DNA of 54,344 bases, taken from positions 1-54,344 of the forward strand of contig DAIDME010000062.1 of assembly GCA_027449125.1 (NCBI GenBank). Reading direction: 5' to 3'. The position numbers were made by a program, and so were the translations under genes. The DNA is from Solirubrobacterales bacterium (lineage in GTDB: Bacteria; Actinomycetota; Thermoleophilia; Solirubrobacterales; Solirubrobacteraceae). Numbering within the stretch: the stretch's first letter is position 1; each line of letters begins with the position of its first letter. Below are positions 1 through 54,344 of this stretch, piece by piece. Under the pieces are notes generated by a model. It saw only the letters and a list, made by a program, of their open reading frames with translations, did not search any database and was not told where the DNA came from.

Positions 1-759
1 GAGATGAACATCCGGTTCTCGGACCTCGTGGGCAGCGCCGACAACGTGCTCAAGGTGAAGTACCTCCTGCGCAACGTGGCCCACAGCCACGGCCGCACCG
101 TGACCTTCATGCCCAAGCCCGTGTTCGGCGAGAACGGCAGCGGCATGCACGTGCACCAGAGCCTGTTCCTCGCCGGCCAGAACCGGTTCTTCGACGCCGA
201 CGGCTATGCCGGCCTGTCCGCCCTGGCCCGCTCCTACCTGGCCGGCATCCTGGTGCACGGTCCCGCCCTGGTCGCCCTCACGAACCCCACGACCAACTCC
301 TACAAGCGGCTGGTGCCCGGCTACGAGGCGCCGGTCTACGTCGCCTGGTCGCGGCGCAACCGCTCCGCGCTTGTGCGCGTGCCCATGTATCACCCCGGCC
401 GCGAGCGCGCCACCCGCATCGAGCTGCGCTGCCCCGACCCGGCCTGCAACCCCTACCTCACCTTCGCCGTGCTGCTGCAGGCGGGGCTCGAGGGCATCGA
501 GCAGGGCTACGAGCTGCCGGCGCCGATGGAGAAGAACCTCTACCGGCTCTCACCGGAGGACCGCCGGCGCCTCGGCGTCGAGCAGCTGCCCGCGACCCTC
601 GGCGAGGCGATCGAGCTGACCGCACAGTCGGAGCTCGTGCTGCGCGCGCTGGGCGAGCACACGTTCAACCGCTACATCGAGATCAAGCGCCAGGAGTGGG
701 ACGACTACCGGGTTCAGGTCACCCCCTGGGAGCTCCAGCGCTACCTGCCCGTCCTGTAG
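1..759 (+). CDS. glnA: Glutamine synthetase, C-terminal part (5' end outside window)
   Basis: Catalytic C-terminal part of a type I glutamine synthetase, which makes glutamine from glutamate, ammonia and ATP in the cytoplasm. The frame is open at the first base, so the gene begins upstream; the internal ATG at 4 is not the real start. Visible family motifs are NGSGMHVHQSL (ATP/metal site), NPTTNSYKRLVPGYEAP and an RIELRCPDPACNPYL signature before a helical tail. The segment KNLYRLS lies where the adenylylated tyrosine sits in GSI-beta enzymes, but the surrounding NLYDLP motif is not kept, so adenylylation control is doubtful. A gamma-glutamylpolyamine synthetase relative cannot be excluded from this half alone. 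Confidence 0.9.
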   Translation, partial: EMNIRFSDLVGSADNVLKVKYLLRNVAHSHGRTVTFMPKPVFGENGSGMHVHQSLFLAGQNRFFDADGYAGLSALARSYLAGILVHGPALVALTNPTTNSYKRLVPGYEAPVYVAWSRRNRSALVRVPMYHPGRERATRIELRCPDPACNPYLTFAVLLQAGLEGIEQGYELPAPMEKNLYRLSPEDRRRLGVEQLPATLGEAIELTAQSELVLRALGEHTFNRYIEIKRQEWDDYRVQVTPWELQRYLPVL

Positions 760-760
760 C

Positions 761-784
761 GGCGCCGGCTCGCTGGCCGGCGCC
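761..784. terminator. Hairpin between convergent genes
   Basis: A perfect 8-bp GC stem (GGCGCCGG / CCGGCGCC, 8-nt loop) starts 2 nt after the glutamine synthetase stop. It lies between two convergent genes, so it could end both transcripts. There is no T-tract, which is common in high-GC actinobacteria. Confidence 0.5.
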
Positions 785-821
785 CGGCGACCTGCGAACG
801 CGCCGGCGCCCCGCCTGTTGC

Positions 822-2816
<1,995 letters not shown>

Positions 2817-2841
2817 GCGTTGAGGCTAGCCGCAGTCGACG

Positions 2842-4068
2842 CTAGCCGCCCCCGGGGCTGGGCGGCTCGACGAAGGCGCGCCAGCCGCCGAGCGCGACCA
2901 GCGCGATCGCCACACCCGCCAGGGCGTAGGCGACCCGCGGGCCGAAGGCGTCGGCGATCACACCGGCCAGCACGGCGCTGACCGGCAGCGTGCCCGGCAG
3001 CGCTACCGTCCAGGCGCCCATCACGCGCCCACGCAGCTCCGGGTCGGCGCGCAGCTGCACGAGCGTGTTGGCCGCTGCGATCATCCAGATCGAGGTGGTG
3101 CCCGTCAGGACGGTGCCCGCGAAGAGCACCGCCAGCGCCGGGGCGGCGGCGGAGATCAGCACGCAGAGGCCGGTCGCCAGCGCGAGCGTCCGGATCTGCG
3201 GCCCGGTCGGTGTGCGCCGCGAGGCCAGCAGCGCCCCGGGCAGCGCACCGATCCCGAACAGCGCGAGCAGCAGCCCGTAGCCGCTGCCGCCGAGGTGAAA
3301 GACGCGCGTGGCCAGCAGCGGGTAGAAGAGCGTCGGGGTGAACAGCGGCGCGGCGCTCGCGGCCAGCAGCACCAGCGTGCGCAGCAGCGGCCTCGACCAG
3401 GCGTAGTGGACGCCTGCGATCATGCTCGAGCGTGGGCCGGCGGGCCGGGCCACGGGCGTGCCCGCGGGGCGGTAATGCAGCAGCACCGCCAGCGGCGCCA
3501 GGAAGCTGAGCGCATTCACCAGCACGCACCACGATGGTCCGGCGGTTGCAAGCAGCGCGCCACCGACCGCCGGCCCCAGCACCCGCGAGAGGTTGACGAT
3601 CACCTCGTACAGGCTGACCGCGCCGGTCACCCGTTCGGTCCCGACCAGGTCGAGCACGTAGATCTGGCGCGCGGGCGCGTCGATCGAGGTGACGATCCCG
3701 GTGGCGAGCGTGATGGCGATCAGCGGCCAATAGCTGGCGGTGCCGGAGACGATCATCGCGTAGAGCAGCAGGCTTAGCGCCGTGAACAGGCTCTGGGTCC
3801 AGATCAGGATCGTGCGTCGCTGGTGATGGTCGATCAGCGCGCCCGCCCACAGCCCCAGAAGCAGCGTCGGCCCCAGTGCCGCCGCCGAGAGCAGCCCCAG
3901 CTCCAGGCCGTTGCCGTGCCAGCTCAGGATCAGCCAGCCGACGGCCACCGTCTGGGTCATGCCACCCGAGGCGGAGGTGACCTGGCCCGCGAACCACCAG
4001 AGGAACGGCCGTACGCGCAGAGCCGCCAGGGGGCCGCCGTCAAAGCCTGCTTGGCGTGTTGCTGTCAC
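2842..4068 (-). CDS. MFS transporter (EntS-like exporter)
   Basis: A 408-residue major facilitator protein with about 12 hydrophobic segments, starting TATRQAGFDGGPLAALR and running through FLWWFAGQVTSASGGMTQTV, typical of the EntS/MFS_3 exporters. The frame is open further upstream to 4149, but that would overlap the divergent RidA start. The GTG at 4068 is preferred and has a TACGCT hexamer (plus-strand 4079-4084) 10 nt upstream. The substrate cannot be read from sequence. It shares a 61-bp intergenic region with the divergent ridA gene and is followed by the DUF255 gene. Confidence 0.88.
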   Translation of the reverse strand: MTATRQAGFDGGPLAALRVRPFLWWFAGQVTSASGGMTQTVAVGWLILSWHGNGLELGLLSAAALGPTLLLGLWAGALIDHHQRRTILIWTQSLFTALSLLLYAMIVSGTASYWPLIAITLATGIVTSIDAPARQIYVLDLVGTERVTGAVSLYEVIVNLSRVLGPAVGGALLATAGPSWCVLVNALSFLAPLAVLLHYRPAGTPVARPAGPRSSMIAGVHYAWSRPLLRTLVLLAASAAPLFTPTLFYPLLATRVFHLGGSGYGLLLALFGIGALPGALLASRRTPTGPQIRTLALATGLCVLISAAAPALAVLFAGTVLTGTTSIWMIAAANTLVQLRADPELRGRVMGAWTVALPGTLPVSAVLAGVIADAFGPRVAYALAGVAIALVALGGWRAFVEPPSPGGG

Positions 4069-4129
4069 GATTGGTGAAAGCGTAGGTCTGAAACCAGTTC
4101 CAGGGTTTGACGTCCAGAGGGAGGCGGCG

Positions 4130-4519
4130 TTGCACAGAGTCACGATCAATTCAGGCAGTGCCCCGGCTGCGGTCGGGCCCTATTCGCACGCGGTGCGCTC
4201 GAGCGGCGAGCTGCTCTTCATCTCCGGGCAGATCCCGCTTGACCCGAGCACGGGCGAGATCGTCGGCGACACGCCAGGCGAGCAGGCCAGGCGCTGCCTG
4301 GAGAACCTCGACGCGATCGCCACAGAGGCCGGCGCGTCGCTGCGCAACGCTGTCAAGGTGACCGTTTATCTGACCGACATCAACGCTTTCGCTGAGGTCA
4401 ACGAGGTGTATGCGGACTTCTTCAGGCACGATCCGCCGGCCCGGGTGGCGCTGGCGGTCGCGGCCCTGCCGCGGGGTGCCCAGGTGGAGATCGACGCAGT
4501 GGTGGCCGTGGAGGCGTAG
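4130..4519 (+). CDS. ridA: RidA family reactive enamine/imine deaminase
   Basis: A 129-residue RidA (YjgF/YER057c/UK114) protein. The family hydrolyses reactive enamine/imine intermediates released by PLP-dependent dehydratases, protecting PLP enzymes from damage. Recognisable motifs are APAAVGPYSHAV near the N-terminus, FISGQIPLDP, and the C-terminal ARVALAVAALPRGAQVEIDAV containing the conserved arginine. The frame is open upstream to 3911, but the homologous start is the TTG at 4130 with a GGGAGG ribosome site at about 4119-4124. It ends 2 nt before the threonine dehydratase gene, a direct functional match: the dehydratase makes the 2-aminocrotonate/2-aminoacrylate that RidA clears. Confidence 0.93.
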   Translation: MHRVTINSGSAPAAVGPYSHAVRSSGELLFISGQIPLDPSTGEIVGDTPGEQARRCLENLDAIATEAGASLRNAVKVTVYLTDINAFAEVNEVYADFFRHDPPARVALAVAALPRGAQVEIDAVVAVEA

Positions 4520-4521
4520 GA

Positions 4522-5772
4522 GTGCGCTCGCCGGTGCAGACGCCCGCGGCAGTGGCGCAGGTCGGTCCGCAGGCCATCGCCCGAGCCCGGGCGCTCGCTG
4601 CCGGGGTCGTGCGCGAGACCCCGGTGCTGAGCGCCGGCACCCTGTCGGAGCGGGCCGGCGCGAGGATCCTGCTGAAGGCCGAGAACCTGCAGGGCACGGG
4701 CTCGTTCAAGCTGCGCGGCGCGCTGGCCAAGCTCGCCGGGCTGGGGGAGCGGTCGGAGCGGGGTGTGGTCTGCGGCAGCGCGGGCAATCACGCGCAGGCC
4801 GTCGCCTACGCGGCCCGGGCCCGCGGCGTCGCCTGCGAGGTCTTCATGCCGGAAGCCGCGCCGATCGCCAAGGCGGACGCCGTGCAGGCGCTCGGCGCCA
4901 CGCTGCACCTCAGCGGCCGCTCGGTGGACGATGCCGTCGCACAGGCACAGGAGCGTGCCCGGCAGCAGGGGATGTGCTTCATCCACCCCTTCGACGACCC
5001 GGACGTGGTCTGCGGTCAGGGCGGCGTCGGGCTCGAGCTGCTCGAGCAGGTGCCGGATCTGGCGCGGGTCGTTGTGCCGGTCGGCGGCGGTGGCCTGATC
5101 AGCGGCATCGCCGTGGCCGTGCGCTCGCGCCGGCCGGAGGTTGAGGTGGTGGGGGTGCAGGTGCAGGCCTGCGCCCCCGTCGCCGCGTCGCTGCGCGCCG
5201 GCCATCCGGTCGCCGTCGACACCGCCCGCACGATCGCCGACGGGATCGCCGTCAAGCGCCCCGGAGAGCTGACGCTCGAGCTGATGGGGCGCTGGGTCAC
5301 GGACGTCGTCACCGTCGACGAGGACCAGGTTGCCGAGGCCATGGTGCTGCTCCTGGAACGCTCGAAGCTCGTGGTCGAGGGCGCAGGCGCCGTCGGGGTC
5401 GCCGCGCTGCTGGCCGAGCGCCTGCCGCCGCCGCCGCGTGAGGGAGTGACCGTGCTTGTGCTGTCGGGCGGGAACGTCGGCGCCGGCATGCTCGCGGAGG
5501 TCGCGCGCCGCCATGAGACGCAGGCCCGGCGGCGGCTTGTGCTGCGGGTGAGGATCCCGGATCTACCGGGCAGGCTCGCGGCGCTGCTGGCGGCGATCGG
5601 CGCCGCGGGCGCCAACCTGCTGGACGTGCAGCACATCCGTGAGGGCCTCGACCTGCACATCCAGGAGACGGCGGTGCAGCTGGTGCTGGAGACGCGGGGA
5701 CCCGATCACGCGGCCGCGGTGCGCGCCGCGATCGAGGCGGCCGGCTACCACGAGGCCACGGAGATCCGCTGA
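4522..5772 (+). CDS. ilvA: Threonine ammonia-lyase (dehydratase), PLP-dependent, with C-terminal ACT domain
   Basis: A 416-residue fold-type II PLP enzyme that deaminates threonine to 2-oxobutyrate, the first step to isoleucine or of threonine catabolism. The PLP lysine is K63 in GSFKLRGA, the phosphate-binding glycine loop is PVGGGGLISG, and the serine/threonine loop is CGSAGNHAQAVA. Residues from about 335 form a single ACT-like domain (LRVRIPDLPGRLAALLAAIG), as in the shorter dehydratases rather than the two-ACT E. coli IlvA. Start is GTG 4522, 2 nt after ridA, so the pair is translationally coupled. The 3' end overlaps the convergent C26 peptidase gene by 28 nt. Biosynthetic and catabolic (TdcB-like) roles cannot be separated here. 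Confidence 0.93.
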   Translation: MRSPVQTPAAVAQVGPQAIARARALAAGVVRETPVLSAGTLSERAGARILLKAENLQGTGSFKLRGALAKLAGLGERSERGVVCGSAGNHAQAVAYAARARGVACEVFMPEAAPIAKADAVQALGATLHLSGRSVDDAVAQAQERARQQGMCFIHPFDDPDVVCGQGGVGLELLEQVPDLARVVVPVGGGGLISGIAVAVRSRRPEVEVVGVQVQACAPVAASLRAGHPVAVDTARTIADGIAVKRPGELTLELMGRWVTDVVTVDEDQVAEAMVLLLERSKLVVEGAGAVGVAALLAERLPPPPREGVTVLVLSGGNVGAGMLAEVARRHETQARRRLVLRVRIPDLPGRLAALLAAIGAAGANLLDVQHIREGLDLHIQETAVQLVLETRGPDHAAAVRAAIEAAGYHEATEIR

Positions 5773-6488
5773 CGGACCTCCTGCACGAGCGCCGCGATGA
5801 CGGTGCTCTGCGGATCGGCCTCGGGGTGCCACTGGACGCCGAGCACAAAGCTCGCGGACGGCAGCTCGATCGCCTCGATGAGCCCGTCGCCGGTGGCGTG
5901 GCCCGTAGCCCTGAGCCCTTCACCGAGCTCGTCGATTCCCTGGTGATGGTGGGACTTGGTCATGGTCAGCTCGGCGCCGGCCGCCCGCGCCGCCAGCGAG
6001 CCGGGGGTCAGGCGCACGTCGTGCTCGTTGCCGTCGAAGGTGCCCGAGTGGCGGCGGTGCTCTTCGCTGTGCAGAACGTCGGGGAGGTGCTGGATCAGCG
6101 TGCCGCCGCGCAGCACGTTGAGCACCTGCATGCCCCGGCAGACGCAGAGCGTCGGCACGTCCGCCTCGACCGCGCGCTCCAGCAGCGCCAGCTCAAAGGC
6201 GTCGCGCTCGGGCACGAGACCCACCGTCTCCGGGTGCTGCCGCTGTCCGTATCGTGCCGGGTCCACGTCGCAGCCTCCGGCCAGGATCAGCCCGTCGACG
6301 AGCTCCAGCGCCGCGCTCGGGTCGCGGGTGAGCTCCGGGTCGGGCGGGAGCATCACGACCATCGCGCCGGCGCCCTGAACGGCCCTCACGTAGCTGAACT
6401 GCAGCAGCGCGCAGGGCCCGTCCCAGACGCCGTAGCGCGCCCGCTCGAGCGCGGTGGGGATGCCGATGAGCGGGCGGCGGTCTGACAT
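5745..6488 (-). CDS. Gamma-glutamyl-gamma-aminobutyrate hydrolase family protein (peptidase C26)
   Basis: A class I glutamine-amidotransferase-like hydrolase of about 247 residues related to PuuD, which cleaves gamma-glutamyl amides. Visible are RPLIGIPTALERARYG at the N-terminus, the nucleophile elbow TLCVCRGMQVLNV containing the catalytic cysteine, and the C-terminal VLGVQWHPEAD with the catalytic histidine and glutamate. Two starts are possible: GTG 6494 and ATG 6488. ATG 6488 is chosen because a TAAGCT hexamer lies 7 nt upstream, fitting a leaderless transcript. A glutamine synthetase family gene lies 5 kb away, but no other Puu pathway gene is present, so polyamine catabolism is only a possibility. 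Confidence 0.9.
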   Translation of the reverse strand: MSDRRPLIGIPTALERARYGVWDGPCALLQFSYVRAVQGAGAMVVMLPPDPELTRDPSAALELVDGLILAGGCDVDPARYGQRQHPETVGLVPERDAFELALLERAVEADVPTLCVCRGMQVLNVLRGGTLIQHLPDVLHSEEHRRHSGTFDGNEHDVRLTPGSLAARAAGAELTMTKSHHHQGIDELGEGLRATGHATGDGLIEAIELPSASFVLGVQWHPEADPQSTVIAALVQEVRQRISVASW

Positions 6489-6495
6489 TGTCACG

Positions 6496-6501
6496 AGCTT
6501 A
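6496..6501 (-). promoter_or_regulatory. Putative -10 (TAAGCT) for the C26 hydrolase gene
   Basis: TAAGCT on the minus strand ends 7 nt before ATG 6488. The spacing would put transcription start at or next to the start codon. It overlaps the stop region of the upstream phosphodiesterase gene. Confidence 0.35.
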
Positions 6502-7197
6502 CTCGTGCGCGGTGCGGGAGCGCAGCCGTGCGCGGGCTTGGAGCGCGCCCGGCACGTCGTCAGTGATCACGCCCGCGATGCGCGTGTCGGCGAGCAGTGA
6601 CGCGTGGTCGGCCGCCATGAAGTCCCAGACGATCAGCTCCAGGCCGGCCCGGCCGGCCGCATCGACCAGCGCCTCGTCGAGGATCGCCATCTCCGGCAGC
6701 ACGGTGCCCACACCGGCCGCGAGGGCACGCGCCACCGCGTCCGACGCGCTGGCCTCGATCAGCAGGCCGAGTGCCAGGCGCGGCGCGAGCGCTGCGAGCC
6801 GTGCGAGCAGCGTGTCGATGAAGGAGGTCACGATCAGCTCCCCGCCCGCGTCCAGAAAGGCGCCGAGCAGCGGCGCCACCTGCTCGGCGTAGCCGTCCTC
6901 CTTGAGCTCGACGTCGAGCGCGATGCGGCCGGCCGCCCACGTGAGCACGTCGGTCAGCAGCGGCGGGCGCAGGCCGGTCCGGCGAGCGAACTCGTCGGTG
7001 TCGCAGTCCGCCAGCGCCACGCCGTCGCGGCCGGGATCGTGGAGGATGGCCAGCCGGCCGTCGCGCGTGCGCCGCACGTCCAGCTCGATCATCTCGGCGC
7101 CGGCCGCGAGCGCCAGCTCGAATGCGGCCATCGTGTTCTCGACGGCAGCGCCCGTGTGCAGGCCGCGGTGCGCCACCACCCGTGGCGTGAGCGTCAT
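6499..7197 (-). CDS. Glycerophosphodiester phosphodiesterase
   Basis: A 232-residue GDPD-family enzyme that hydrolyses glycerophosphodiesters to glycerol-3-phosphate and an alcohol. The active-site motifs are clear: VVAHRG (catalytic His), ENTMAAF, EMIELDVRRTRDG (metal-binding Glu and Asp) and LAILHDP (second catalytic His). It has no signal peptide, so it is probably cytoplasmic like UgpQ. A TAGCGT hexamer 9 nt before the ATG suggests a leaderless start. It is divergent from the ABC importer operon, which raises but does not prove the idea that the importer takes up a glycerophospho- or phospho-compound. Confidence 0.92.
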   Translation of the reverse strand: MTLTPRVVAHRGLHTGAAVENTMAAFELALAAGAEMIELDVRRTRDGRLAILHDPGRDGVALADCDTDEFARRTGLRPPLLTDVLTWAAGRIALDVELKEDGYAEQVAPLLGAFLDAGGELIVTSFIDTLLARLAALAPRLALGLLIEASASDAVARALAAGVGTVLPEMAILDEALVDAAGRAGLELIVWDFMAADHASLLADTRIAGVITDDVPGALQARARLRSRTAHE

Positions 7198-7206
7198 CCG
7201 ATCGCG

Positions 7207-7212
7207 ACGCTA
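7207..7212 (-). promoter_or_regulatory. Putative -10 (TAGCGT) for the GDPD gene
   Basis: TAGCGT on the minus strand lies 9 nt upstream of ATG 7197, with no Shine-Dalgarno sequence between. It fits the leaderless pattern seen at several genes in this window. Confidence 0.4.
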
Positions 7213-7255
7213 GCACGTCGACCGTCCCCTAACGGAGCCGCAATGAAACACTGGG

Positions 7256-7283
7256 TTGACGAACGCAAGTCAAAAGGTATATG
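7256..7283 (+). promoter_or_regulatory. Candidate promoter of the ABC importer operon
   Basis: TTGACG (7256-7261), a 16-bp spacer and TATATG (7278-7283) form a near-consensus housekeeping promoter about 125 nt before the binding-protein ATG. A second TTGACA occurs at 7293-7298 without a good -10. The leader of more than 100 nt with a real ribosome site (GAGGAGG) contrasts with the leaderless genes around it. Confidence 0.45.
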
Positions 7284-7407
7284 AATCAGACCTTGACAAG
7301 ATCGTCACAATTTCTTCCATGGATCAGGCTAGGTTGCTGCTGGTAAGGACCGGCGCAGCATGGCCGGTCGGAAGGCGACCAATCACATCGTCCCTGTGAG
7401 GAGGGTC

Positions 7408-8553
7408 ATGTCTGTTATCAAACGTCGCGTCGGCGTCTCAGCTGCAGCAGTTGTGGCAGCCGCCGCGGGCGGCCTCGGCATCAGCTCGATTGCGAGCGCG
7501 AGGAATGCCAGGGCCGCGAAGGTCAACTGGGCCACCGTCACCTCCGCCAAGGCCGGCGGCGGGATGGCGGCGCTGATCAAGGCCGCCAAGGCCGAGGGCA
7601 GCCTGAACGTGATCGCGCTGCCGCCCACCTGGGCCAACTACGGCACCGAGATCAAGACCTTCGAGAAGCGCTACCACATCAAGGTCAACAGCTTCAACCC
7701 CAACGGCTCGAGCGCCCAGGAGATCCAGGCGCTCAAGCAGGACCGCGGCCGCAGCTCCGAGCCGGACGTGATCGACGTGGGTGAGTCCTACACGGCCGCG
7801 CCGGACCCGTCGCTGTTTGCCCCCTACAAGGTCATGAACTGGAACATGATCCCGGCCGCCGCCAAGGACCCCAACGGTCGCTGGTGGAACGATTACGGCG
7901 GGTACATCTCGTTCGGCTGCGACACGGCCGTGGTCAAGAAGTGCCCGACGACCTGGAAGGCGCTGCTGAGCCCGCAGTACAAGGGTGACGTGACGCTCAA
8001 CGGCGCGATCGGCCAGGCCGCCGCCGCGACCGACGCGGTCTACGCCGCGGCGCTCAACTACGGCGGCTCGGTGACCAACGCCAAGCCCGGCATCGCCTTC
8101 TTCAACAAGCTGAAGTCGATCGGGAACTTCAACACGACCGACTGCAACGCGGTCTCGATCCTCGAGGCCAACCAGTGCCCGATCCTGATCAACTGGGATT
8201 ACCTCAACAGCTCGAAGTCCTACGGCCTGCCGGCCAGCTTCGCCAAGCACTGGAAGGTGATCGACCCCAGCGGCAAGGAGTTCGCCGGGTACTACGCGCA
8301 GGCGATCAGCAAGTACGCCCCGCACCCCGCGGCCGCACGCCTCTGGGAGGAGTTCCTGTTCTCGACCACCGGCCAGAACATCTGGCTGGAGGGCGGCGCC
8401 CGCCCGATCGAGCTGACGGCCATGGTCAAGAAGGGCATGGAGAACAAGAAGGCCTACGCGGCGCTGCCGAAGGTGACGGGCACGCCGGTGCTGCCGACGG
8501 TCGCTGACTCGGCCAAGGCAGGGCTCGCCATCTCGGCCGCCTTCCCGGCTTGA
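7408..8553 (+). CDS. ABC transporter extracellular substrate-binding protein (type 2 periplasmic-binding fold)
   Basis: A 381-residue secreted solute-binding protein. ATG 7408 is chosen over upstream in-frame codons because GAGGAGG precedes it by about 5 nt and the protein then opens with an export signal: basic KRRVG, a hydrophobic alanine/valine core and a likely AXA cleavage near residue 30. No lipobox is seen. The mature part (LNVIALPPTWANYGTEIKTF...) resembles PotD/AfuA/PhnS-type binding proteins, so polyamine, iron, phosphonate or similar ligands are all possible; two cysteine pairs may form disulfides. First gene of a four-gene operon; its TGA overlaps the TTG of the first permease. 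Confidence 0.88.
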   Translation: MSVIKRRVGVSAAAVVAAAAGGLGISSIASARNARAAKVNWATVTSAKAGGGMAALIKAAKAEGSLNVIALPPTWANYGTEIKTFEKRYHIKVNSFNPNGSSAQEIQALKQDRGRSSEPDVIDVGESYTAAPDPSLFAPYKVMNWNMIPAAAKDPNGRWWNDYGGYISFGCDTAVVKKCPTTWKALLSPQYKGDVTLNGAIGQAAAATDAVYAAALNYGGSVTNAKPGIAFFNKLKSIGNFNTTDCNAVSILEANQCPILINWDYLNSSKSYGLPASFAKHWKVIDPSGKEFAGYYAQAISKYAPHPAAARLWEEFLFSTTGQNIWLEGGARPIELTAMVKKGMENKKAYAALPKVTGTPVLPTVADSAKAGLAISAAFPA

Positions 8554-9479
8554 GCACAGCCTCACCGACAATCGACGCAGTCAAGGGTCCCGCGGCGCCA
8601 CGGCGCCGCGGGATCGCCCGCGCCTCGACGGGGCGCAGCGCCTGGATCGGGATCCTGCCGTTCAGCATCTACGTCCTGGTATTCCTCGGCCTGCCGATCT
8701 ACGAGGTGGTCCGTGGCGCCTTCTCGACCACCTCAGGCGCCTTCACCCTCCAGAACTTCAGGGCGATCTTCAGCGGCTCCCAGTACTGGATCCCGCTCGA
8801 GAACAGCGTCATCCTCTCCGCCTGGACGGCGCTTGCCGGAGCGATCTTCGGCACCTGGCTGGCGGCCGCCGTGGTCGCCAGCCCGGTCGGTAGCCTGCTG
8901 CGCCGCGTCGTCTCTAGCGCCTCCGGGGTGCTCGCGTACTTCGCGGGTGTGCCGCTCGCGTTCGCCTTCATCGCGGCGCTCGGTCGCGCGCCCGGCGGCG
9001 TCCTGACCACCTGGCTCAAGCACATCGGCATCGACCTCTACGCCCACGGCTTCTCGATCACCTCGCTGTTCGGCGTCGGCCTCACCTACACCTACTTTCA
9101 GGTGCCGATGATGGTGATCCTGATCACGCCGGCGCTGGAGGGCCTGCGGCCGCAGTGGCGCGAGGCGGCGGAGAGCCTGGGCGCCTCGCGCCTGCAGTAC
9201 ATGCGCCGCATCGCGATCCCGGTGATGGCGCCCGCCTTCATCGGCTCGCTGCTGATCCTCTTCGGAAACGCCTTCTCCGCCTACGCCACGGCGCTGGCGC
9301 TGGTCGGCACCGCGATCCCGCTGGTGCCGGCGGCGATCAACAACGCGATCAATGGCAACGTCCTGGTCAACCAGGCTGGGATCGCGCTCGCGCTCGGGGT
9401 CGAGATGATCCTGATCGCGGCGATCGTGATGACGGGCTACTGGCTCGTGCAGCGCCGGGCGCGGAGGTGGCTGCAGTGA
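8550..9479 (+). CDS. ABC transporter permease (first subunit)
   Basis: A 309-residue inner-membrane permease with about six transmembrane segments and the EAA loop EAAESLGASRLQYMRRIAIP that contacts the ATPase. It starts at TTG 8550, overlapping the binding-protein stop codon by 4 nt (TTGA). The N-terminal 30 residues are polar and basic, likely cytoplasmic. It probably pairs with the next permease as a heterodimer. It belongs to the PotB/PhnU-type BPD_transp_1 family. Confidence 0.9.
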   Translation: MSTASPTIDAVKGPAAPRRRGIARASTGRSAWIGILPFSIYVLVFLGLPIYEVVRGAFSTTSGAFTLQNFRAIFSGSQYWIPLENSVILSAWTALAGAIFGTWLAAAVVASPVGSLLRRVVSSASGVLAYFAGVPLAFAFIAALGRAPGGVLTTWLKHIGIDLYAHGFSITSLFGVGLTYTYFQVPMMVILITPALEGLRPQWREAAESLGASRLQYMRRIAIPVMAPAFIGSLLILFGNAFSAYATALALVGTAIPLVPAAINNAINGNVLVNQAGIALALGVEMILIAAIVMTGYWLVQRRARRWLQ

Positions 9480-10369
9480 GCTTCGGCGCCGCCGCTGGCG
9501 GTATCGGCGCGGGCAGCCTGCTCGCTGAGATCGAGGACGAGCCCCAGCCGCAGCAGGGCCCGGCGCGCAGGCAGGGCCGCCCGCGTATCTGGCGCGTGAC
9601 GATCCTGGTGCTCGCGGCGATCTTCTTCCTCGGCCCGATCATCGCCTCGATCAAGTACAGCCTGATCCTCAACAGCGGCGCCTACGGGATCGGCAACTAC
9701 ACGGCGATCATCTCCAACGGCGCCATCCGCAGCGCCCTGATCACATCGCTCGAGATCGCCGGCATCGCCGCTGTCGTGGTGGTCGCGTTGATGCTGCCGA
9801 CCGTGGTGCTGGTGCGCCTGCGGCTGCCGAAGCTGACGCTGCTGATGGAGGGGGTGACGGTTCTGCCGATCGTGGTGCCGCCGATCGTGATCGCCGCCGG
9901 CCTGGCGCAGCTGCAGTCGAGCGCGCCCGAGTGGCTGATCAAGCTGTGGTTCAACTCGCCGATCACCGGCCTGACCCCGGTCTACGTGGTGCTCGCGATG
10001 CCCTTCAGCTACCGCGCGTTTGACACCGGCGTGCGCGCGATCGACCTGCGCACGCTGGTCGACGCGTCTCGCAGCCTCGGCGCCTCCTGGTTTACGACGC
10101 TCACGCGCGTGGTGCTCCCCAACGTCCAGACGGCGGTCCTGGGGGCGGTCTTCCTGACGGTCGCCTTCTGCCTCGGCGAGGTCGTGATCTCGACGATCCT
10201 GCTGTACATCACGCTGCCGGTGGAGCTGATCCAGGCAAGCCAGTCGGGCAATGCCGGCACGTCGGTGGCGCTCTCCGTCGTCAGCCTGGTGTTCGTCTTC
10301 GGGTTGCTGTTCTCCCTATCCTTCCTCGCCGGGCGCAGGCGCGGCACTAAAGCTTCACGGGTGATCTGA
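9476..10369 (+). CDS. ABC transporter permease (second subunit)
   Basis: A 297-residue permease of the PotC/PhnV type with six predicted membrane segments and the EAA-like loop VDASRSLGASWFTTLTRVVLP. The reading frame is open for 320 nt upstream inside the first permease gene, but GTG 9476 overlaps that gene's stop (GTGA) and gives the normal family length. A polar 40-residue N-terminal extension rich in Gln/Arg/Pro precedes the first membrane helix. It ends by overlapping the ATPase start (TGATG). Confidence 0.9.
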   Translation: MSFGAAAGGIGAGSLLAEIEDEPQPQQGPARRQGRPRIWRVTILVLAAIFFLGPIIASIKYSLILNSGAYGIGNYTAIISNGAIRSALITSLEIAGIAAVVVVALMLPTVVLVRLRLPKLTLLMEGVTVLPIVVPPIVIAAGLAQLQSSAPEWLIKLWFNSPITGLTPVYVVLAMPFSYRAFDTGVRAIDLRTLVDASRSLGASWFTTLTRVVLPNVQTAVLGAVFLTVAFCLGEVVISTILLYITLPVELIQASQSGNAGTSVALSVVSLVFVFGLLFSLSFLAGRRRGTKASRVI

Positions 10370-11439
10370 TGATTCGCTTTGAAGGCGTAAAGCGCCTGTA
10401 CGGCGCGGTGGCGGCGCTCGCGGGCCTCGACCTGGAGATCGAGGACGGCGAGCTGGTCGCCCTGCTCGGACCATCCGGCTGCGGCAAGACGACGGCGCTG
10501 CGGATCCTCGGCGGCTTTGACCAGCCGACCGCCGGGCGCGTGCTGATGGACGGCCGCGACATCACCGGGGTGCCTGCCAACAAGCGCGACATGGGCATGG
10601 TCTTCCAGGCATACAGCCTGTTCCCGAACCTGGACGTGCGCAACAACGTCGCCTTCGGGCTGCGGATGCGCGGGCAGGACAAGCCCACGCGCCTGCGCCG
10701 CGCCGACGAGCTGCTCGAGCTGGTCGGCCTGCAGGAGGCGGCCGACCGCTACCCCTACCAGCTCTCCGGCGGCCAGCAGCAGCGGGTGGCGATCGCCCGG
10801 GCGCTGGCGATCGAGCCCAAGGTGCTGCTCTTGGACGAGCCGCTCTCGGCGCTCGACGCGCGCGTGCGGGCGCAGCTGCGGGGTGAGATCCGCAGCCTCC
10901 AGCGGCGCCTGGGCATCACCACGCTGTTCGTGACCCACGACCAGTCCGAGGCGCTGTCCATGGCAGACCGGGTCGGCGTCATGCACGACGGACGGCTCGA
11001 GCAGCTCGACACGCCGGAGAACGTCTACCGCCGGCCCGCCACCGCGTTCGCAGCCGAGTTCGTCGGCGCGATGAACCGCCTGCCAGGCCGGATCGGCGAC
11101 AACGGTGAGGTGCAGGTCCTGGGCCAGCGCCTGCAGGTGCTGAACATCGAGGGACGCGGAGCTGGGACCCCGTGCCTGGCATTGCTGAGGCCCGAGGCGG
11201 TGTCGGTGGTGGCCGACTCCGCCGGTGCGGGTGAGATCAGCCAGCGGACCTTCCTGGGCTCATCTGTGCGGCTCGAGGTCACCCTCGACGACGGGCAGCG
11301 CGTGCTCGTGGAGGCCTCGAGCCACAGTGCCAACCTCGATCTGGGCGCGCGCGTGGGCGTGCGCATCCTCGCCGAGTCGGTGGCAGTCGCCGACGCCGTT
11401 GTGCCTCAGGCTGCTCAGAGCGAGGCAGCCGCAGCCTGA
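10369..11439 (+). CDS. ABC transporter ATP-binding protein (PotA-like, with TOBE domain)
   Basis: A 356-residue importer ATPase. Walker A GPSGCGKTT, Q-loop MVFQAYSLFPN, signature LSGGQQQRVAIARAL, Walker B VLLLDEPLSALD and the switch histidine in LFVTHDQSEA are all intact, so it should be active. The C-terminal 120 residues form a TOBE-type domain, as in PotA/CysA/FbpC/PhnT importers. It overlaps the second permease by 1 nt and closes the binding protein-permease-permease-ATPase operon. Substrate is unknown. Confidence 0.93.
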   Translation: MIRFEGVKRLYGAVAALAGLDLEIEDGELVALLGPSGCGKTTALRILGGFDQPTAGRVLMDGRDITGVPANKRDMGMVFQAYSLFPNLDVRNNVAFGLRMRGQDKPTRLRRADELLELVGLQEAADRYPYQLSGGQQQRVAIARALAIEPKVLLLDEPLSALDARVRAQLRGEIRSLQRRLGITTLFVTHDQSEALSMADRVGVMHDGRLEQLDTPENVYRRPATAFAAEFVGAMNRLPGRIGDNGEVQVLGQRLQVLNIEGRGAGTPCLALLRPEAVSVVADSAGAGEISQRTFLGSSVRLEVTLDDGQRVLVEASSHSANLDLGARVGVRILAESVAVADAVVPQAAQSEAAAA

Positions 11440-11526
11440 GCCGCGCTGTAAGCTCGTTGTGCCCTGACCACGCCGGCTGACACCAAGAGCCTGATCGAGA
11501 CCGCGATCCGCCGCTTCCTGGAGGAG

Positions 11527-11841
11527 GTGCCGGGGCTCGCGCGGCTCAGGCTCGTGGCCGGGCTCGAACTGCACGGGCGCGGCGACGTACAGCTCTACCG
11601 CATCGAGCTGCCGGGACCGGTGGTCAGCAAGACCGTGCCGGCCGACGCTAGGGTGACGCTCGAGCTTCGCCGTGAGCGCTTCAACGAGCTGGCCGCCAAG
11701 GGCCACCTGGCCGACTGGCGCCAGGCCTTCGAGCGGGGCGAGGCGAGGGCGACCGGGATCGACCAGTACCTGAAGCTGATCGTCAAGGTCGTGGAGGCGC
11801 AGGAGGAGCGGACGCGGACGCGCCGCGTCCGCTCCCAATAG
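11527..11841 (+). CDS. Conserved hypothetical protein, 104 residues or longer
   Basis: A small soluble protein, not assigned to a family. It contains LRLVAGLELHGRGDVQLYRIELPGP, then charged helical segments ending in an Arg/Thr-rich tail. GTG 11527 is the first standard start, but the frame stays open back to 11452 and the intervening codons read like coding sequence (ADTKSLIETAIRRFLEEV). A CTG at 11464 is the only plausible earlier start, giving about 125 residues. The true N-terminus is therefore uncertain. It follows the ABC operon by under 90 nt on the same strand. Confidence 0.6.
   Translation: MPGLARLRLVAGLELHGRGDVQLYRIELPGPVVSKTVPADARVTLELRRERFNELAAKGHLADWRQAFERGEARATGIDQYLKLIVKVVEAQEERTRTRRVRSQ
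11806..11834. terminator. Hairpin overlapping the end of the small hypothetical gene
   Basis: GAGCGGACGCG pairs perfectly with CGCGTCCGCTC across a 7-nt loop. It lies in the last codons of the plus-strand gene and before the convergent chemoreceptor stop, so it may end both transcripts. No T-tract is present. Confidence 0.35.
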
Positions 11842-11879
11842 CGGGGCGCGGACGCGGCGCGTGGCGGCTCGTCCGCCGC

Positions 11880-14090
11880 TCAGACGAGCACGAACTGCCC
11901 GACGAGCTTGTCGAGCTCCTCGGCTGTGGTGGCCAGCTGCTGCGCGCTGGCGGCGATCTGCTGGGTCGAGGCGCTGGTCTGCTCGGTGCTCGCCGAGACC
12001 TGCTCGGTGGATGCGCTCGAGGACTCGGCGACGGCTGCGACCGTGTTCATGCTCGCGCGCATCCGGTCCCCGGAGGCCGCGATCTGGCGGATCGCGCTTG
12101 CGATCTGCTCGACCCGTGAGCTCATGTCCTCGACGCTCTGACCGATCTGCAGGAACGCCTCGCGGGCTTGCTCCACGGTGCCGACGCCGCCCTTGGTCTG
12201 CTCGGCCGAGACCTCTACGACCTCGACCGCTCGCTGGGTCTCCTGCTGAATCTGCTCGATCAGCTCCGCGATCGTGGCGGCGGCCTGCTGGGACTCCTCG
12301 GCCAGATGCCTGACCTCCTCGGCCACGACCGCGAAGCCGCGCCCGTGCTCGCCGGCACGGGCCGCCTCGATCGCGGCATTCAGCGCCAGCAGGTTGGTCT
12401 GCGCCGCGATGCCGGTGATCGTCTCGACGATCCCGCCGATCTGGTCGGACTTCTGCCCGAGCGAGCGGATCGCCTCGCTGGTCTGGGTGCTCGAGTCGCG
12501 CACCGCCCGCATCGCCGCACTGGCCTCGTCGGCGGCGCTGACGCCGTCACGGGCCAGGCTGCGGGCCTGTGCCGCCGCGGCAGCGGTCTCATCAGCGGTC
12601 TCCGCCGACAGGCGCGAGGCCTCGGCGAGCTCTTCGGTGACGCGCTTGGCGTCGTCGACCTCACGCACCTGCTGCTCGGCGCCGGCGGCGACGGAGCCGA
12701 CGGCCTGCGCGATCTCCGCGACCGCGCGCCCAGCCTCCTCGCTGGTGGACGCCATCTGTGCGGAGGCGGCCGACAGCGACTCACTGCTCTGCGAGATCTC
12801 TCCGATCATGCCCGCCAGCTTGGCGCGCATCTCGTTGTAGGCCGCGATCGCCGACTTGGTCTTCGCGAGCATCTCGTTGAACGTGTCGGCCAGCTTGCCC
12901 GGTTCGAGCCCCGTCTCGGCGTCGATCGTGGCGGTCACGGGCGTGATCGTGCGCGTCAGGTCGCCGCCGTTCATCGCCTCCAGGCCCTCCTGCAGCCAGG
13001 TCAGGCAGCGAGTGCTGAGCGACTCCAGCCTGTCGCTCAGTGCCTCCAGGCTCGAGTGGTCGCCGAGCTCTCCGCGCAGCTGCGCCTGCAGCTCGGCGAA
13101 GGCGTGACCGAGCTCGTCCCCGTCTGACTTCGGCTCAATCGGGACGTTGAGGTGGCCGCCCGCGAGCTCCCGCGCCGTCTCGGACATCGTCCGCAGGTGC
13201 GCGATCACGGCGCGGAAGGACTCGGCGACCTGGCTGATCTCATCGCGGCCGTGGATGTCCAGCTCCACATCCACACGGCCCTCCGCGACCCTGCCCGCGG
13301 CCTGGGCGACCTTCGCGAGCGGGCGCGTGATCGAGCGGATGATCAGGTAGGTGAGCAGCGCCGCGATCAGCAGCGCCGCGATCCCGATGATCAGTGAGAG
13401 TGACTGGCCGCTGCTGACGGCTGCCGGGATCCGTGCGCCGATCGTCGCCTCCTCGCTCGAGATCTGGCTGCGGAGCTTCACGAACAGGTTGTTCACGTCG
13501 TTCGAGATGTTCGAGTTGCTGACGGTGATGTACTTCACGCCGAGCAGGATGGCCGCATTCTGCGACGCCGGTGAGAGCGTGTTGACGTTCTTGAGCAGCG
13601 CGTACATCTTGTCGGTCCAGCTGTTGTAGACCGGGATGTCGGCCAGCAGCCGGCGGTAGATGGCCTCAGACTGCGCGCTCAGGTGGTCGTGCCCGAGCAG
13701 CGCCATGTTCCTGTTCTCCTGCGCGCGGCCGGCGAGCAGCTGCTGCCAGGTGGCGGCGGCCAGGGCGTTGTACTTGGGGTTGTGCAGCGCCTGTACGGCC
13801 GCGTACATGTTCATCTGGTCATCAGAGGTGAGCCAGCCCTCGAAGGCGTAGGCTGCGTAGTTGTTGTTGGCCTTGGGCGCCTGGTCGGCGCTGTGGGCCG
13901 ACTGGATCGAGGCGAAGCCCGTGTAGGCGACGGCCGCGACAACGGCCAGCAGGACCGCGAGCGTCGCGCCGAGCACCACCAGCCGCGCGCGTACGGTCAG
14001 GCTGCCGATCCGACCGATCAGGCTGCCGCTACGGTCGGCTGTTGGTTGTGGCGCCGCGTGTGGCCCGGGCGCGAAGGCTGAAGTCGTCAT
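11880..14090 (-). CDS. Methyl-accepting chemotaxis protein
   Basis: A 736-residue membrane chemoreceptor. Order: cytoplasmic N-terminus, membrane helix at about 32-56, an extracellular four-helix-type sensor to about 228, second membrane helix at about 229-251, two HAMP-like segments, then a long signalling coiled coil. The conserved tip [20 protein letters not shown], which binds CheA/CheW, is intact. The last 50 residues carry a Ser/Thr/Gln heptad repeat (ASTEQ, SASTQQ). No CheA, CheW, CheR or flagellar gene is nearby, so it is an orphan receptor whose ligand is unknown. It is convergent with the ABC operon region. Confidence 0.93.
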
Positions 14091-14162
14091 GGCCCAGGTA
14101 TTCGCCCGGGTGGCGGCAAACCTTGAGCGCGAGCGCGCCTGAGCCGACCGGTGGTGTACGGC

Positions 14163-15977
14163 TCAGGCGCTGGGCAGCACCCGTTGCGCGAGCGCTTCGG
14201 CGGCGAGCAGCTGCTCGTTGACCAGCGCGAGTCCGGCATCCCAGAAGCCCGGGTCGGCGAGGTCTATGCCGACCATCGCGCCCAGCTCCTGCGGCGGCCG
14301 CGAGCCGCCGGCGGCGAGCATCTCCAGATACCGCGGCACCAGCGCCGCTCCCACCGCCCTGTAGCGGCTGTAGACCGAAAGCGCCAGGAGCTCCCCGTAG
14401 GCGTAGGCGTACACGTAGCCCGGCGTGTTGATGAAGTGCGGGATGTAGGACCACCAGGAGCGGTACCCATCGGTGATCTCCACCGCGTCACCGAGCATCT
14501 CGGCCTGACTCTCAACCCAAGCGTCGGATATGTCGTTCACGGAGAGCTCGCCCTGCGCACGGCGGCGGGTGTGGACGAGGTGCTCGAAGCGGTTCATCGC
14601 CATCTGGCGGAAGACCGTCGCGACCGCATCGTCGATCCTGCCCGCGAGCAGCTCCAGGCGCTCCCGCTCCGCGCCACACTCTTCGAGCAGCCGCTCGAAC
14701 ACGAGCGTCTCGCCGAACACCGATGCGGTCTCGGCGACCGTCAGCGGCGTGCTCTGGTGGAAGACGCCCTGCTTGTCGGCGAGCACGGCGTGGAGGCCGT
14801 GGCCGAGTTCGTGGGCGATCGTCATCACGTCGCGACGGCGGGCGGTGAAGTTGAGCATCACGTACGGGTGCACGCCGGCCACGGTTGCGCAGTAGGCGCC
14901 ACCGCGCTTGTTCTCCCGCAGCGGTGCGTCGATCCAGTGCTCGTCGAAGAAGCGCCGCGCGATCGCGCCCGCCTGCGACGAGAACTGCGCGTAGGTGTCC
15001 GTCACCAGCTCGCGCGCCTGAGCGTAGGAGTAGAGCGGCTCGCTCGCGGCCACCGTCGCGTTGCGGTCAAAGTCGCTGAGCCGGTCCAGGCCCAGCAGCT
15101 GCGCCTTGAGCCGGTACCAGCGCTGCGGGATGTCGTAGCGGCTGCGCACCGCGTGGATCAGCGCCAGCACGGAGTCGTCGTCGGCCTCGTTGGCGAGGTT
15201 GCGCGCCGCCAGCCAGTGCGGGTAGCGGCGCAGCCGGTCGTCCACGGACTTGTCGTAGACCAGTGTGTTGAAGATGAACGCGCGTGTGCGCAGCCCCGGC
15301 TCGAGGGCGGCGCTGATCGCTCCTGCAGCCTCCGCGCGCAGCGCGCGGCTCGGGCTCTGGAGGTCGCTGAAGGCTGCCTCCAGCGGCCGCTCGGTGCCGT
15401 CGTCGCCGGCGACGCGGATCGCCGCGACCTGCTCGCCGAACAGGCGCGCCCAGGCGGCGCTGGCGCTCAGGCCCTTCTCCGCGAGCACCCGCTCCTCCGG
15501 CTCGGAGAGCAGGTGCGGGCGGTAGCGGCGTGCGCTGCGCAGGTGGTGGGCGCAGAACTCGAGGTCCGCCCCGCCACCCAGCAGGGCCTGCGCCTGATCG
15601 TCGGTCAGCGCCGCCCACTCGAGCTCGAAGAACAGCAACTGGGTCTCCAGCTCCGTTCCGCGCTCCTGGACGTGTTGCAGCAGCGCGCCGCGGGCCGGGT
15701 CGGCCGTGTCGGTGCTGAAGCTCAGCATCGCGTAGCTACCGGCCCGGTCGACCAGCTCCGTGATCCCGGCGAGCTCGAGCATCGCCGCACGCAGGCCGTC
15801 GCTGTCCAGGGCCGCGACTCTCCCCGCGTGGGCCTGAGCGAATGTGCCTGCACGTCTCAGCGCATCGTCGAGCAGCCGCCTGACGCCCGCCTCGGCCTCA
15901 CCGTCCACTATCGGCGCGAGGTCCCAGGCGCTAGCGGCCAGCTCGGGGTCGCTCAGCAGTTGCTCCGCGGAGGGCAT
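14163..15977 (-). CDS. pepF: Oligoendopeptidase F (M3 family metallopeptidase)
   Basis: A 604-residue zinc peptidase of the M3B family that cuts short peptides in the cytoplasm. The zinc site HELGH in IAHELGHGLHAVLA is intact, with the downstream glutamate in VAETASVFGETLV. Length and the Tyr-rich C-terminal segment (GYVYAYAYGELLALSVY) match PepF. The start ATG 15977 is preceded by GGGAGC. It follows RNase D on the same strand, separated only by a strong hairpin. Confidence 0.93.
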   Translation of the reverse strand: MPSAEQLLSDPELAASAWDLAPIVDGEAEAGVRRLLDDALRRAGTFAQAHAGRVAALDSDGLRAAMLELAGITELVDRAGSYAMLSFSTDTADPARGALLQHVQERGTELETQLLFFELEWAALTDDQAQALLGGGADLEFCAHHLRSARRYRPHLLSEPEERVLAEKGLSASAAWARLFGEQVAAIRVAGDDGTERPLEAAFSDLQSPSRALRAEAAGAISAALEPGLRTRAFIFNTLVYDKSVDDRLRRYPHWLAARNLANEADDDSVLALIHAVRSRYDIPQRWYRLKAQLLGLDRLSDFDRNATVAASEPLYSYAQARELVTDTYAQFSSQAGAIARRFFDEHWIDAPLRENKRGGAYCATVAGVHPYVMLNFTARRRDVMTIAHELGHGLHAVLADKQGVFHQSTPLTVAETASVFGETLVFERLLEECGAERERLELLAGRIDDAVATVFRQMAMNRFEHLVHTRRRAQGELSVNDISDAWVESQAEMLGDAVEITDGYRSWWSYIPHFINTPGYVYAYAYGELLALSVYSRYRAVGAALVPRYLEMLAAGGSRPPQELGAMVGIDLADPGFWDAGLALVNEQLLAAEALAQRVLPSA

Positions 15978-15990
15978 ACGAACCGGGAGC

Positions 15991-17235
15991 TTAGCCGAGC
16001 GAGCGCCCGCCGGCGGCGGGCGCTCGCTCGGCCAGGGAAAGCTCGACGGGGTGCAGCTCGAGCGTGCGGTCCGCTCCCACGGCGACGGCGACGGCGCCGT
16101 CGAGCAGCGCCTCCAGGTCCGCGCCCACGAGCTCGCGCCGCCAGCCTGCGAGCGTCCGGACCTCGGGCTCCGGCGCGGCCTGACGGCTGGCGGAGATGAT
16201 CTGCTCGAGGTCGCTGCGACTCGCGATCAGCTCATACGCGAGCCTCGCCTGCGCGGCGCGGGCCCGCAACAGGGCTTCGGCCAGCGCGATCAGCGGCGCG
16301 TCGCGCGGGTCTGAGCTCGAGCGCCGGGACTCCCGCGGGATCGGCGGATCCGCGATCCCGGCGGCCACCTGCTCGAGCACCTCCCGGCCTCGGCGCTTGA
16401 TGAACGACGGATGTATGCCGCGGATCGATGTGAGCTGGTCGAGGCTTCGCGGCTGACGCTTGGCGAGCTCCAGCAGCGGCGGATCCTGCAGGATCTGCCC
16501 GACGGGGCGGTCGGTCTCGGATGCCGTGCGCTCGCGCCAGGCGGCGAGCCGTCGGGCCACCGCGCGTGCCTTGGGGTCGAGCTGGCTGGCCCGCGGGAGC
16601 CGCTCCCAGGCTGTCTCCGGATCCCGCTCGTCGGACGCGGACTCCAGGCGGCGGCACTCCTCGAGCGCCCATTGCGCGCGTCCCGTCGCCGCCAGGCGGT
16701 CGCCCAGCTCGTCGGCCAGCGCGAGCAGGTGGGCCACGTCCTCGGCCGCGTAGCTGAGTTGCTCGCCCGTCAGTGGCCGCGCGTCCCAGCGCGTGTAGCT
16801 GGCGGTCTTGCCGACCCGCAGGCCGAGCACGGAACCGATCAGGGTGCCGTACCCAGCCTGCGCGCTCTCGCCCACGAAGCCTGCCGCCAGCTGTGTGTCC
16901 AAGATGTTGGACAGCTCGGTGGCCCAGGCGCGGCGCAGGATCGCGACATCCTGGCGTCCGGCGTGCACGACGATCTGTATCGCCGGGTCCGCGAGCAGCT
17001 CTGCCAGCGGGCGCACGTCGACGGCGGCGTCCAGGCCATCGATCAGGAGCGTCCTGATCCCGGTGGGGGCGCTCGGGTCCTCGACTGCCACCTGCGTGAG
17101 GCAGAGCAGGGCGCGGTAGCGCCCCTCCGACATGAACTCGGTGTCGATGCCCAGCCGTCCGGCGGCGCCCGCCAGCTCTGCCGCGGCCGCTATGTCGGCG
17201 CTCCCTGCCAGTTTGTGCCGCTCGGTCTCGGGCAT
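15991..17235 (-). CDS. rnd: Ribonuclease D (3'-5' exonuclease with HRDC domain)
   Basis: A 414-residue DEDD-type exoribonuclease involved in RNA 3'-end trimming. Exonuclease motifs are seen in order: LGIDTEF (ExoI), VVHAGRQDVAIL (ExoII) and SYAAEDVAHLLAL (ExoIII, with the tyrosine of the DEDDy class). An HRDC domain follows at about 210-300 (LAKRQPRSLDQLTSIRGI), with a second helical region to the end, as in longer actinobacterial RNase D. The last 12 residues are encoded by a perfect hairpin. A TAGGGT hexamer 6 nt before ATG 17235 points to a leaderless mRNA. Confidence 0.92.
   Translation of the reverse strand: MPETERHKLAGSADIAAAAELAGAAGRLGIDTEFMSEGRYRALLCLTQVAVEDPSAPTGIRTLLIDGLDAAVDVRPLAELLADPAIQIVVHAGRQDVAILRRAWATELSNILDTQLAAGFVGESAQAGYGTLIGSVLGLRVGKTASYTRWDARPLTGEQLSYAAEDVAHLLALADELGDRLAATGRAQWALEECRRLESASDERDPETAWERLPRASQLDPKARAVARRLAAWRERTASETDRPVGQILQDPPLLELAKRQPRSLDQLTSIRGIHPSFIKRRGREVLEQVAAGIADPPIPRESRRSSSDPRDAPLIALAEALLRARAAQARLAYELIASRSDLEQIISASRQAAPEPEVRTLAGWRRELVGADLEALLDGAVAVAVGADRTLELHPVELSLAERAPAAGGRSLG
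15994..16032. other. Perfect 18-bp stem-loop at the rnd/pepF junction
   Basis: An 18-bp perfect inverted repeat with a 3-nt loop lies in the last codons of RNase D and ends 16 nt before the pepF start codon. There is no T-tract after it on the minus strand and pepF's ribosome site follows at once. It may therefore be a processing or attenuation structure rather than a simple terminator. Confidence 0.6.
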
Positions 17236-17241
17236 GACGGG

Positions 17242-17247
17242 ACCCTA
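17242..17247 (-). promoter_or_regulatory. Putative -10 (TAGGGT) for rnd
   Basis: TAGGGT on the minus strand ends 6 nt before the rnd ATG, leaving no room for a ribosome site. It fits the recurrent leaderless pattern. Confidence 0.45.
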
Positions 17248-17292
17248 TCGGCTTTGCGCGTGCCGCGCGAAGGCCAAGACCTAGCTGCATGG

Positions 17293-17298
17293 TAGGAT
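17293..17298 (+). promoter_or_regulatory. Putative -10 (TAGGAT) for the Rrf2 regulator and SUF operon
   Basis: TAGGAT is followed by TT and lies 9 nt before ATG 17308. The same TAGGATTT string occurs before the Rieske gene in the same cluster. It may be part of a shared promoter/operator read by the Rrf2 protein. Confidence 0.5.
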
Positions 17299-17307
17299 TT
17301 AGTGCCG

Positions 17308-17796
17308 ATGATCTTCTCCTCCAAAGCCGAATATGGCGTGCGGCTGATGGTTGAGCTCGGGCGTCAGAGCCCGGAGCGGCCCGTGAGCCTGAAGGCGATC
17401 GCTGACGCGGAAGGACTCCCACTCGCCTACCTGGAGCAGGTGGTGGCCCGGCTCCGGCGTGCCGATCTGGTGATGAGTGCGCGCGGAGCGCACGGCGGTT
17501 ACTGGCTGGCGCGCGAGCCGGCCGAGATCACCATGTATGACGTGGTCAGCGCGCTGGAGGGCCCGATCGCGCCGATGGAGTGTTTCGTGCACGACGAGAT
17601 GGAGCGCGTCCTCTGCTCTCACCTGCCCGCGCAGAGCAGCGGTCCGTGTGCGACCAAGCTGCTCTGGACCCGCGTGCAGGGCGGCATCGTGCGCTCGTTG
17701 CAGACCACCACGCTGGCAGAGCTCGTCGCGTTCTCACGCCGCGAGTCTCAGCCTCGACTAGAGGTAGAGCTACCTGTGCTGCAGCCGCAGCTCTGA
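17308..17796 (+). CDS. Rrf2-family transcriptional regulator (SufR/IscR-like) heading the SUF cluster
   Basis: A 162-residue winged-helix Rrf2 regulator. The N-terminal IFSSKAEYGVRLMVEL, recognition region PLAYLEQVVARLRRADLV and wing SARGAHGGYWLAR match the family. Three cysteines, C92, C103 and C114, sit where Rrf2 proteins bind an iron-sulfur cluster; spacing is 10 residues each rather than the 5 of E. coli IscR. It most likely senses cluster supply and controls the suf genes that follow 63 nt downstream. ATG 17308 is preferred over GTG 17302 because of the TAGGAT spacing and because family proteins start there. Confidence 0.9.
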   Translation: MIFSSKAEYGVRLMVELGRQSPERPVSLKAIADAEGLPLAYLEQVVARLRRADLVMSARGAHGGYWLAREPAEITMYDVVSALEGPIAPMECFVHDEMERVLCSHLPAQSSGPCATKLLWTRVQGGIVRSLQTTTLAELVAFSRRESQPRLEVELPVLQPQL

Positions 17797-17859
17797 CCGC
17801 CGCGCGGGCCGCTGTATGTCGTTTGAAAGACCTGTAAAACACCACAATTCGAGAGATAG

Positions 17860-18645
17860 ATGCCAGACCTAGAGATCAGAAACCTCCACGTTCGCGCCGG
17901 CGAGAAGGAGATCCTGCGCGGCGTCGATCTGCACGTGGGCGGCGGCGAGGTTCACGCCCTGATGGGGCCAAACGGCTCCGGCAAGTCGACCCTCGCCAAC
18001 GTGATCATGGGCCATCCGAGCCTTGAGGTCACCGATGGCGAGATCATCTGGGGTGGCGAGAACATAACCGAGGCCGAGACCGACGAGCGCGCCCGCATGG
18101 GCCTGTTCATGGCGTTCCAGTACCCGGTCGCCGTGCCGGGGGTGACGGTCACGAAGTACCTGCGCACGGTGCTGAACGCCCACCGCAGCGCGCGCGGGGA
18201 GCAGCCCATCTCGCTCAAGGACTTCCGTCAGACGGTGCAGGCGGCGATGGAGCTGACCAGCGTTCCCGAGGAGTTCACGCGCCGCTACCTCAACGACGGC
18301 TTCTCCGGCGGCGAGAAGAAGAAGCTGGAGATCCTGCAGCTCGCCGTGCAGCGCCCGGCGCTGGCGATCCTCGACGAGACCGACTCGGGTCTCGACATCG
18401 ACGCGCTGCGGATCGTCGCCGAGGGTGTCAACACCGTCGCCGGCCAGCAGGGCGCCGAGCTGGGCGTGCTGATCATCACCCACTACCAGCGGATCCTGCA
18501 CATGGTCAAGCCGAGCCATGTGCACGTCCTCTACCGCGGCCGCATCGTCAAGCAGGGCGGCCCGGAGCTGGTCGAGGAGCTGGAGGCGAAGGGCTACGGC
18601 TGGATCACCGACGAGGTCGACGCGCAGGAGGCGGCGGCGGTCTGA
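17860..18645 (+). CDS. sufC: SUF system ATPase SufC
   Basis: A 261-residue ABC-type ATPase that drives the SufBCD scaffold in iron-sulfur assembly. Walker A GPNGSGKST, signature FSGGEKKKLEILQLA and Walker B ALAILDETDSGLDIDAL are the SufC-specific versions, and the switch histidine is in LIITHYQRIL. Its stop overlaps the sufS start (TGATG). It comes first in the cluster, before sufS, whereas many actinobacteria have sufB-sufD-sufC-sufS-sufU. Confidence 0.96.
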   Translation: MPDLEIRNLHVRAGEKEILRGVDLHVGGGEVHALMGPNGSGKSTLANVIMGHPSLEVTDGEIIWGGENITEAETDERARMGLFMAFQYPVAVPGVTVTKYLRTVLNAHRSARGEQPISLKDFRQTVQAAMELTSVPEEFTRRYLNDGFSGGEKKKLEILQLAVQRPALAILDETDSGLDIDALRIVAEGVNTVAGQQGAELGVLIITHYQRILHMVKPSHVHVLYRGRIVKQGGPELVEELEAKGYGWITDEVDAQEAAAV

Positions 18646-19880
18646 TGACGCTGCAGGTGACCGATATCGGCGAGCTCGCCGCGGAGTTCGCGGTGCTCGA
18701 ACGGCGCATCGACGGTCGTCCGATCACCTACCTGGATGCCGCCGCCACGTCGTTGACCCCGCGGGTCGTGGTCGACGCGATCGTCGACTACTACACCAAT
18801 CACCGAGCGTCGGTGCATCGCGGCGTCTACCCGCTGATCGTGGAGGCCACCGAGCTCTACGAGGGCGCGAGGGAGCGGATCGCCGCCTGGCTCGGATCGA
18901 CGCCGCTCGAGACGATCTTCACCGCCAACGCGACGGCGTCGCTGAACCTCGTCGCCCACTCCTGGGGACGTGCGAACCTGAATTCGGGCGACACGGTGCT
19001 CGTCACGGAGCTGGAGCACCACTCGAACCTCGTGCCCTGGCAGCTGATCTGTGAGGAGCGGGGCGCCAGCATCGAGTACATCCCCGTGCTCGACGACGGG
19101 ACGCTCGACCTCGATGCTTACCAGCTGCTCCTGGCGCGCGCGCCAAAGCTGGTCTGCGTGGCGCACGTCTCCAACGTGCTCGGCACGATCAATCCCGTCG
19201 CCGAGATCACACGCGAGGCCCACGCCGCCGGAGCGATCGTCGTGATCGACGGCACCCAGGCGGTGCCCCAGATCGCTGTGGACCTGCGCGAGATCGACGC
19301 GGACTTCTATGCGTGGACCGGGCACAAGGCCTACGGGCCCACCGGCGTCGGCGTCCTGCACGGCCGCCGGGAGCTGCTCCAGGCGATGCCGCCCTTCATC
19401 AGCGGCGGGCACATGATCAAGCAGGTGTTCCAGGCGAGCTCGACCTGGACCGAGCTTCCGGGCAAGTTCGAGGCCGGCACCTCACAGATCGCCGAGGCGA
19501 TCGGCCTGGGCGCGGCCGTGGGCTTCATCCAGGAGATCGGGATCGATTCGATCCGGGCCCACGAGTCCGCTCTCACGGCCGCCCTGCTTGAGCGGATGGC
19601 GGAGTTCCCCGGCCTGCACGTGCACGGGCCGCTCGACCCCGCAAAGCGCGGCGCGCTCGTCTCCTTTGCGATGGACGGCGCGCATCCGCACGACATCGGC
19701 GAGATCCTGGGCCGCGAGGGGGTCTGCGTGCGCACGGGACATCACTGCGCGCAGCCGCTCATGCGCCGCCTGCGGGTCGGGTCGACGACGCGCGCATCGT
19801 TTGCCATCCACAACACGACCGACGACATCGACCGGCTGATGCACGGGCTGGAGAGCGTCAGAAGGGTCCTGGCGCTCTAG
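18645..19880 (+). CDS. sufS: Cysteine desulfurase SufS
   Basis: A 411-residue group II cysteine desulfurase that takes sulfur from cysteine as an enzyme persulfide for cluster assembly. The PLP lysine motif AWTGHKAYGPTGVG and the catalytic loop VRTGHHCAQPLMRRL with C368 are intact, and the N-terminal YLDAAATSLTPRVV is typical. It overlaps sufC by 1 nt and is followed immediately by sufU, its usual sulfur-accepting partner. Confidence 0.96.
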   Translation: MTLQVTDIGELAAEFAVLERRIDGRPITYLDAAATSLTPRVVVDAIVDYYTNHRASVHRGVYPLIVEATELYEGARERIAAWLGSTPLETIFTANATASLNLVAHSWGRANLNSGDTVLVTELEHHSNLVPWQLICEERGASIEYIPVLDDGTLDLDAYQLLLARAPKLVCVAHVSNVLGTINPVAEITREAHAAGAIVVIDGTQAVPQIAVDLREIDADFYAWTGHKAYGPTGVGVLHGRRELLQAMPPFISGGHMIKQVFQASSTWTELPGKFEAGTSQIAEAIGLGAAVGFIQEIGIDSIRAHESALTAALLERMAEFPGLHVHGPLDPAKRGALVSFAMDGAHPHDIGEILGREGVCVRTGHHCAQPLMRRLRVGSTTRASFAIHNTTDDIDRLMHGLESVRRVLAL

Positions 19881-20273
19881 ATGGACGACCAGCTGTATCG
19901 CGAATACATCCTCGAGCACTACAAGCACCCGCACAACTTCGGCTCGCTGGAACGCGCCGACATGCAGGCCCACGACCTGAACCCGCTGTGCGGCGACGAG
20001 ATCACCTTCCAGATCGCGCTCGACGGCGCGGGCCGGGTGAGCGAGGTGGCGTTTGACGGGCACGGCTGCGCGATCTCGCAGGCGGCGGCGTCGATGCTCT
20101 CCGACGAGCTGCGCGGGATGACGACCGAGGAGCTGCTCAAGCTGGATCGCCAGGCGGTGCTGGAGCTGCTCGGGATCGACATCTCGGCCACGCGCATGAA
20201 GTGCGCGCTGCTGTCGCTCAAGGTCGTCAAGGCGGCCGCGCTCGGTCACGAGGTCGGGTGGGAGCCAGAGTGA
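19881..20273 (+). CDS. sufU: SUF sulfur-relay/scaffold protein SufU
   Basis: A 130-residue SufU/IscU-type protein that accepts persulfide sulfur from SufS. Ligand residues are C37 and D39 in NPLCGDE, C63 in GHGCAIS and C108 in MKCALLSLK; the extra insertion between the second and third cysteine is the SufU hallmark. It begins directly after the sufS stop with no spacer, so translation is coupled. It ends 37 bp before the Rieske gene. Confidence 0.95.
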
Positions 20274-20297
20274 CCGCGCTAAATCCGATTGTTTCGC

Positions 20298-20303
20298 TAG
20301 GAT
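20298..20303 (+). promoter_or_regulatory. Putative internal -10 (TAGGAT) before the Rieske-sufB-sufD genes
   Basis: TAGGAT lies 7 nt before GTG 20311, matching a leaderless start. With the TAGGATTT at the head of the cluster it suggests a second transcription unit for the Rieske, sufB and sufD genes, possibly under the same regulator. Confidence 0.5.
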
Positions 20304-20310
20304 TTGAGCC

Positions 20311-20628
20311 GTGACGAGTGTGGTCGAGGTCTGTCCGCTGAGCGAGCTTCCGTCCGGTCGGGTGCGCGTTGTGGAGCACGCCGGCGTCGAGGTCGGCGTG
20401 TTCAACTGCGGCGGCGAGCTGTTCGCGATCGAAGATCGCTGCTCCCACGACGATGGCCCGCTCGCAGAGGGCGCGATCGACGTGGACGCCTGCACCGTCG
20501 AGTGCCCGCGCCACGGAGCGATCTTCGACCTGAGGACGGGCAGGCCGCGAACGTTACCCGCGTATGAGCCGGTGGACACCTTCACGGTGACCGTCGACGA
20601 GGACATGATCAAGCTGGAGGTGGACTGA
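20311..20628 (+). CDS. Rieske-type [2Fe-2S] ferredoxin in the SUF cluster
   Basis: A 105-residue soluble Rieske protein like the ferredoxin components of ring-hydroxylating dioxygenases. Cluster ligands are C44 and H46 (CSHDDGPL) and C65 and H68 (CPRHGAIFD). It may supply electrons for assembly or be an early client; neither is shown by sequence. It lies between sufU and sufB, its stop overlaps the sufB start (TGATG), and it appears to have its own leaderless promoter. Confidence 0.93.
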   Translation: MTSVVEVCPLSELPSGRVRVVEHAGVEVGVFNCGGELFAIEDRCSHDDGPLAEGAIDVDACTVECPRHGAIFDLRTGRPRTLPAYEPVDTFTVTVDEDMIKLEVD

Positions 20629-23231
20629 TGGCCACGACCGACACCCGAACCGCCGCCGACGAGCTCACGGCGCCCGAGCAACTGGAGGCGCAGCTCAGCG
20701 AGAACGAGCGGCTCGCCCAGATCAACTCTGACTACGACGAGCGCTACGGCTTCCACGACGCCGAGAACTACCTCTACAAGGCGCCGAAGGGCATCAACCG
20801 CGAGATCGTGGAGAAGATCTCCGAGTTCAAGTCAGAGCCCGCGTGGATGCGGGAGTTCCGCCTCAGGGCGCTGGAGCAGTTCTTCGCCAAGCCGCAGCCG
20901 ACCTGGGGCTCGCCGATGCTCCAGCAGGTCAACTACGACGACATCCACTACTTCGTGCGTGCCTCCGAGAGGCCCGGCCGCTCCTGGGACGACGTGCCAG
21001 AGGACGTCAAGCGCACCTTCGACCGCCTGGGGATCCCCGAGGCCGAGCGCAAGTTCCTGGCGGGCGTCGGCGCCCAGTACGAGTCCGAGGTCGTCTACCA
21101 CCAGGTGCGCGAGGACCTCCAGAAGCAGGGCGTGGTCTTCCTCGACATGGACTCCGGCCTGCGCGAGCACGAGGAGATCGTGCGCGAGTACTTCGCCACC
21201 GTGATCCCGCCCAACGACAACAAGCTGGCGGCGCTCAACTCCGCCGTCTGGTCGGGCGGCTCGTTCGTCTACGTGCCCAAGGGCGTCCACGTCGAGATGC
21301 CGCTGCAGGCCTACTTCCGCATCAACACCGAGAACATGGGCCAGTTCGAGCGCACCTTGATCATCGCCGACGAGGGCTCCTATGTGCACTACGTGGAGGG
21401 CTGCCACCTCGCTGGTTCGATGGTGCGCGTGCGCGACGGCGAGAAGCCGATCGAGGAGATCGAGCCTGGGGATGAGGTGCTCACCCATCAGGGACGCTTT
21501 CGCCGTGTGCTCGAGCCCATGCGCCGGCGCCGCTCCGGGCCGATCTACAGAATCAGGTTCCAAGGGGAGGGCTACAGGTCTCTGACGGTCACGCCTGGGC
21601 ACCCCTTCCTCGTCGCGCGCCGCAGCCGCGAGCGCGAGCACAACCGCACGTTCCAGCCCGAGTGGATCACCGCCCAGGAGCTGCGCAAGGGCGACTACCT
21701 GGCACTGCCGGCCCGGATCGATGTCGAGCCTGAGCCGGAGTTGCTGGTCGAGACCGATGTCAGCGTCGGCGCAGGCCGCCACGCGGCCACGCTCGAGCGC
21801 GTCGCGGTGGCCGTCGACGACAAGATGGCGCGGGTCATGGGCCTCTACATCGCGGAGGGGTCGGTCAGCGCCAACACCTCCTACCTGTCCTTTGACAGCG
21901 CTGCGCACGAGCGAGACCTGCGGGAGCTCGTGGAGACCGTGGTCGGTGGGGCCTTCGGGCTGGATAGCTGGGAGTACGACTATCGCGATGAGCGCGCCGG
22001 TCGTTCGCTGCGCTTTTCCTCCGTGCGGGCGGCGCGCTTCTTCGCCCAGACCTTCGGGCGCACGACCGAGGAGCTGCACATCCCGGATTGGGTCTTCTCG
22101 CTGGCGGAGCGCGACAGGGCAGCGTTTGTGCGCGGGCTCTACGACGGCGAGGGCTCATACGACAGTGAGCTTGACCTCTATCGCATCAATCAAACCAACA
22201 GGCAGGTGGCTCAGCGCCTGCGCGAGCTGCTGCTCTCGCTGAGCATCCGCGCCACGCTCAGCGTGACTGAGCGTCCACTGCCACGGCAGCCAATGTGGCA
22301 GGTGGCGGTTTCCAAGGCGGACCATCCACGCTTCGAGCGGCTGGTGCTCGGCGCCGCCGACCCCGGACCCGCGAGGGCAACGCATGCTCAGACCGTGATG
22401 GCCGACGGTTATCTCTGGATGCCGATCTCCTCGATCGAGCAGTTCAACGCGACCTGTGAGGTCTTCAACATGAGCGTGGAGGAGGACGAGAGCTACGTCT
22501 GTGAGGGCGTCGTCTCCCACAACTGCACAGCGCCGACCTACAGCTCATCGTCGCTCCATTCCGCGGTGGTCGAGCTGATCGCCAAGCCGGGCGCGCGGAT
22601 CCGCTACACGACGGTGCAGAACTGGTCGGCCAACGTCTTCAACCTCGTCACCAAGCGCGCCGTCGCCTACGAGGACGCCACCGTCGAGTGGGTCGATTGC
22701 AACCTCGGCTCGAAGCTGACGATGAAGTACCCGAGCGTGTATCTGATGGGCGAGCGCGCGCACGGCGAGATCCTTTCGATCGCCTTCGCCGGGCACGGCC
22801 AGCACCAGGACGCCGGCGGCAAGATCATCCACGTGGCGCCGAACACGACGTCGAACATCTTCGCCAAGTCGATCTCAAAGGACGGCGGCCGCGGCTCCTA
22901 CCGCGGCCTGCTCGAGATCGCCAAGGGCGCGCACGGGGCGCGCAGCAAGGTGGTCTGCGACGCGCTGCTGCTCGACGAGCAGTCCCGCTCAGACACGTAT
23001 CCGACGATCCGCATCTCCGAGGACGACGTCAACGTCGGCCACGAGGCGACCGTCTCGAAGGTCGGCGAGGACCAGCTCTTCTACCTCATGAGCCACGGCA
23101 TCCCCGAGGACGAGGCCTCCAAGCTGATCGTCAACGGCTTCATCGAGCCGATCACCAAGGAGCTGCCGATGGAGTACGCGGTCGAGATGAACCGCCTGAT
23201 CGAGCTGCAGATGGAGGGCTCCATTGGCTGA
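20628..23231 (+). CDS. sufB: SufB Fe-S scaffold subunit interrupted by an in-frame intein
   Basis: An 867-residue precursor. Exteins 1-258 and 633-867 join to a 493-residue SufB, the SufBCD subunit on which clusters are built. Flanking motifs YVEG and CTAPTYSSSSLHSAVVE make a normal SufB sequence once the insert is removed. The insert, residues 259-632, begins with Cys, ends His-Asn and is followed by Cys, so it should self-splice. By position, C633 corresponds to the conserved Cys near 254 of E. coli SufB reported to take sulfur during assembly. Without splicing, SufB should be inactive. Mycobacterial SufB proteins also carry inteins at or near this place. The 3' end overlaps sufD by 8 nt. 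Confidence 0.96.
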   Translation: MATTDTRTAADELTAPEQLEAQLSENERLAQINSDYDERYGFHDAENYLYKAPKGINREIVEKISEFKSEPAWMREFRLRALEQFFAKPQPTWGSPMLQQVNYDDIHYFVRASERPGRSWDDVPEDVKRTFDRLGIPEAERKFLAGVGAQYESEVVYHQVREDLQKQGVVFLDMDSGLREHEEIVREYFATVIPPNDNKLAALNSAVWSGGSFVYVPKGVHVEMPLQAYFRINTENMGQFERTLIIADEGSYVHYVEGCHLAGSMVRVRDGEKPIEEIEPGDEVLTHQGRFRRVLEPMRRRRSGPIYRIRFQGEGYRSLTVTPGHPFLVARRSREREHNRTFQPEWITAQELRKGDYLALPARIDVEPEPELLVETDVSVGAGRHAATLERVAVAVDDKMARVMGLYIAEGSVSANTSYLSFDSAAHERDLRELVETVVGGAFGLDSWEYDYRDERAGRSLRFSSVRAARFFAQTFGRTTEELHIPDWVFSLAERDRAAFVRGLYDGEGSYDSELDLYRINQTNRQVAQRLRELLLSLSIRATLSVTERPLPRQPMWQVAVSKADHPRFERLVLGAADPGPARATHAQTVMADGYLWMPISSIEQFNATCEVFNMSVEEDESYVCEGVVSHNCTAPTYSSSSLHSAVVELIAKPGARIRYTTVQNWSANVFNLVTKRAVAYEDATVEWVDCNLGSKLTMKYPSVYLMGERAHGEILSIAFAGHGQHQDAGGKIIHVAPNTTSNIFAKSISKDGGRGSYRGLLEIAKGAHGARSKVVCDALLLDEQSRSDTYPTIRISEDDVNVGHEATVSKVGEDQLFYLMSHGIPEDEASKLIVNGFIEPITKELPMEYAVEMNRLIELQMEGSIG
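21402..22523 (+). mobile_element. SufB intein with LAGLIDADG homing endonuclease
   Basis: A 374-residue intein. Numbering from its Cys1: block A begins CHLAGSMVRV; block B is TVTPGHPFL with T64 and H67; endonuclease motifs are VMGLYIAEG (145-153) and FVRGLYDGEG (242-251), with glutamate at both catalytic acid positions; block F covers FNATCEVFNMSVEEDESYV; block G ends VVSHN. All splicing residues (C1, T64-H67, H373, N374, C+1) are present. The full-length two-motif endonuclease suggests it may still home. The insertion is between Gly258 and what becomes Cys259 of mature SufB. Confidence 0.95.
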
Positions 23232-24288
23232 GCTCGCCGCCGTCGCCGCCGGCCCGCTGGCCGGCGGCGTCCCAACGTTCAAAGGCCGCCCGGGGTGGGA
23301 GTTCACCGACATCTCGGCGCTCGACGTCTCCGCCTACCAGCTGGCGCCGGTGCATCCGGCTTGCGGCTCGGATGCCCCGGGCACGCTCTGGGACCTGCCG
23401 GCGGCGAGTCTGCCGGCGGGCGTCGAACTCGGTATCGGCGACGGCGAGGTCACGATCACGGTGCCGCGCGGCACGACGCTCGCACAGCCGATCGCGCTCA
23501 CCTCGGTGCTCGCCGAGGGCCAGCTCGGGAATCTGCGCAGCCGGATCGTGATCGAGGAGGGCGCCCACGCCGAGGTCTGGGAGCAGTTCGTATCGCCAGG
23601 TGACTGCCTGCTCAACCTCGCAACCGAGCTCCAGGTCGCAGACAACGCGAGCCTCCGCTACGTCAACGGTCAGGCACTCTCGGAGCAGGCATGGATCTTC
23701 GGCGCGCAGCACGCGAGCGTCGGGCGTGACGCACGCCTGGACTGGGTCGCACTCGGCTTCGGCTCACGCTCGGGCCACGTGCTGATGCAGACGCGGCTTG
23801 TCGGGCAGGGCGCAGAGGCGCGGGTCACCGGCGCCTACGCCACCCGTGGCGGCCAGCACATCGACTTCGACACCACCCAGGAGCACGCGGCGCCCAACAC
23901 CACCTCCGACCTGGCCTTCCGCGGCGTGCTGACGGGTCGCTCCAGCGCCGTCTGGAAGGGCAACATCATCGTCGACCCCGGCGCCCAGAAGACCGATGCC
24001 TTTCAGGACTCGCGCAACCTGCTGATCTCAAAGCGGGCCCACGCGGACTCGATCCCGGGCCTGGAGATCCAGGCAAACGACGTGCGCTGCACCCACGCCG
24101 CGGCCGTGGCCCAGGTCGATCCCGAGCAGCTCTTCTACCTGCGCTCGCACGGGATGCCCGAGGCCGAGGCCAAGCGTCTGGTGATCGAGGGCTTCCTCGC
24201 GGCGCTGGTCGAGCGCTTCGAGGCGGGGCCGGTGCGCGACGTGCTGGGTGCCGCGCTCGAGCGCCGACTCGAGCTGATCCTGGGCTGA
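23224..24288 (+). CDS. sufD: SUF scaffold subunit SufD
   Basis: A 354-residue SufD, the SufB paralogue that completes SufBC2D. The beta-helix core (HASVGRDARLDWVALGFGSRSGHVLMQTRL) and the C-terminal SufB/D signature (IQANDVRCTHAAAVAQVDPEQLFYLRSHG, with conserved Cys and His) are present. Start is TTG 23224 inside the end of sufB. It is the last suf gene; the region downstream shifts to unrelated genes. The N-terminal 90 residues are less conserved, as usual. Confidence 0.95.
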   Translation: MAELAAVAAGPLAGGVPTFKGRPGWEFTDISALDVSAYQLAPVHPACGSDAPGTLWDLPAASLPAGVELGIGDGEVTITVPRGTTLAQPIALTSVLAEGQLGNLRSRIVIEEGAHAEVWEQFVSPGDCLLNLATELQVADNASLRYVNGQALSEQAWIFGAQHASVGRDARLDWVALGFGSRSGHVLMQTRLVGQGAEARVTGAYATRGGQHIDFDTTQEHAAPNTTSDLAFRGVLTGRSSAVWKGNIIVDPGAQKTDAFQDSRNLLISKRAHADSIPGLEIQANDVRCTHAAAVAQVDPEQLFYLRSHGMPEAEAKRLVIEGFLAALVERFEAGPVRDVLGAALERRLELILG

Positions 24289-24295
24289 GGCGCCG

Positions 24296-24391
24296 GTGCC
24301 CAGGCAGGTGGTGCTGCTGCGCGGGGTCGACCTGGGTGCGCGCAACCGGGCGACGGTCAGGGCCCTGCTCGACCTGGTGCCGGCAGACTGA
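24296..24391 (+). pseudogene. Probable remnant of a DUF1697 gene (31 codons)
   Basis: A 31-codon frame from GTG 24296 reads PRQVVLLRGVDLGARNRATV and ends AD-stop. The start matches the N-terminal YVALLRGINVGGRNKV pattern of DUF1697 proteins, which are normally about 175 residues. The frame then runs straight into a TGA that overlaps the next gene's ATG. The rest of the family is missing, so this looks like a deletion remnant; a genuine leader peptide is less likely. Confidence 0.4.
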
Positions 24392-25272
24392 TGAGCGAGC
24401 CCAGTCACCCCTATCAGGTGCTGGATGTCTTCACCGACACGCCACTTGCCGGCAACCCCCTGGCGGTGTTCACCGCCGGCGAGCTGATCCCGAGCCGGCT
24501 GATGCAGGCGCTCGCGCGCGAGCTGAACCTCTCGGAGACCGTGTTCCTGCTGCCCGGCGACACGGAGGCCGACGCCACGGTGCGGATCTTTACGCCGCGG
24601 GCTGAGCTGCCGTTCGCCGGTCACCCGGTGCTCGGGGCCGCGTTCGTGGTCGGGGCCGAGCGGCAGCTCGGGCGCGTCCGCTTGCGGACCGGCGCGGGGA
24701 TCGTGCCCGTGGCGCTCACCCGCGAGCACGGCGCGGTCGTCTCCGGTGAGATGGAGCAGCCGCTGCCCAGCGTGCGGGCCTTCGAGCGTGCCGGCGAGCT
24801 GCTCGCGGCGCTGGGCCTCGCCGGTGCGGCGCTGCCGATCGAGGCCTACACCAACGGACCCACGCACGTGATGGTCGCGCTGCCCGAGGACGTGCGGTTG
24901 GGCATGCTCGAGCCCGACCTGGCGGCGATCGCGAAGCTCGGCGCGCTCGGCATCGACTGCTTCACGCGGCCTGAGCCTGGTGCGGGCACGCCAGCGGGCG
25001 TGCCCGCATACGTGCGCTGCCGCGTCTTCTGTCCCGGCCTCGGGGTCCCGGAGGACCCGGCCACCGGCTCGGCCGCCGGTCCGCTCGCCTGGCACCTGGT
25101 GCGCCACGGCTGGCGTGCGCCAGGCACGGGCGTCACGATCGTGCAGGGCGTCGAGCTGGGGCGTCCATCGGAGCTGGTCGCGCGTCTGGAGGGATCCGCC
25201 GCGCGCCCGGAGCGGATCGTCGTCGGGGGCCGCGCGGTGGTGGTGGCCGCGGGGAGCTTTCGCGCGGCGTGA
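24391..25272 (+). CDS. PhzF family isomerase/epimerase-like protein
   Basis: A 293-residue protein of the PhzF/diaminopimelate-epimerase fold. Family motifs are YQVLDVFTDTPLAGNPLAVF, the catalytic glutamate in LNLSETVFLLP, ELPFAGHPVLGAAFV, and EDPATGSAAGPLAWHL near the C-terminus. No phenazine genes are present, so, as with most PhzF-like proteins, the substrate is unknown. ATG 24391 overlaps the stop of the DUF1697 remnant. Confidence 0.9.
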   Translation: MSEPSHPYQVLDVFTDTPLAGNPLAVFTAGELIPSRLMQALARELNLSETVFLLPGDTEADATVRIFTPRAELPFAGHPVLGAAFVVGAERQLGRVRLRTGAGIVPVALTREHGAVVSGEMEQPLPSVRAFERAGELLAALGLAGAALPIEAYTNGPTHVMVALPEDVRLGMLEPDLAAIAKLGALGIDCFTRPEPGAGTPAGVPAYVRCRVFCPGLGVPEDPATGSAAGPLAWHLVRHGWRAPGTGVTIVQGVELGRPSELVARLEGSAARPERIVVGGRAVVVAAGSFRAA

Positions 25273-25349
25273 CGGGCGCGAGGCGTGAGGCCAAGATTTA
25301 GGTCGACCGCACGAACGTGTCCTACGCTGAGCGTTGACTAAGGAGTGTG

Positions 25350-26426
25350 ATGCCCGTGAACGTTCTCCGCACCGTCTCGACGCGCCGCCTGCTGACCACA
25401 CTGTCCGGCGTCTTTCTCGCCGGTCTGGTGACGGCGGCAGTCGCGTTTGCGGCTGTTGGCAGTGGCCCGGTTCCGGCCGCAGGCGTGACGCTCGCGCAGG
25501 CTATTCACGGTGCGCTCCAGGGCGGCGGTGTGAGCGGGGTAACGGCGCAGGTCGGCTTCACCGACAATCTCTTCTCCGGCGCCGCGATCCAGACGCCGGA
25601 TCCGCTGCTGACGGGCGCCAGCGGGCGGCTCTGGGCGACCAAGGGTCATCTTCGTCTCGAGCTGCAGGGCTCGAACGGCGACAGCCAGGTCGTGGTCGAC
25701 GGCAGCAGCGTCTGGGCGTACGACCCGGCGTCCAACACGGTCTACGAGGGCACGCTGCCCGATCAGCCGGCCGGCAGCGGCACAGCGAGCACGCCTGCGG
25801 TCCCGAGTGTGACCCAGATCCAGGCGTCGCTCGCCAACGCGGCCAAGCAGGCGTCGCTCTCGACTCCCAGCGCAACCGACATCGGTGGGCAGCCGGCCTA
25901 CGTGGAGACGATCACGCCGACGAGCGGTGCCGGCCTGATCGGCGCGCTGCGCGTCGGCTTCGACTCGGCCCACGCCGTGCCGCTGGAGTTCGCCGTGATC
26001 CCTCGTGGCCAGTCGGTGCCGGCGCTCGCGCTGCAGGCGACGGCCGTCAGCTATGGGCCGGTCGCCAGCTCGGTGTTCCAGATCGCGCCGCCCGCCGGCG
26101 CTCAGGTGGTCAAGCTCGCGTTCCCCGCGTCCGCCACCGCCTCTGTGCCGGACACGGCGGGGAACGGCAGCTCGGTCTCTGTGGTCGGTAGCGGCCCCGG
26201 TGCGGTGATCGTCGCCCGGCACGCCACAGACACGGCTGCCGGATCGGCGCCCGGCGGTGTGCTCGGCTCCCTGCCGCTGGAGACGGTCACGATCGACGGG
26301 GCGACTGGGCAGCAGCTGCCGACCTCGCTCGGAACGGTGCTCGCGTTCACGCGCAGCGGTGTCAGCTACCTGCTTGCGGGTTCCGTGAGTGCCTCCACGA
26401 TCGACTCGATCGCGCGTGGCCTCTGA
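25350..26426 (+). CDS. Secreted or membrane-anchored LolA-like protein
   Basis: A 358-residue exported protein. AAGGAG at about 25340-25345 marks ATG 25350 as start; the N-terminus has a basic stretch and a hydrophobic segment at about 15-40. The middle (RLWATKGHLRLELQGSNGD, VVVDGSSVWAYDPASNTVY) resembles LolA/LppX/DUF2092-type lipoprotein-carrier folds. The C-terminal 120 residues are Gly/Ala/Ser-rich with no recognised domain. Actinobacteria lack the Lol outer-membrane route, so a role in cell-envelope lipid handling is only a guess. It precedes an ABC exporter pair by 24 nt and may act with it. Confidence 0.75.
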   Translation: MPVNVLRTVSTRRLLTTLSGVFLAGLVTAAVAFAAVGSGPVPAAGVTLAQAIHGALQGGGVSGVTAQVGFTDNLFSGAAIQTPDPLLTGASGRLWATKGHLRLELQGSNGDSQVVVDGSSVWAYDPASNTVYEGTLPDQPAGSGTASTPAVPSVTQIQASLANAAKQASLSTPSATDIGGQPAYVETITPTSGAGLIGALRVGFDSAHAVPLEFAVIPRGQSVPALALQATAVSYGPVASSVFQIAPPAGAQVVKLAFPASATASVPDTAGNGSSVSVVGSGPGAVIVARHATDTAAGSAPGGVLGSLPLETVTIDGATGQQLPTSLGTVLAFTRSGVSYLLAGSVSASTIDSIARGL

Positions 26427-26450
26427 GGGCCGCGGGCTCTCAGGGCGAGC

Positions 26451-27407
26451 ATGAGCGCACCCCCAATCGAGGTCCGCGGGCTGGTCAAGCGCTACGGCGC
26501 GCTGACCGCGGTGGACGGTGTGCAGCTGACGGTCGAGGCCGGTGACGTGTACGGCTACCTGGGCCCGAACGGCGCCGGCAAGACGACGTCGCTGCGCATG
26601 ATGCTCGGGCTCATCAGGCCGACTGAGGGGACCGTCCGTCTGTTCGGCCGCGACCCCAACGCGACGGTCGCGGCGCTCGCCGGCGTCGCCGGCTTTGTCG
26701 AGGCGCCGGCCTTCTACCCCTACCTGAGCGCGCGACGCAACCTGGAGCTGATGGCCGCCTTCGACGGTGACAGCGCCCCCACCCGCATCGACCTCGCGCT
26801 CGACACGGTTGAGCTCGCTTCGCGCGCGAGTGACCGTGTCGGCGGGTTCTCCCATGGCATGCGCCAGCGCCTGGGGATCGCGGCGGCGCTGCTGCGCTCG
26901 CCGAAGCTTCTGCTGCTGGACGAGCCCGCCACGGGCCTCGACCCAGCGGGCATGCGCGACATGCGCCTGTTGATCCGGCGTCTCGCCGACGAGGGCATGA
27001 CGGTGCTGCTTTCGAGCCACCTGCTGGCCGAAGTCGAGGAGCTGTGCAACCGCGTGGCAGTGCTGCGTCGCGGCAGGATCGTATACGAGGGGACGATCGC
27101 CGAACTGGCCCGCGGCGCTGGGACCAGGTACCGGCTGGCGAGCACTGACGACGCCCGTGCGCTGGGTATCTGCGTAGCGCGACCGGGTATCGCAGAGGTC
27201 GGATATGAGCACGGCCACATCGTCTTCTCGGCGGACGAGCAGGCGGTTGCGGAGCTCTCCCGCGCGCTGATCGAGGCTGACGTGCTGATCCGTGAGCTCG
27301 CCCCGCAGACGGTCACCCTGGAGGACCTCTTCTTCTCGCTCACAGAGGGCGACGGCTTCGTGGCCGAGCGTGCCGAGGCGGCGGCAGCGGTGCCGGGCGC
27401 GTCATGA
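26451..27407 (+). CDS. ABC exporter ATP-binding protein
   Basis: A 318-residue ATPase of the ABC-2/DrrA type. Walker A GPNGAGKTT, Q-loop region GFVEAPAFYPYL, signature FSHGMRQRLGIAAALL and Walker B LLLLDEPATGLDP are intact, with the switch histidine in LLSSHLLAEVEEL. The signature FSHGM rather than LSGGQ is common in this subfamily. It overlaps the next permease gene by 4 nt (ATGA), forming a two-gene exporter. Confidence 0.92.
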   Translation: MSAPPIEVRGLVKRYGALTAVDGVQLTVEAGDVYGYLGPNGAGKTTSLRMMLGLIRPTEGTVRLFGRDPNATVAALAGVAGFVEAPAFYPYLSARRNLELMAAFDGDSAPTRIDLALDTVELASRASDRVGGFSHGMRQRLGIAAALLRSPKLLLLDEPATGLDPAGMRDMRLLIRRLADEGMTVLLSSHLLAEVEELCNRVAVLRRGRIVYEGTIAELARGAGTRYRLASTDDARALGICVARPGIAEVGYEHGHIVFSADEQAVAELSRALIEADVLIRELAPQTVTLEDLFFSLTEGDGFVAERAEAAAAVPGAS

Positions 27408-28276
27408 CGGCGCTGGCGGCGCCCTCCGAGCGTTCCGGCGCGGCTACCGGCCGTCGCCCCGGCGTCTGGGCCGTCTACCGCTGGGAGCTGGTGAAGCTGC
27501 GCTACCAGAAGCGGACCTATCTCGGGTTGGGCGCGTCGATCCTCGCACCGCTGCTGCTGGTCCTCGCGATCAACCTGCGCTCCGGCGCGGGGCACGGCGA
27601 CGCCTTTGCGTTCTCCAACTACCTGACGCGCAGCGGGCTGGTCGTCCCGCTCGTCATCCTGCTGTTCGGCGCGATCTGGATGTTCCCGCTGATCGTGGCG
27701 CTCGTGGCCGGCGACATATTCGCCTCGGAGGACCACAACGGCACCCTCAAAACGGTGCTCACACGCTCGCTCGAACGCCACCAGATCTTCGCCGGCAAGA
27801 TGCTCGTGGCGGCGACGTACGCGGTCTTCGCCATTCTGCTGGGCGGCACCGTGGGCGTGATCGCGGGGTCGCTGCAATCTGGGTTCAACAGCCTGCAGAG
27901 CCTGTCCGGCACGATCGTCTCGGCGCCCAGGGGGCTCGAGCTGGTCTACGCGAGCCTGGTCGTCTATCTGATACCCACCGCCGCGATCGTCTCGATCGGG
28001 CTGATGCTCTCGACGCTTACGCGCAACAGCGCCGCCGCCGTGGTCGGCACGCTGATGATCTCGCTGCTGATCCAGCTGATCGGCATCCTGCCCGGCATGT
28101 CAGGCGCCCAGCCCTACCTCCTGAGCACCCAGTTCAACGCCTGGCAGGGCCTGCTGCGAACGCCGACTGACTGGGTGCCGATAATTCGCGCCCTGTGGGT
28201 TTCCGCGCTCTACGGAGTGCCGGCCCTGATCGTGGCGCTGCTCGTCTTCCTGCGCCGCGACGTGGCGGGCGGTTAG
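27404..28276 (+). CDS. ABC-2 type exporter permease
   Basis: A 290-residue membrane protein with about six hydrophobic segments, beginning after a 25-residue polar tail with VYRWELVKLRYQKRTYLGLG, typical of ABC-2 permeases. The FASEDHNGTLKTVLTRSLERHQIFAGKML segment is the characteristic cytoplasmic loop after the second membrane helix. It is coupled to the preceding ATPase. Substrate unknown; export of a lipid, peptide or antibiotic is typical of the family. Confidence 0.9.
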   Translation: MTALAAPSERSGAATGRRPGVWAVYRWELVKLRYQKRTYLGLGASILAPLLLVLAINLRSGAGHGDAFAFSNYLTRSGLVVPLVILLFGAIWMFPLIVALVAGDIFASEDHNGTLKTVLTRSLERHQIFAGKMLVAATYAVFAILLGGTVGVIAGSLQSGFNSLQSLSGTIVSAPRGLELVYASLVVYLIPTAAIVSIGLMLSTLTRNSAAAVVGTLMISLLIQLIGILPGMSGAQPYLLSTQFNAWQGLLRTPTDWVPIIRALWVSALYGVPALIVALLVFLRRDVAGG

Positions 28277-28493
28277 CCTCCCGCCAGCACGCCACCGCCA
28301 GCTCTGGGGCAGCTGTGCCGCGCCCCGCTGTAACCGGGGTTTGGCCACGGCGCATCGGTAGCGATCAGGAGGCGAGCCGGCTGGGCATCGCAGCGCGTCG
28401 CAACGTGCTTCGCTTGAGCCGCGCCGAGCTCTCCTCAGCCTGCGCGAGCGCCTCACACGCCGAGCGCACAAGGCTCGTCGGCTCAGCCGTCAC

Positions 28494-30188
28494 TCAGCCG
28501 CCGCTGAGCTCTGCGCGCAGCTGCTTGAGGGTGTCCTTGCAGTACTGGACGGCGAGTCTGAGCTGCTCGACGCTCGCGTTCCTGCGCGTGTACACGCCGA
28601 TGTGCTCGTTGATCTCGCGGTTGGCTTCGCGCTGGTCGTAGCCGGGCATGTAGGAGCGGGCCTTGACGAGCGCCGCGACCAGCCGGTTGAGCTCCCGCTT
28701 GAGCGCCGCGGCCTCCTGGTAGGCGGGGGCCTGCGGGCCATCAGCCGCTGGTCCGGTGGCGTGCGAGGCCGCCGGTGCCTGGGCAGCCGTTGCGCGTAGA
28801 CCCTGCAGGACGCCGGCTATGTCCGTGCCCCCGGGCAGGAAGCTGAGCATCGTCTGGGCCTGTGTGACCTCCTGCGGGGTGTAGTGGACCCCGGCGATGA
28901 TCAGCCCGTCTCGCCGCGAGCTCGAGTCGGTGGTGATCACCTCGCGGTGCGGGGCGTGGTGGCCGGGCTCGAGGTTCGACGGGCGCGCGGCGCGATGCTT
29001 GAGGCCGGGGCGCTGCTCCTCCTCCATCTGCTCAGCCAGCCTGCGGATCGCTGGGTCGCCGAGCAGGAAGACGTCCGCGGGCCGCTCCGGTGGCTGTCCG
29101 GCACGGGTGCGGATCACCCGGCCGACGGCCTGGCGGAAGTGGAGGTCCGTCCGCACGGTGGTGAGCATCGCCAGCACCGTCAGGCGCGGGATGTCGACCC
29201 CCTCGGAGATCATCCGAACCGACACAACCCATGGCTGCTGCGAGTTGCGGAAGTGCCGCAGCCGCTCGTGGGCTGAGGCCTCGGCGGAGATGATCAGCTC
29301 CGGGGCCTCGCCAGCTATCTCGTGCAGCGCCGCGGCTACCGAGCGGGCGTGTGGCGCGTCGATGCAGATCGCCAGGCCGGCCGCGTCCGGCTCGCTGGCG
29401 CGCAGCGCTAGCAGCCGCTCGTGCGCGTCGGTGAGGCTGCCCTGAACGTGCTCGTGGTCCGGTGCCAGCGCGGCGCGCAGTCGCTGACGAGCGATCTCAT
29501 CGGGCACATCGTCGTCGAAGTGCGCGGCGTACTCGTCGTCTGAGAACCACTCGACGTCACCGGTGCGCACGTGGAAGTTGACGGGCCGGCAGATACGGTC
29601 GTGGACGGCGTGACCGTAGCCGTAGTCGAAGTCCGCCACCGCGACGTCGTGCTCGTCGTAGCGGATGAATGGGATCCGCCGCCCGTCAGAGCGAAACGGT
29701 GTGCCCGACAGCGCTACGACCAGGCTCGCGTACTGGAAGGCCTTGGCCAGCGCGGCCCCCCAGCTGCGCTGCTCGGCCGCGTGATGAACCTCGTCGAGCA
29801 CGACCACGGCGCCCGGTCGGATCAGCTTGCGCAGCACGAGCTCGGTCGCGCTCGAGCTGAGCCCCGCGTAGGTGAGTGAAACGCCGTGGTAGTCGGCGCT
29901 CCACGGCTCGGTGCCCGACCACTCCGGGTTCAGATGAATGCCCCAGTCAGCCAGCGAGTCGGCCCACTGGTAGCGCAGCTCGGTCGACGGGCAGATCACG
30001 ATCAGCTGCTGCCGGCGCGTGGGGTGGCGCGCGAAGTGCCGGGAGACCAGAGCGCCGGTGGCGGTCGTCTTGCCGGAGCCCGGCGAGGCGACTATCAGCC
30101 TCGCGCCGCCATCCCACGCGCCTGCCTCATCGAGCAGCCGCTGCTGCCAGTCGCGCAGCCTCACCTTGTGCTCTTGGCTCGGTTGCAC
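28494..30188 (-). CDS. DEAD/DEAH-box superfamily II helicase (type III restriction Res-like)
   Basis: A 564-residue SF2 helicase. Motif I ASPGSGKTT with K40, motif II VVVLDEVHHAAE, motif III VALSGTPFRSD, motif V SEGVDIPRL and motif VI QAVGRVIR are all present, so ATPase activity is expected. The C-terminal 130 residues are polar and then helical (KRELNRLVAALVKARSY), with no nuclease motif seen. The ORF begins inside the 3' end of the HNH gene (28-nt overlap), so the two are probably co-translated. Res-type helicases with separate nucleases occur in restriction and other defence modules; a repair role is also possible. Confidence 0.88.
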   Translation of the reverse strand: MQPSQEHKVRLRDWQQRLLDEAGAWDGGARLIVASPGSGKTTATGALVSRHFARHPTRRQQLIVICPSTELRYQWADSLADWGIHLNPEWSGTEPWSADYHGVSLTYAGLSSSATELVLRKLIRPGAVVVLDEVHHAAEQRSWGAALAKAFQYASLVVALSGTPFRSDGRRIPFIRYDEHDVAVADFDYGYGHAVHDRICRPVNFHVRTGDVEWFSDDEYAAHFDDDVPDEIARQRLRAALAPDHEHVQGSLTDAHERLLALRASEPDAAGLAICIDAPHARSVAAALHEIAGEAPELIISAEASAHERLRHFRNSQQPWVVSVRMISEGVDIPRLTVLAMLTTVRTDLHFRQAVGRVIRTRAGQPPERPADVFLLGDPAIRRLAEQMEEEQRPGLKHRAARPSNLEPGHHAPHREVITTDSSSRRDGLIIAGVHYTPQEVTQAQTMLSFLPGGTDIAGVLQGLRATAAQAPAASHATGPAADGPQAPAYQEAAALKRELNRLVAALVKARSYMPGYDQREANREINEHIGVYTRRNASVEQLRLAVQYCKDTLKQLRAELSGG

Positions 30189-30385
30189 GCCGGGCAGAGC
30201 GCCTGGCCGTTGGCCACGTCAGTATCACCGCCCCTGGCGTGGGGGGTCTCATGGTCGGCATGCCACCCGCGCGCAAGCGGTGCACCACAGGACCGACAAC
30301 GCCAATCCGCCAGCAGGCCCAGTACCGCACGCTCGGTGCCGTTGAAGGCCCGCCGGGGATCTCTGTCAGGTTTGGAGACGTTCAT
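30161..30385 (-). CDS. Small HNH endonuclease overlapping the helicase gene
   Basis: A 74-residue protein made almost only of an HNH nuclease domain. Zinc ligands C30/C33 and C64/C67, the catalytic pair in HADHETPHARGG (H45) and N59 in VANGQALC form a complete motif ending CNRAKS. No DNA-recognition domain is seen, so specificity could come from the helicase encoded next, with which it overlaps by 28 nt. A 13-bp palindrome lies 10 nt upstream of the ATG. The pairing suggests a two-component nucleic-acid-processing or defence module; function is inferred from context only. Confidence 0.82.
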   Translation of the reverse strand: MNVSKPDRDPRRAFNGTERAVLGLLADWRCRSCGAPLARGWHADHETPHARGGDTDVANGQALCPACNRAKSTR

Positions 30386-30395
30386 CTGCCCGGTC

Positions 30396-30408
30396 CGGGA
30401 CGGTCCCG
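30396..30408. promoter_or_regulatory. Palindrome upstream of the HNH-helicase pair
   Basis: CGGGACGGTCCCG is a 13-bp palindrome with a single central base, 10 nt before the HNH start codon. It could be an operator or an mRNA hairpin that limits translation of the nuclease. Confidence 0.3.
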
Positions 30409-30521
30409 TAGAGTGGCTCGCCGCTTCTCAGATCCTCCGGCTTCACCGACTCTCACTAAAGAGGAAGGTACCGATCAGGCAATGTTTAGCGCCGTCTTGC
30501 GATTGGGGGGCACTGACCGGC

Positions 30522-31697
30522 TCAGGTGAGTCCCAGGGCACGCTTGTAGGCGAGCACCGCGCCCGCGGCGGCCGCCAGCCGGTTGGCCGGCAGCGTGCGG
30601 AGCCGAGCGTCGGCGAGCAGCGTCCGGTAAGCCGCGGCGCTCGCTGACTCTGCGCCCGGGTACGTGACCATGTCGTCCCCGGCGTCGATGGCACGCAGCG
30701 CCGGCTCGAAGACGTGCTTGATGGCGCCTGATTCGAAGCTGTCGCTCATCGTCAGGCCGTGGAAGCCGTCGCTCGGCAGCCACCGGTGGTAGATGACCGG
30801 GGCGAGCACGGCGGGGGCGTAACCCGTGATGTGGGCGTAGCTCGCGCTGTCCACCATCACACTCGCCCGCGGCTGGTCGCCGCAGGCGCGGTAGGCCGCG
30901 TCGTCGGCGCGGACCTCAGCCGCCGGTTCCGTGATGTGCACGGGCTCGAAGTCCGTGCTGTGGAGCGCGTCGCCCAAGCCAGGATAGAGCTGCAGGTTGT
31001 AGCCGATCCCCACGCGCTCCAGGCCGCGCGCGAAGGAGCAGGCCGCCCGGGCGACGCCGGCCGCACGCGAGCCGAAGGTGCGCTGCTCCCGGGTCATGAA
31101 GCCGTCGATCCGGCTGACGTCGACGACGGGAGCGAGGTCGAGGTTGACTCCGGCGCGGCGGAGCAACCGTCCGGTGGCGACACCCTGCGAATAAGCCAGA
31201 CGCGGGTTGGACATCTGGGCGGCGGCGTAGTCCGGCGGGCCCGGCAGGCGCTTGACCTCGCCGCCCTCCTGGTCGGTCATGATCAGCAGCGGCGGGTTGT
31301 TACCGGCGCGTGCGGCGGCCTGGAGCGCATTGACTGCCGCGCGGGTTCCGGCCACGCCCCCGGCGGTGTTGTCGCCCATCAGGATGATCGCACCGGTTCG
31401 ACCGGCCCGGACGGCGGCGAGGATCGAGTGCGGCGGGGTCGTGCCGGCGTACGTGGCGATGATCAGTTGCCCGACGGCCCTGGCGAGCGGCAGGGGCGGC
31501 GGGTTCGCTCTCGCCGTCGCGGCCCGCCCGGGAGCGGCACCCGCCCCGGAGCCACTGCCGGCTGCCCTCAGCCTCCAGCCACTCCGACCGCCGGTGGCGA
31601 GCAGCACGATTGCCAGCATCGCAGCGGCGAGGGTGAGCCCGACGATCGCCGGCGGGAACCGCCGCTCGTGTCTGCTGCTCGCGTCTCCGGCTGTCAT
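30522..31697 (-). CDS. Glycoside hydrolase family 3-like exported protein, degenerate active-site loop
   Basis: A 391-residue GH3 (NagZ-like) protein with an N-terminal membrane anchor at about 17-36 and a Gly/Ala/Arg-rich linker. Family features are LIMTDQEGGEVKRLPG, DLAPVVDVSR and the nucleophile aspartate in GLTMSDSFESG. The loop that is KHFPGHG in active NagZ enzymes reads LQLYPGLGD here, so the Lys-His pair that binds substrate and supports acid/base catalysis is missing. It may be a non-catalytic binding protein or use altered chemistry. Start ATG 31697 has GGAGGGAC just upstream. It faces the HNH/helicase pair on the same strand but 136 bp away. Confidence 0.85.
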   Translation of the reverse strand: MTAGDASSRHERRFPPAIVGLTLAAAMLAIVLLATGGRSGWRLRAAGSGSGAGAAPGRAATARANPPPLPLARAVGQLIIATYAGTTPPHSILAAVRAGRTGAIILMGDNTAGGVAGTRAAVNALQAAARAGNNPPLLIMTDQEGGEVKRLPGPPDYAAAQMSNPRLAYSQGVATGRLLRRAGVNLDLAPVVDVSRIDGFMTREQRTFGSRAAGVARAACSFARGLERVGIGYNLQLYPGLGDALHSTDFEPVHITEPAAEVRADDAAYRACGDQPRASVMVDSASYAHITGYAPAVLAPVIYHRWLPSDGFHGLTMSDSFESGAIKHVFEPALRAIDAGDDMVTYPGAESASAAAYRTLLADARLRTLPANRLAAAAGAVLAYKRALGLT

Positions 31698-31899
31698 GTC
31701 CCTCCGCGTGGCGGTCGTCCACCGGCCGGTTCACCGCCGGCCGGATCCGCGGTCGGTCCGCGCCCACGAGGATAGGACGCGGATGCCGGTGCCCGTGACG
31801 GATCGCGGCGCCTCTGACCGCTGCTCCCGCCCGCTCGCCCGCGTCAGCGCCTGAGCCGCCCCTCAGAGCTGGAAACCGGCGACTAGCAGCGGTTTCCGA

Positions 31900-31941
31900 A
31901 GCGCGCCCGAAGGGATTCGAACCCCTGACCTTCGGTTCCGT
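31900..31941. repeat. attachment-site copy distal to the tRNA (att direct repeat 1)
   Basis: 42 bp identical to 36227-36268. It covers the acceptor 3' strand, T arm and half the anticodon arm of tRNA-Arg. Identity breaks off inside the anticodon loop, a usual crossover place for tyrosine recombinases. Confidence 0.85.
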
Positions 31942-31961
31942 GGTTCTACGTGCAACGGGCG
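31902..31961 (-). other. Truncated tRNA-Arg-like remnant
   Basis: Beyond the repeated 3' half, 13 unrelated bases are followed by ACGGGCG (31955-31961), which matches the 5' acceptor strand of the intact tRNA. The remnant could thus still form an acceptor stem but lacks the D arm and half the anticodon arm. It should not work as a normal tRNA; the 7-base match may be chance. Confidence 0.4.
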
Positions 31962-31988
31962 TTTTGGACCTCCCCCGATTTGATGGAG

Positions 31989-32984
31989 TCAGGAGGTCGT
32001 TGTCGTTGTAGCTGTTGACAACCGACGGTTGTCAACAGCTTTCTCGCGCGCGTGCGCGTGTGTGCGAGCGCACGCGAGGCGTGCCAGGCCGTCGGGGTCG
32101 CCGGCGGCGTGATCGGCCTCGTACTCGACGGGGGAGCGCATCCCGAGCGTCGAGTGCAGCCTGGTCGTGTTGTAGAACCCTTCGATGTACTCGAAGATCG
32201 CCGAGCGCAGCTCGGGCCTGGTCGCCCAGCCGCCCTCGGGAGCGTCGTGCAGCAGTCGCTCCTTGGTCAGGGTCGCGAAGAACGTCTCCGCGACCGCGTT
32301 GTCGTAACAGGTCCCGACCGCGCCCATCGACTGCGCGATCCCCGCGTCATGGCACGCCTGGCCGAACAGCAGCCCGACGAACTGCCCGCCGTGATCAGAG
32401 TGGATCGCCGTCGTCCCGGGGTCGGGCCGACGGGCCCTGAGAGCCATTCTCAGCGCCTCCACAACCAGCTCGGCCCGCATGTGCGGCGCCATCGCCCAGC
32501 CGATGATCCGGCGGCTGAACAGGTCCTGCACCGCGGCGAGATACAGCCACCCCTCGCCGGTCATCGTCTGCTTGATGTCGGTCGCCCACAGCACGTTCGG
32601 CGCGGCCGGCCGGAACTCGCGCTTGACCAGGTCCGGGAACGGCTCAACCCCGGGCACCCGGATCGTGCAGCCCTTCCTGCGCGGCCGGTACGCGCCCTGA
32701 AGGCCCGCGAGCGCCATCAGCCGCGCGACCCGCTTCTCGCCCACGCAGATGCCCTCCCGGGCGAGCATCGCGTGCACGCGCGGGCTGCCGTACCGGCCGC
32801 CAGAGGCGGCGTGGACGCGGCGGATCTGCGCGGTCAGCCACGCGTTGGAGAGCTCACGGTCCGACGGTGCGCGCGTCAACCACGCCCAATAGCCGGACTC
32901 CGAGACACCAAGCAGCTCGCACATCAGGGAGACCGGGTGGGTGCAATGGGCTCTCTGCGCCGAGATATACCGGTAGACGCTCAC
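31989..32984 (-). CDS. IS3-family transposase OrfB (DDE integrase domain)
   Basis: The catalytic half of an IS3 transposase, about 331 residues from GTG 32984, which overlaps the orfA stop (GTGA). Integrase-core motifs are WATDIKQT (first Asp), IHSDHGGQF (second Asp) and AVAETFFATLTKE (Glu), all intact. The frame is -1 relative to orfA and also open from ATG 33020, so an OrfAB fusion by frameshift is possible, though no A-rich slippery run is visible in the overlap. The last 30 residues are Arg/Ala/Thr-rich. Confidence 0.92.
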   Translation of the reverse strand: MSVYRYISAQRAHCTHPVSLMCELLGVSESGYWAWLTRAPSDRELSNAWLTAQIRRVHAASGGRYGSPRVHAMLAREGICVGEKRVARLMALAGLQGAYRPRRKGCTIRVPGVEPFPDLVKREFRPAAPNVLWATDIKQTMTGEGWLYLAAVQDLFSRRIIGWAMAPHMRAELVVEALRMALRARRPDPGTTAIHSDHGGQFVGLLFGQACHDAGIAQSMGAVGTCYDNAVAETFFATLTKERLLHDAPEGGWATRPELRSAIFEYIEGFYNTTRLHSTLGMRSPVEYEADHAAGDPDGLARLACARTHAHAREKAVDNRRLSTATTTTTS

Positions 32985-33274
32985 CGGGCCTCGGTCTCCC
33001 TCGCGAAGAGAGCCGTGCATCGCTTGAGGATCTCGCGCTCCTGCTCCAAGCGCTTCACCTTGCGACGCAACTCGCGCAGCTCCTCACGCTCAGCGCCCGC
33101 CAGCCCGTCATCACGCTCACCACGATCGCGCTCGTCCTGGCGACGCCAGTTACGCAGCGCCTGCGCGGACACCCCGAGGGACGCCGCGACATCCGGGATC
33201 GAGCGGCCCTGACGGACCAGCTCCAGCGCCTCACGCCGAAACTGGTCCGGGTAGGCAGGCTTCGTCTTTGTCAT
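32981..33274 (-). CDS. IS3-family transposase OrfA (helix-turn-helix)
   Basis: A 97-residue DNA-binding subunit. PAYPDQFRREALELVRQG and the HTH SIPDVAASLGVSAQALRNW are followed by a leucine-zipper-like stretch ELRRKVKRLEQEREILKR that mediates multimerisation. It overlaps orfB by a few bases. GAAAGGAT precedes the ATG. Confidence 0.92.
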   Translation of the reverse strand: MTKTKPAYPDQFRREALELVRQGRSIPDVAASLGVSAQALRNWRRQDERDRGERDDGLAGAEREELRELRRKVKRLEQEREILKRCTALFARETEAR

Positions 33275-33341
33275 TGCAGTCCATCCTTTCTAGCGACGAG
33301 CTTTCGCCGCAAGCAGTCCGGACTCCGCAAAATCGGGGGAA

Positions 33342-33524
33342 CTGGCTTTCCATCTCAGTGCAGTGGCGTGCCGATGTGAGCTGCCAGCAGCCGCCCGTCA
33401 AGCGCCTTGCTTTCCGGCGACGAGAACCAGCTGTCGACCCGTCAGGGACGCGCTCACCGCGTCTCTGCGGCACTTGAAGATCACGACGACGCCGTGCTTC
33501 GACTGCACCGAGATGGAAAACTAG
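33342..33524. repeat. Short segment with inverted-repeat ends (MITE-like or deleted IS)
   Basis: The 25 bp at 33342-33366 and 33500-33524 are inverted copies with 21 matches (core TTTCCATCTC and GTGCAGT). They enclose about 130 bp without a convincing gene. The segment lies between the IS3 right end and the toxin break, and next to it TGGAATTCCCCCGAG (minus strand, about 33525-33539) resembles an IS3-type end. It is probably debris of a second element. Confidence 0.5.
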
Positions 33525-33539
33525 CTCGGGGGAATTCCA

Positions 33540-33680
33540 CGGTACGAGTCCGCCGACGATGCAGAGTTGGTCCATCAGCGCGCCAAGCGTGACCGCGATC
33601 GTCAGGCAGGCGGCCTCGACGAGCTCGGTTTGCTCGCGCCGGTAGCCGCTGTGATGCCGTGGCTTATCCGGCGGCGGCAT
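33540..33680 (-). pseudogene. Truncated AbiEii/AbiGii-type nucleotidyltransferase toxin (first 47 codons)
   Basis: After the ATG at 33680 the frame reads LVEAACLTIAVTLGALMD then CIVGGLVP, the characteristic start of actinobacterial AbiEii-like toxins. Homology then stops exactly where mobile-element sequence begins; the open frame continues as nonsense to 33231. The nucleotidyltransferase active site is missing, so no toxin can be made. It overlaps the antitoxin gene by 17 nt, as AbiE pairs usually do. Confidence 0.65.
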
Positions 33681-34716
33681 CTGAGAATCTCAGGTGTCGA
33701 GTGCGGAGTTCCTCGGCGGCTTCTGGCGACCGCTCTGGCAGGTGCTGGAGATCCAGGTAGATCTGCGGTATCGAGACGCAGGAGAGACCGTCGTGAACCT
33801 GCCCGCCGGCGAACACCCCGGCATCGTTGGGGCCGACCAGCTGGACGTTCGATCCTCGTGTCGGTTGGCGCAGCTTCAGGAGGCCGGCGACCTCGCGCGG
33901 GTCCGCGTCGACGTAGACGCTTGTCAGCCGGAATCGGGCGAACTGGTCGAGTACCCACGCTGCCGGCAGTCCGGTGAACGCGTGGTGCACGGCGGCGTCG
34001 TCAAGCTGCTGGCTAAGGGTTCGCGCTACTTCCATCCCGTCCCCGCTCACATGCCCGAGGAGGATGTCGTGGGCGCTGAACCGGTAATCCTGGGACCACG
34101 CATCCAGCAGGAGTCCGGCGTCCCGTGGCCGTAGCTCAGGTCCGCGTCGCTCCAGCAATAGCTCAGCGTTGAGCCGGCTCACGGTGCGTGAGACGTTTCC
34201 ATCGTCGATCCCCGTGGCTTGTACGAGGTCGCGCTGGCGCCACCACCGTTCCGGATCCAACAACAGCAGGCGGGTGATCCGCGCGCTCTTTGGCGCGAAC
34301 GGCGACGATGGCCGTCCCCGCGCCCGGAGCTGATCGGGCTGGCCTTGCACCCAGATGTTCAGGTCTCCGGCTCGAATCCGCGCGTTGCCCGATAGGTCCA
34401 GCCAATTGAGATGCTCGCGGTCTGCCGTTTCCGCGCCCGCGCGCGACATGAACGGCACCACCAGTAGCGGGATCCCCTCTCCGGTATATGCGCGGAGTTG
34501 CTCGGCTGCGTTCGCTACCTGGCCCGGACGGCTTGAGGTCTTGACCTCGATCACCCAGCGACGACCGCGCTGGTCGGAGGCCACCAGGTCCGCACGCGTA
34601 CCTCGCTCGCGACCGTTCTGTTCAAGCGCGACGTGGGAGTCGCCGAGAAGCGTCGCGAGCAAACCCGGCACACGGTGGCGAGCCTCACGTTCAATCGCTA
34701 CAGCTGTGCCCTGCAT
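33664..34716 (-). CDS. AbiEi-type antitoxin/regulator with REase-like N-terminal domain
   Basis: A 350-residue protein. Its N-terminal 130 residues resemble a restriction-endonuclease fold (RGTRADLVASD, WVIEVKTSSRPGQVA: D and E-x-K motif). A winged helix follows at about 160-215 (RWWRQRDLVQATGIDDGNVSRTVSRL) and then an AbiEi_3-like C-terminal region. Such proteins precede AbiEii toxins, neutralise them and repress their operon. ATG 34716 has AGGAGGG 7 nt upstream; the open frame upstream to 34803 lacks one. Its toxin partner is truncated, leaving this an orphan. The E-x-K motif also allows a nuclease role. Confidence 0.72.
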   Translation of the reverse strand: MQGTAVAIEREARHRVPGLLATLLGDSHVALEQNGRERGTRADLVASDQRGRRWVIEVKTSSRPGQVANAAEQLRAYTGEGIPLLVVPFMSRAGAETADREHLNWLDLSGNARIRAGDLNIWVQGQPDQLRARGRPSSPFAPKSARITRLLLLDPERWWRQRDLVQATGIDDGNVSRTVSRLNAELLLERRGPELRPRDAGLLLDAWSQDYRFSAHDILLGHVSGDGMEVARTLSQQLDDAAVHHAFTGLPAAWVLDQFARFRLTSVYVDADPREVAGLLKLRQPTRGSNVQLVGPNDAGVFAGGQVHDGLSCVSIPQIYLDLQHLPERSPEAAEELRTRHLRFSDAAAG

Positions 34717-34876
34717 AAATAGTCCCTCCTGCGGAAGACGACAGGCATCCAGTTTACGCAGTGCGGGGGATGAATATGCAAAACACGCTCTCCTGTCGCG
34801 CACGGCAGGGAATCATGTCTACGCAGGAAGATGGGCTCACACTCTCTTCCCTCAATCTGGTCAAGGCTCGGCTGCC

Positions 34877-35209
34877 TTACGGACGATCGGTCGCGCGGTC
34901 GTCTGATTCGAGGTCGCGCTTCATGCTGCGTGACGCGGCATCGCGACCCTCCGTGACGCCCCCGAGTCGCTCCACATCTTGCTCGCTGACGCCCAGCGTG
35001 TAGGCGAGAGCCGCAGCCTTGCCCTTGCGCAGCGCCTGTCCTGCCGCTTCGATTCGCTCTGCGAACCGCCTGCGGTCCGGCTCTGCGCACCCGTCGGTCC
35101 CCGCGCTACAGGGACCGGATCCCAGCAAGTCGGCCGGGCGCTCGGTCTGGCGCACGTTCTCGTTCGCCTCATCGCCGCGACGGCTTCTCCGTACCGGATC
35201 GTCCGTCAC
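34877..35209 (-). CDS. Hypothetical island protein (110 residues)
   Basis: Not recognised. A highly charged protein; the C-terminal half has a helical segment FAERIEAAGQALRKGKAAA followed by YTLGVSEQDVERLGGV, which could be a small helix-turn-helix. GTG 35209 overlaps the upstream gene's stop (GTGA) and has AAGGAGG about 10 nt before, strong support for translation from there and against the longer frame to 35302. It is coupled to the zinc-ribbon protein gene upstream. Confidence 0.6.
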   Translation of the reverse strand: MTDDPVRRSRRGDEANENVRQTERPADLLGSGPCSAGTDGCAEPDRRRFAERIEAAGQALRKGKAAALAYTLGVSEQDVERLGGVTEGRDAASRSMKRDLESDDRATDRP

Positions 35210-35973
35210 TCGCTCTCCTCCTTCGCGCGAACATAGCCTTTCTGTGCGGCGCAGCCAGGGCAGAGTGTCTGGTACCACGCGTGCCGTGCCTGTGTGCGGC
35301 ATAGCTGTCCAGAGCGGCCGCAGAGCTCGCAGGTGACGCTGGCGCGCTGCTCGGCGGCATCGACGAGCTGCTCGGCGAGCTTGGCGCGACGCTCCAAGTC
35401 CGCCTGGCGGGCGGCGCCGACCTCGGTCTCGACGTACCGCGCAAGCCTAACCCGCCATGCATCGTGGACCACCTGCCAGGCGGCCCAGGCCGCGTCGTTC
35501 TCCGCCTTGGTGGCCTGGTCGCCCAGTGTTGGCCAGTCGGGTTCGGGATCCTCTGGGTCGGTCACGCGTTCGCTCGCGTGCCAGTAGAACCGCAGCCCGC
35601 CGTACTTCTCCTTCGCCTGGTGGATCTCGTATGTGGGGAACAGGACGGCGAGCTGCTGGTCGAGGTCGACAAGGATCGGATACCAGCCGCGTGAACAGCT
35701 GATCCACCGGCCCCAGCCGTCGGGGATCCGCACCAGCATCCGTCTCAGCGCCCCCGCATACTCGCCCGCGTCATCGGGCACGTGCACGGCGTTGAGGACC
35801 TCCTGAAGGTCGATGCCCTGGCCGACCTGCCGCATCGCTGCAAACGCTGCGGCGAAACCGTCGACGTCCACGGCCGAGCCGGCCAGCTCAACGACCGCGT
35901 CCTTGAGGGCGTCCCAGCGCACCTGCGCTGCTTCGTCCAGCTCTGTCGGCTCGCCGTCCGCGTTGTCGCTCAT
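35206..35973 (-). CDS. Hypothetical island protein with KEKYGGLRFYW motif and C-terminal zinc ribbon
   Basis: A 255-residue protein. It contains GWYPILVDLDQQLAVLFPTY followed by AKEKYGGLRFYW, a combination I recall from phage-borne and other accessory proteins of unknown function. A C-terminal zinc ribbon has CELC and, after a gap, LCPGC. The middle is a long charged helix. ATG 35973 is preferred over 36006 from the sequence pattern (SDNADGEPTELDEAAQ). First of two coupled genes next to the tRNA end of the island. Confidence 0.7.
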   Translation of the reverse strand: MSDNADGEPTELDEAAQVRWDALKDAVVELAGSAVDVDGFAAAFAAMRQVGQGIDLQEVLNAVHVPDDAGEYAGALRRMLVRIPDGWGRWISCSRGWYPILVDLDQQLAVLFPTYEIHQAKEKYGGLRFYWHASERVTDPEDPEPDWPTLGDQATKAENDAAWAAWQVVHDAWRVRLARYVETEVGAARQADLERRAKLAEQLVDAAEQRASVTCELCGRSGQLCRTQARHAWYQTLCPGCAAQKGYVRAKEESE

Positions 35974-36226
35974 CACCACCGCGCCTTTCCGCCATCCGCG
36001 CCTCACCTGGACGCGACCTACCGAGCCTACGTCCAGTCAGCCGCTACCGAAAGAGGCGTGGCCCCGTGCGCTTGCGAGCACCGCACCGGCTCGATAAGGC
36101 ATTCGCTTGACACGACGGCGATCTGCTCGTGATCGTCCGCCTTGTGCTCACGGTTCGCCTGCTCGGTTGTAAGCGTGAGTAGGCGTTGCTTCTCAAGCCG
36201 ACGCTGCAATTAGCAGGCCTTTCTCT

Positions 36227-36302
<76 letters not shown>

Positions 36303-36710
36303 GAGTTTTGCCACGTGCGCCAGCCAGACCGGGTTAGAGGTCGCGGCAGGCTCGCGTGCGCTCAATGAGGATAACGCCATCTCCACGGGCGCGGCGGCGG
36401 CGGCGCGCACGGCGGAAGTGAACGGCGTAGTTCGCTGTGCGAAGGTGCGGGGAGCGCCGATCCGGGCGCGGCCGTGACCGCTTCGGCCAGCGGGCCAACC
36501 GCGACGCGACAAATGCCTCCAGTTGGCGCTGTTCGGGTGCCGCTGAGTTCGACAAGGTTCTCCCTATCGGACGCGCCGGGTGGAGTGGGTGCTCGGTGCC
36601 GGGCTGCCGGTGGGTCACGCTCCGTCGTGCGGTGCGTCAGATAAACGCTCTACAAATCGTCGCCAGCGTCGGTTACAGTCGCGCTTTGGCAAACACCCTA
36701 GGGAGGGAAG
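36303..36710. other. Non-coding leader between tRNA-Arg and the permease gene
   Basis: About 400 bp with no convincing gene on either strand; the open frames are short and Arg/Ala-rich. TACAGT at 36674-36679 could be the -10 for the APC permease, leaving a short leader with AGGGAGGG before TTG 36711. Nothing else recognisable was seen. Confidence 0.5.
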
Positions 36711-38462
36711 TTGGGAGCTACTGCAACACAGCCGTCTGTCAGATTGGATGCGGACGGGCTAGACCGCAAACTGGGCTTCTTGGGCCTGATGTGGGCCTCG
36801 GAGACGTCGATCATCGGCTCCGGCTGGCTGTTCGGCGCGCTCGGTGCAGCCCTGCTTGCCGGGCCGGCCGCGATCCTCGGCTGGATCATCGCGGCGATCA
36901 TCATCACCGTGCTCGCGCTCATGCACGCCGAGCTCGGCGGTCTGTTCCCCGTCACCGGTGGGACGAGCCGTTTCCCGCACTACGCGTTTGGTTCGTTTGC
37001 GGGCGCGACGTTCGGCTGGGCGTCCTACCTGCAGGCGGCGAGCGTCGCCCCGATCGAGGTGCTCGCTGCTGTCCAGTACCTCTCGACCGCGCACTGGGCG
37101 CGGACCTTCTTCAAGTACAACCCAGCCGCCGGTGGCGCCGCGGGTACGTTGCACGGCTTCGGCTACCTGGTCGCCCTGATCCTGCTGGTGCTGTTCGTGA
37201 TCTTCAATCTGGTCGGCATCCGCTGGCTCGAGCGCATCAGCAACGTGGTGACCACCTGGAAGGTGATCATCCCGTGCCTGGCCATCGTCATCCTGATCTT
37301 CGGGCACTTCCACAGCGGCAACTTCGGCGCCGCCGCCGGAGGCTTCTTCTTCAAGCACGACGCGGTCAAGGGAATCATCGAGACACTTCCGGCGGGGATC
37401 GTCTTCTCGCTGCTGGGATTCGAGCAGGCGGTCCAGCTGGCCGGTGAGGCGGCGGATCCCAAACGACATCTCGCAAAGGCGGTGATCGGCTCGGTGATCA
37501 TCGGCACCGTCGTCTACATCCTTGTGCAGATTGCCTTCATCGGTGCGATGGACCCGCATCTGCTCAAGCAGGTCGGCGGCTGGGCGGGCTTGAGCAGCCC
37601 CACGGCGGCCAAGATCCCAGAGGTGGGCCTGCTGACAAGCGGCCCGTTCTTTGAGATCTCCAGCCTCGCAGGTGTCTTCTGGCTGGCGACGGTCCTGCGG
37701 ATCGACGCGGTCGTCTCGCCGGCCGGTACCGGTCTGATCTACACGACGTCCGCGTCACGGCTCAGCTTTGGGCTCTCCAAGAACGGGTTCGTGCCCTCGG
37801 CGTTCGAGCGGATCGACCAGCGCACGAAGATCCCGGTGTTCAGCGTCCTGATCGCGACGCTCGTCGGGGTTCTGTTCCTGCTGCCGTTCCCGAGCTGGGC
37901 GTCGCTGGTAGCGATCGTCACCAGCGCTTCGGTGCTGATGTACGCGGGTGCGCCGCTGTCGGCGGCGGCTCTGCGCCGCTCAAAGCCAAACCTGGAGCGC
38001 CCGTACGCCGTCTCCGGAATGGGGTTCCTCGCGCCAGCTGCGTTCGTCGGAGCCACCTGGATCATCATCTTCTCGGGTTGGGAGACCTACACGACGCTGA
38101 TGGTGGCGATGCTGCTCGGCTACCTGCTGATCTGGATCTCCTACAGGACCAACGCGAACGCAAACGCCCCGGCGATGGACTGGCAGGCGCTCCCCTGGAT
38201 CGCCGGCTACTTCCTCGGGCTGCTTGTGATCTCGTATTTCGGGGCGTTCGGCCCCGGCGGGATCATCGGTGGCGTCGGCTTCTTCAAGAACGTCCTGAGC
38301 AACGGCGGCAACGACGATCTGACGCTCGGCGGGACCCTGGCCGCCTCGGCGGTATGGGCAGTCATCTGCTTCTACTGGGCGATGTCTGCGCGCCTGCCCG
38401 AGTCCAAGGTCGACGAGTACGTCCAGGACGTCTATCCGTCGGCTGACACGATCGGCCACTGA
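36711..38462 (+). CDS. APC-superfamily amino acid permease
   Basis: A 583-residue transporter with about 12-14 membrane segments. The first segment follows LDRKLGFLGLMWASETSIIGSGWLFG, containing the unwound IGSGW glycine motif for the substrate amino group; LLGFEQAVQLAGEAADPKRHLAKAVIGS is the conserved helix 6-7 loop. Start is TTG 36711 after AGGGAGGG. The extra C-terminal membrane helices make it longer than typical APC members. Substrate unknown. A strong hairpin lies 30 nt downstream. Confidence 0.9.
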   Translation: MGATATQPSVRLDADGLDRKLGFLGLMWASETSIIGSGWLFGALGAALLAGPAAILGWIIAAIIITVLALMHAELGGLFPVTGGTSRFPHYAFGSFAGATFGWASYLQAASVAPIEVLAAVQYLSTAHWARTFFKYNPAAGGAAGTLHGFGYLVALILLVLFVIFNLVGIRWLERISNVVTTWKVIIPCLAIVILIFGHFHSGNFGAAAGGFFFKHDAVKGIIETLPAGIVFSLLGFEQAVQLAGEAADPKRHLAKAVIGSVIIGTVVYILVQIAFIGAMDPHLLKQVGGWAGLSSPTAAKIPEVGLLTSGPFFEISSLAGVFWLATVLRIDAVVSPAGTGLIYTTSASRLSFGLSKNGFVPSAFERIDQRTKIPVFSVLIATLVGVLFLLPFPSWASLVAIVTSASVLMYAGAPLSAAALRRSKPNLERPYAVSGMGFLAPAAFVGATWIIIFSGWETYTTLMVAMLLGYLLIWISYRTNANANAPAMDWQALPWIAGYFLGLLVISYFGAFGPGGIIGGVGFFKNVLSNGGNDDLTLGGTLAASAVWAVICFYWAMSARLPESKVDEYVQDVYPSADTIGH

Positions 38463-38491
38463 CCGGTCGGTCACGATCAAGCCGCCACAGC

Positions 38492-38521
38492 GGGGGGCGC
38501 GGCCAGCGGGCCGCGCCCCCC
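38492..38521. terminator. 13-bp perfect GC hairpin between convergent genes
   Basis: GGGGGGCGCGGCC pairs perfectly with GGCCGCGCCCCCC across AGCG. It lies between the permease gene and the convergent membrane-protein gene and could end both transcripts. Confidence 0.7.
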
Positions 38522-38563
38522 GGCGGCAGCGTTGGGCGGCGTCGCCGCAGCCCCGCCAGTCGT

Positions 38564-38974
38564 TCAGTCGCCCGTGTGGTAGCGCGCCACGGTGAAGCCG
38601 ATCAGCATCGGTACGTGGACCGCGTAGACGGCGACCGAGAGGGTCAGGACGACCAGGACCCCGCCGCTGACGTGGTTGCGGACGAACACGAACTCGATCA
38701 TGCCGGCGGTGATGCAATACGCCAGCAGCGCCCACCGCGCCACCTCGAGGAAGCGCCTCCAGGCGAACCCACGCACCCGCGTGAGTGACCAGAGGTTGTA
38801 GGCCATCAATGCCGCCGACAGGGCCAGCAGGCCCACTGCTGGGGCGAGCGGCACGTGGTGAGGCAGGTGCGCCGAGAGATAGATGCCACCGGTGACGATC
38901 AGCGCCAGCGACAGCATCGCGGTCTGCGTGACCGGCGGATAGCGTTGCGGTTCCACGCGTTCCCCGATCCCCAC
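38564..38974 (-). CDS. Small integral membrane protein (hypothetical)
   Basis: A 136-residue protein with four hydrophobic segments (MLSLALIVTGGIYLSAHLP; LAPAVGLLALSAALMAYNLW; ALLAYCITAGMIEFVFV; VLVVLTLSVAVYAVHVPM) and little else. No family recognised. GTG 38974 starts 7 nt after the stop of the upstream membrane-protein gene, so the two are likely co-transcribed and may act together. Confidence 0.7.
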   Translation of the reverse strand: MGIGERVEPQRYPPVTQTAMLSLALIVTGGIYLSAHLPHHVPLAPAVGLLALSAALMAYNLWSLTRVRGFAWRRFLEVARWALLAYCITAGMIEFVFVRNHVSGGVLVVLTLSVAVYAVHVPMLIGFTVARYHTGD

Positions 38975-38980
38975 CGCGGC

Positions 38981-39601
38981 TCAGGTGGCGATCCGCGTCA
39001 TGATCACGAACGTCGCGATCTGCATCAGGCCGGTGATCCCAGAGCAGTAGACGAAGCGCTTCATCAGCCGCTCGATCACGGCCGGGTTCGGGCGCGGCTT
39101 CTTCAGCTCCACCAGCACGGCGATGTTGGCCGGCTCGAGCAGCCCGAGCGCGATCACCGCCATCACGCCCACGACGATCATGCTCGCGACGACCCAGCCG
39201 TGGTTCGGATAGCTGGTCAGGTTCGTGCCGAGCTTTGTCGCAAGCTGCCAGCCTGCCACGAGCGTCGCGGTCACCACGGTGGGCATCAGCACCACCATCT
39301 TCGGCATGAACCTGACGGTGAACTCGATTCGCGCCGGGACCGGCAGGCTGCCGAGGATCGGGCCGACGATGAGCCCGACGAACAGGTCGATGATGGTCCA
39401 GGCCGACCCGAACACCACGTGCATGAAGTCAAGCGGCCACGTCGCGTCCACCACGACCGCGACCACCAGCGCCACAAGCGTGACCGCCGCGAGCGCAAGG
39501 CCGAGCGGCGCCAGGATCCGGAAGGCCGGGACGGCGGGTGGTCCACCTGCCGAAGCCGACTCGCGAACCGGTTCGGCACCGAGCTGCGCGACCTGAGGCA
39601 T
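38981..39601 (-). CDS. Integral membrane protein (hypothetical, about 5 membrane segments)
   Basis: A 206-residue protein with hydrophobic segments near 25-45, 55-75, 90-115, 130-155 and 185-205. No family is assigned. The open frame extends upstream to 39742, but those codons are the antisense reading of tRNA-Ser, so that extension is not protein. ATG 39601 is supported by TATCTT 8 nt upstream, a leaderless arrangement. The next gene, also a small membrane protein, starts 7 nt after its stop. Confidence 0.72.
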   Translation of the reverse strand: MPQVAQLGAEPVRESASAGGPPAVPAFRILAPLGLALAAVTLVALVVAVVVDATWPLDFMHVVFGSAWTIIDLFVGLIVGPILGSLPVPARIEFTVRFMPKMVVLMPTVVTATLVAGWQLATKLGTNLTSYPNHGWVVASMIVVGVMAVIALGLLEPANIAVLVELKKPRPNPAVIERLMKRFVYCSGITGLMQIATFVIMTRIAT

Positions 39602-39609
39602 GCAGGGCG

Positions 39610-39615
39610 AAGATA
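39610..39615 (-). promoter_or_regulatory. Putative -10 (TATCTT) for the membrane-protein pair
   Basis: TATCTT on the minus strand, 8 nt before ATG 39601, in the gap after tRNA-Ser. It supports the shorter start of the gene. Confidence 0.45.
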
Positions 39616-39661
39616 GCCCCGCCACCGCCCCGTGTGCGAAAAAAGTTTCGTGCCCGGGCAG

Positions 39662-39748
39662 CGGAGGGGGCGGGATTCGAACCCGCGATCGGCGCAAACC
39701 GATGCCGGTTTTCAAGACCGGTGCATTCAACCGCTCTGCCACCCCTCC
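39662..39748 (-). tRNA. tRNA-Ser (anticodon TGA)
   Basis: Minus-strand class II tRNA of 87 nt with acceptor GGAGGGG / CCCCTCC, anticodon loop CTTGAAA, a long variable arm (GCATCGGTTTGCGCCGATC) and T arm CGGGTTCGAATCCCG. CCA is not encoded. Confidence 0.95.
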
Positions 39749-39798
39749 GGGCGCATTAGCTCTGACCGCAGGCTACCAACCGGCTGGTCCGGTGACGT

Positions 39799-40089
39799 TC
39801 ACCCGAGCTCCAGCCAGTGGCGCTCGGTCGAGATCACCTCAACCTGCGGGTGCGAGAGCACGAAGCGCTCCACGCGGTCTAGCAGCTGCTCGGCATGGGC
39901 CGCGGTGGGGGCCACGACGCAGAACCCGAGGCCGGCGCGCTGCCACAGTTCGTGGTGCGATACCTCGGATGCGGAGACGCCGTGGCGTTGGCGTGCGGTC
40001 TCGATCAGGTGGCGGACGACCGAGCGCTTGGCCTTGAGCGAGCCGGCGGCGGGGATGTGAAGCTCGATACGCATCGCGGCCACGTACAC
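39799..40089 (-). CDS. DUF503 family protein
   Basis: A 96-residue DUF503 protein; the family pattern MRIELHIPAAGSLKAKRSVVR and the C-terminal half are intact. Function unknown; family members are often found near rbfA and translation factor genes, not seen here. GTG 40089 (reading VYVAAMRIELHIP) is chosen over ATG 40074 because relatives carry residues before the IELHIP strand and because GATAAT lies 6 nt upstream. Confidence 0.88.
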   Translation of the reverse strand: MYVAAMRIELHIPAAGSLKAKRSVVRHLIETARQRHGVSASEVSHHELWQRAGLGFCVVAPTAAHAEQLLDRVERFVLSHPQVEVISTERHWLELG

Positions 40090-40095
40090 GGCTCG

Positions 40096-40101
40096 ATTAT
40101 C
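40096..40101 (-). promoter_or_regulatory. Putative -10 (GATAAT) for the DUF503 gene
   Basis: GATAAT on the minus strand ends 6 nt before GTG 40089, consistent with a leaderless message. Confidence 0.45.
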
Positions 40102-40133
40102 GCGGGGGCCGGCGCTGCGCCCACAGGCGGCGC

Positions 40134-40847
40134 TCAACCGCGCGCCAGCTCCAGCGAGTACAGGGTTGCGGCCACGGCGGTCGCGAGATTCAACGACGAG
40201 ACGCCCGGTGTCATCGGTAGCGCGAGGCGACGCGACGCGGCGCCGAGCAGCTCATCGCTGAGGCCGTCACGTTCAGTCCCAAAGGCGAGCACCGCCGCCG
40301 CCGGGAGCTCGGTTGCCGCTGTGAGGGGCTCCCCCTCGGGGTCGAGCGCCACCAGCTCGCGGCGACCGGTGGTGAGCGTGCGCAGGTGGTGAACGGGAAG
40401 CGCGAAGTGCAGTCCGGCGCTGCCGCGCAGCGCATCGGGGTGCCACGGGTCCTGGCGGCCCGTGGTCATCACGCCGGCCGCGCCCGCGGCGGCCGCCACC
40501 CGCACTGCGGCGCCCAGGTTACCCAGGTGGCGGGGGTCCTCCAACAGCACGACGTGGCCTGAGCCGGCCAGCACCGTGAGCGGATCGGGCTGCGTGGGTC
40601 GGCGGGCGACGGCCACCACCTGTCCGCGCGGCACCACGCGCTTGAGGTCGTCGAGCGCGACGACCTCAACGGGCAGCGCGACGTCCGGTGCCAGCCGGTC
40701 GCGCAGGTCCTCCAGCGCGACCGCGTCGGCCGTCCAGGCGCCAAGCAGCTCGCCACCGAAGCGCAGTGCGTGCTTGACCGCGTGGAAGCCCTCGAGCACC
40801 ACCAGCCCGGGCGTGCGCCGGGCTCTGGTCACGTCGGTCAGTTGCAT
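40134..40847 (-). CDS. TrmH/SpoU family RNA 2'-O-methyltransferase
   Basis: A 237-residue SPOUT methyltransferase acting on tRNA or rRNA with SAM. The knot motifs are NLGAAVRVAAAAGAAGV, LAFGTERDGLSDELL and LPMTPGVSSLNLATAVAATLY. The N-terminal 80 residues form a substrate-binding-like domain as in RlmB/TrmH relatives. GGTGAG precedes ATG 40847. It is 44 bp upstream of the DUF503 gene on the same strand. The exact target nucleotide cannot be read from sequence. Confidence 0.9.
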   Translation of the reverse strand: MQLTDVTRARRTPGLVVLEGFHAVKHALRFGGELLGAWTADAVALEDLRDRLAPDVALPVEVVALDDLKRVVPRGQVVAVARRPTQPDPLTVLAGSGHVVLLEDPRHLGNLGAAVRVAAAAGAAGVMTTGRQDPWHPDALRGSAGLHFALPVHHLRTLTTGRRELVALDPEGEPLTAATELPAAAVLAFGTERDGLSDELLGAASRRLALPMTPGVSSLNLATAVAATLYSLELARG

Positions 40848-40878
40848 CTCACCATCGCGCTGCCATGCTCCTGGGGAA

Positions 40879-41622
40879 CTACAGCACGCCCAGGCCGGAG
40901 AGCAACGCGACGATCCCCGTCAGCAGGATGATCAGCGAAAGCGCGCGCCGCAGCTGCTCGGCGCCGGCGCGGAGGTGGATGTGGTGGCCGACGTGCTGGC
41001 CCGCCAGCACGGCCACCAGGGCGAGGCCGGCGAGTGACCACGGCAGGTGCGTCGAAGCGATCCCCGGCAGCAGCGTGAGGGTCGTGATCAACCCCGTTCC
41101 GAGGAAGATCACAGCCAGCGAGTCGCGGATGGCGGTCGCCGGCAGCCGGCGCTGTGAGAGCCAGATCGCGAGCGGCGGCCCGTTGATGCCGCTCGCCGTG
41201 GAGAGCACTCCGGCGAGCGCGCCGACCGCCAGCCGCGCCGGCTTGACGGGCCCTGACACCGCCGGGTCGATCGACGCCAGCCGGGCCAGCGCGAGCGCCA
41301 CGACCATCAGGCCGACGACGGCCTCGATAGTCGGCTTGCTGAGCGCCCGCAGCACCAGCAGGCCGCCCACGCTGCCCGGCAGGGCTGCGAGCAGGATCGG
41401 CCCGACCTCATCCCAGGCCACCTGCAACCGGTGGCGCCCGCGCAGCAGGGTGAGCACGTTGACCGTGAGGCCCAGCACCGTCAGGATCAGGATCGCCGGC
41501 CGCGGTGGCGCCGCCACCAGCAGCACAGGGGAGAGGACCAGCGCAAACCCCATCCCGACGGCTGTCTGGACGCAGGCGGCGAAGGCGGCCACGAGTGCCA
41601 CGACGGCTTCGAGCGGGGTCAC
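40879..41622 (-). CDS. TSUP (TauE/SafE) family sulfite/anion exporter
   Basis: A 247-residue membrane protein with about eight hydrophobic segments and the paired repeats typical of TSUP. The first repeat contains AAFAACVQTAVGMGFALVLSP and the second LAGVLSTASGINGPPLAIWL. Family members move sulfite, taurine breakdown products or other anions. GTG 41622 has TACGAT 6 nt upstream, a leaderless pattern. Substrate unproven. Confidence 0.88.
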   Translation of the reverse strand: MTPLEAVVALVAAFAACVQTAVGMGFALVLSPVLLVAAPPRPAILILTVLGLTVNVLTLLRGRHRLQVAWDEVGPILLAALPGSVGGLLVLRALSKPTIEAVVGLMVVALALARLASIDPAVSGPVKPARLAVGALAGVLSTASGINGPPLAIWLSQRRLPATAIRDSLAVIFLGTGLITTLTLLPGIASTHLPWSLAGLALVAVLAGQHVGHHIHLRAGAEQLRRALSLIILLTGIVALLSGLGVL

Positions 41623-41628
41623 GGTGCG

Positions 41629-41634
41629 ATCGTA
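41629..41634 (-). promoter_or_regulatory. Putative -10 (TACGAT) for the TSUP gene
   Basis: TACGAT on the minus strand ends 6 nt before GTG 41622, fitting a leaderless transcript. Confidence 0.45.
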
Positions 41635-41650
41635 GGCGCTGGCCCCCTGG

Positions 41651-42736
41651 TCACGCCGACCGCCGCACGATCAGCTCGGCCGGCATCGACACGTGGCCGA
41701 TCGCGCCCGTCCGCAGCTGGGTGATCAGGCTCTCGGCCAGCAGTCGACCGGCGAGCGGTCCGGACTGGCGCACGGTCGTCAGCGGCGGGTCGGTGTGCGC
41801 GGCCAGGGCGATGTCGTCGTAACCCACGACGGCGACGTCCTCGGGCACCCGACGGCCCGCGGCGCGCAGCACGTCGATCGCCGCCAGCGCCATCACGTCG
41901 CTGCACGCAAAGACCGCGTCCAGCTCGCCGCTGCGCCCCAGCAGGTCGAGCATCCGGGCGGTCGCCGACTCTCGGCTGTACCAGCCGTAGGTCACCAGCG
42001 CTTCGTCGACCGGGATCCCGGCGGCTGCGAGTGCGGCCGCGTAGCCCCGGTAGCGGTCGCTGACCTCCTGCTCCCGTTCGGGGCCGCCGATGAAGGCGAT
42101 GTGCCGGCGTCCGTTCTGCAGCAGGTGGCGGGTGGCCAGCCGCCCGCCGGCGAAGCTGTCGCCCGTCACCGAGCTGAAGCTGCGGCTGGACGAATCCAGG
42201 CCCCAGACCACGGATGCCGCCCCCCTGCGCTCGATCGCCTCCAGGTGACCATTGGTGCAGTGGGCGCTCAGCAGGACGAATCCGTCTGCGCGCTGCGAGT
42301 CCAGGTAGCGGCCGACCCAGCTCGTGTCGGTGGCGTCGATCTGGATCACGAGCAGGTCGTACCCGTGTCGGTGCAGCCCCGCGATCAGGCCGCTGGTCAG
42401 CTCGAGCACGAACGCGTCAGGAAGCTTCTCGCCGGCCGTTGCGGTGACCTGGGAAGCGGTCTCGGGACCGAGCTGCGGCGGTCCGGCCGGCCCGTAGGCG
42501 TAGGTGGCAAGTGCCACGACGTTGCTCTGACGCCGGCTCAGGCTGCGCGCTGTGGCGTTGATCTCGAAGCGGTTTGCGCTTGCGACCTCGCGTATGCGCT
42601 CGCGGGTCCTCGCGCTGACCAGGGGACTGTCGTTGAGCGCTCGCGACACGGTTGCCTTGGAGACACCCGTCAGGCGGGCGATGTCCGTCATCGTGAGCGG
42701 CTTCTCAGGTGCTCCCTGGCGGCGTGCGGTCATCAT
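41651..42736 (-). CDS. LacI-family transcriptional regulator
   Basis: A 361-residue LacI/GalR repressor. HTH and hinge: LTMTDIARLTGVSKATVSRALND. The ligand-binding domain holds the usual sugar-pocket strands (IQIDATDTSWV, FIGGPEREQEVSDRYRGY, VAVVGYDDIALA). ATG 42736 sits directly beside a perfect palindrome that is probably its operator, so autorepression is likely. It is divergent from an MFS transporter with a second copy of the palindrome, which is therefore a likely target. Effector unknown, probably a sugar. Confidence 0.93.
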   Translation of the reverse strand: MMTARRQGAPEKPLTMTDIARLTGVSKATVSRALNDSPLVSARTRERIREVASANRFEINATARSLSRRQSNVVALATYAYGPAGPPQLGPETASQVTATAGEKLPDAFVLELTSGLIAGLHRHGYDLLVIQIDATDTSWVGRYLDSQRADGFVLLSAHCTNGHLEAIERRGAASVVWGLDSSSRSFSSVTGDSFAGGRLATRHLLQNGRRHIAFIGGPEREQEVSDRYRGYAAALAAAGIPVDEALVTYGWYSRESATARMLDLLGRSGELDAVFACSDVMALAAIDVLRAAGRRVPEDVAVVGYDDIALAAHTDPPLTTVRQSGPLAGRLLAESLITQLRTGAIGHVSMPAELIVRRSA

Positions 42737-42752
42737 CTGCAACCGGTTGCAG
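42737..42752. promoter_or_regulatory. LacI-type operator 1
   Basis: Perfect 16-bp palindrome CTGCAACCGGTTGCAG with the central CG typical of LacI/GalR sites. It abuts the lacI-type start codon and overlaps the end of a minus-strand TAGTCT -10 (plus 42751-42756). Confidence 0.85.
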
Positions 42753-42774
42753 ACTAGCGGTCCGCATGCTAGTT

Positions 42775-42788
42775 TGCAACCGGTTGCA
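42775..42788. promoter_or_regulatory. LacI-type operator 2
   Basis: Perfect palindrome TGCAACCGGTTGCA, same core as operator 1, 7 nt before the MFS start codon and overlapping a plus-strand TAGTTT -10 (42770-42775). The two centres are 37 bp apart. Confidence 0.85.
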
Positions 42789-42795
42789 GCAAGAG

Positions 42796-43962
42796 ATGCC
42801 AGATGCTGGGCCAAAGGTCGGGCTGTTGGGCGCGCTGGTGTCGCTGGCGGCCTGCGCGGCCTGCTTCGTGACGGCCGAGAGCCTGCCGATCGGGCTGCTG
42901 CCGCAGATCGCGGCGGGCATGCGCGCTTCGCTCTCGCTCACCGGCCTGCTGGTCACGATTTACGCGCTGATCGTCGTCGTCACGACGGTGCCGCTCAGCC
43001 ATGCGCTCAGGGCGGTCCCGCGACGCACCGTGCTGATGGCCACCGCCGCAGCCCTGGCGCTCGGTTGCCTGGGGTCCGTGCTGGCTCCCGACTACGGGCT
43101 CCTGCTGGCCGCGCGAGCGCTCACAGCTTGCGCACAGGCCGTCTTCTGGGCGGTCGGCCCGGTCGAGGCGGCGGCGCTCGTTCGCCCCGAGCGCCAGGGC
43201 CGGGCGGTGACCGCCGTGTTCGTCGGCAGCGCCGCGGGCCTCGTGATCGGCCTGCCGCTCGGGACCGCGATCGGCCACCTGGCCGGCTGGCGAGTGGCGT
43301 TCGCTGCGCTGGGCGGCGCCGGACTCGTGCTGTTGGCCCTGCTGCGGCTGGCGCTGCCCGCCCGCGGCCGGGCCCCGGCTGCCTCACACCGCGAGCGGCC
43401 CGCTGGCCGCTCGCGGTACCGCACCGTACTCGTCGCCACCTGCCTGGCCGTGAGCGCCTACTTCGCCGCCTACACCTATGCCAGCCCGCTCCTGGTTCGC
43501 GTCGCCGGACTGCCGCGCGCGGACGTCGCGCCGGCGCTGTTCGCGGTCGGCCTTGCCTCGACGCTCGGCCTGAGCTCCGGAGCTGTGCTCTACGCACGCC
43601 ATCCGCGCCATGCAGGCGAATGCGCGGTCTCGCTCATGGCGCTGGCGCTGCTCGGCCTGTTCGCGCTCGGCGCGGAACCGCTGCTGGCGATCGCCCTGCT
43701 CGCGCTCCTAGGCCTCGGCCAGAGCCTGATGACGGTCGGCAACCAGCTGGCGGTGATGGAGCATGGGCCGGTGAACGGAACGGCGTGGTACTCAACGGTC
43801 TACAACCTGGGGATCGGCAGCGGTCCGCTGCTGGGCGCGCTGGCGCTGCGGGGCGGCGGCCTGCGGGACACACCGTTGCTGGGGGCGCTCGTGGCGCTGG
43901 CGGCGCTGGCGGTGCTCGCGGGCTCGCGCGCCGGCGTCAGCGGAACGCCTGGATCCCCGTGA
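42796..43962 (+). CDS. MFS transporter (DHA1-like efflux family)
   Basis: A 388-residue major facilitator protein with 12 predicted membrane segments; the first reads VGLLGALVSLAACAACFVTAESLPIGLLPQIA. The motif A-like loop after segment 2 (PLSHALRAVPRRTVL) and the motif C-like VGSAAGLVIGLPLG in segment 5 suit the DHA1/AraJ-type sugar or drug efflux group. The frame is open back to 42709, but ATG 42796 follows the operator-promoter and gives the family N-terminus. Its promoter lies under LacI-type operator 2. Overlaps the convergent acyl-CoA dehydrogenase gene by 26 nt. Confidence 0.88.
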   Translation: MPDAGPKVGLLGALVSLAACAACFVTAESLPIGLLPQIAAGMRASLSLTGLLVTIYALIVVVTTVPLSHALRAVPRRTVLMATAAALALGCLGSVLAPDYGLLLAARALTACAQAVFWAVGPVEAAALVRPERQGRAVTAVFVGSAAGLVIGLPLGTAIGHLAGWRVAFAALGGAGLVLLALLRLALPARGRAPAASHRERPAGRSRYRTVLVATCLAVSAYFAAYTYASPLLVRVAGLPRADVAPALFAVGLASTLGLSSGAVLYARHPRHAGECAVSLMALALLGLFALGAEPLLAIALLALLGLGQSLMTVGNQLAVMEHGPVNGTAWYSTVYNLGIGSGPLLGALALRGGGLRDTPLLGALVALAALAVLAGSRAGVSGTPGSP

Positions 43963-45097
43963 GCGCTCCGCCGACGACCAGTGCGTGGACGTCCGCGGTT
44001 CCCTCGTAGGTGACCACCGACTCCAGGTTGTTCATGTGCCTGATCACCGGGTATTCGAGCGTGATGCCGTTGGCGCCGAGCACCTGCCGCGCCGTACGTG
44101 CCACGCGCAGCGCCGCGTTCACGTTCGCGAGCTTGCCCATGCTCACCTGCTCGGGCTCGAGGCGACCGGCGTCCTTGAGGCGTCCAAGCTGCAGCGCCAG
44201 CAGCATGCCACGGTTGACCTCTGTGGCCATCTCGGCGAGCTTGGCCTGCTGCAGCTGCGTGGCGGCGATCGGCCGGCCGAAGGCGATCCGCTCCTGGCTG
44301 TAGGAGAGCGCCGCCTCGAAGCACGCCCGCGCGGCTCCGATCGCTCCCCAGACGATGCCGTAACGGGCCTCGTTCAGGCATGAGAGCGGCGCGCGCAGCG
44401 ACGTGGCCAGCGGCAGCTGCGCCTCCGCCGGAAGTCGTACGTCGTCGAGGACCAGCTCAGAGGTGACCGACGCGCGCAGCGAGAGCTTGCGGTGGATCTC
44501 GGGTGCCGTAAAGCCGCTGGTCTCGCGCGGCACCAGAAAGCCCCTGATGCCCTCATCCGTGCGTGCCCAGACCACGGCCACGTCGGCGACCGAGCCGTTG
44601 GTGATCCACATCTTCTGCCCGTTGAGGATCCAGTCGCCGCCGTCGCGACGCGCGTGTGTGCGCATCGCACCGGGGTCTGAGCCCGCGTCCGGCTCGGTCA
44701 GCCCGAAGCAGCCGATCGCCTCGCCGGCCGCCAGCCGGGGCAGCCACTGCTGCTTCTGCTCCTCGGAGCCCCAGCGGTGGATCGCGAACATCGCCAGCGA
44801 GCCCTGCACCGACACGAGGCTGCGCACACCGCTGTCACCGGCCTCGAGCTCGGCGCAGGTGATGCCATAGGCGGTAGCGCTCGCGCCGGCGCAGCCGTAC
44901 CCCTCGAGGTGCATGCCGAGCAGCCCGAGCGCGCCGAGCTGCGGGGCCAGCTCGAGCGGGATCGTCGCCTGCTCGAACCATTCGGATACGTTCGGCGTGA
45001 CCTGCTCGGCCACGAACCGCCTGACCATGTCGCGAATCTCGCGCTCCTCGTCGGAGAGCAGAAAGTCAATGTCCAGAAAGTCGTGTGGCCGTGGCAC
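43937..45097 (-). CDS. Acyl-CoA dehydrogenase, likely glutaryl-CoA dehydrogenase
   Basis: A 386-residue FAD enzyme. Family signatures are GCFGLTEPDAGSDPGAMRT, KMWITNGSVADVAVVWART, the FAD-binding RIAFGRPIAATQLQQAKLA and the catalytic base E365 in VTYEGTADVH. The overall motif order and the arginine-rich pocket resemble GcdH, which oxidises and decarboxylates glutaryl-CoA from lysine and tryptophan breakdown. Divergent from a CaiB-type CoA-transferase gene, the usual partner for activating glutarate, which strengthens that assignment. Confidence 0.88.
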   Translation of the reverse strand: MPRPHDFLDIDFLLSDEEREIRDMVRRFVAEQVTPNVSEWFEQATIPLELAPQLGALGLLGMHLEGYGCAGASATAYGITCAELEAGDSGVRSLVSVQGSLAMFAIHRWGSEEQKQQWLPRLAAGEAIGCFGLTEPDAGSDPGAMRTHARRDGGDWILNGQKMWITNGSVADVAVVWARTDEGIRGFLVPRETSGFTAPEIHRKLSLRASVTSELVLDDVRLPAEAQLPLATSLRAPLSCLNEARYGIVWGAIGAARACFEAALSYSQERIAFGRPIAATQLQQAKLAEMATEVNRGMLLALQLGRLKDAGRLEPEQVSMGKLANVNAALRVARTARQVLGANGITLEYPVIRHMNNLESVVTYEGTADVHALVVGGALTGIQAFR

Positions 45098-45142
45098 GTC
45101 GGCGGCTCCTCGAGCTGATCTCCGTCCGGTTGCAAAAACTCA

Positions 45143-45148
45143 TAGCAT
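45143..45148 (+). promoter_or_regulatory. Putative -10 (TAGCAT) for the CoA-transferase gene
   Basis: TAGCAT ends 8 nt before ATG 45157 with no ribosome site between, consistent with a leaderless start. Confidence 0.45.
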
Positions 45149-45156
45149 CGTCGCAG

Positions 45157-46287
45157 ATGAGCGAGAGGTCTGGCCACGGCGCGCTTGACGGCCTGCGGAT
45201 CCTGGACTTCTCGCGCGTTCTGGCGGGTCCGCTGGCGACGATGGTGCTCGGTGACCTCGGCGCCGAGGTCACCAAGGTCGAGCGGCCCGGGTCAGGCGAC
45301 GACACGCGCGCCTGGGGGCCGCCGTACGACCCGGCTGGGCGTGCCACCTACTTCGACGCCGTCAACCGCAACAAGCGCAGCATCGCCATCGACCTGGCCG
45401 ACGAGGCTGACCTGGAGCGCGTCAGGGCGCTGGCTGGTCAGGCCGACGTCGTCGTCGAGAACTTCAGGCCCGGATTGCTGGGTCGCTTCGGACTCGGCTA
45501 TGAGCAGCTGAGCGCCACCAACCAGCGGCTGATCTACTGCTCGGTCACGGGCTTCGGCAGCACGCCGCAGGCGGCCGCTCTGCCGGGTTATGACCTGCTC
45601 GTGCAGGCGATGGGGGGGCTGATGAGCATCACCGGAGAGGCCGGCGGCGAGCCCCAGAAGGTCGGTGTCGCGCTCGTCGACGTGATCACGGGGCTCTTTG
45701 CCGCGGTCGGGATCCTGGCCGCGCTCGAGCATCGCCGGTCGACCGGGGAAGGGCAGCTGGTGGAAGTGGACCTGCTCTCCTCGCTCCTGGCGGCGCTGGT
45801 CAACCAGGCGTCCTCGTATACCGCCGGCGGCGTCGTGCCGGAGCGGATGGGCAACGAGCACCCGAGCATCGCGCCCTACGCCGTCTTTAGGGCGGGAGCC
45901 GAGCGGCTCGTGCTCGCGGTCGGAAACGACCGCCAGTTCCAGGACCTATGCCGCGTGCTGGGCGAGCCGGGCCTGGCCGCCGAGGAGCGCTTTGCCACCA
46001 ACCCCGAGCGGGTTGCACACCGTGACGCCCTGCGGCTCGAGCTCGAGCGGCTGCTGGCCGCGCGTCCGGCGGCCGACTGGGTGGCGCGGCTGACCGACGC
46101 GCGCGTACCGGCCGGTGCCGTCAACGACCTGGGAGCCGCCTTCGAGCTGGCGCGGCGCCTGGGACTCGAGCCGATCGTCAACCTCTCGGTGTCGGGCGGG
46201 CCGGTGCTGGGCCTGCCACGCAACCCGATCAAACTCTCGCGCACGCCGGTCAGCTACCGGCTGGCGCCGCCGGACCTGCCCGCTTAG
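45157..46287 (+). CDS. CoA-transferase family III (CaiB/BaiF-type)
   Basis: A 376-residue family III CoA-transferase. Characteristic parts are LRILDFSRVLAGPLATMVLGDLGAEV, RNKRSIAIDL, VVVENFRPG and the catalytic-aspartate region ALPGYDLLVQAMGG (Asp in GYD). The frame is open back to 45085, but ATG 45157 gives the family N-terminus. Adjacent to glutaryl-CoA dehydrogenase and probably charging glutarate or a similar acid with CoA; a different dicarboxylate is possible. Confidence 0.9.
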   Translation: MSERSGHGALDGLRILDFSRVLAGPLATMVLGDLGAEVTKVERPGSGDDTRAWGPPYDPAGRATYFDAVNRNKRSIAIDLADEADLERVRALAGQADVVVENFRPGLLGRFGLGYEQLSATNQRLIYCSVTGFGSTPQAAALPGYDLLVQAMGGLMSITGEAGGEPQKVGVALVDVITGLFAAVGILAALEHRRSTGEGQLVEVDLLSSLLAALVNQASSYTAGGVVPERMGNEHPSIAPYAVFRAGAERLVLAVGNDRQFQDLCRVLGEPGLAAEERFATNPERVAHRDALRLELERLLAARPAADWVARLTDARVPAGAVNDLGAAFELARRLGLEPIVNLSVSGGPVLGLPRNPIKLSRTPVSYRLAPPDLPA

Positions 46288-46403
46288 CCTGCGCGTCCAA
46301 CACTGAGCGGGGCATTAGCCGTGGTGGCGCATGCCGACTACCGCGCTCGGTGATAGAAACCCTCGCTTAGGCCAGCGTTAGGTCTGCCACCGAACAGGAG
46401 GGG

Positions 46404-48038
46404 ATGAGCGTGTCCAGTGGTGACAGTTCACAGGTAGCAGCGGGTGTGGCGGTGAACGCCGCGACGCTCACCGACGATCAGCGGCTCGAGCAGCTCGGAT
46501 ACAAGCCGCAGCTGACGCGCGTGCTCGGGTTGTTCTCCAACTTCTCGGTTGCCTTCACCTACCTCTCGCCGATGGTGGGGATCTACTCGCTGTTCGTGCT
46601 CGGCCTGGGGATGGCCGGTCCGTCCTACATCTGGCTGACGCTCGTGCCGCTGATCGGGATGCTCTTCGTCGCGCTGGTCTTTGGCGAGCTCGCGAGCCAC
46701 TACCCCGTCGCCGGCGCGCTCTACAACTACGGCAAGTTCTCGGTGGGGGCCGGCTACGGCTGGTTCGTCGGCTGGTTCTACGGGGTCGCGCTGCTCGTCA
46801 CGGTCGCCTCGGTGGACACCGGTGTGGTCAGCTACGTCACGTCGCTGTTGCACAACTGGTTCGGAGCGAACATCAACCCCAGCGCCCACGTGACGATCCT
46901 CGTCGTGACGCTCGTGCTCGTGGGAATCCAGACGGTGATGAACATCACGGGCACCGCGGTGATGGCGCGGGTGGCGCGCTACGGCGTGTATGTGGAGATG
47001 GTCGGCACCTTCGGCATCGCGATCATCCTGGCCATCAACGGCTTCCACCACGGACTCGGGTACCTGTTCTCGAGCCACGGTGCGACCAACGTCAAGACCA
47101 ACGGTTACGGCTTCAACTTCCACGGCAACTGGTGGACCGGGGCGGCGCTGATCGCCGTGCTCGCACCTGTCTACATCTTCTACGGCTACGAGTCCGCCGG
47201 TGACATCGCCGAGGAGACCAAGGAGGCGAGCCGCCTGATCCCACGGTCGATGCGCCTGGCGCTGATCTGGGGCGGGGTCGCATCGCTCGTGCTGACCGGC
47301 GGGTTGCTGCTCGCGATCCCCGCCCACACCAGCAACGCCCAGGCCGTGGCCGGCGGTATCCCGCTGATCCTCGCGCAGCTGCCGCAGTGGCTTCAGGACG
47401 TGCTGCTCCTGCTGATCATCTACGCCTTCTTCTCCTGCGGCACCTCCGTACAGGGCGCGGGCTCGCGGCTGGCATTCTCCTACGCCCGTGACGGCGCGCT
47501 GCCCGCGTCGCGCTGGATCTCCAAGGTCAGCGACCGCCACCGCATCCCGGTCAACGCACTGCTCGGCGGCGCCGGGGTGACGGTGCTGTTCGTGCTGCTC
47601 GTGTTCGTCTCGCCCAAGCACAACGTCAGCATCCTCTGGTTCACCTACCCGGCGAACACCAGCGCCCTGGTCTCGCTGGTCTCCTTCGGCGTCAGCGGCA
47701 TCTACCTGTCCTTCCTGATGACCGTGATCGGCTCGATGATCGCCCGCGCCCGGGGCTGGGTGCCGGCCGGCGCCTTCAGGCTCGGCCGCTTCGGCTGGGC
47801 GGTTTCGATCATCGCCTGCGCCTACCTGGCGCTGATGTTCATCAACGTGGTGCTGCCGAGCGGCCTGGCGAGCCCCCGCTCGTACTTCAACATCGACTGG
47901 ATCACCCTCATGGTGATGGTGCTGATCGGCCTGATCGGCGGGATCTACTACCTGATCGGCCGGCCCGACCGCAAGCTCGGCAGCCACGTGCACGACCAGC
48001 TGGAAGCCAGCGGTGCCGAGCGTACACTGGAGTCATGA
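46404..48038 (+). CDS. APC-superfamily amino acid permease
   Basis: A 544-residue transporter with about 12 membrane segments. The conserved N-terminal LTRVLGLFSNFSVAFTYLSPMVGIYSLFVLG and the helix 6 region VYIFYGYESAGDIAEETKEASRLIPRSM mark the amino acid/choline-type APC group. AGGAGGGG precedes ATG 46404. Its stop overlaps the start of the glutathione peroxidase-like gene (ATGA). Substrate is unknown. Confidence 0.9.
   Translation: MSVSSGDSSQVAAGVAVNAATLTDDQRLEQLGYKPQLTRVLGLFSNFSVAFTYLSPMVGIYSLFVLGLGMAGPSYIWLTLVPLIGMLFVALVFGELASHYPVAGALYNYGKFSVGAGYGWFVGWFYGVALLVTVASVDTGVVSYVTSLLHNWFGANINPSAHVTILVVTLVLVGIQTVMNITGTAVMARVARYGVYVEMVGTFGIAIILAINGFHHGLGYLFSSHGATNVKTNGYGFNFHGNWWTGAALIAVLAPVYIFYGYESAGDIAEETKEASRLIPRSMRLALIWGGVASLVLTGGLLLAIPAHTSNAQAVAGGIPLILAQLPQWLQDVLLLLIIYAFFSCGTSVQGAGSRLAFSYARDGALPASRWISKVSDRHRIPVNALLGGAGVTVLFVLLVFVSPKHNVSILWFTYPANTSALVSLVSFGVSGIYLSFLMTVIGSMIARARGWVPAGAFRLGRFGWAVSIIACAYLALMFINVVLPSGLASPRSYFNIDWITLMVMVLIGLIGGIYYLIGRPDRKLGSHVHDQLEASGAERTLES
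48023..48028 (+). promoter_or_regulatory. Putative -10 (TACACT) for the GPx-like gene
   Basis: TACACT lies 6 nt before ATG 48035, inside the last codons of the permease gene. It suggests the GPx-like gene can also be transcribed on its own, leaderless, despite overlapping the permease stop. Confidence 0.4.
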
Positions 48039-48586
48039 GCAAGCTGTCGACGCTCAAGATGTACATGCGTCGGCCCGAGCGGCTGCAGCAGCCGACGGAC
48101 CTCTATTCGCACCGCGTGACGCTGATCGACGGCGGCGAGCTGGACCTGGCCGACTGGCGTGGCCGCCCGGCGCTGATCGTCAACACCGCCAGCAAATGTG
48201 GCTTCACGCCACAGTACGAGGGTCTCCAGCGCCTGTACGAGCGCTATCACGAGGCCGGCCTCGAGCTGCTCGGCTGCCCGTCCGGGGACTTCGCCGACCA
48301 GGAGTACGAGGACGACGCTGAGATCGGCTCGTTCTGCCAGCGCAACTACGGCGTTCAGTTCCCGCTGAGCGCTCGCACGTCTGTACGCGACCATCCAGAC
48401 CCGCTGTGGGCCGACCTGACCAGCCAGCCGGGCTCGGCGCCCCCGAAATGGAACTTCACCAAATACCTCGTCGGCGGCGACGGGCGTCTGATCGAGCACT
48501 GGGGCTCCACCGTGGCACCGGAAGGGCCGAAGATCACCGGGGCGATCGAGCGTGTCCTCTCAGGTGAGGAGCCGGACGGCGTCTGA
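48035..48586 (+). CDS. Glutathione peroxidase-like thiol peroxidase
   Basis: A 183-residue GPx-family peroxidase. The peroxidatic cysteine is C55 in NTASKCGFTPQY, and a second cysteine C101 in FCQRNYGV may be the resolving residue; WNFTKYLV gives the Trp/Asn of the active site. The catalytic Gln motif (FPCNQF in relatives) reads CPSGDF, so the usual Gln is replaced. Probably a thioredoxin-dependent hydroperoxide reductase. Start ATG 48035 overlaps the upstream permease stop. Confidence 0.9.
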   Translation: MSKLSTLKMYMRRPERLQQPTDLYSHRVTLIDGGELDLADWRGRPALIVNTASKCGFTPQYEGLQRLYERYHEAGLELLGCPSGDFADQEYEDDAEIGSFCQRNYGVQFPLSARTSVRDHPDPLWADLTSQPGSAPPKWNFTKYLVGGDGRLIEHWGSTVAPEGPKITGAIERVLSGEEPDGV

Positions 48587-48595
48587 GATACTCGG

Positions 48596-49225
48596 GTGGT
48601 GCCAAGCCACCTGATCGTGTACGTCGGAGTCGTGGTGGCGATCGCGTTGCTGCCGGGTCCGGACACGGCGGTTGTCACCCGTAATGCGCTCGTGCACGGG
48701 CGCGAGGCGGCACTCGGGAGCGCCGTGGGGGTAAACATCGGGCTCATGGTCTGGACCGCGGCGACCGCGCTCGGAGTCGCGGCGATACTGCGCAGCTCCG
48801 CCACGCTCTATGACCTGCTGAAGCTGGCCGGCGCGCTCTACCTGATCTGGATCGGTGTGCGCACGCTGCTCGAGTCGCGCCGTGCGGCCGCGGGCAGCGC
48901 GCGGGCGGCGCCGGGCGCGCGCTTGGTGGACGGCCGCGGCGGCCTGCGTCAGGGCCTCCTGAGCAACCTCTCGAACCCGAAGGTCGGCATCTTCTTCACC
49001 AGCCTGCTGCCTCAGTTCATCTCCCCGCACGCGCCGGCGCTGCCGCAGATGCTGCTGCTCGGGGCCATCTTCATCGCCTTCAACCTGGTGTGGATGTCGA
49101 GCTACGCCGTCGCGGCGGTGAGGCTCTCTGACGTGCTGAGCCGCACACGCGTGAAGGCGACGATCGACAGGATCTCCGGCCTGGTGCTGGTCGGCGTCGG
49201 CGTCGGACTGGCGCTCGACCGCTGA
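48596..49225 (+). CDS. LysE/RhtB family amino acid exporter
   Basis: A 209-residue membrane exporter with six hydrophobic segments. LLPGPDTAVVTRNALVHGREAALGSAVGVNIG is the LysE-family signature, and GLLSNLSNPKVGIFFTSLLPQFI is the conserved middle loop. Two GTG codons, 48596 and 48599, are both possible starts; GATACT (48587-48592) spaces better for 48599. Likely exports an amino acid or homoserine-like compound. Confidence 0.9.
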   Translation: MVPSHLIVYVGVVVAIALLPGPDTAVVTRNALVHGREAALGSAVGVNIGLMVWTAATALGVAAILRSSATLYDLLKLAGALYLIWIGVRTLLESRRAAAGSARAAPGARLVDGRGGLRQGLLSNLSNPKVGIFFTSLLPQFISPHAPALPQMLLLGAIFIAFNLVWMSSYAVAAVRLSDVLSRTRVKATIDRISGLVLVGVGVGLALDR

Positions 49226-49235
49226 ACACCGGCCG

Positions 49236-49766
49236 CTAGCGGGTCAGGGCAGCGCTGAAGAAGCCCGCCGTGGCCGCAAGCACGGCGGGCTTGTGAAACG
49301 CCTCATCCTCGTGGTTTGCGCCGGCGAGCAGCAGGAGCTGCGAGTCGCCACCGGCGGCGCTGATGGCTGTGTGCAGCGCCCGGCTCTGGGCGCAGTTGAT
49401 CAGCCCGATCGGGCACGCGGCGTTGTGGGCGTGGGTGAGAGGACTCGCCGCTCGGTCCCGAGGCCGTGCTCGGCGCCGTTCGCACGCGGCCAGTACTGCG
49501 CCGCCCGGGCGTCTTCCAGCTGGGCTGGATGCGTGGCCACGTCCGTCAGGCGATAGCTGACGCTCGCAACTGCAAGCCCGTGCGCGGCGAGTGGCAGCAG
49601 CCGCTCGGCAACCCTGTCCCTGCGTGAGCCGCGCGCCCAGCCGCCGCCGTGGAAGTAGACGACGCAGGGTGCCTCGCGGTCGTGGTCAGGGCGGTGGACG
49701 TCGAGGCAGAGCTGTGTCGAGGCGACCGTCCGGTAGGGAACGTCGAGGGTGCTGCGGGTGCTCAGC
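49236..49766 (-). pseudogene. Broken alpha/beta-hydrolase (esterase/lipase) gene
   Basis: The 5' half encodes an esterase start (CVVYFHGGGWARGSRRD with the oxyanion HGGG, then LAVASVSYRLTD). After about 110 codons the frame ends in unrelated sequence. In another minus-strand frame the C-terminal part appears (CAQSRALHTAISAAGGDSQ, then the catalytic His in AGANHEDEAF and a terminal stop at 49236). The middle, including the GXSXG nucleophile, is missing. An internal deletion plus frameshift has destroyed the gene. Its 5' end overlaps the luciferase-like gene's stop. Confidence 0.75.
49261..49292. terminator. 12-bp hairpin terminator
   Basis: AAGCCCGCCGTG pairs with CACGGCGGGCTT across an 8-nt loop, 36 nt after the LysE-type gene stop. 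It lies inside the degenerate 3' end of the esterase pseudogene. Confidence 0.6.
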
Positions 49767-50799
49767 GCGCCACACCGACACTGGGGAGGGTGCCCGTGAA
49801 GGCCGGCATCACCTCGCCGGCGAACAGGCTCGCGGTTCGCGACGCTTCCTCGAAGCTGATCCCGCCAAAGGCCACGTCGGCCGTCATGTAGTTGATGCCG
49901 GCAGTCGTGATCTGCTCGGCCACGTACTGGCGCGCTCCCTCCGGAGTGCCGGCGTATGCGGCGCCCTGCGCGACCAGCTGCCCGAGGGTCTCCGGGTAGA
50001 CCGGGGGCCGCGGCATTCCGCGCGCGACCCAGAGGTGGTCGAGCGACGCCTTGAAGCGCGGGTAGACGCGCTCGGCTACGCGCAACGCCTCTGCTTCGGT
50101 GTCGGCCAGGACGATGTGACGGTTGACGCCCAGGTGCGGCAGCTCGGAATCGGCGCGGCCCAGCTCCTGCCAGCGCTCCCGGTAGCGGTCGGTCGTCACG
50201 CGCGTGCGCTGCGCGCTGACCAGCGACATGACGTTGATCGCGCGCTCGGCGCACCAGCCGGCGCGATCAGGCCGCGAGGCGCCAAACCAGAGCGGTGGGT
50301 GTGGTGCCTGCAGCGGCCGTGCCGTGAGCGGCAGCTCCGAGACGGTGAAGTGCTTGCCGTGGTGGCTGAAGCTCGCGTGCGCCGCGAAGTAGCCGACCAC
50401 CAGGTCGTAGGACTCCTCGAAGAGCTCAGGCGTGAGCTCGCCCGGCACTCCATAGAACGAAGCCTCGATCGCTGATGCCCCGCGGCCGACGCCGACCTCG
50501 AGCCGGCCGGCGCTGAGCTGGTCGAGCAGGCACCACTCCTCGATCAGGCGGACCGGGTGGTACAGCGGCAGGACGTTGACGAGCGCGCCGAAACGCAGCC
50601 GCTTGGTCCGCTGCGCGACGGCGGCGAGAAAGACGTTCGGTGAGCCGACCAGCCCCAGCGGTGTGCCGTGGTGCTCGGCCAGGTGGTATGCGTGGAAGCC
50701 GTCCCGGTCGTACTGCTCGGTCAGCCGCAGGCGCTGCTCGAGCTGCTCGGCGGTCGCGATCCCGGATGCGTCGATGTGGTCGAAGATGCCGAAGCGCAT
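49762..50799 (-). CDS. LLM-class flavin-dependent oxidoreductase (luciferase-like)
   Basis: A 345-residue TIM-barrel protein of the bacterial luciferase-like monooxygenase family, using F420 or FMN. Seen are FGIFDHIDASG at the N-terminus, the segment AYHLAEHHGTPLGLVGSPNVFLAAVAQRT, LRFGALVNVLPLYHPVRLIEEW and RLEVGVGRGASAIEASFYG. No partner reductase is nearby. Substrate unknown. Its stop overlaps the esterase pseudogene. Confidence 0.9.
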   Translation of the reverse strand: MRFGIFDHIDASGIATAEQLEQRLRLTEQYDRDGFHAYHLAEHHGTPLGLVGSPNVFLAAVAQRTKRLRFGALVNVLPLYHPVRLIEEWCLLDQLSAGRLEVGVGRGASAIEASFYGVPGELTPELFEESYDLVVGYFAAHASFSHHGKHFTVSELPLTARPLQAPHPPLWFGASRPDRAGWCAERAINVMSLVSAQRTRVTTDRYRERWQELGRADSELPHLGVNRHIVLADTEAEALRVAERVYPRFKASLDHLWVARGMPRPPVYPETLGQLVAQGAAYAGTPEGARQYVAEQITTAGINYMTADVAFGGISFEEASRTASLFAGEVMPAFTGTLPSVGVAR

Positions 50800-50855
50800 G
50801 GACTGGGGAATGGAGGTGGCCGCGGCGTCCGGGTCCGCTGGGCTACTCGGGCGAG

Positions 50856-50944
50856 CGGAGAGGAGGGGATTCGAACCCCTGATGGAGATTTCGCCCCATA
50901 CTCGCTTAGCAGGCGAGTGCCTTCAGCCACTCGGCCACCTCTCC
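50856..50944 (-). tRNA. tRNA-Ser (anticodon GCT)
   Basis: Minus-strand class II tRNA of 89 nt: acceptor GGAGAGG / CCTCTCC, anticodon loop CTGCTAA, long variable arm and T arm GGGGTTCGAATCCCC. CCA is not encoded. Confidence 0.95.
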
Positions 50945-51013
50945 GGGAGCCCGCGCGCGCAGCGTTGGCGAGCCGGGTGTGAGCGGGAGTGTAGAGGTTC
51001 TCGGTGTCGGGGC

Positions 51014-51904
51014 TCAGGCGTGCGCCGGCCCCTGGGTCGTCCGCTGAGAAGCCGCCGCGCGTGGATCCAGGTCGGCGAGCGTCAGCGGACGGGAGGGCGG
51101 GTCGTTCAGGACGACGCGGCTATGGATCCGCAGGTCCGCGTCCACGTGCAGGAGCTCCCCGGGCGCGAGTGGCCGCCAACCAGCGTCATCGTCCATCGGC
51201 TCGCTCGCCACCACGACCGCCGGGCGCTCGGCGAGCTCCTGCGAGTGCACGCGAAGTTCTCCGGCGGAGCCGCGGTGAAGCAGCTGCCGGCTCCTCGTCG
51301 GCGCGTCCGCGCCGCCGCTGCGTTCGAGTACGTAGAGCTCGTGCACCGTCGGGTAGCGCAGCGCCCAGAGTTCGGTGTCCGTGATCAGCACGCAGTTGAG
51401 CGCGTACACCGGCAGGTTGGCGGCGATCCAGCCGGCCGCCCGTGCGATCGCGGCGCCGATGTCACCGTCTGCCTCGGCCTCGCGTGTGATCAGGGCGAAG
51501 AAGCGCTCGGAGTCGGTCTCCCCGCGCACGAGGTCACGGGCGGGGCCGAGTCGCTGCTCCAGGCGCTCGACCTCGCCGATCACGCCGTTGTGCGCAAACA
51601 GCCGGCCGTGCTGCTCGAAGGGGTGCGTGTTCTGGAGCGCGACCGCGCCGGTCGAGGCGTAGCGGATGTGCGCGATGAACGTCCGGGAGCGCACGCTGCG
51701 AGCCTCGTGAGCAAACGCCCGGTCGGCGTAGGCGGCGAGCGGCTGCTTGGCGAGATAGGGGGCGCCGTCGGGCAGGAATGCTCCGAGCCCGGTGCCGTCT
51801 GGGTCGCGGTGGCTCTGCGTGGCCAGGGAGTCGGGCGCCTCCAGCAGCCAGAAGGTTGCGCTCACGGGCTCCGCGCCCCCGGTCATGCCAAACAGGCGAC
51901 ACAT
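51014..51904 (-). CDS. Class II glutamine amidotransferase
   Basis: A 296-residue Ntn-type amidotransferase. The nucleophile is Cys2 in MCRLFGMTGG, so the true start must be ATG 51904 although the frame is open far upstream. Other motifs: DGTGLGAFLPDG, RTFIAHIRYASTGAVALQNTHPF and LFAHNGVIGEVERL. Related to YafJ/EgtC-type proteins; the acceptor substrate is unknown. A TAGTGT hexamer 8 nt upstream supports the start. Divergent from the lhgO-like gene. Confidence 0.92.
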   Translation of the reverse strand: MCRLFGMTGGAEPVSATFWLLEAPDSLATQSHRDPDGTGLGAFLPDGAPYLAKQPLAAYADRAFAHEARSVRSRTFIAHIRYASTGAVALQNTHPFEQHGRLFAHNGVIGEVERLEQRLGPARDLVRGETDSERFFALITREAEADGDIGAAIARAAGWIAANLPVYALNCVLITDTELWALRYPTVHELYVLERSGGADAPTRSRQLLHRGSAGELRVHSQELAERPAVVVASEPMDDDAGWRPLAPGELLHVDADLRIHSRVVLNDPPSRPLTLADLDPRAAASQRTTQGPAHA

Positions 51905-51912
51905 CTCCAACG

Positions 51913-51918
51913 ACACTA
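51913..51918 (-). promoter_or_regulatory. Putative -10 (TAGTGT) for the amidotransferase gene
   Basis: TAGTGT on the minus strand ends 8 nt before ATG 51904. A plus-strand TATGAT at 51927-51932 close by could serve the divergent oxidase gene. Confidence 0.45.
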
Positions 51919-52009
51919 CCGCGCCGTATGATCGGTGTGTGCCAGGCGCAGGCTCAGTGGCGGCGCTCGCCCACTCCGGATCGCTGTCCCTCGGGCGCTC
52001 CAAGTGACG

Positions 52010-53209
52010 ATGCGGATCGGGGTCGTGGGCGCAGGCATAGTCGGACTCGCCGTCGCCCGCGAGCTTGCGCAGGGGCAGGCGCCGGCCGTGGTCACAGTGC
52101 TCGAGAAGGAGCGCGATGTCGCCACCCATCAGAGCGGCCACAACAGTGGCGTCGTGCACGCCGGTGTGTACTACGCGCCGGGCTCGCTGAAGGCGAGGCT
52201 CTGTCGTGAGGGGGGCGAGCGTCTGGAGCGCTACTGCGCGCAACGAGGCATCGCCTTTGAGCGCTGCGGCAAGCTGATCGTGGCCCGTGGCTCCGATGAG
52301 CTCGGCCGGCTGGACGAGCTCGAGCGTCGCGCTCGTGCGAACGGCGTGCCCGGCCTGCGACGGCTGGCGGCCGACGCGATGCGCCAGATCGAGCCGCATG
52401 TGCGCGGCATCGCCGCTCTGCATTCGCCGCAGACCGCGATCGTGGACTACCGCGTCGTGGCCAGCGCCTACGCGGCGGACGTGCGGGCCGCCGGCGGAGA
52501 GGTGCGGTGTGGCTTTCAGGTGGCGAGCGTGAGCCGCCGCGCAGGAGAGGTTCGCGTGCGCTCCGGCGGCGGTGCGGAGCTGGCGTTTGACCGGCTGATC
52601 GTCTGCGCCGGACTCCACGCCGACCGCCTGGCGCGCCTGGCGGGAGCGGCCGCCGAGCCTCAGATCGTGCCCTTCCGCGGCGAGTACTATCGGCTTCTGC
52701 CCGCACGCGAGCACTTGGTGCGCGGTCTCATCTACCCGGTCCCGGATCCGGCTTACCCGTTCCTGGGGGTGCACTTCACGCGTCGCGTGGCTGGTGGGGT
52801 GGAAATCGGCCCCAACGCGGTCCTTGCGCTGGGACGCGAGGCTTACCGGTGGTCTGACGTCGTGGCGAGGGACGTGGTCGAGACGCTGCGCTACCCGGGA
52901 CTCAGGCGGCTCGCGCGCCGCCACTGGCGGGCGGGAGCCGCTGAGCTATGGGGCTCGCTCTCACGGCGTGCGTTCGTCGCGCGCGCGCGCAGCTACATCC
53001 CCGGGCTCGTGGTGGCTGACGTCGAGCCGGCGCCAGCCGGCGTCCGTGCCCAGGCGCTGGACCGTGACGGCTCGCTCGTGGACGACTTCCGGATCGACGT
53101 GATCCCTGGCGTGGTGCTGGTGCGCAACGCGCCGTCACCGGCGGCCACCGCGGCGCTGGCCATAGCCGACCACATCGTTGGCGCTCTGCGCGATCGCTCG
53201 GCTCAGTGA
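52010..53209 (+). CDS. lhgO: L-2-hydroxyglutarate oxidase (LhgO-like FAD oxidoreductase)
   Basis: A 399-residue DAO-family flavoprotein. The FAD-binding GVVGAGIVGLAVARELA is at the extreme N-terminus, followed by THQSGHNSGVVHAGVYYAPGSLKARLC, a signature of LhgO, and the C-terminal PAPAGVRAQALDRDGSLVDDF. LhgO oxidises L-2-hydroxyglutarate to 2-oxoglutarate at the membrane. ATG 52010 is chosen; GTG 52004 and 51935 are upstream alternatives. Glutaryl-CoA dehydrogenase lies 7 kb away, but no operon links them. Overlaps the convergent hydroxylase gene by 7 nt. Confidence 0.88.
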   Translation: MRIGVVGAGIVGLAVARELAQGQAPAVVTVLEKERDVATHQSGHNSGVVHAGVYYAPGSLKARLCREGGERLERYCAQRGIAFERCGKLIVARGSDELGRLDELERRARANGVPGLRRLAADAMRQIEPHVRGIAALHSPQTAIVDYRVVASAYAADVRAAGGEVRCGFQVASVSRRAGEVRVRSGGGAELAFDRLIVCAGLHADRLARLAGAAAEPQIVPFRGEYYRLLPAREHLVRGLIYPVPDPAYPFLGVHFTRRVAGGVEIGPNAVLALGREAYRWSDVVARDVVETLRYPGLRRLARRHWRAGAAELWGSLSRRAFVARARSYIPGLVVADVEPAPAGVRAQALDRDGSLVDDFRIDVIPGVVLVRNAPSPAATAALAIADHIVGALRDRSAQ

Positions 53210-53886
53210 CGCGCGGCTGGCTGGCGCGGCCCGGCCTGGCGGCCCGCCGGCCGCCTGGTTGCCGTGCCGAACACGTGGTCCCAGAACGGGGCGCTGACTC
53301 CGTAGCCGGTACCGCCGTCCTGAAAGTGGTGGCGCATGTGAAGCTCGCGCATCAGCTTGCCGAGCCTGGTGGTTGCGTGGCGGTGATGCACGTGGTAGTG
53401 CAGCATGTCGTAGGCCAGGTAGCCGCCGAGGAAGCCCGCGCTCAGTGGCAGGAAGCCGGGCGAGCCGAAGACGAGATAGAAGACGTAGACGAACAGCGCC
53501 GCAAGCGGCACGCTCACCGATGGCGGCATCACCAGCCGCATCGGGTCGTTGGGGTGGTCGTGGTGTACGCCGTGGATGATCCAGTGCAGCCGCGCGCCGA
53601 CACCTTCCTCGGGCGCGAAATGGAAGACGACGCGGTGCAGCCAATACTCTGTCAGCGTCCAGATCACGTAGCCACCGGCGACCCAGGCGAGCGCCCAGGC
53701 GCCCACACCGTGTATGAAGCCGAGCAGCAGCGCGGCAGCGATGGCGGGCACGAAGATGAGCAGCGGCACGGTCCAATGCACGCGGGAGAGCTTGTCCAGC
53801 CACTTGATGTCGAACATCGTCGGTGAGGCCCTCAGCAACTGGCTGCGGCTCATCCCCTCGAGCTCCTCTGGATGCGGCGCGGGCAT
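53203..53886 (-). CDS. Fatty acid hydroxylase / sterol desaturase family protein
   Basis: A 227-residue integral membrane di-iron enzyme with four or so membrane helices. The eight-histidine clusters are all visible: HRVVFH, HGVHHDH, HYHVHHRH and HMRHH. Family members hydroxylate fatty acids, sterols, ceramides or carotenoids. ATG 53886 is chosen over 53892 because TATCCT (plus 53893-53898) ends 6 nt upstream; relatives also begin MPAPHPEE-like. Substrate unknown. Confidence 0.88.
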   Translation of the reverse strand: MPAPHPEELEGMSRSQLLRASPTMFDIKWLDKLSRVHWTVPLLIFVPAIAAALLLGFIHGVGAWALAWVAGGYVIWTLTEYWLHRVVFHFAPEEGVGARLHWIIHGVHHDHPNDPMRLVMPPSVSVPLAALFVYVFYLVFGSPGFLPLSAGFLGGYLAYDMLHYHVHHRHATTRLGKLMRELHMRHHFQDGGTGYGVSAPFWDHVFGTATRRPAGRQAGPRQPAARH

Positions 53887-53891
53887 GGTCA

Positions 53892-53898
53892 TAGGATA
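53892..53898. promoter_or_regulatory. Symmetric two-way -10 element (TAGGAT / TATCCT)
   Basis: TAGGAT on plus (53892-53897) and TATCCT on minus (53893-53898) share five of seven bases. The first lies 8 nt before GTG 53906 and the second 6 nt before ATG 53886. One AT-rich site may thus drive both divergent, leaderless genes. Confidence 0.55.
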
Positions 53899-53905
53899 GT
53901 GACGC

Positions 53906-54205
53906 GTGTCGCGACGAGGGTCCGGAAAGGCTACTGACGCCCGCTGGTGGGAGATCCGCAGCGCGCAGAATCTCAAGCCCTCAACCTACCGTTGCCCGCT
54001 CTGCGGGGAGCTGCTCCCGGCGCTGCGCGCGCACATGCTGATGTTCCCAGAGGGAGATCGCAGCCGCCGCCGTCACGCGCACACGGCCTGCGTGCTCGCC
54101 GCGCGTGAGCGTGGCGAGCTGCCGACGCGGGCCGAGTGGGAGCGCGCCCAGCCGGACCGGCAGCCGCGCCCGAGCCTGTGGCGCCGTCTGGTCAGCCGCC
54201 GCTAG
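53906..54205 (+). CDS. Small zinc-finger-like hypothetical protein
   Basis: A 99-residue basic protein with CPLCGELLPALRAH and, 17-20 residues on, HTAC, a plausible Cys2/His-Cys zinc site. The C-terminus is Arg/Trp-rich. No family recognised by name; relatives I recall are short actinobacterial hypothetical proteins. GTG 53906 fits the TAGGAT 8 nt upstream. Divergent from the hydroxylase gene. Confidence 0.72.
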   Translation: MSRRGSGKATDARWWEIRSAQNLKPSTYRCPLCGELLPALRAHMLMFPEGDRSRRRHAHTACVLAARERGELPTRAEWERAQPDRQPRPSLWRRLVSRR

Positions 54206-54317
54206 ATGAGTAGTTATACGGATTGTGGTCAGGCAGGGTTTATGGAGGAGACATAACACAGCAGGTCGAAGGTCGGTGGTGCTCAATACCACCGCCGACC
54301 CTTCAAGGAGGGCCTCG

Positions 54318-54344
54318 ATGCTCGCCGACCTCGACCTGCTGTTG
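54318..54344 (+). CDS. Start of a gene cut by the window end, possibly an IS982-like transposase
   Basis: AAGGAGGG about 8 nt before ATG 54318 begins a frame MLADLDLLL that runs out of the window. I recall similar N-termini (LADLD-LLTA) in actinobacterial IS982-type transposases, but nine residues cannot prove it. A hairpin with a 7-bp stem (CGGTGGT / ACCACCG, 54274-54294) precedes it. The 112 bp between it and the previous gene hold nothing else recognised. Confidence 0.35.

Follow-up and report, generated by a model that had tools for sequence, protein, structure and literature searches.

The sufB gene of a Solirubrobacterales bacterium (GCA_027449125.1, contig DAIDME010000062.1, of which we analysed a stretch of 54,344 nucleotides, hereafter the window) very probably harbours a mobile class 1 intein, which is lodged at the sulfur-entry site of SufB and carries a LAGLIDADG homing endonuclease with two motifs. 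This reading builds on features that are observed directly, namely the parts of the element, its exact site, the equivalence of this site with Cys254 of E. coli SufB, the predicted fold, a sporadic distribution among relatives, purifying selection and a relative in decay. The arrangement is already known in M. tuberculosis, so that we add a further case, set in a broader family, and do not introduce a switch of a novel type.

The precursor is encoded on the forward strand (as are all features below) by a single open frame of 867 codons for amino acids (20628-23231), which runs through the insert without stop or frameshift and comprises an N-extein of 258 residues ending in VHYVEG (20628-21401), an intein of 374 aa (21402-22523, precursor residues 259-632, starting CHLAGSMV and ending VVSHN) and a C-extein of 235 aa (22524-23228). 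In an alignment with E. coli SufB (5awf_A), the exteins match right up to and from the joint, as precise excision of a class 1 intein would require. Once joined, they read YVEG|CTAPTYSS, exactly as in the original prediction, whose intein coordinates proved correct to the base, and give a product of 493 aa. In the protein scan, Pfam finds SUFBD_core and SufBD_N, with SufB domains on both sides of the intein, together with Intein_splicing and LAGLIDADG_3, at 38.6 and 49.7 bits against cut-offs of 35.8 and 22.5, respectively, while NCBIfam finds sufB (691.9 bits) and intein_Cterm (19.2 bits, cut-off 15.6). When the window's genome was searched in six frames with the Pfam intein model, the sole match was this same intein, at 21.2 bits and therefore below the cut-off, which means that other inteins there may have been missed.

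The intein has the parts, and the order of parts, of a class 1 element. Its N-terminal splicing part (residues 1-105, 21402-21716, delimited by eye in an alignment of 18 inteins) contains Cys1 and the TPGH of block B at residues 64-67 (21591-21602), while its C-terminal splicing part (residues 331-374, 22392-22523, recognised by TIGR01443 intein_Cterm and the same alignment) contains blocks F and G, and ends in His373-Asn374 immediately before Cys+1. Block F usually has an Asp where this intein has Asn356 (22467-22469), and Asn is found at this position in 18 of the 18 inteins known to us at this site. Between the splicing parts lies the endonuclease region (residues 106-330, 21717-22391, limits again by eye, supported by the structural model, a fold match and PF14528) with its two LAGLIDADG motifs, VMGLYIAEGS (residues 145-154, 21834-21863) and VRGLYDGEGS (residues 243-252, 22128-22157), whose acidic residues are at positions 152 and 250. 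A Cys start, a His-Asn-Cys end and two motifs had been predicted; all are there, and the endonuclease looks complete.

The AlphaFold2 model of the intein (18 alignment rows) has a mean pLDDT of 89.7 and, on our reading, its endonuclease region appears to be built from two alpha-beta-beta-alpha-beta-beta-alpha repeats. Foldseek matches it to the solved intein-endonucleases TliVMA (9.5e-20), PI-SceI (3e-16) and PI-PfuI (1.5e-14), as well as to I-DmoI, and it combines the two motifs, their acidic residues and the pseudo-twofold alpha-beta-beta fold of LAGLIDADG enzymes. The two-domain fold is thus common to our intein and the endonuclease-containing VMA inteins (TliVMA, PI-SceI), which nevertheless reside in a different host protein and share only 14-16% identity with it. 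Modelling the complete precursor gave a less confident structure (mean pLDDT 72.7, pTM 0.48), with poorly predicted junction residues, which nonetheless retrieves SufB and intein structures.

The residue that follows the intein, Cys633 of the precursor and Cys259 after splicing (codon 22524-22526), falls on Cys254 of E. coli SufB in the 5awf_A alignment. It is therefore the conserved sulfur-accepting cysteine, as the original prediction had supposed from position, and its equivalent is the published sulfur-entry residue. In E. coli, sulfur enters at Cys254 and is finally accepted by Cys405, as stated in PMC6006206; the latter falls on spliced Cys403, in a gap-free stretch of the same alignment. 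Among 54 related SufB loci, the window's own included, 51 reach the site (49 genomes, two of them counted twice), all 51 have the cysteine, and in 48 the sequence passes the joint ungapped, whereas G000, G018 and G069 carry the intein. We call this bond site B, since SufB has two further insertion points, site A (AQYE|S) and site C (NLG|S), whose inteins share the host protein with the window's but not the position. Site C corresponds to Gly322|Ser323 of E. coli SufB, close to Thr326 and Lys328, which belong to the proposed sulfur tunnel (PMC6006206).

After translation of the precursor, Cys1 would attack the Gly-Cys peptide bond, Cys+1 (SufB Cys259, E. coli Cys254) would take the N-extein, and Asn374 would cyclise with the help of His373, releasing ligated SufB. 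Because ligated SufB would be freed only by splicing, SufB would presumably work only afterwards. The excised intein would cut intein-free sufB at the conserved VEG|CTAP, and repair would copy the intein in, i.e. homing. We infer, in short, that this intein splices and homes, and that mature SufB depends on its splicing. Inteins favour conserved sites, where they have been argued to persist as parasites (PMC2814812). The choice of site probably reflects its invariability and the +1 nucleophile that it already offers, rather than any need of the host for a switch.

Among relatives, the intein occurs sporadically. Matches (E 1e-8) were found in four of 81 genomes (the window's own and 80 relatives), at site B in G000, G018 and G069 and at another SufB site in G061, while a sufB family match was absent in five of the 81. 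Within the genus, SufB reaches the site in 20 genomes, 18 of which have no intein there. On a SufB tree built from 46 of the 54 loci (one duplicate and seven short rows having been dropped), three changes are needed to account for the presence of the site-B intein. The intein of the congener G018 (L007) is 94% identical to the window's and keeps Cys1, TPGH, the terminal HN and Cys+1, but a 65-residue in-frame deletion, with its junction at a shared short repeat (GAGCGCG), has removed LAGLIDADG motif 1. Between G000 and G018, dN/dS (like dS, computed with our own Nei-Gojobori script) is 0.056 in the endonuclease, while the two splicing parts have 0.106 and 0.047 and the two exteins 0.243 and 0.126. 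G069 is more distant, and its comparison with G000 gives 0.28 for the endonuclease and values of 0.28 and 0.18 for the splicing parts. The low endonuclease value between G000 and G018 (0.056), which falls inside the span of the splicing parts, indicates that this region was under selection until recently. A recent transfer between G000 and G018 is unsupported, since the dS of the intein (0.50) is not below that of the exteins (0.21 and 0.35), and vertical inheritance in the genus, followed by losses, would explain the data equally well. GC3 of intein and exteins is 0.86 vs 0.97 in the window, 0.89 vs 0.94 in G018, and 0.88 vs 0.89 in G069; the gap in the window speaks for a mobile element, but it narrows in G018 and almost vanishes in G069.

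Site C is occupied as well, in G004 and G018 of the window's genus and in G061 of its order. The SufB of G018 has a second intein there, of 372 aa, and loci L147 (G004) and L004 (G061) have an intein at NLG|S and read through at the Cys site. A long open frame in G063 was considered as a fourth intein and dropped, there being no insert in spliced residues 52-444 of its SufB; this frame (L163) ends early, after spliced residue 444.

The nearest kin found outside the window's order sit at the same bond in SufB of the Chloroflexota (the phylum label of L008). Matches were found in 21 of the 301 genomes sampled from this phylum, and 11 of the 301 have a site-B intein, which could be extracted in nine, the gene being split over contigs at the site in the other two; a further site-B intein (L009) came from a separate search that returned 44 loci. 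These inteins (L008, L009, L121-L126, L130, L135) share the site of the window's despite the difference in phylum. Eight are full-size and 37-42% identical to it, while L130 (199 aa) and L135 (158 aa) are mini-inteins without endonuclease motifs. Several have one or two further inteins in the same SufB, and in two cases sites A, B and C are all filled (G732, locus L246, ORF of 1652 aa; G697, locus L247, ORF of 1228 aa), each insert having a Cys at its start and His-Asn at its end. In the open-licence literature searched, we found no paper on SufB inteins in Chloroflexi, and the 'three inteins' of PMC6195587 belong to three different proteins; we make no claim that the Chloroflexota inteins or the triple-intein SufB are unpublished. 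As for the search with 44 loci, L006-L009 are in SufB, whereas L010-L049, without more than 230 SufB residues at >45% identity, were excluded from SufB counts; of these, L010, L011, L013 and L020 were inspected, three having a Hint-like stretch outside SufB and L020 only an RHS-like frame.

No other site-B intein was found in 396 genomes of the window's phylum (E 1e-20, best candidates per genome scored), which yielded one intein each at site C, at site A and in a DnaE-type protein. In the same phylum, the frame of L082 (G108) reads as a DnaE-like polymerase with an intein distantly related to the window's. Phage and plasmid collections (E 1e-5) contained only distant relatives, i.e. 13 phage records with 22-35% identity and 19 plasmid records, all at 22% among the 15 listed. 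On viral contigs, the best 80 of 194 relatives have best segments that are 21-46% identical.

Five genomes, which we take to be Mycobacterium from intein length and extein sequences, have an intein of 359 aa between VHY(V/I)EG and CTAP, which is only 23.6-25.1% identical to the window's and takes places 107-123 in a blastp list of 193 loci. Bench work exists on the SufB (Pps1) intein of M. tuberculosis, whereas we know of none on the window's. The former is 359 aa long and follows an N-extein of 252 aa (PMC8891592). Like the window's, it has Cys1, a penultimate His, a terminal Asn, Cys+1 and an endonuclease domain (same source). The insertion point is the same judging by the length of the N-extein, the Cys+1 and the conserved His-5 and His-38 described there, which fall on His254 and His221 of the window's protein; insertion before the Cys254 equivalent, which marks the Pps1 allele, is therefore seen in the window too.

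This bond might have been colonised more than once. In a tree of 49 inteins, the window's clade is joined to the site-B inteins of Chloroflexota with a support of 99/97, the inteins of sites A and C fall together at 100/100, apart from site B, and the mycobacterial site-B inteins group with viral inteins, a placement to be read with the long branches in mind and with the fact that the viral rows were retrieved with the profile of the window's own family, which may favour some groupings. This tree includes 16 of 18 site-B inteins (the mini-inteins being out), seven of 15 site-A and seven of 11 site-C loci, a single DnaE intein and, hand-picked from the top of the list, 18 of the best 80 viral loci; the remaining non-SufB inteins of the Chloroflexota search were left out. 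In sets of 32 rows, the join of window and Chloroflexota inteins is weaker (93/94, 88/84, 71/86). A single clade for all site-B inteins, put to an AU test when the blastp ranking was already known, was rejected with 49 rows (p 0.029) but not with 32 rows, where p was 0.066 for all columns, 0.102 for the splicing parts only and 0.358 for the endonuclease only. Two intein invasions of this bond are therefore plausible but unproven. The broader picture, in which two lineages (the actinobacterial clade with the Chloroflexota, and the mycobacteria) occupy the Cys254 bond, and SufB is a three-site hotspot along the sulfur path, is put forward tentatively, as something that could well be so but on which we would hesitate to rely. 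The presence of two distantly related lineages at one bond and the two triple-intein SufB of Chloroflexota are possibly new.

Could the insert be an inactive relic, splicing poorly or with a dead endonuclease, in a cell relying on another Fe-S system? Decay does occur, as the loss of one motif in G018 demonstrates, and the Intein_splicing match is barely above the Pfam cut-off for the protein and under it in the six-frame search. However, an unbroken frame with all splicing residues and both motif acids in place, together with a dN/dS below 0.11 in all three parts of the intein between G000 and G018, is hard to reconcile with inactivity, and a sufB family search of the window's genome revealed no second SufB besides SufD. 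We regard a relic as very improbable indeed.

A more attractive alternative is that the intein serves its host, oxidants or iron controlling splicing through Cys1 and Cys+1 and thereby setting the supply of SufB. A redox- or iron-linked switch had been raised as a possibility in the original prediction, which also pointed to the regulator leading the operon. A gene for an Rrf2 family protein (17302-17796; TIGR00738 at 118.6 bits, above its cut-off, but below the cut-offs for IscR and CymR) indeed lies upstream of sufC (17860-18645, TIGR01978), sufS (18645-19880, TIGR01979), sufU (19881-20273, TIGR01994), whose product would be the sulfur donor, a dioxygenase-type ferredoxin gene (20311-20628; NF007422, 113.4 bits against a cut-off of 113) that is presumably Rieske-like, sufB itself and sufD (23224-24288, TIGR01981). 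Nevertheless, Rrf2 had to be rejected as a sign of a switch, because a match to it lies within 10 kb of SufB on the same contig in 13 of the 18 congeners without a site-B intein (G002, G004, G006, G008, G010-G016, G026 and G027, of which G004 has a site-C intein); in the remaining congeners, the genes are on different contigs or farther apart (G007), one of them has no full match, or the site is unreached. Both Rrf2 and SufB are present in G018. In favour of the switch, the Cys+1 is the very cysteine that accepts sulfur, and PMC8529194 and PMC8891592 report such control for the M. tuberculosis intein at the same site. According to the former, splicing of this intein is inhibited by oxidants via a Cys1-Cys+1 disulfide, and the unspliced SufB is blocked from interacting with SufC/SufD (citing Huet 2006 and Topilina 2015). 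The idea is thus in substance published, for the same bond in another species, and to that extent it stands; as a property of the window's intein, it is not supported. The mycobacterial inteins at this site are only distantly related (see their identities above), even within class 1 not every intein shows cysteine-based redox inhibition (PMC6195587), and 18 of the 20 genomes of the genus whose SufB reaches the site have no intein there. Two additional cysteines near the C-terminal splicing blocks, Cys352 and Cys367, are also present in L007 and L006, the two closest relatives, but occur in only three and four, respectively, of the 18 site-B inteins, across which a search for a conserved non-catalytic cysteine found none, Cys1 being the only invariant one. 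We have therefore dropped the idea of a redox box and claim no dedicated sensor. A host-serving switch seems unlikely to us, although far less so than a relic. The sporadic occurrence, the conserved endonuclease and its decay in a relative all point to a selfish element, and the evidence favours a mobile element over a dedicated switch.

For SufB inteins in general, the question is whether splicing serves regulation or whether the intein is only a tolerated parasite. The inteins assembled here offer a natural comparison at one bond, between (i) a full intein, (ii) a version that has lost motif 1, (iii) mini-inteins, (iv) intein-free congeners and (v) the distant mycobacterial intein, and comparing the redox response across these would separate the effect of the site from that of the intein. 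Redox control in both lineages, should it be found, would have to be ascribed to the site, where Cys+1 is Cys254, and not to one particular intein.
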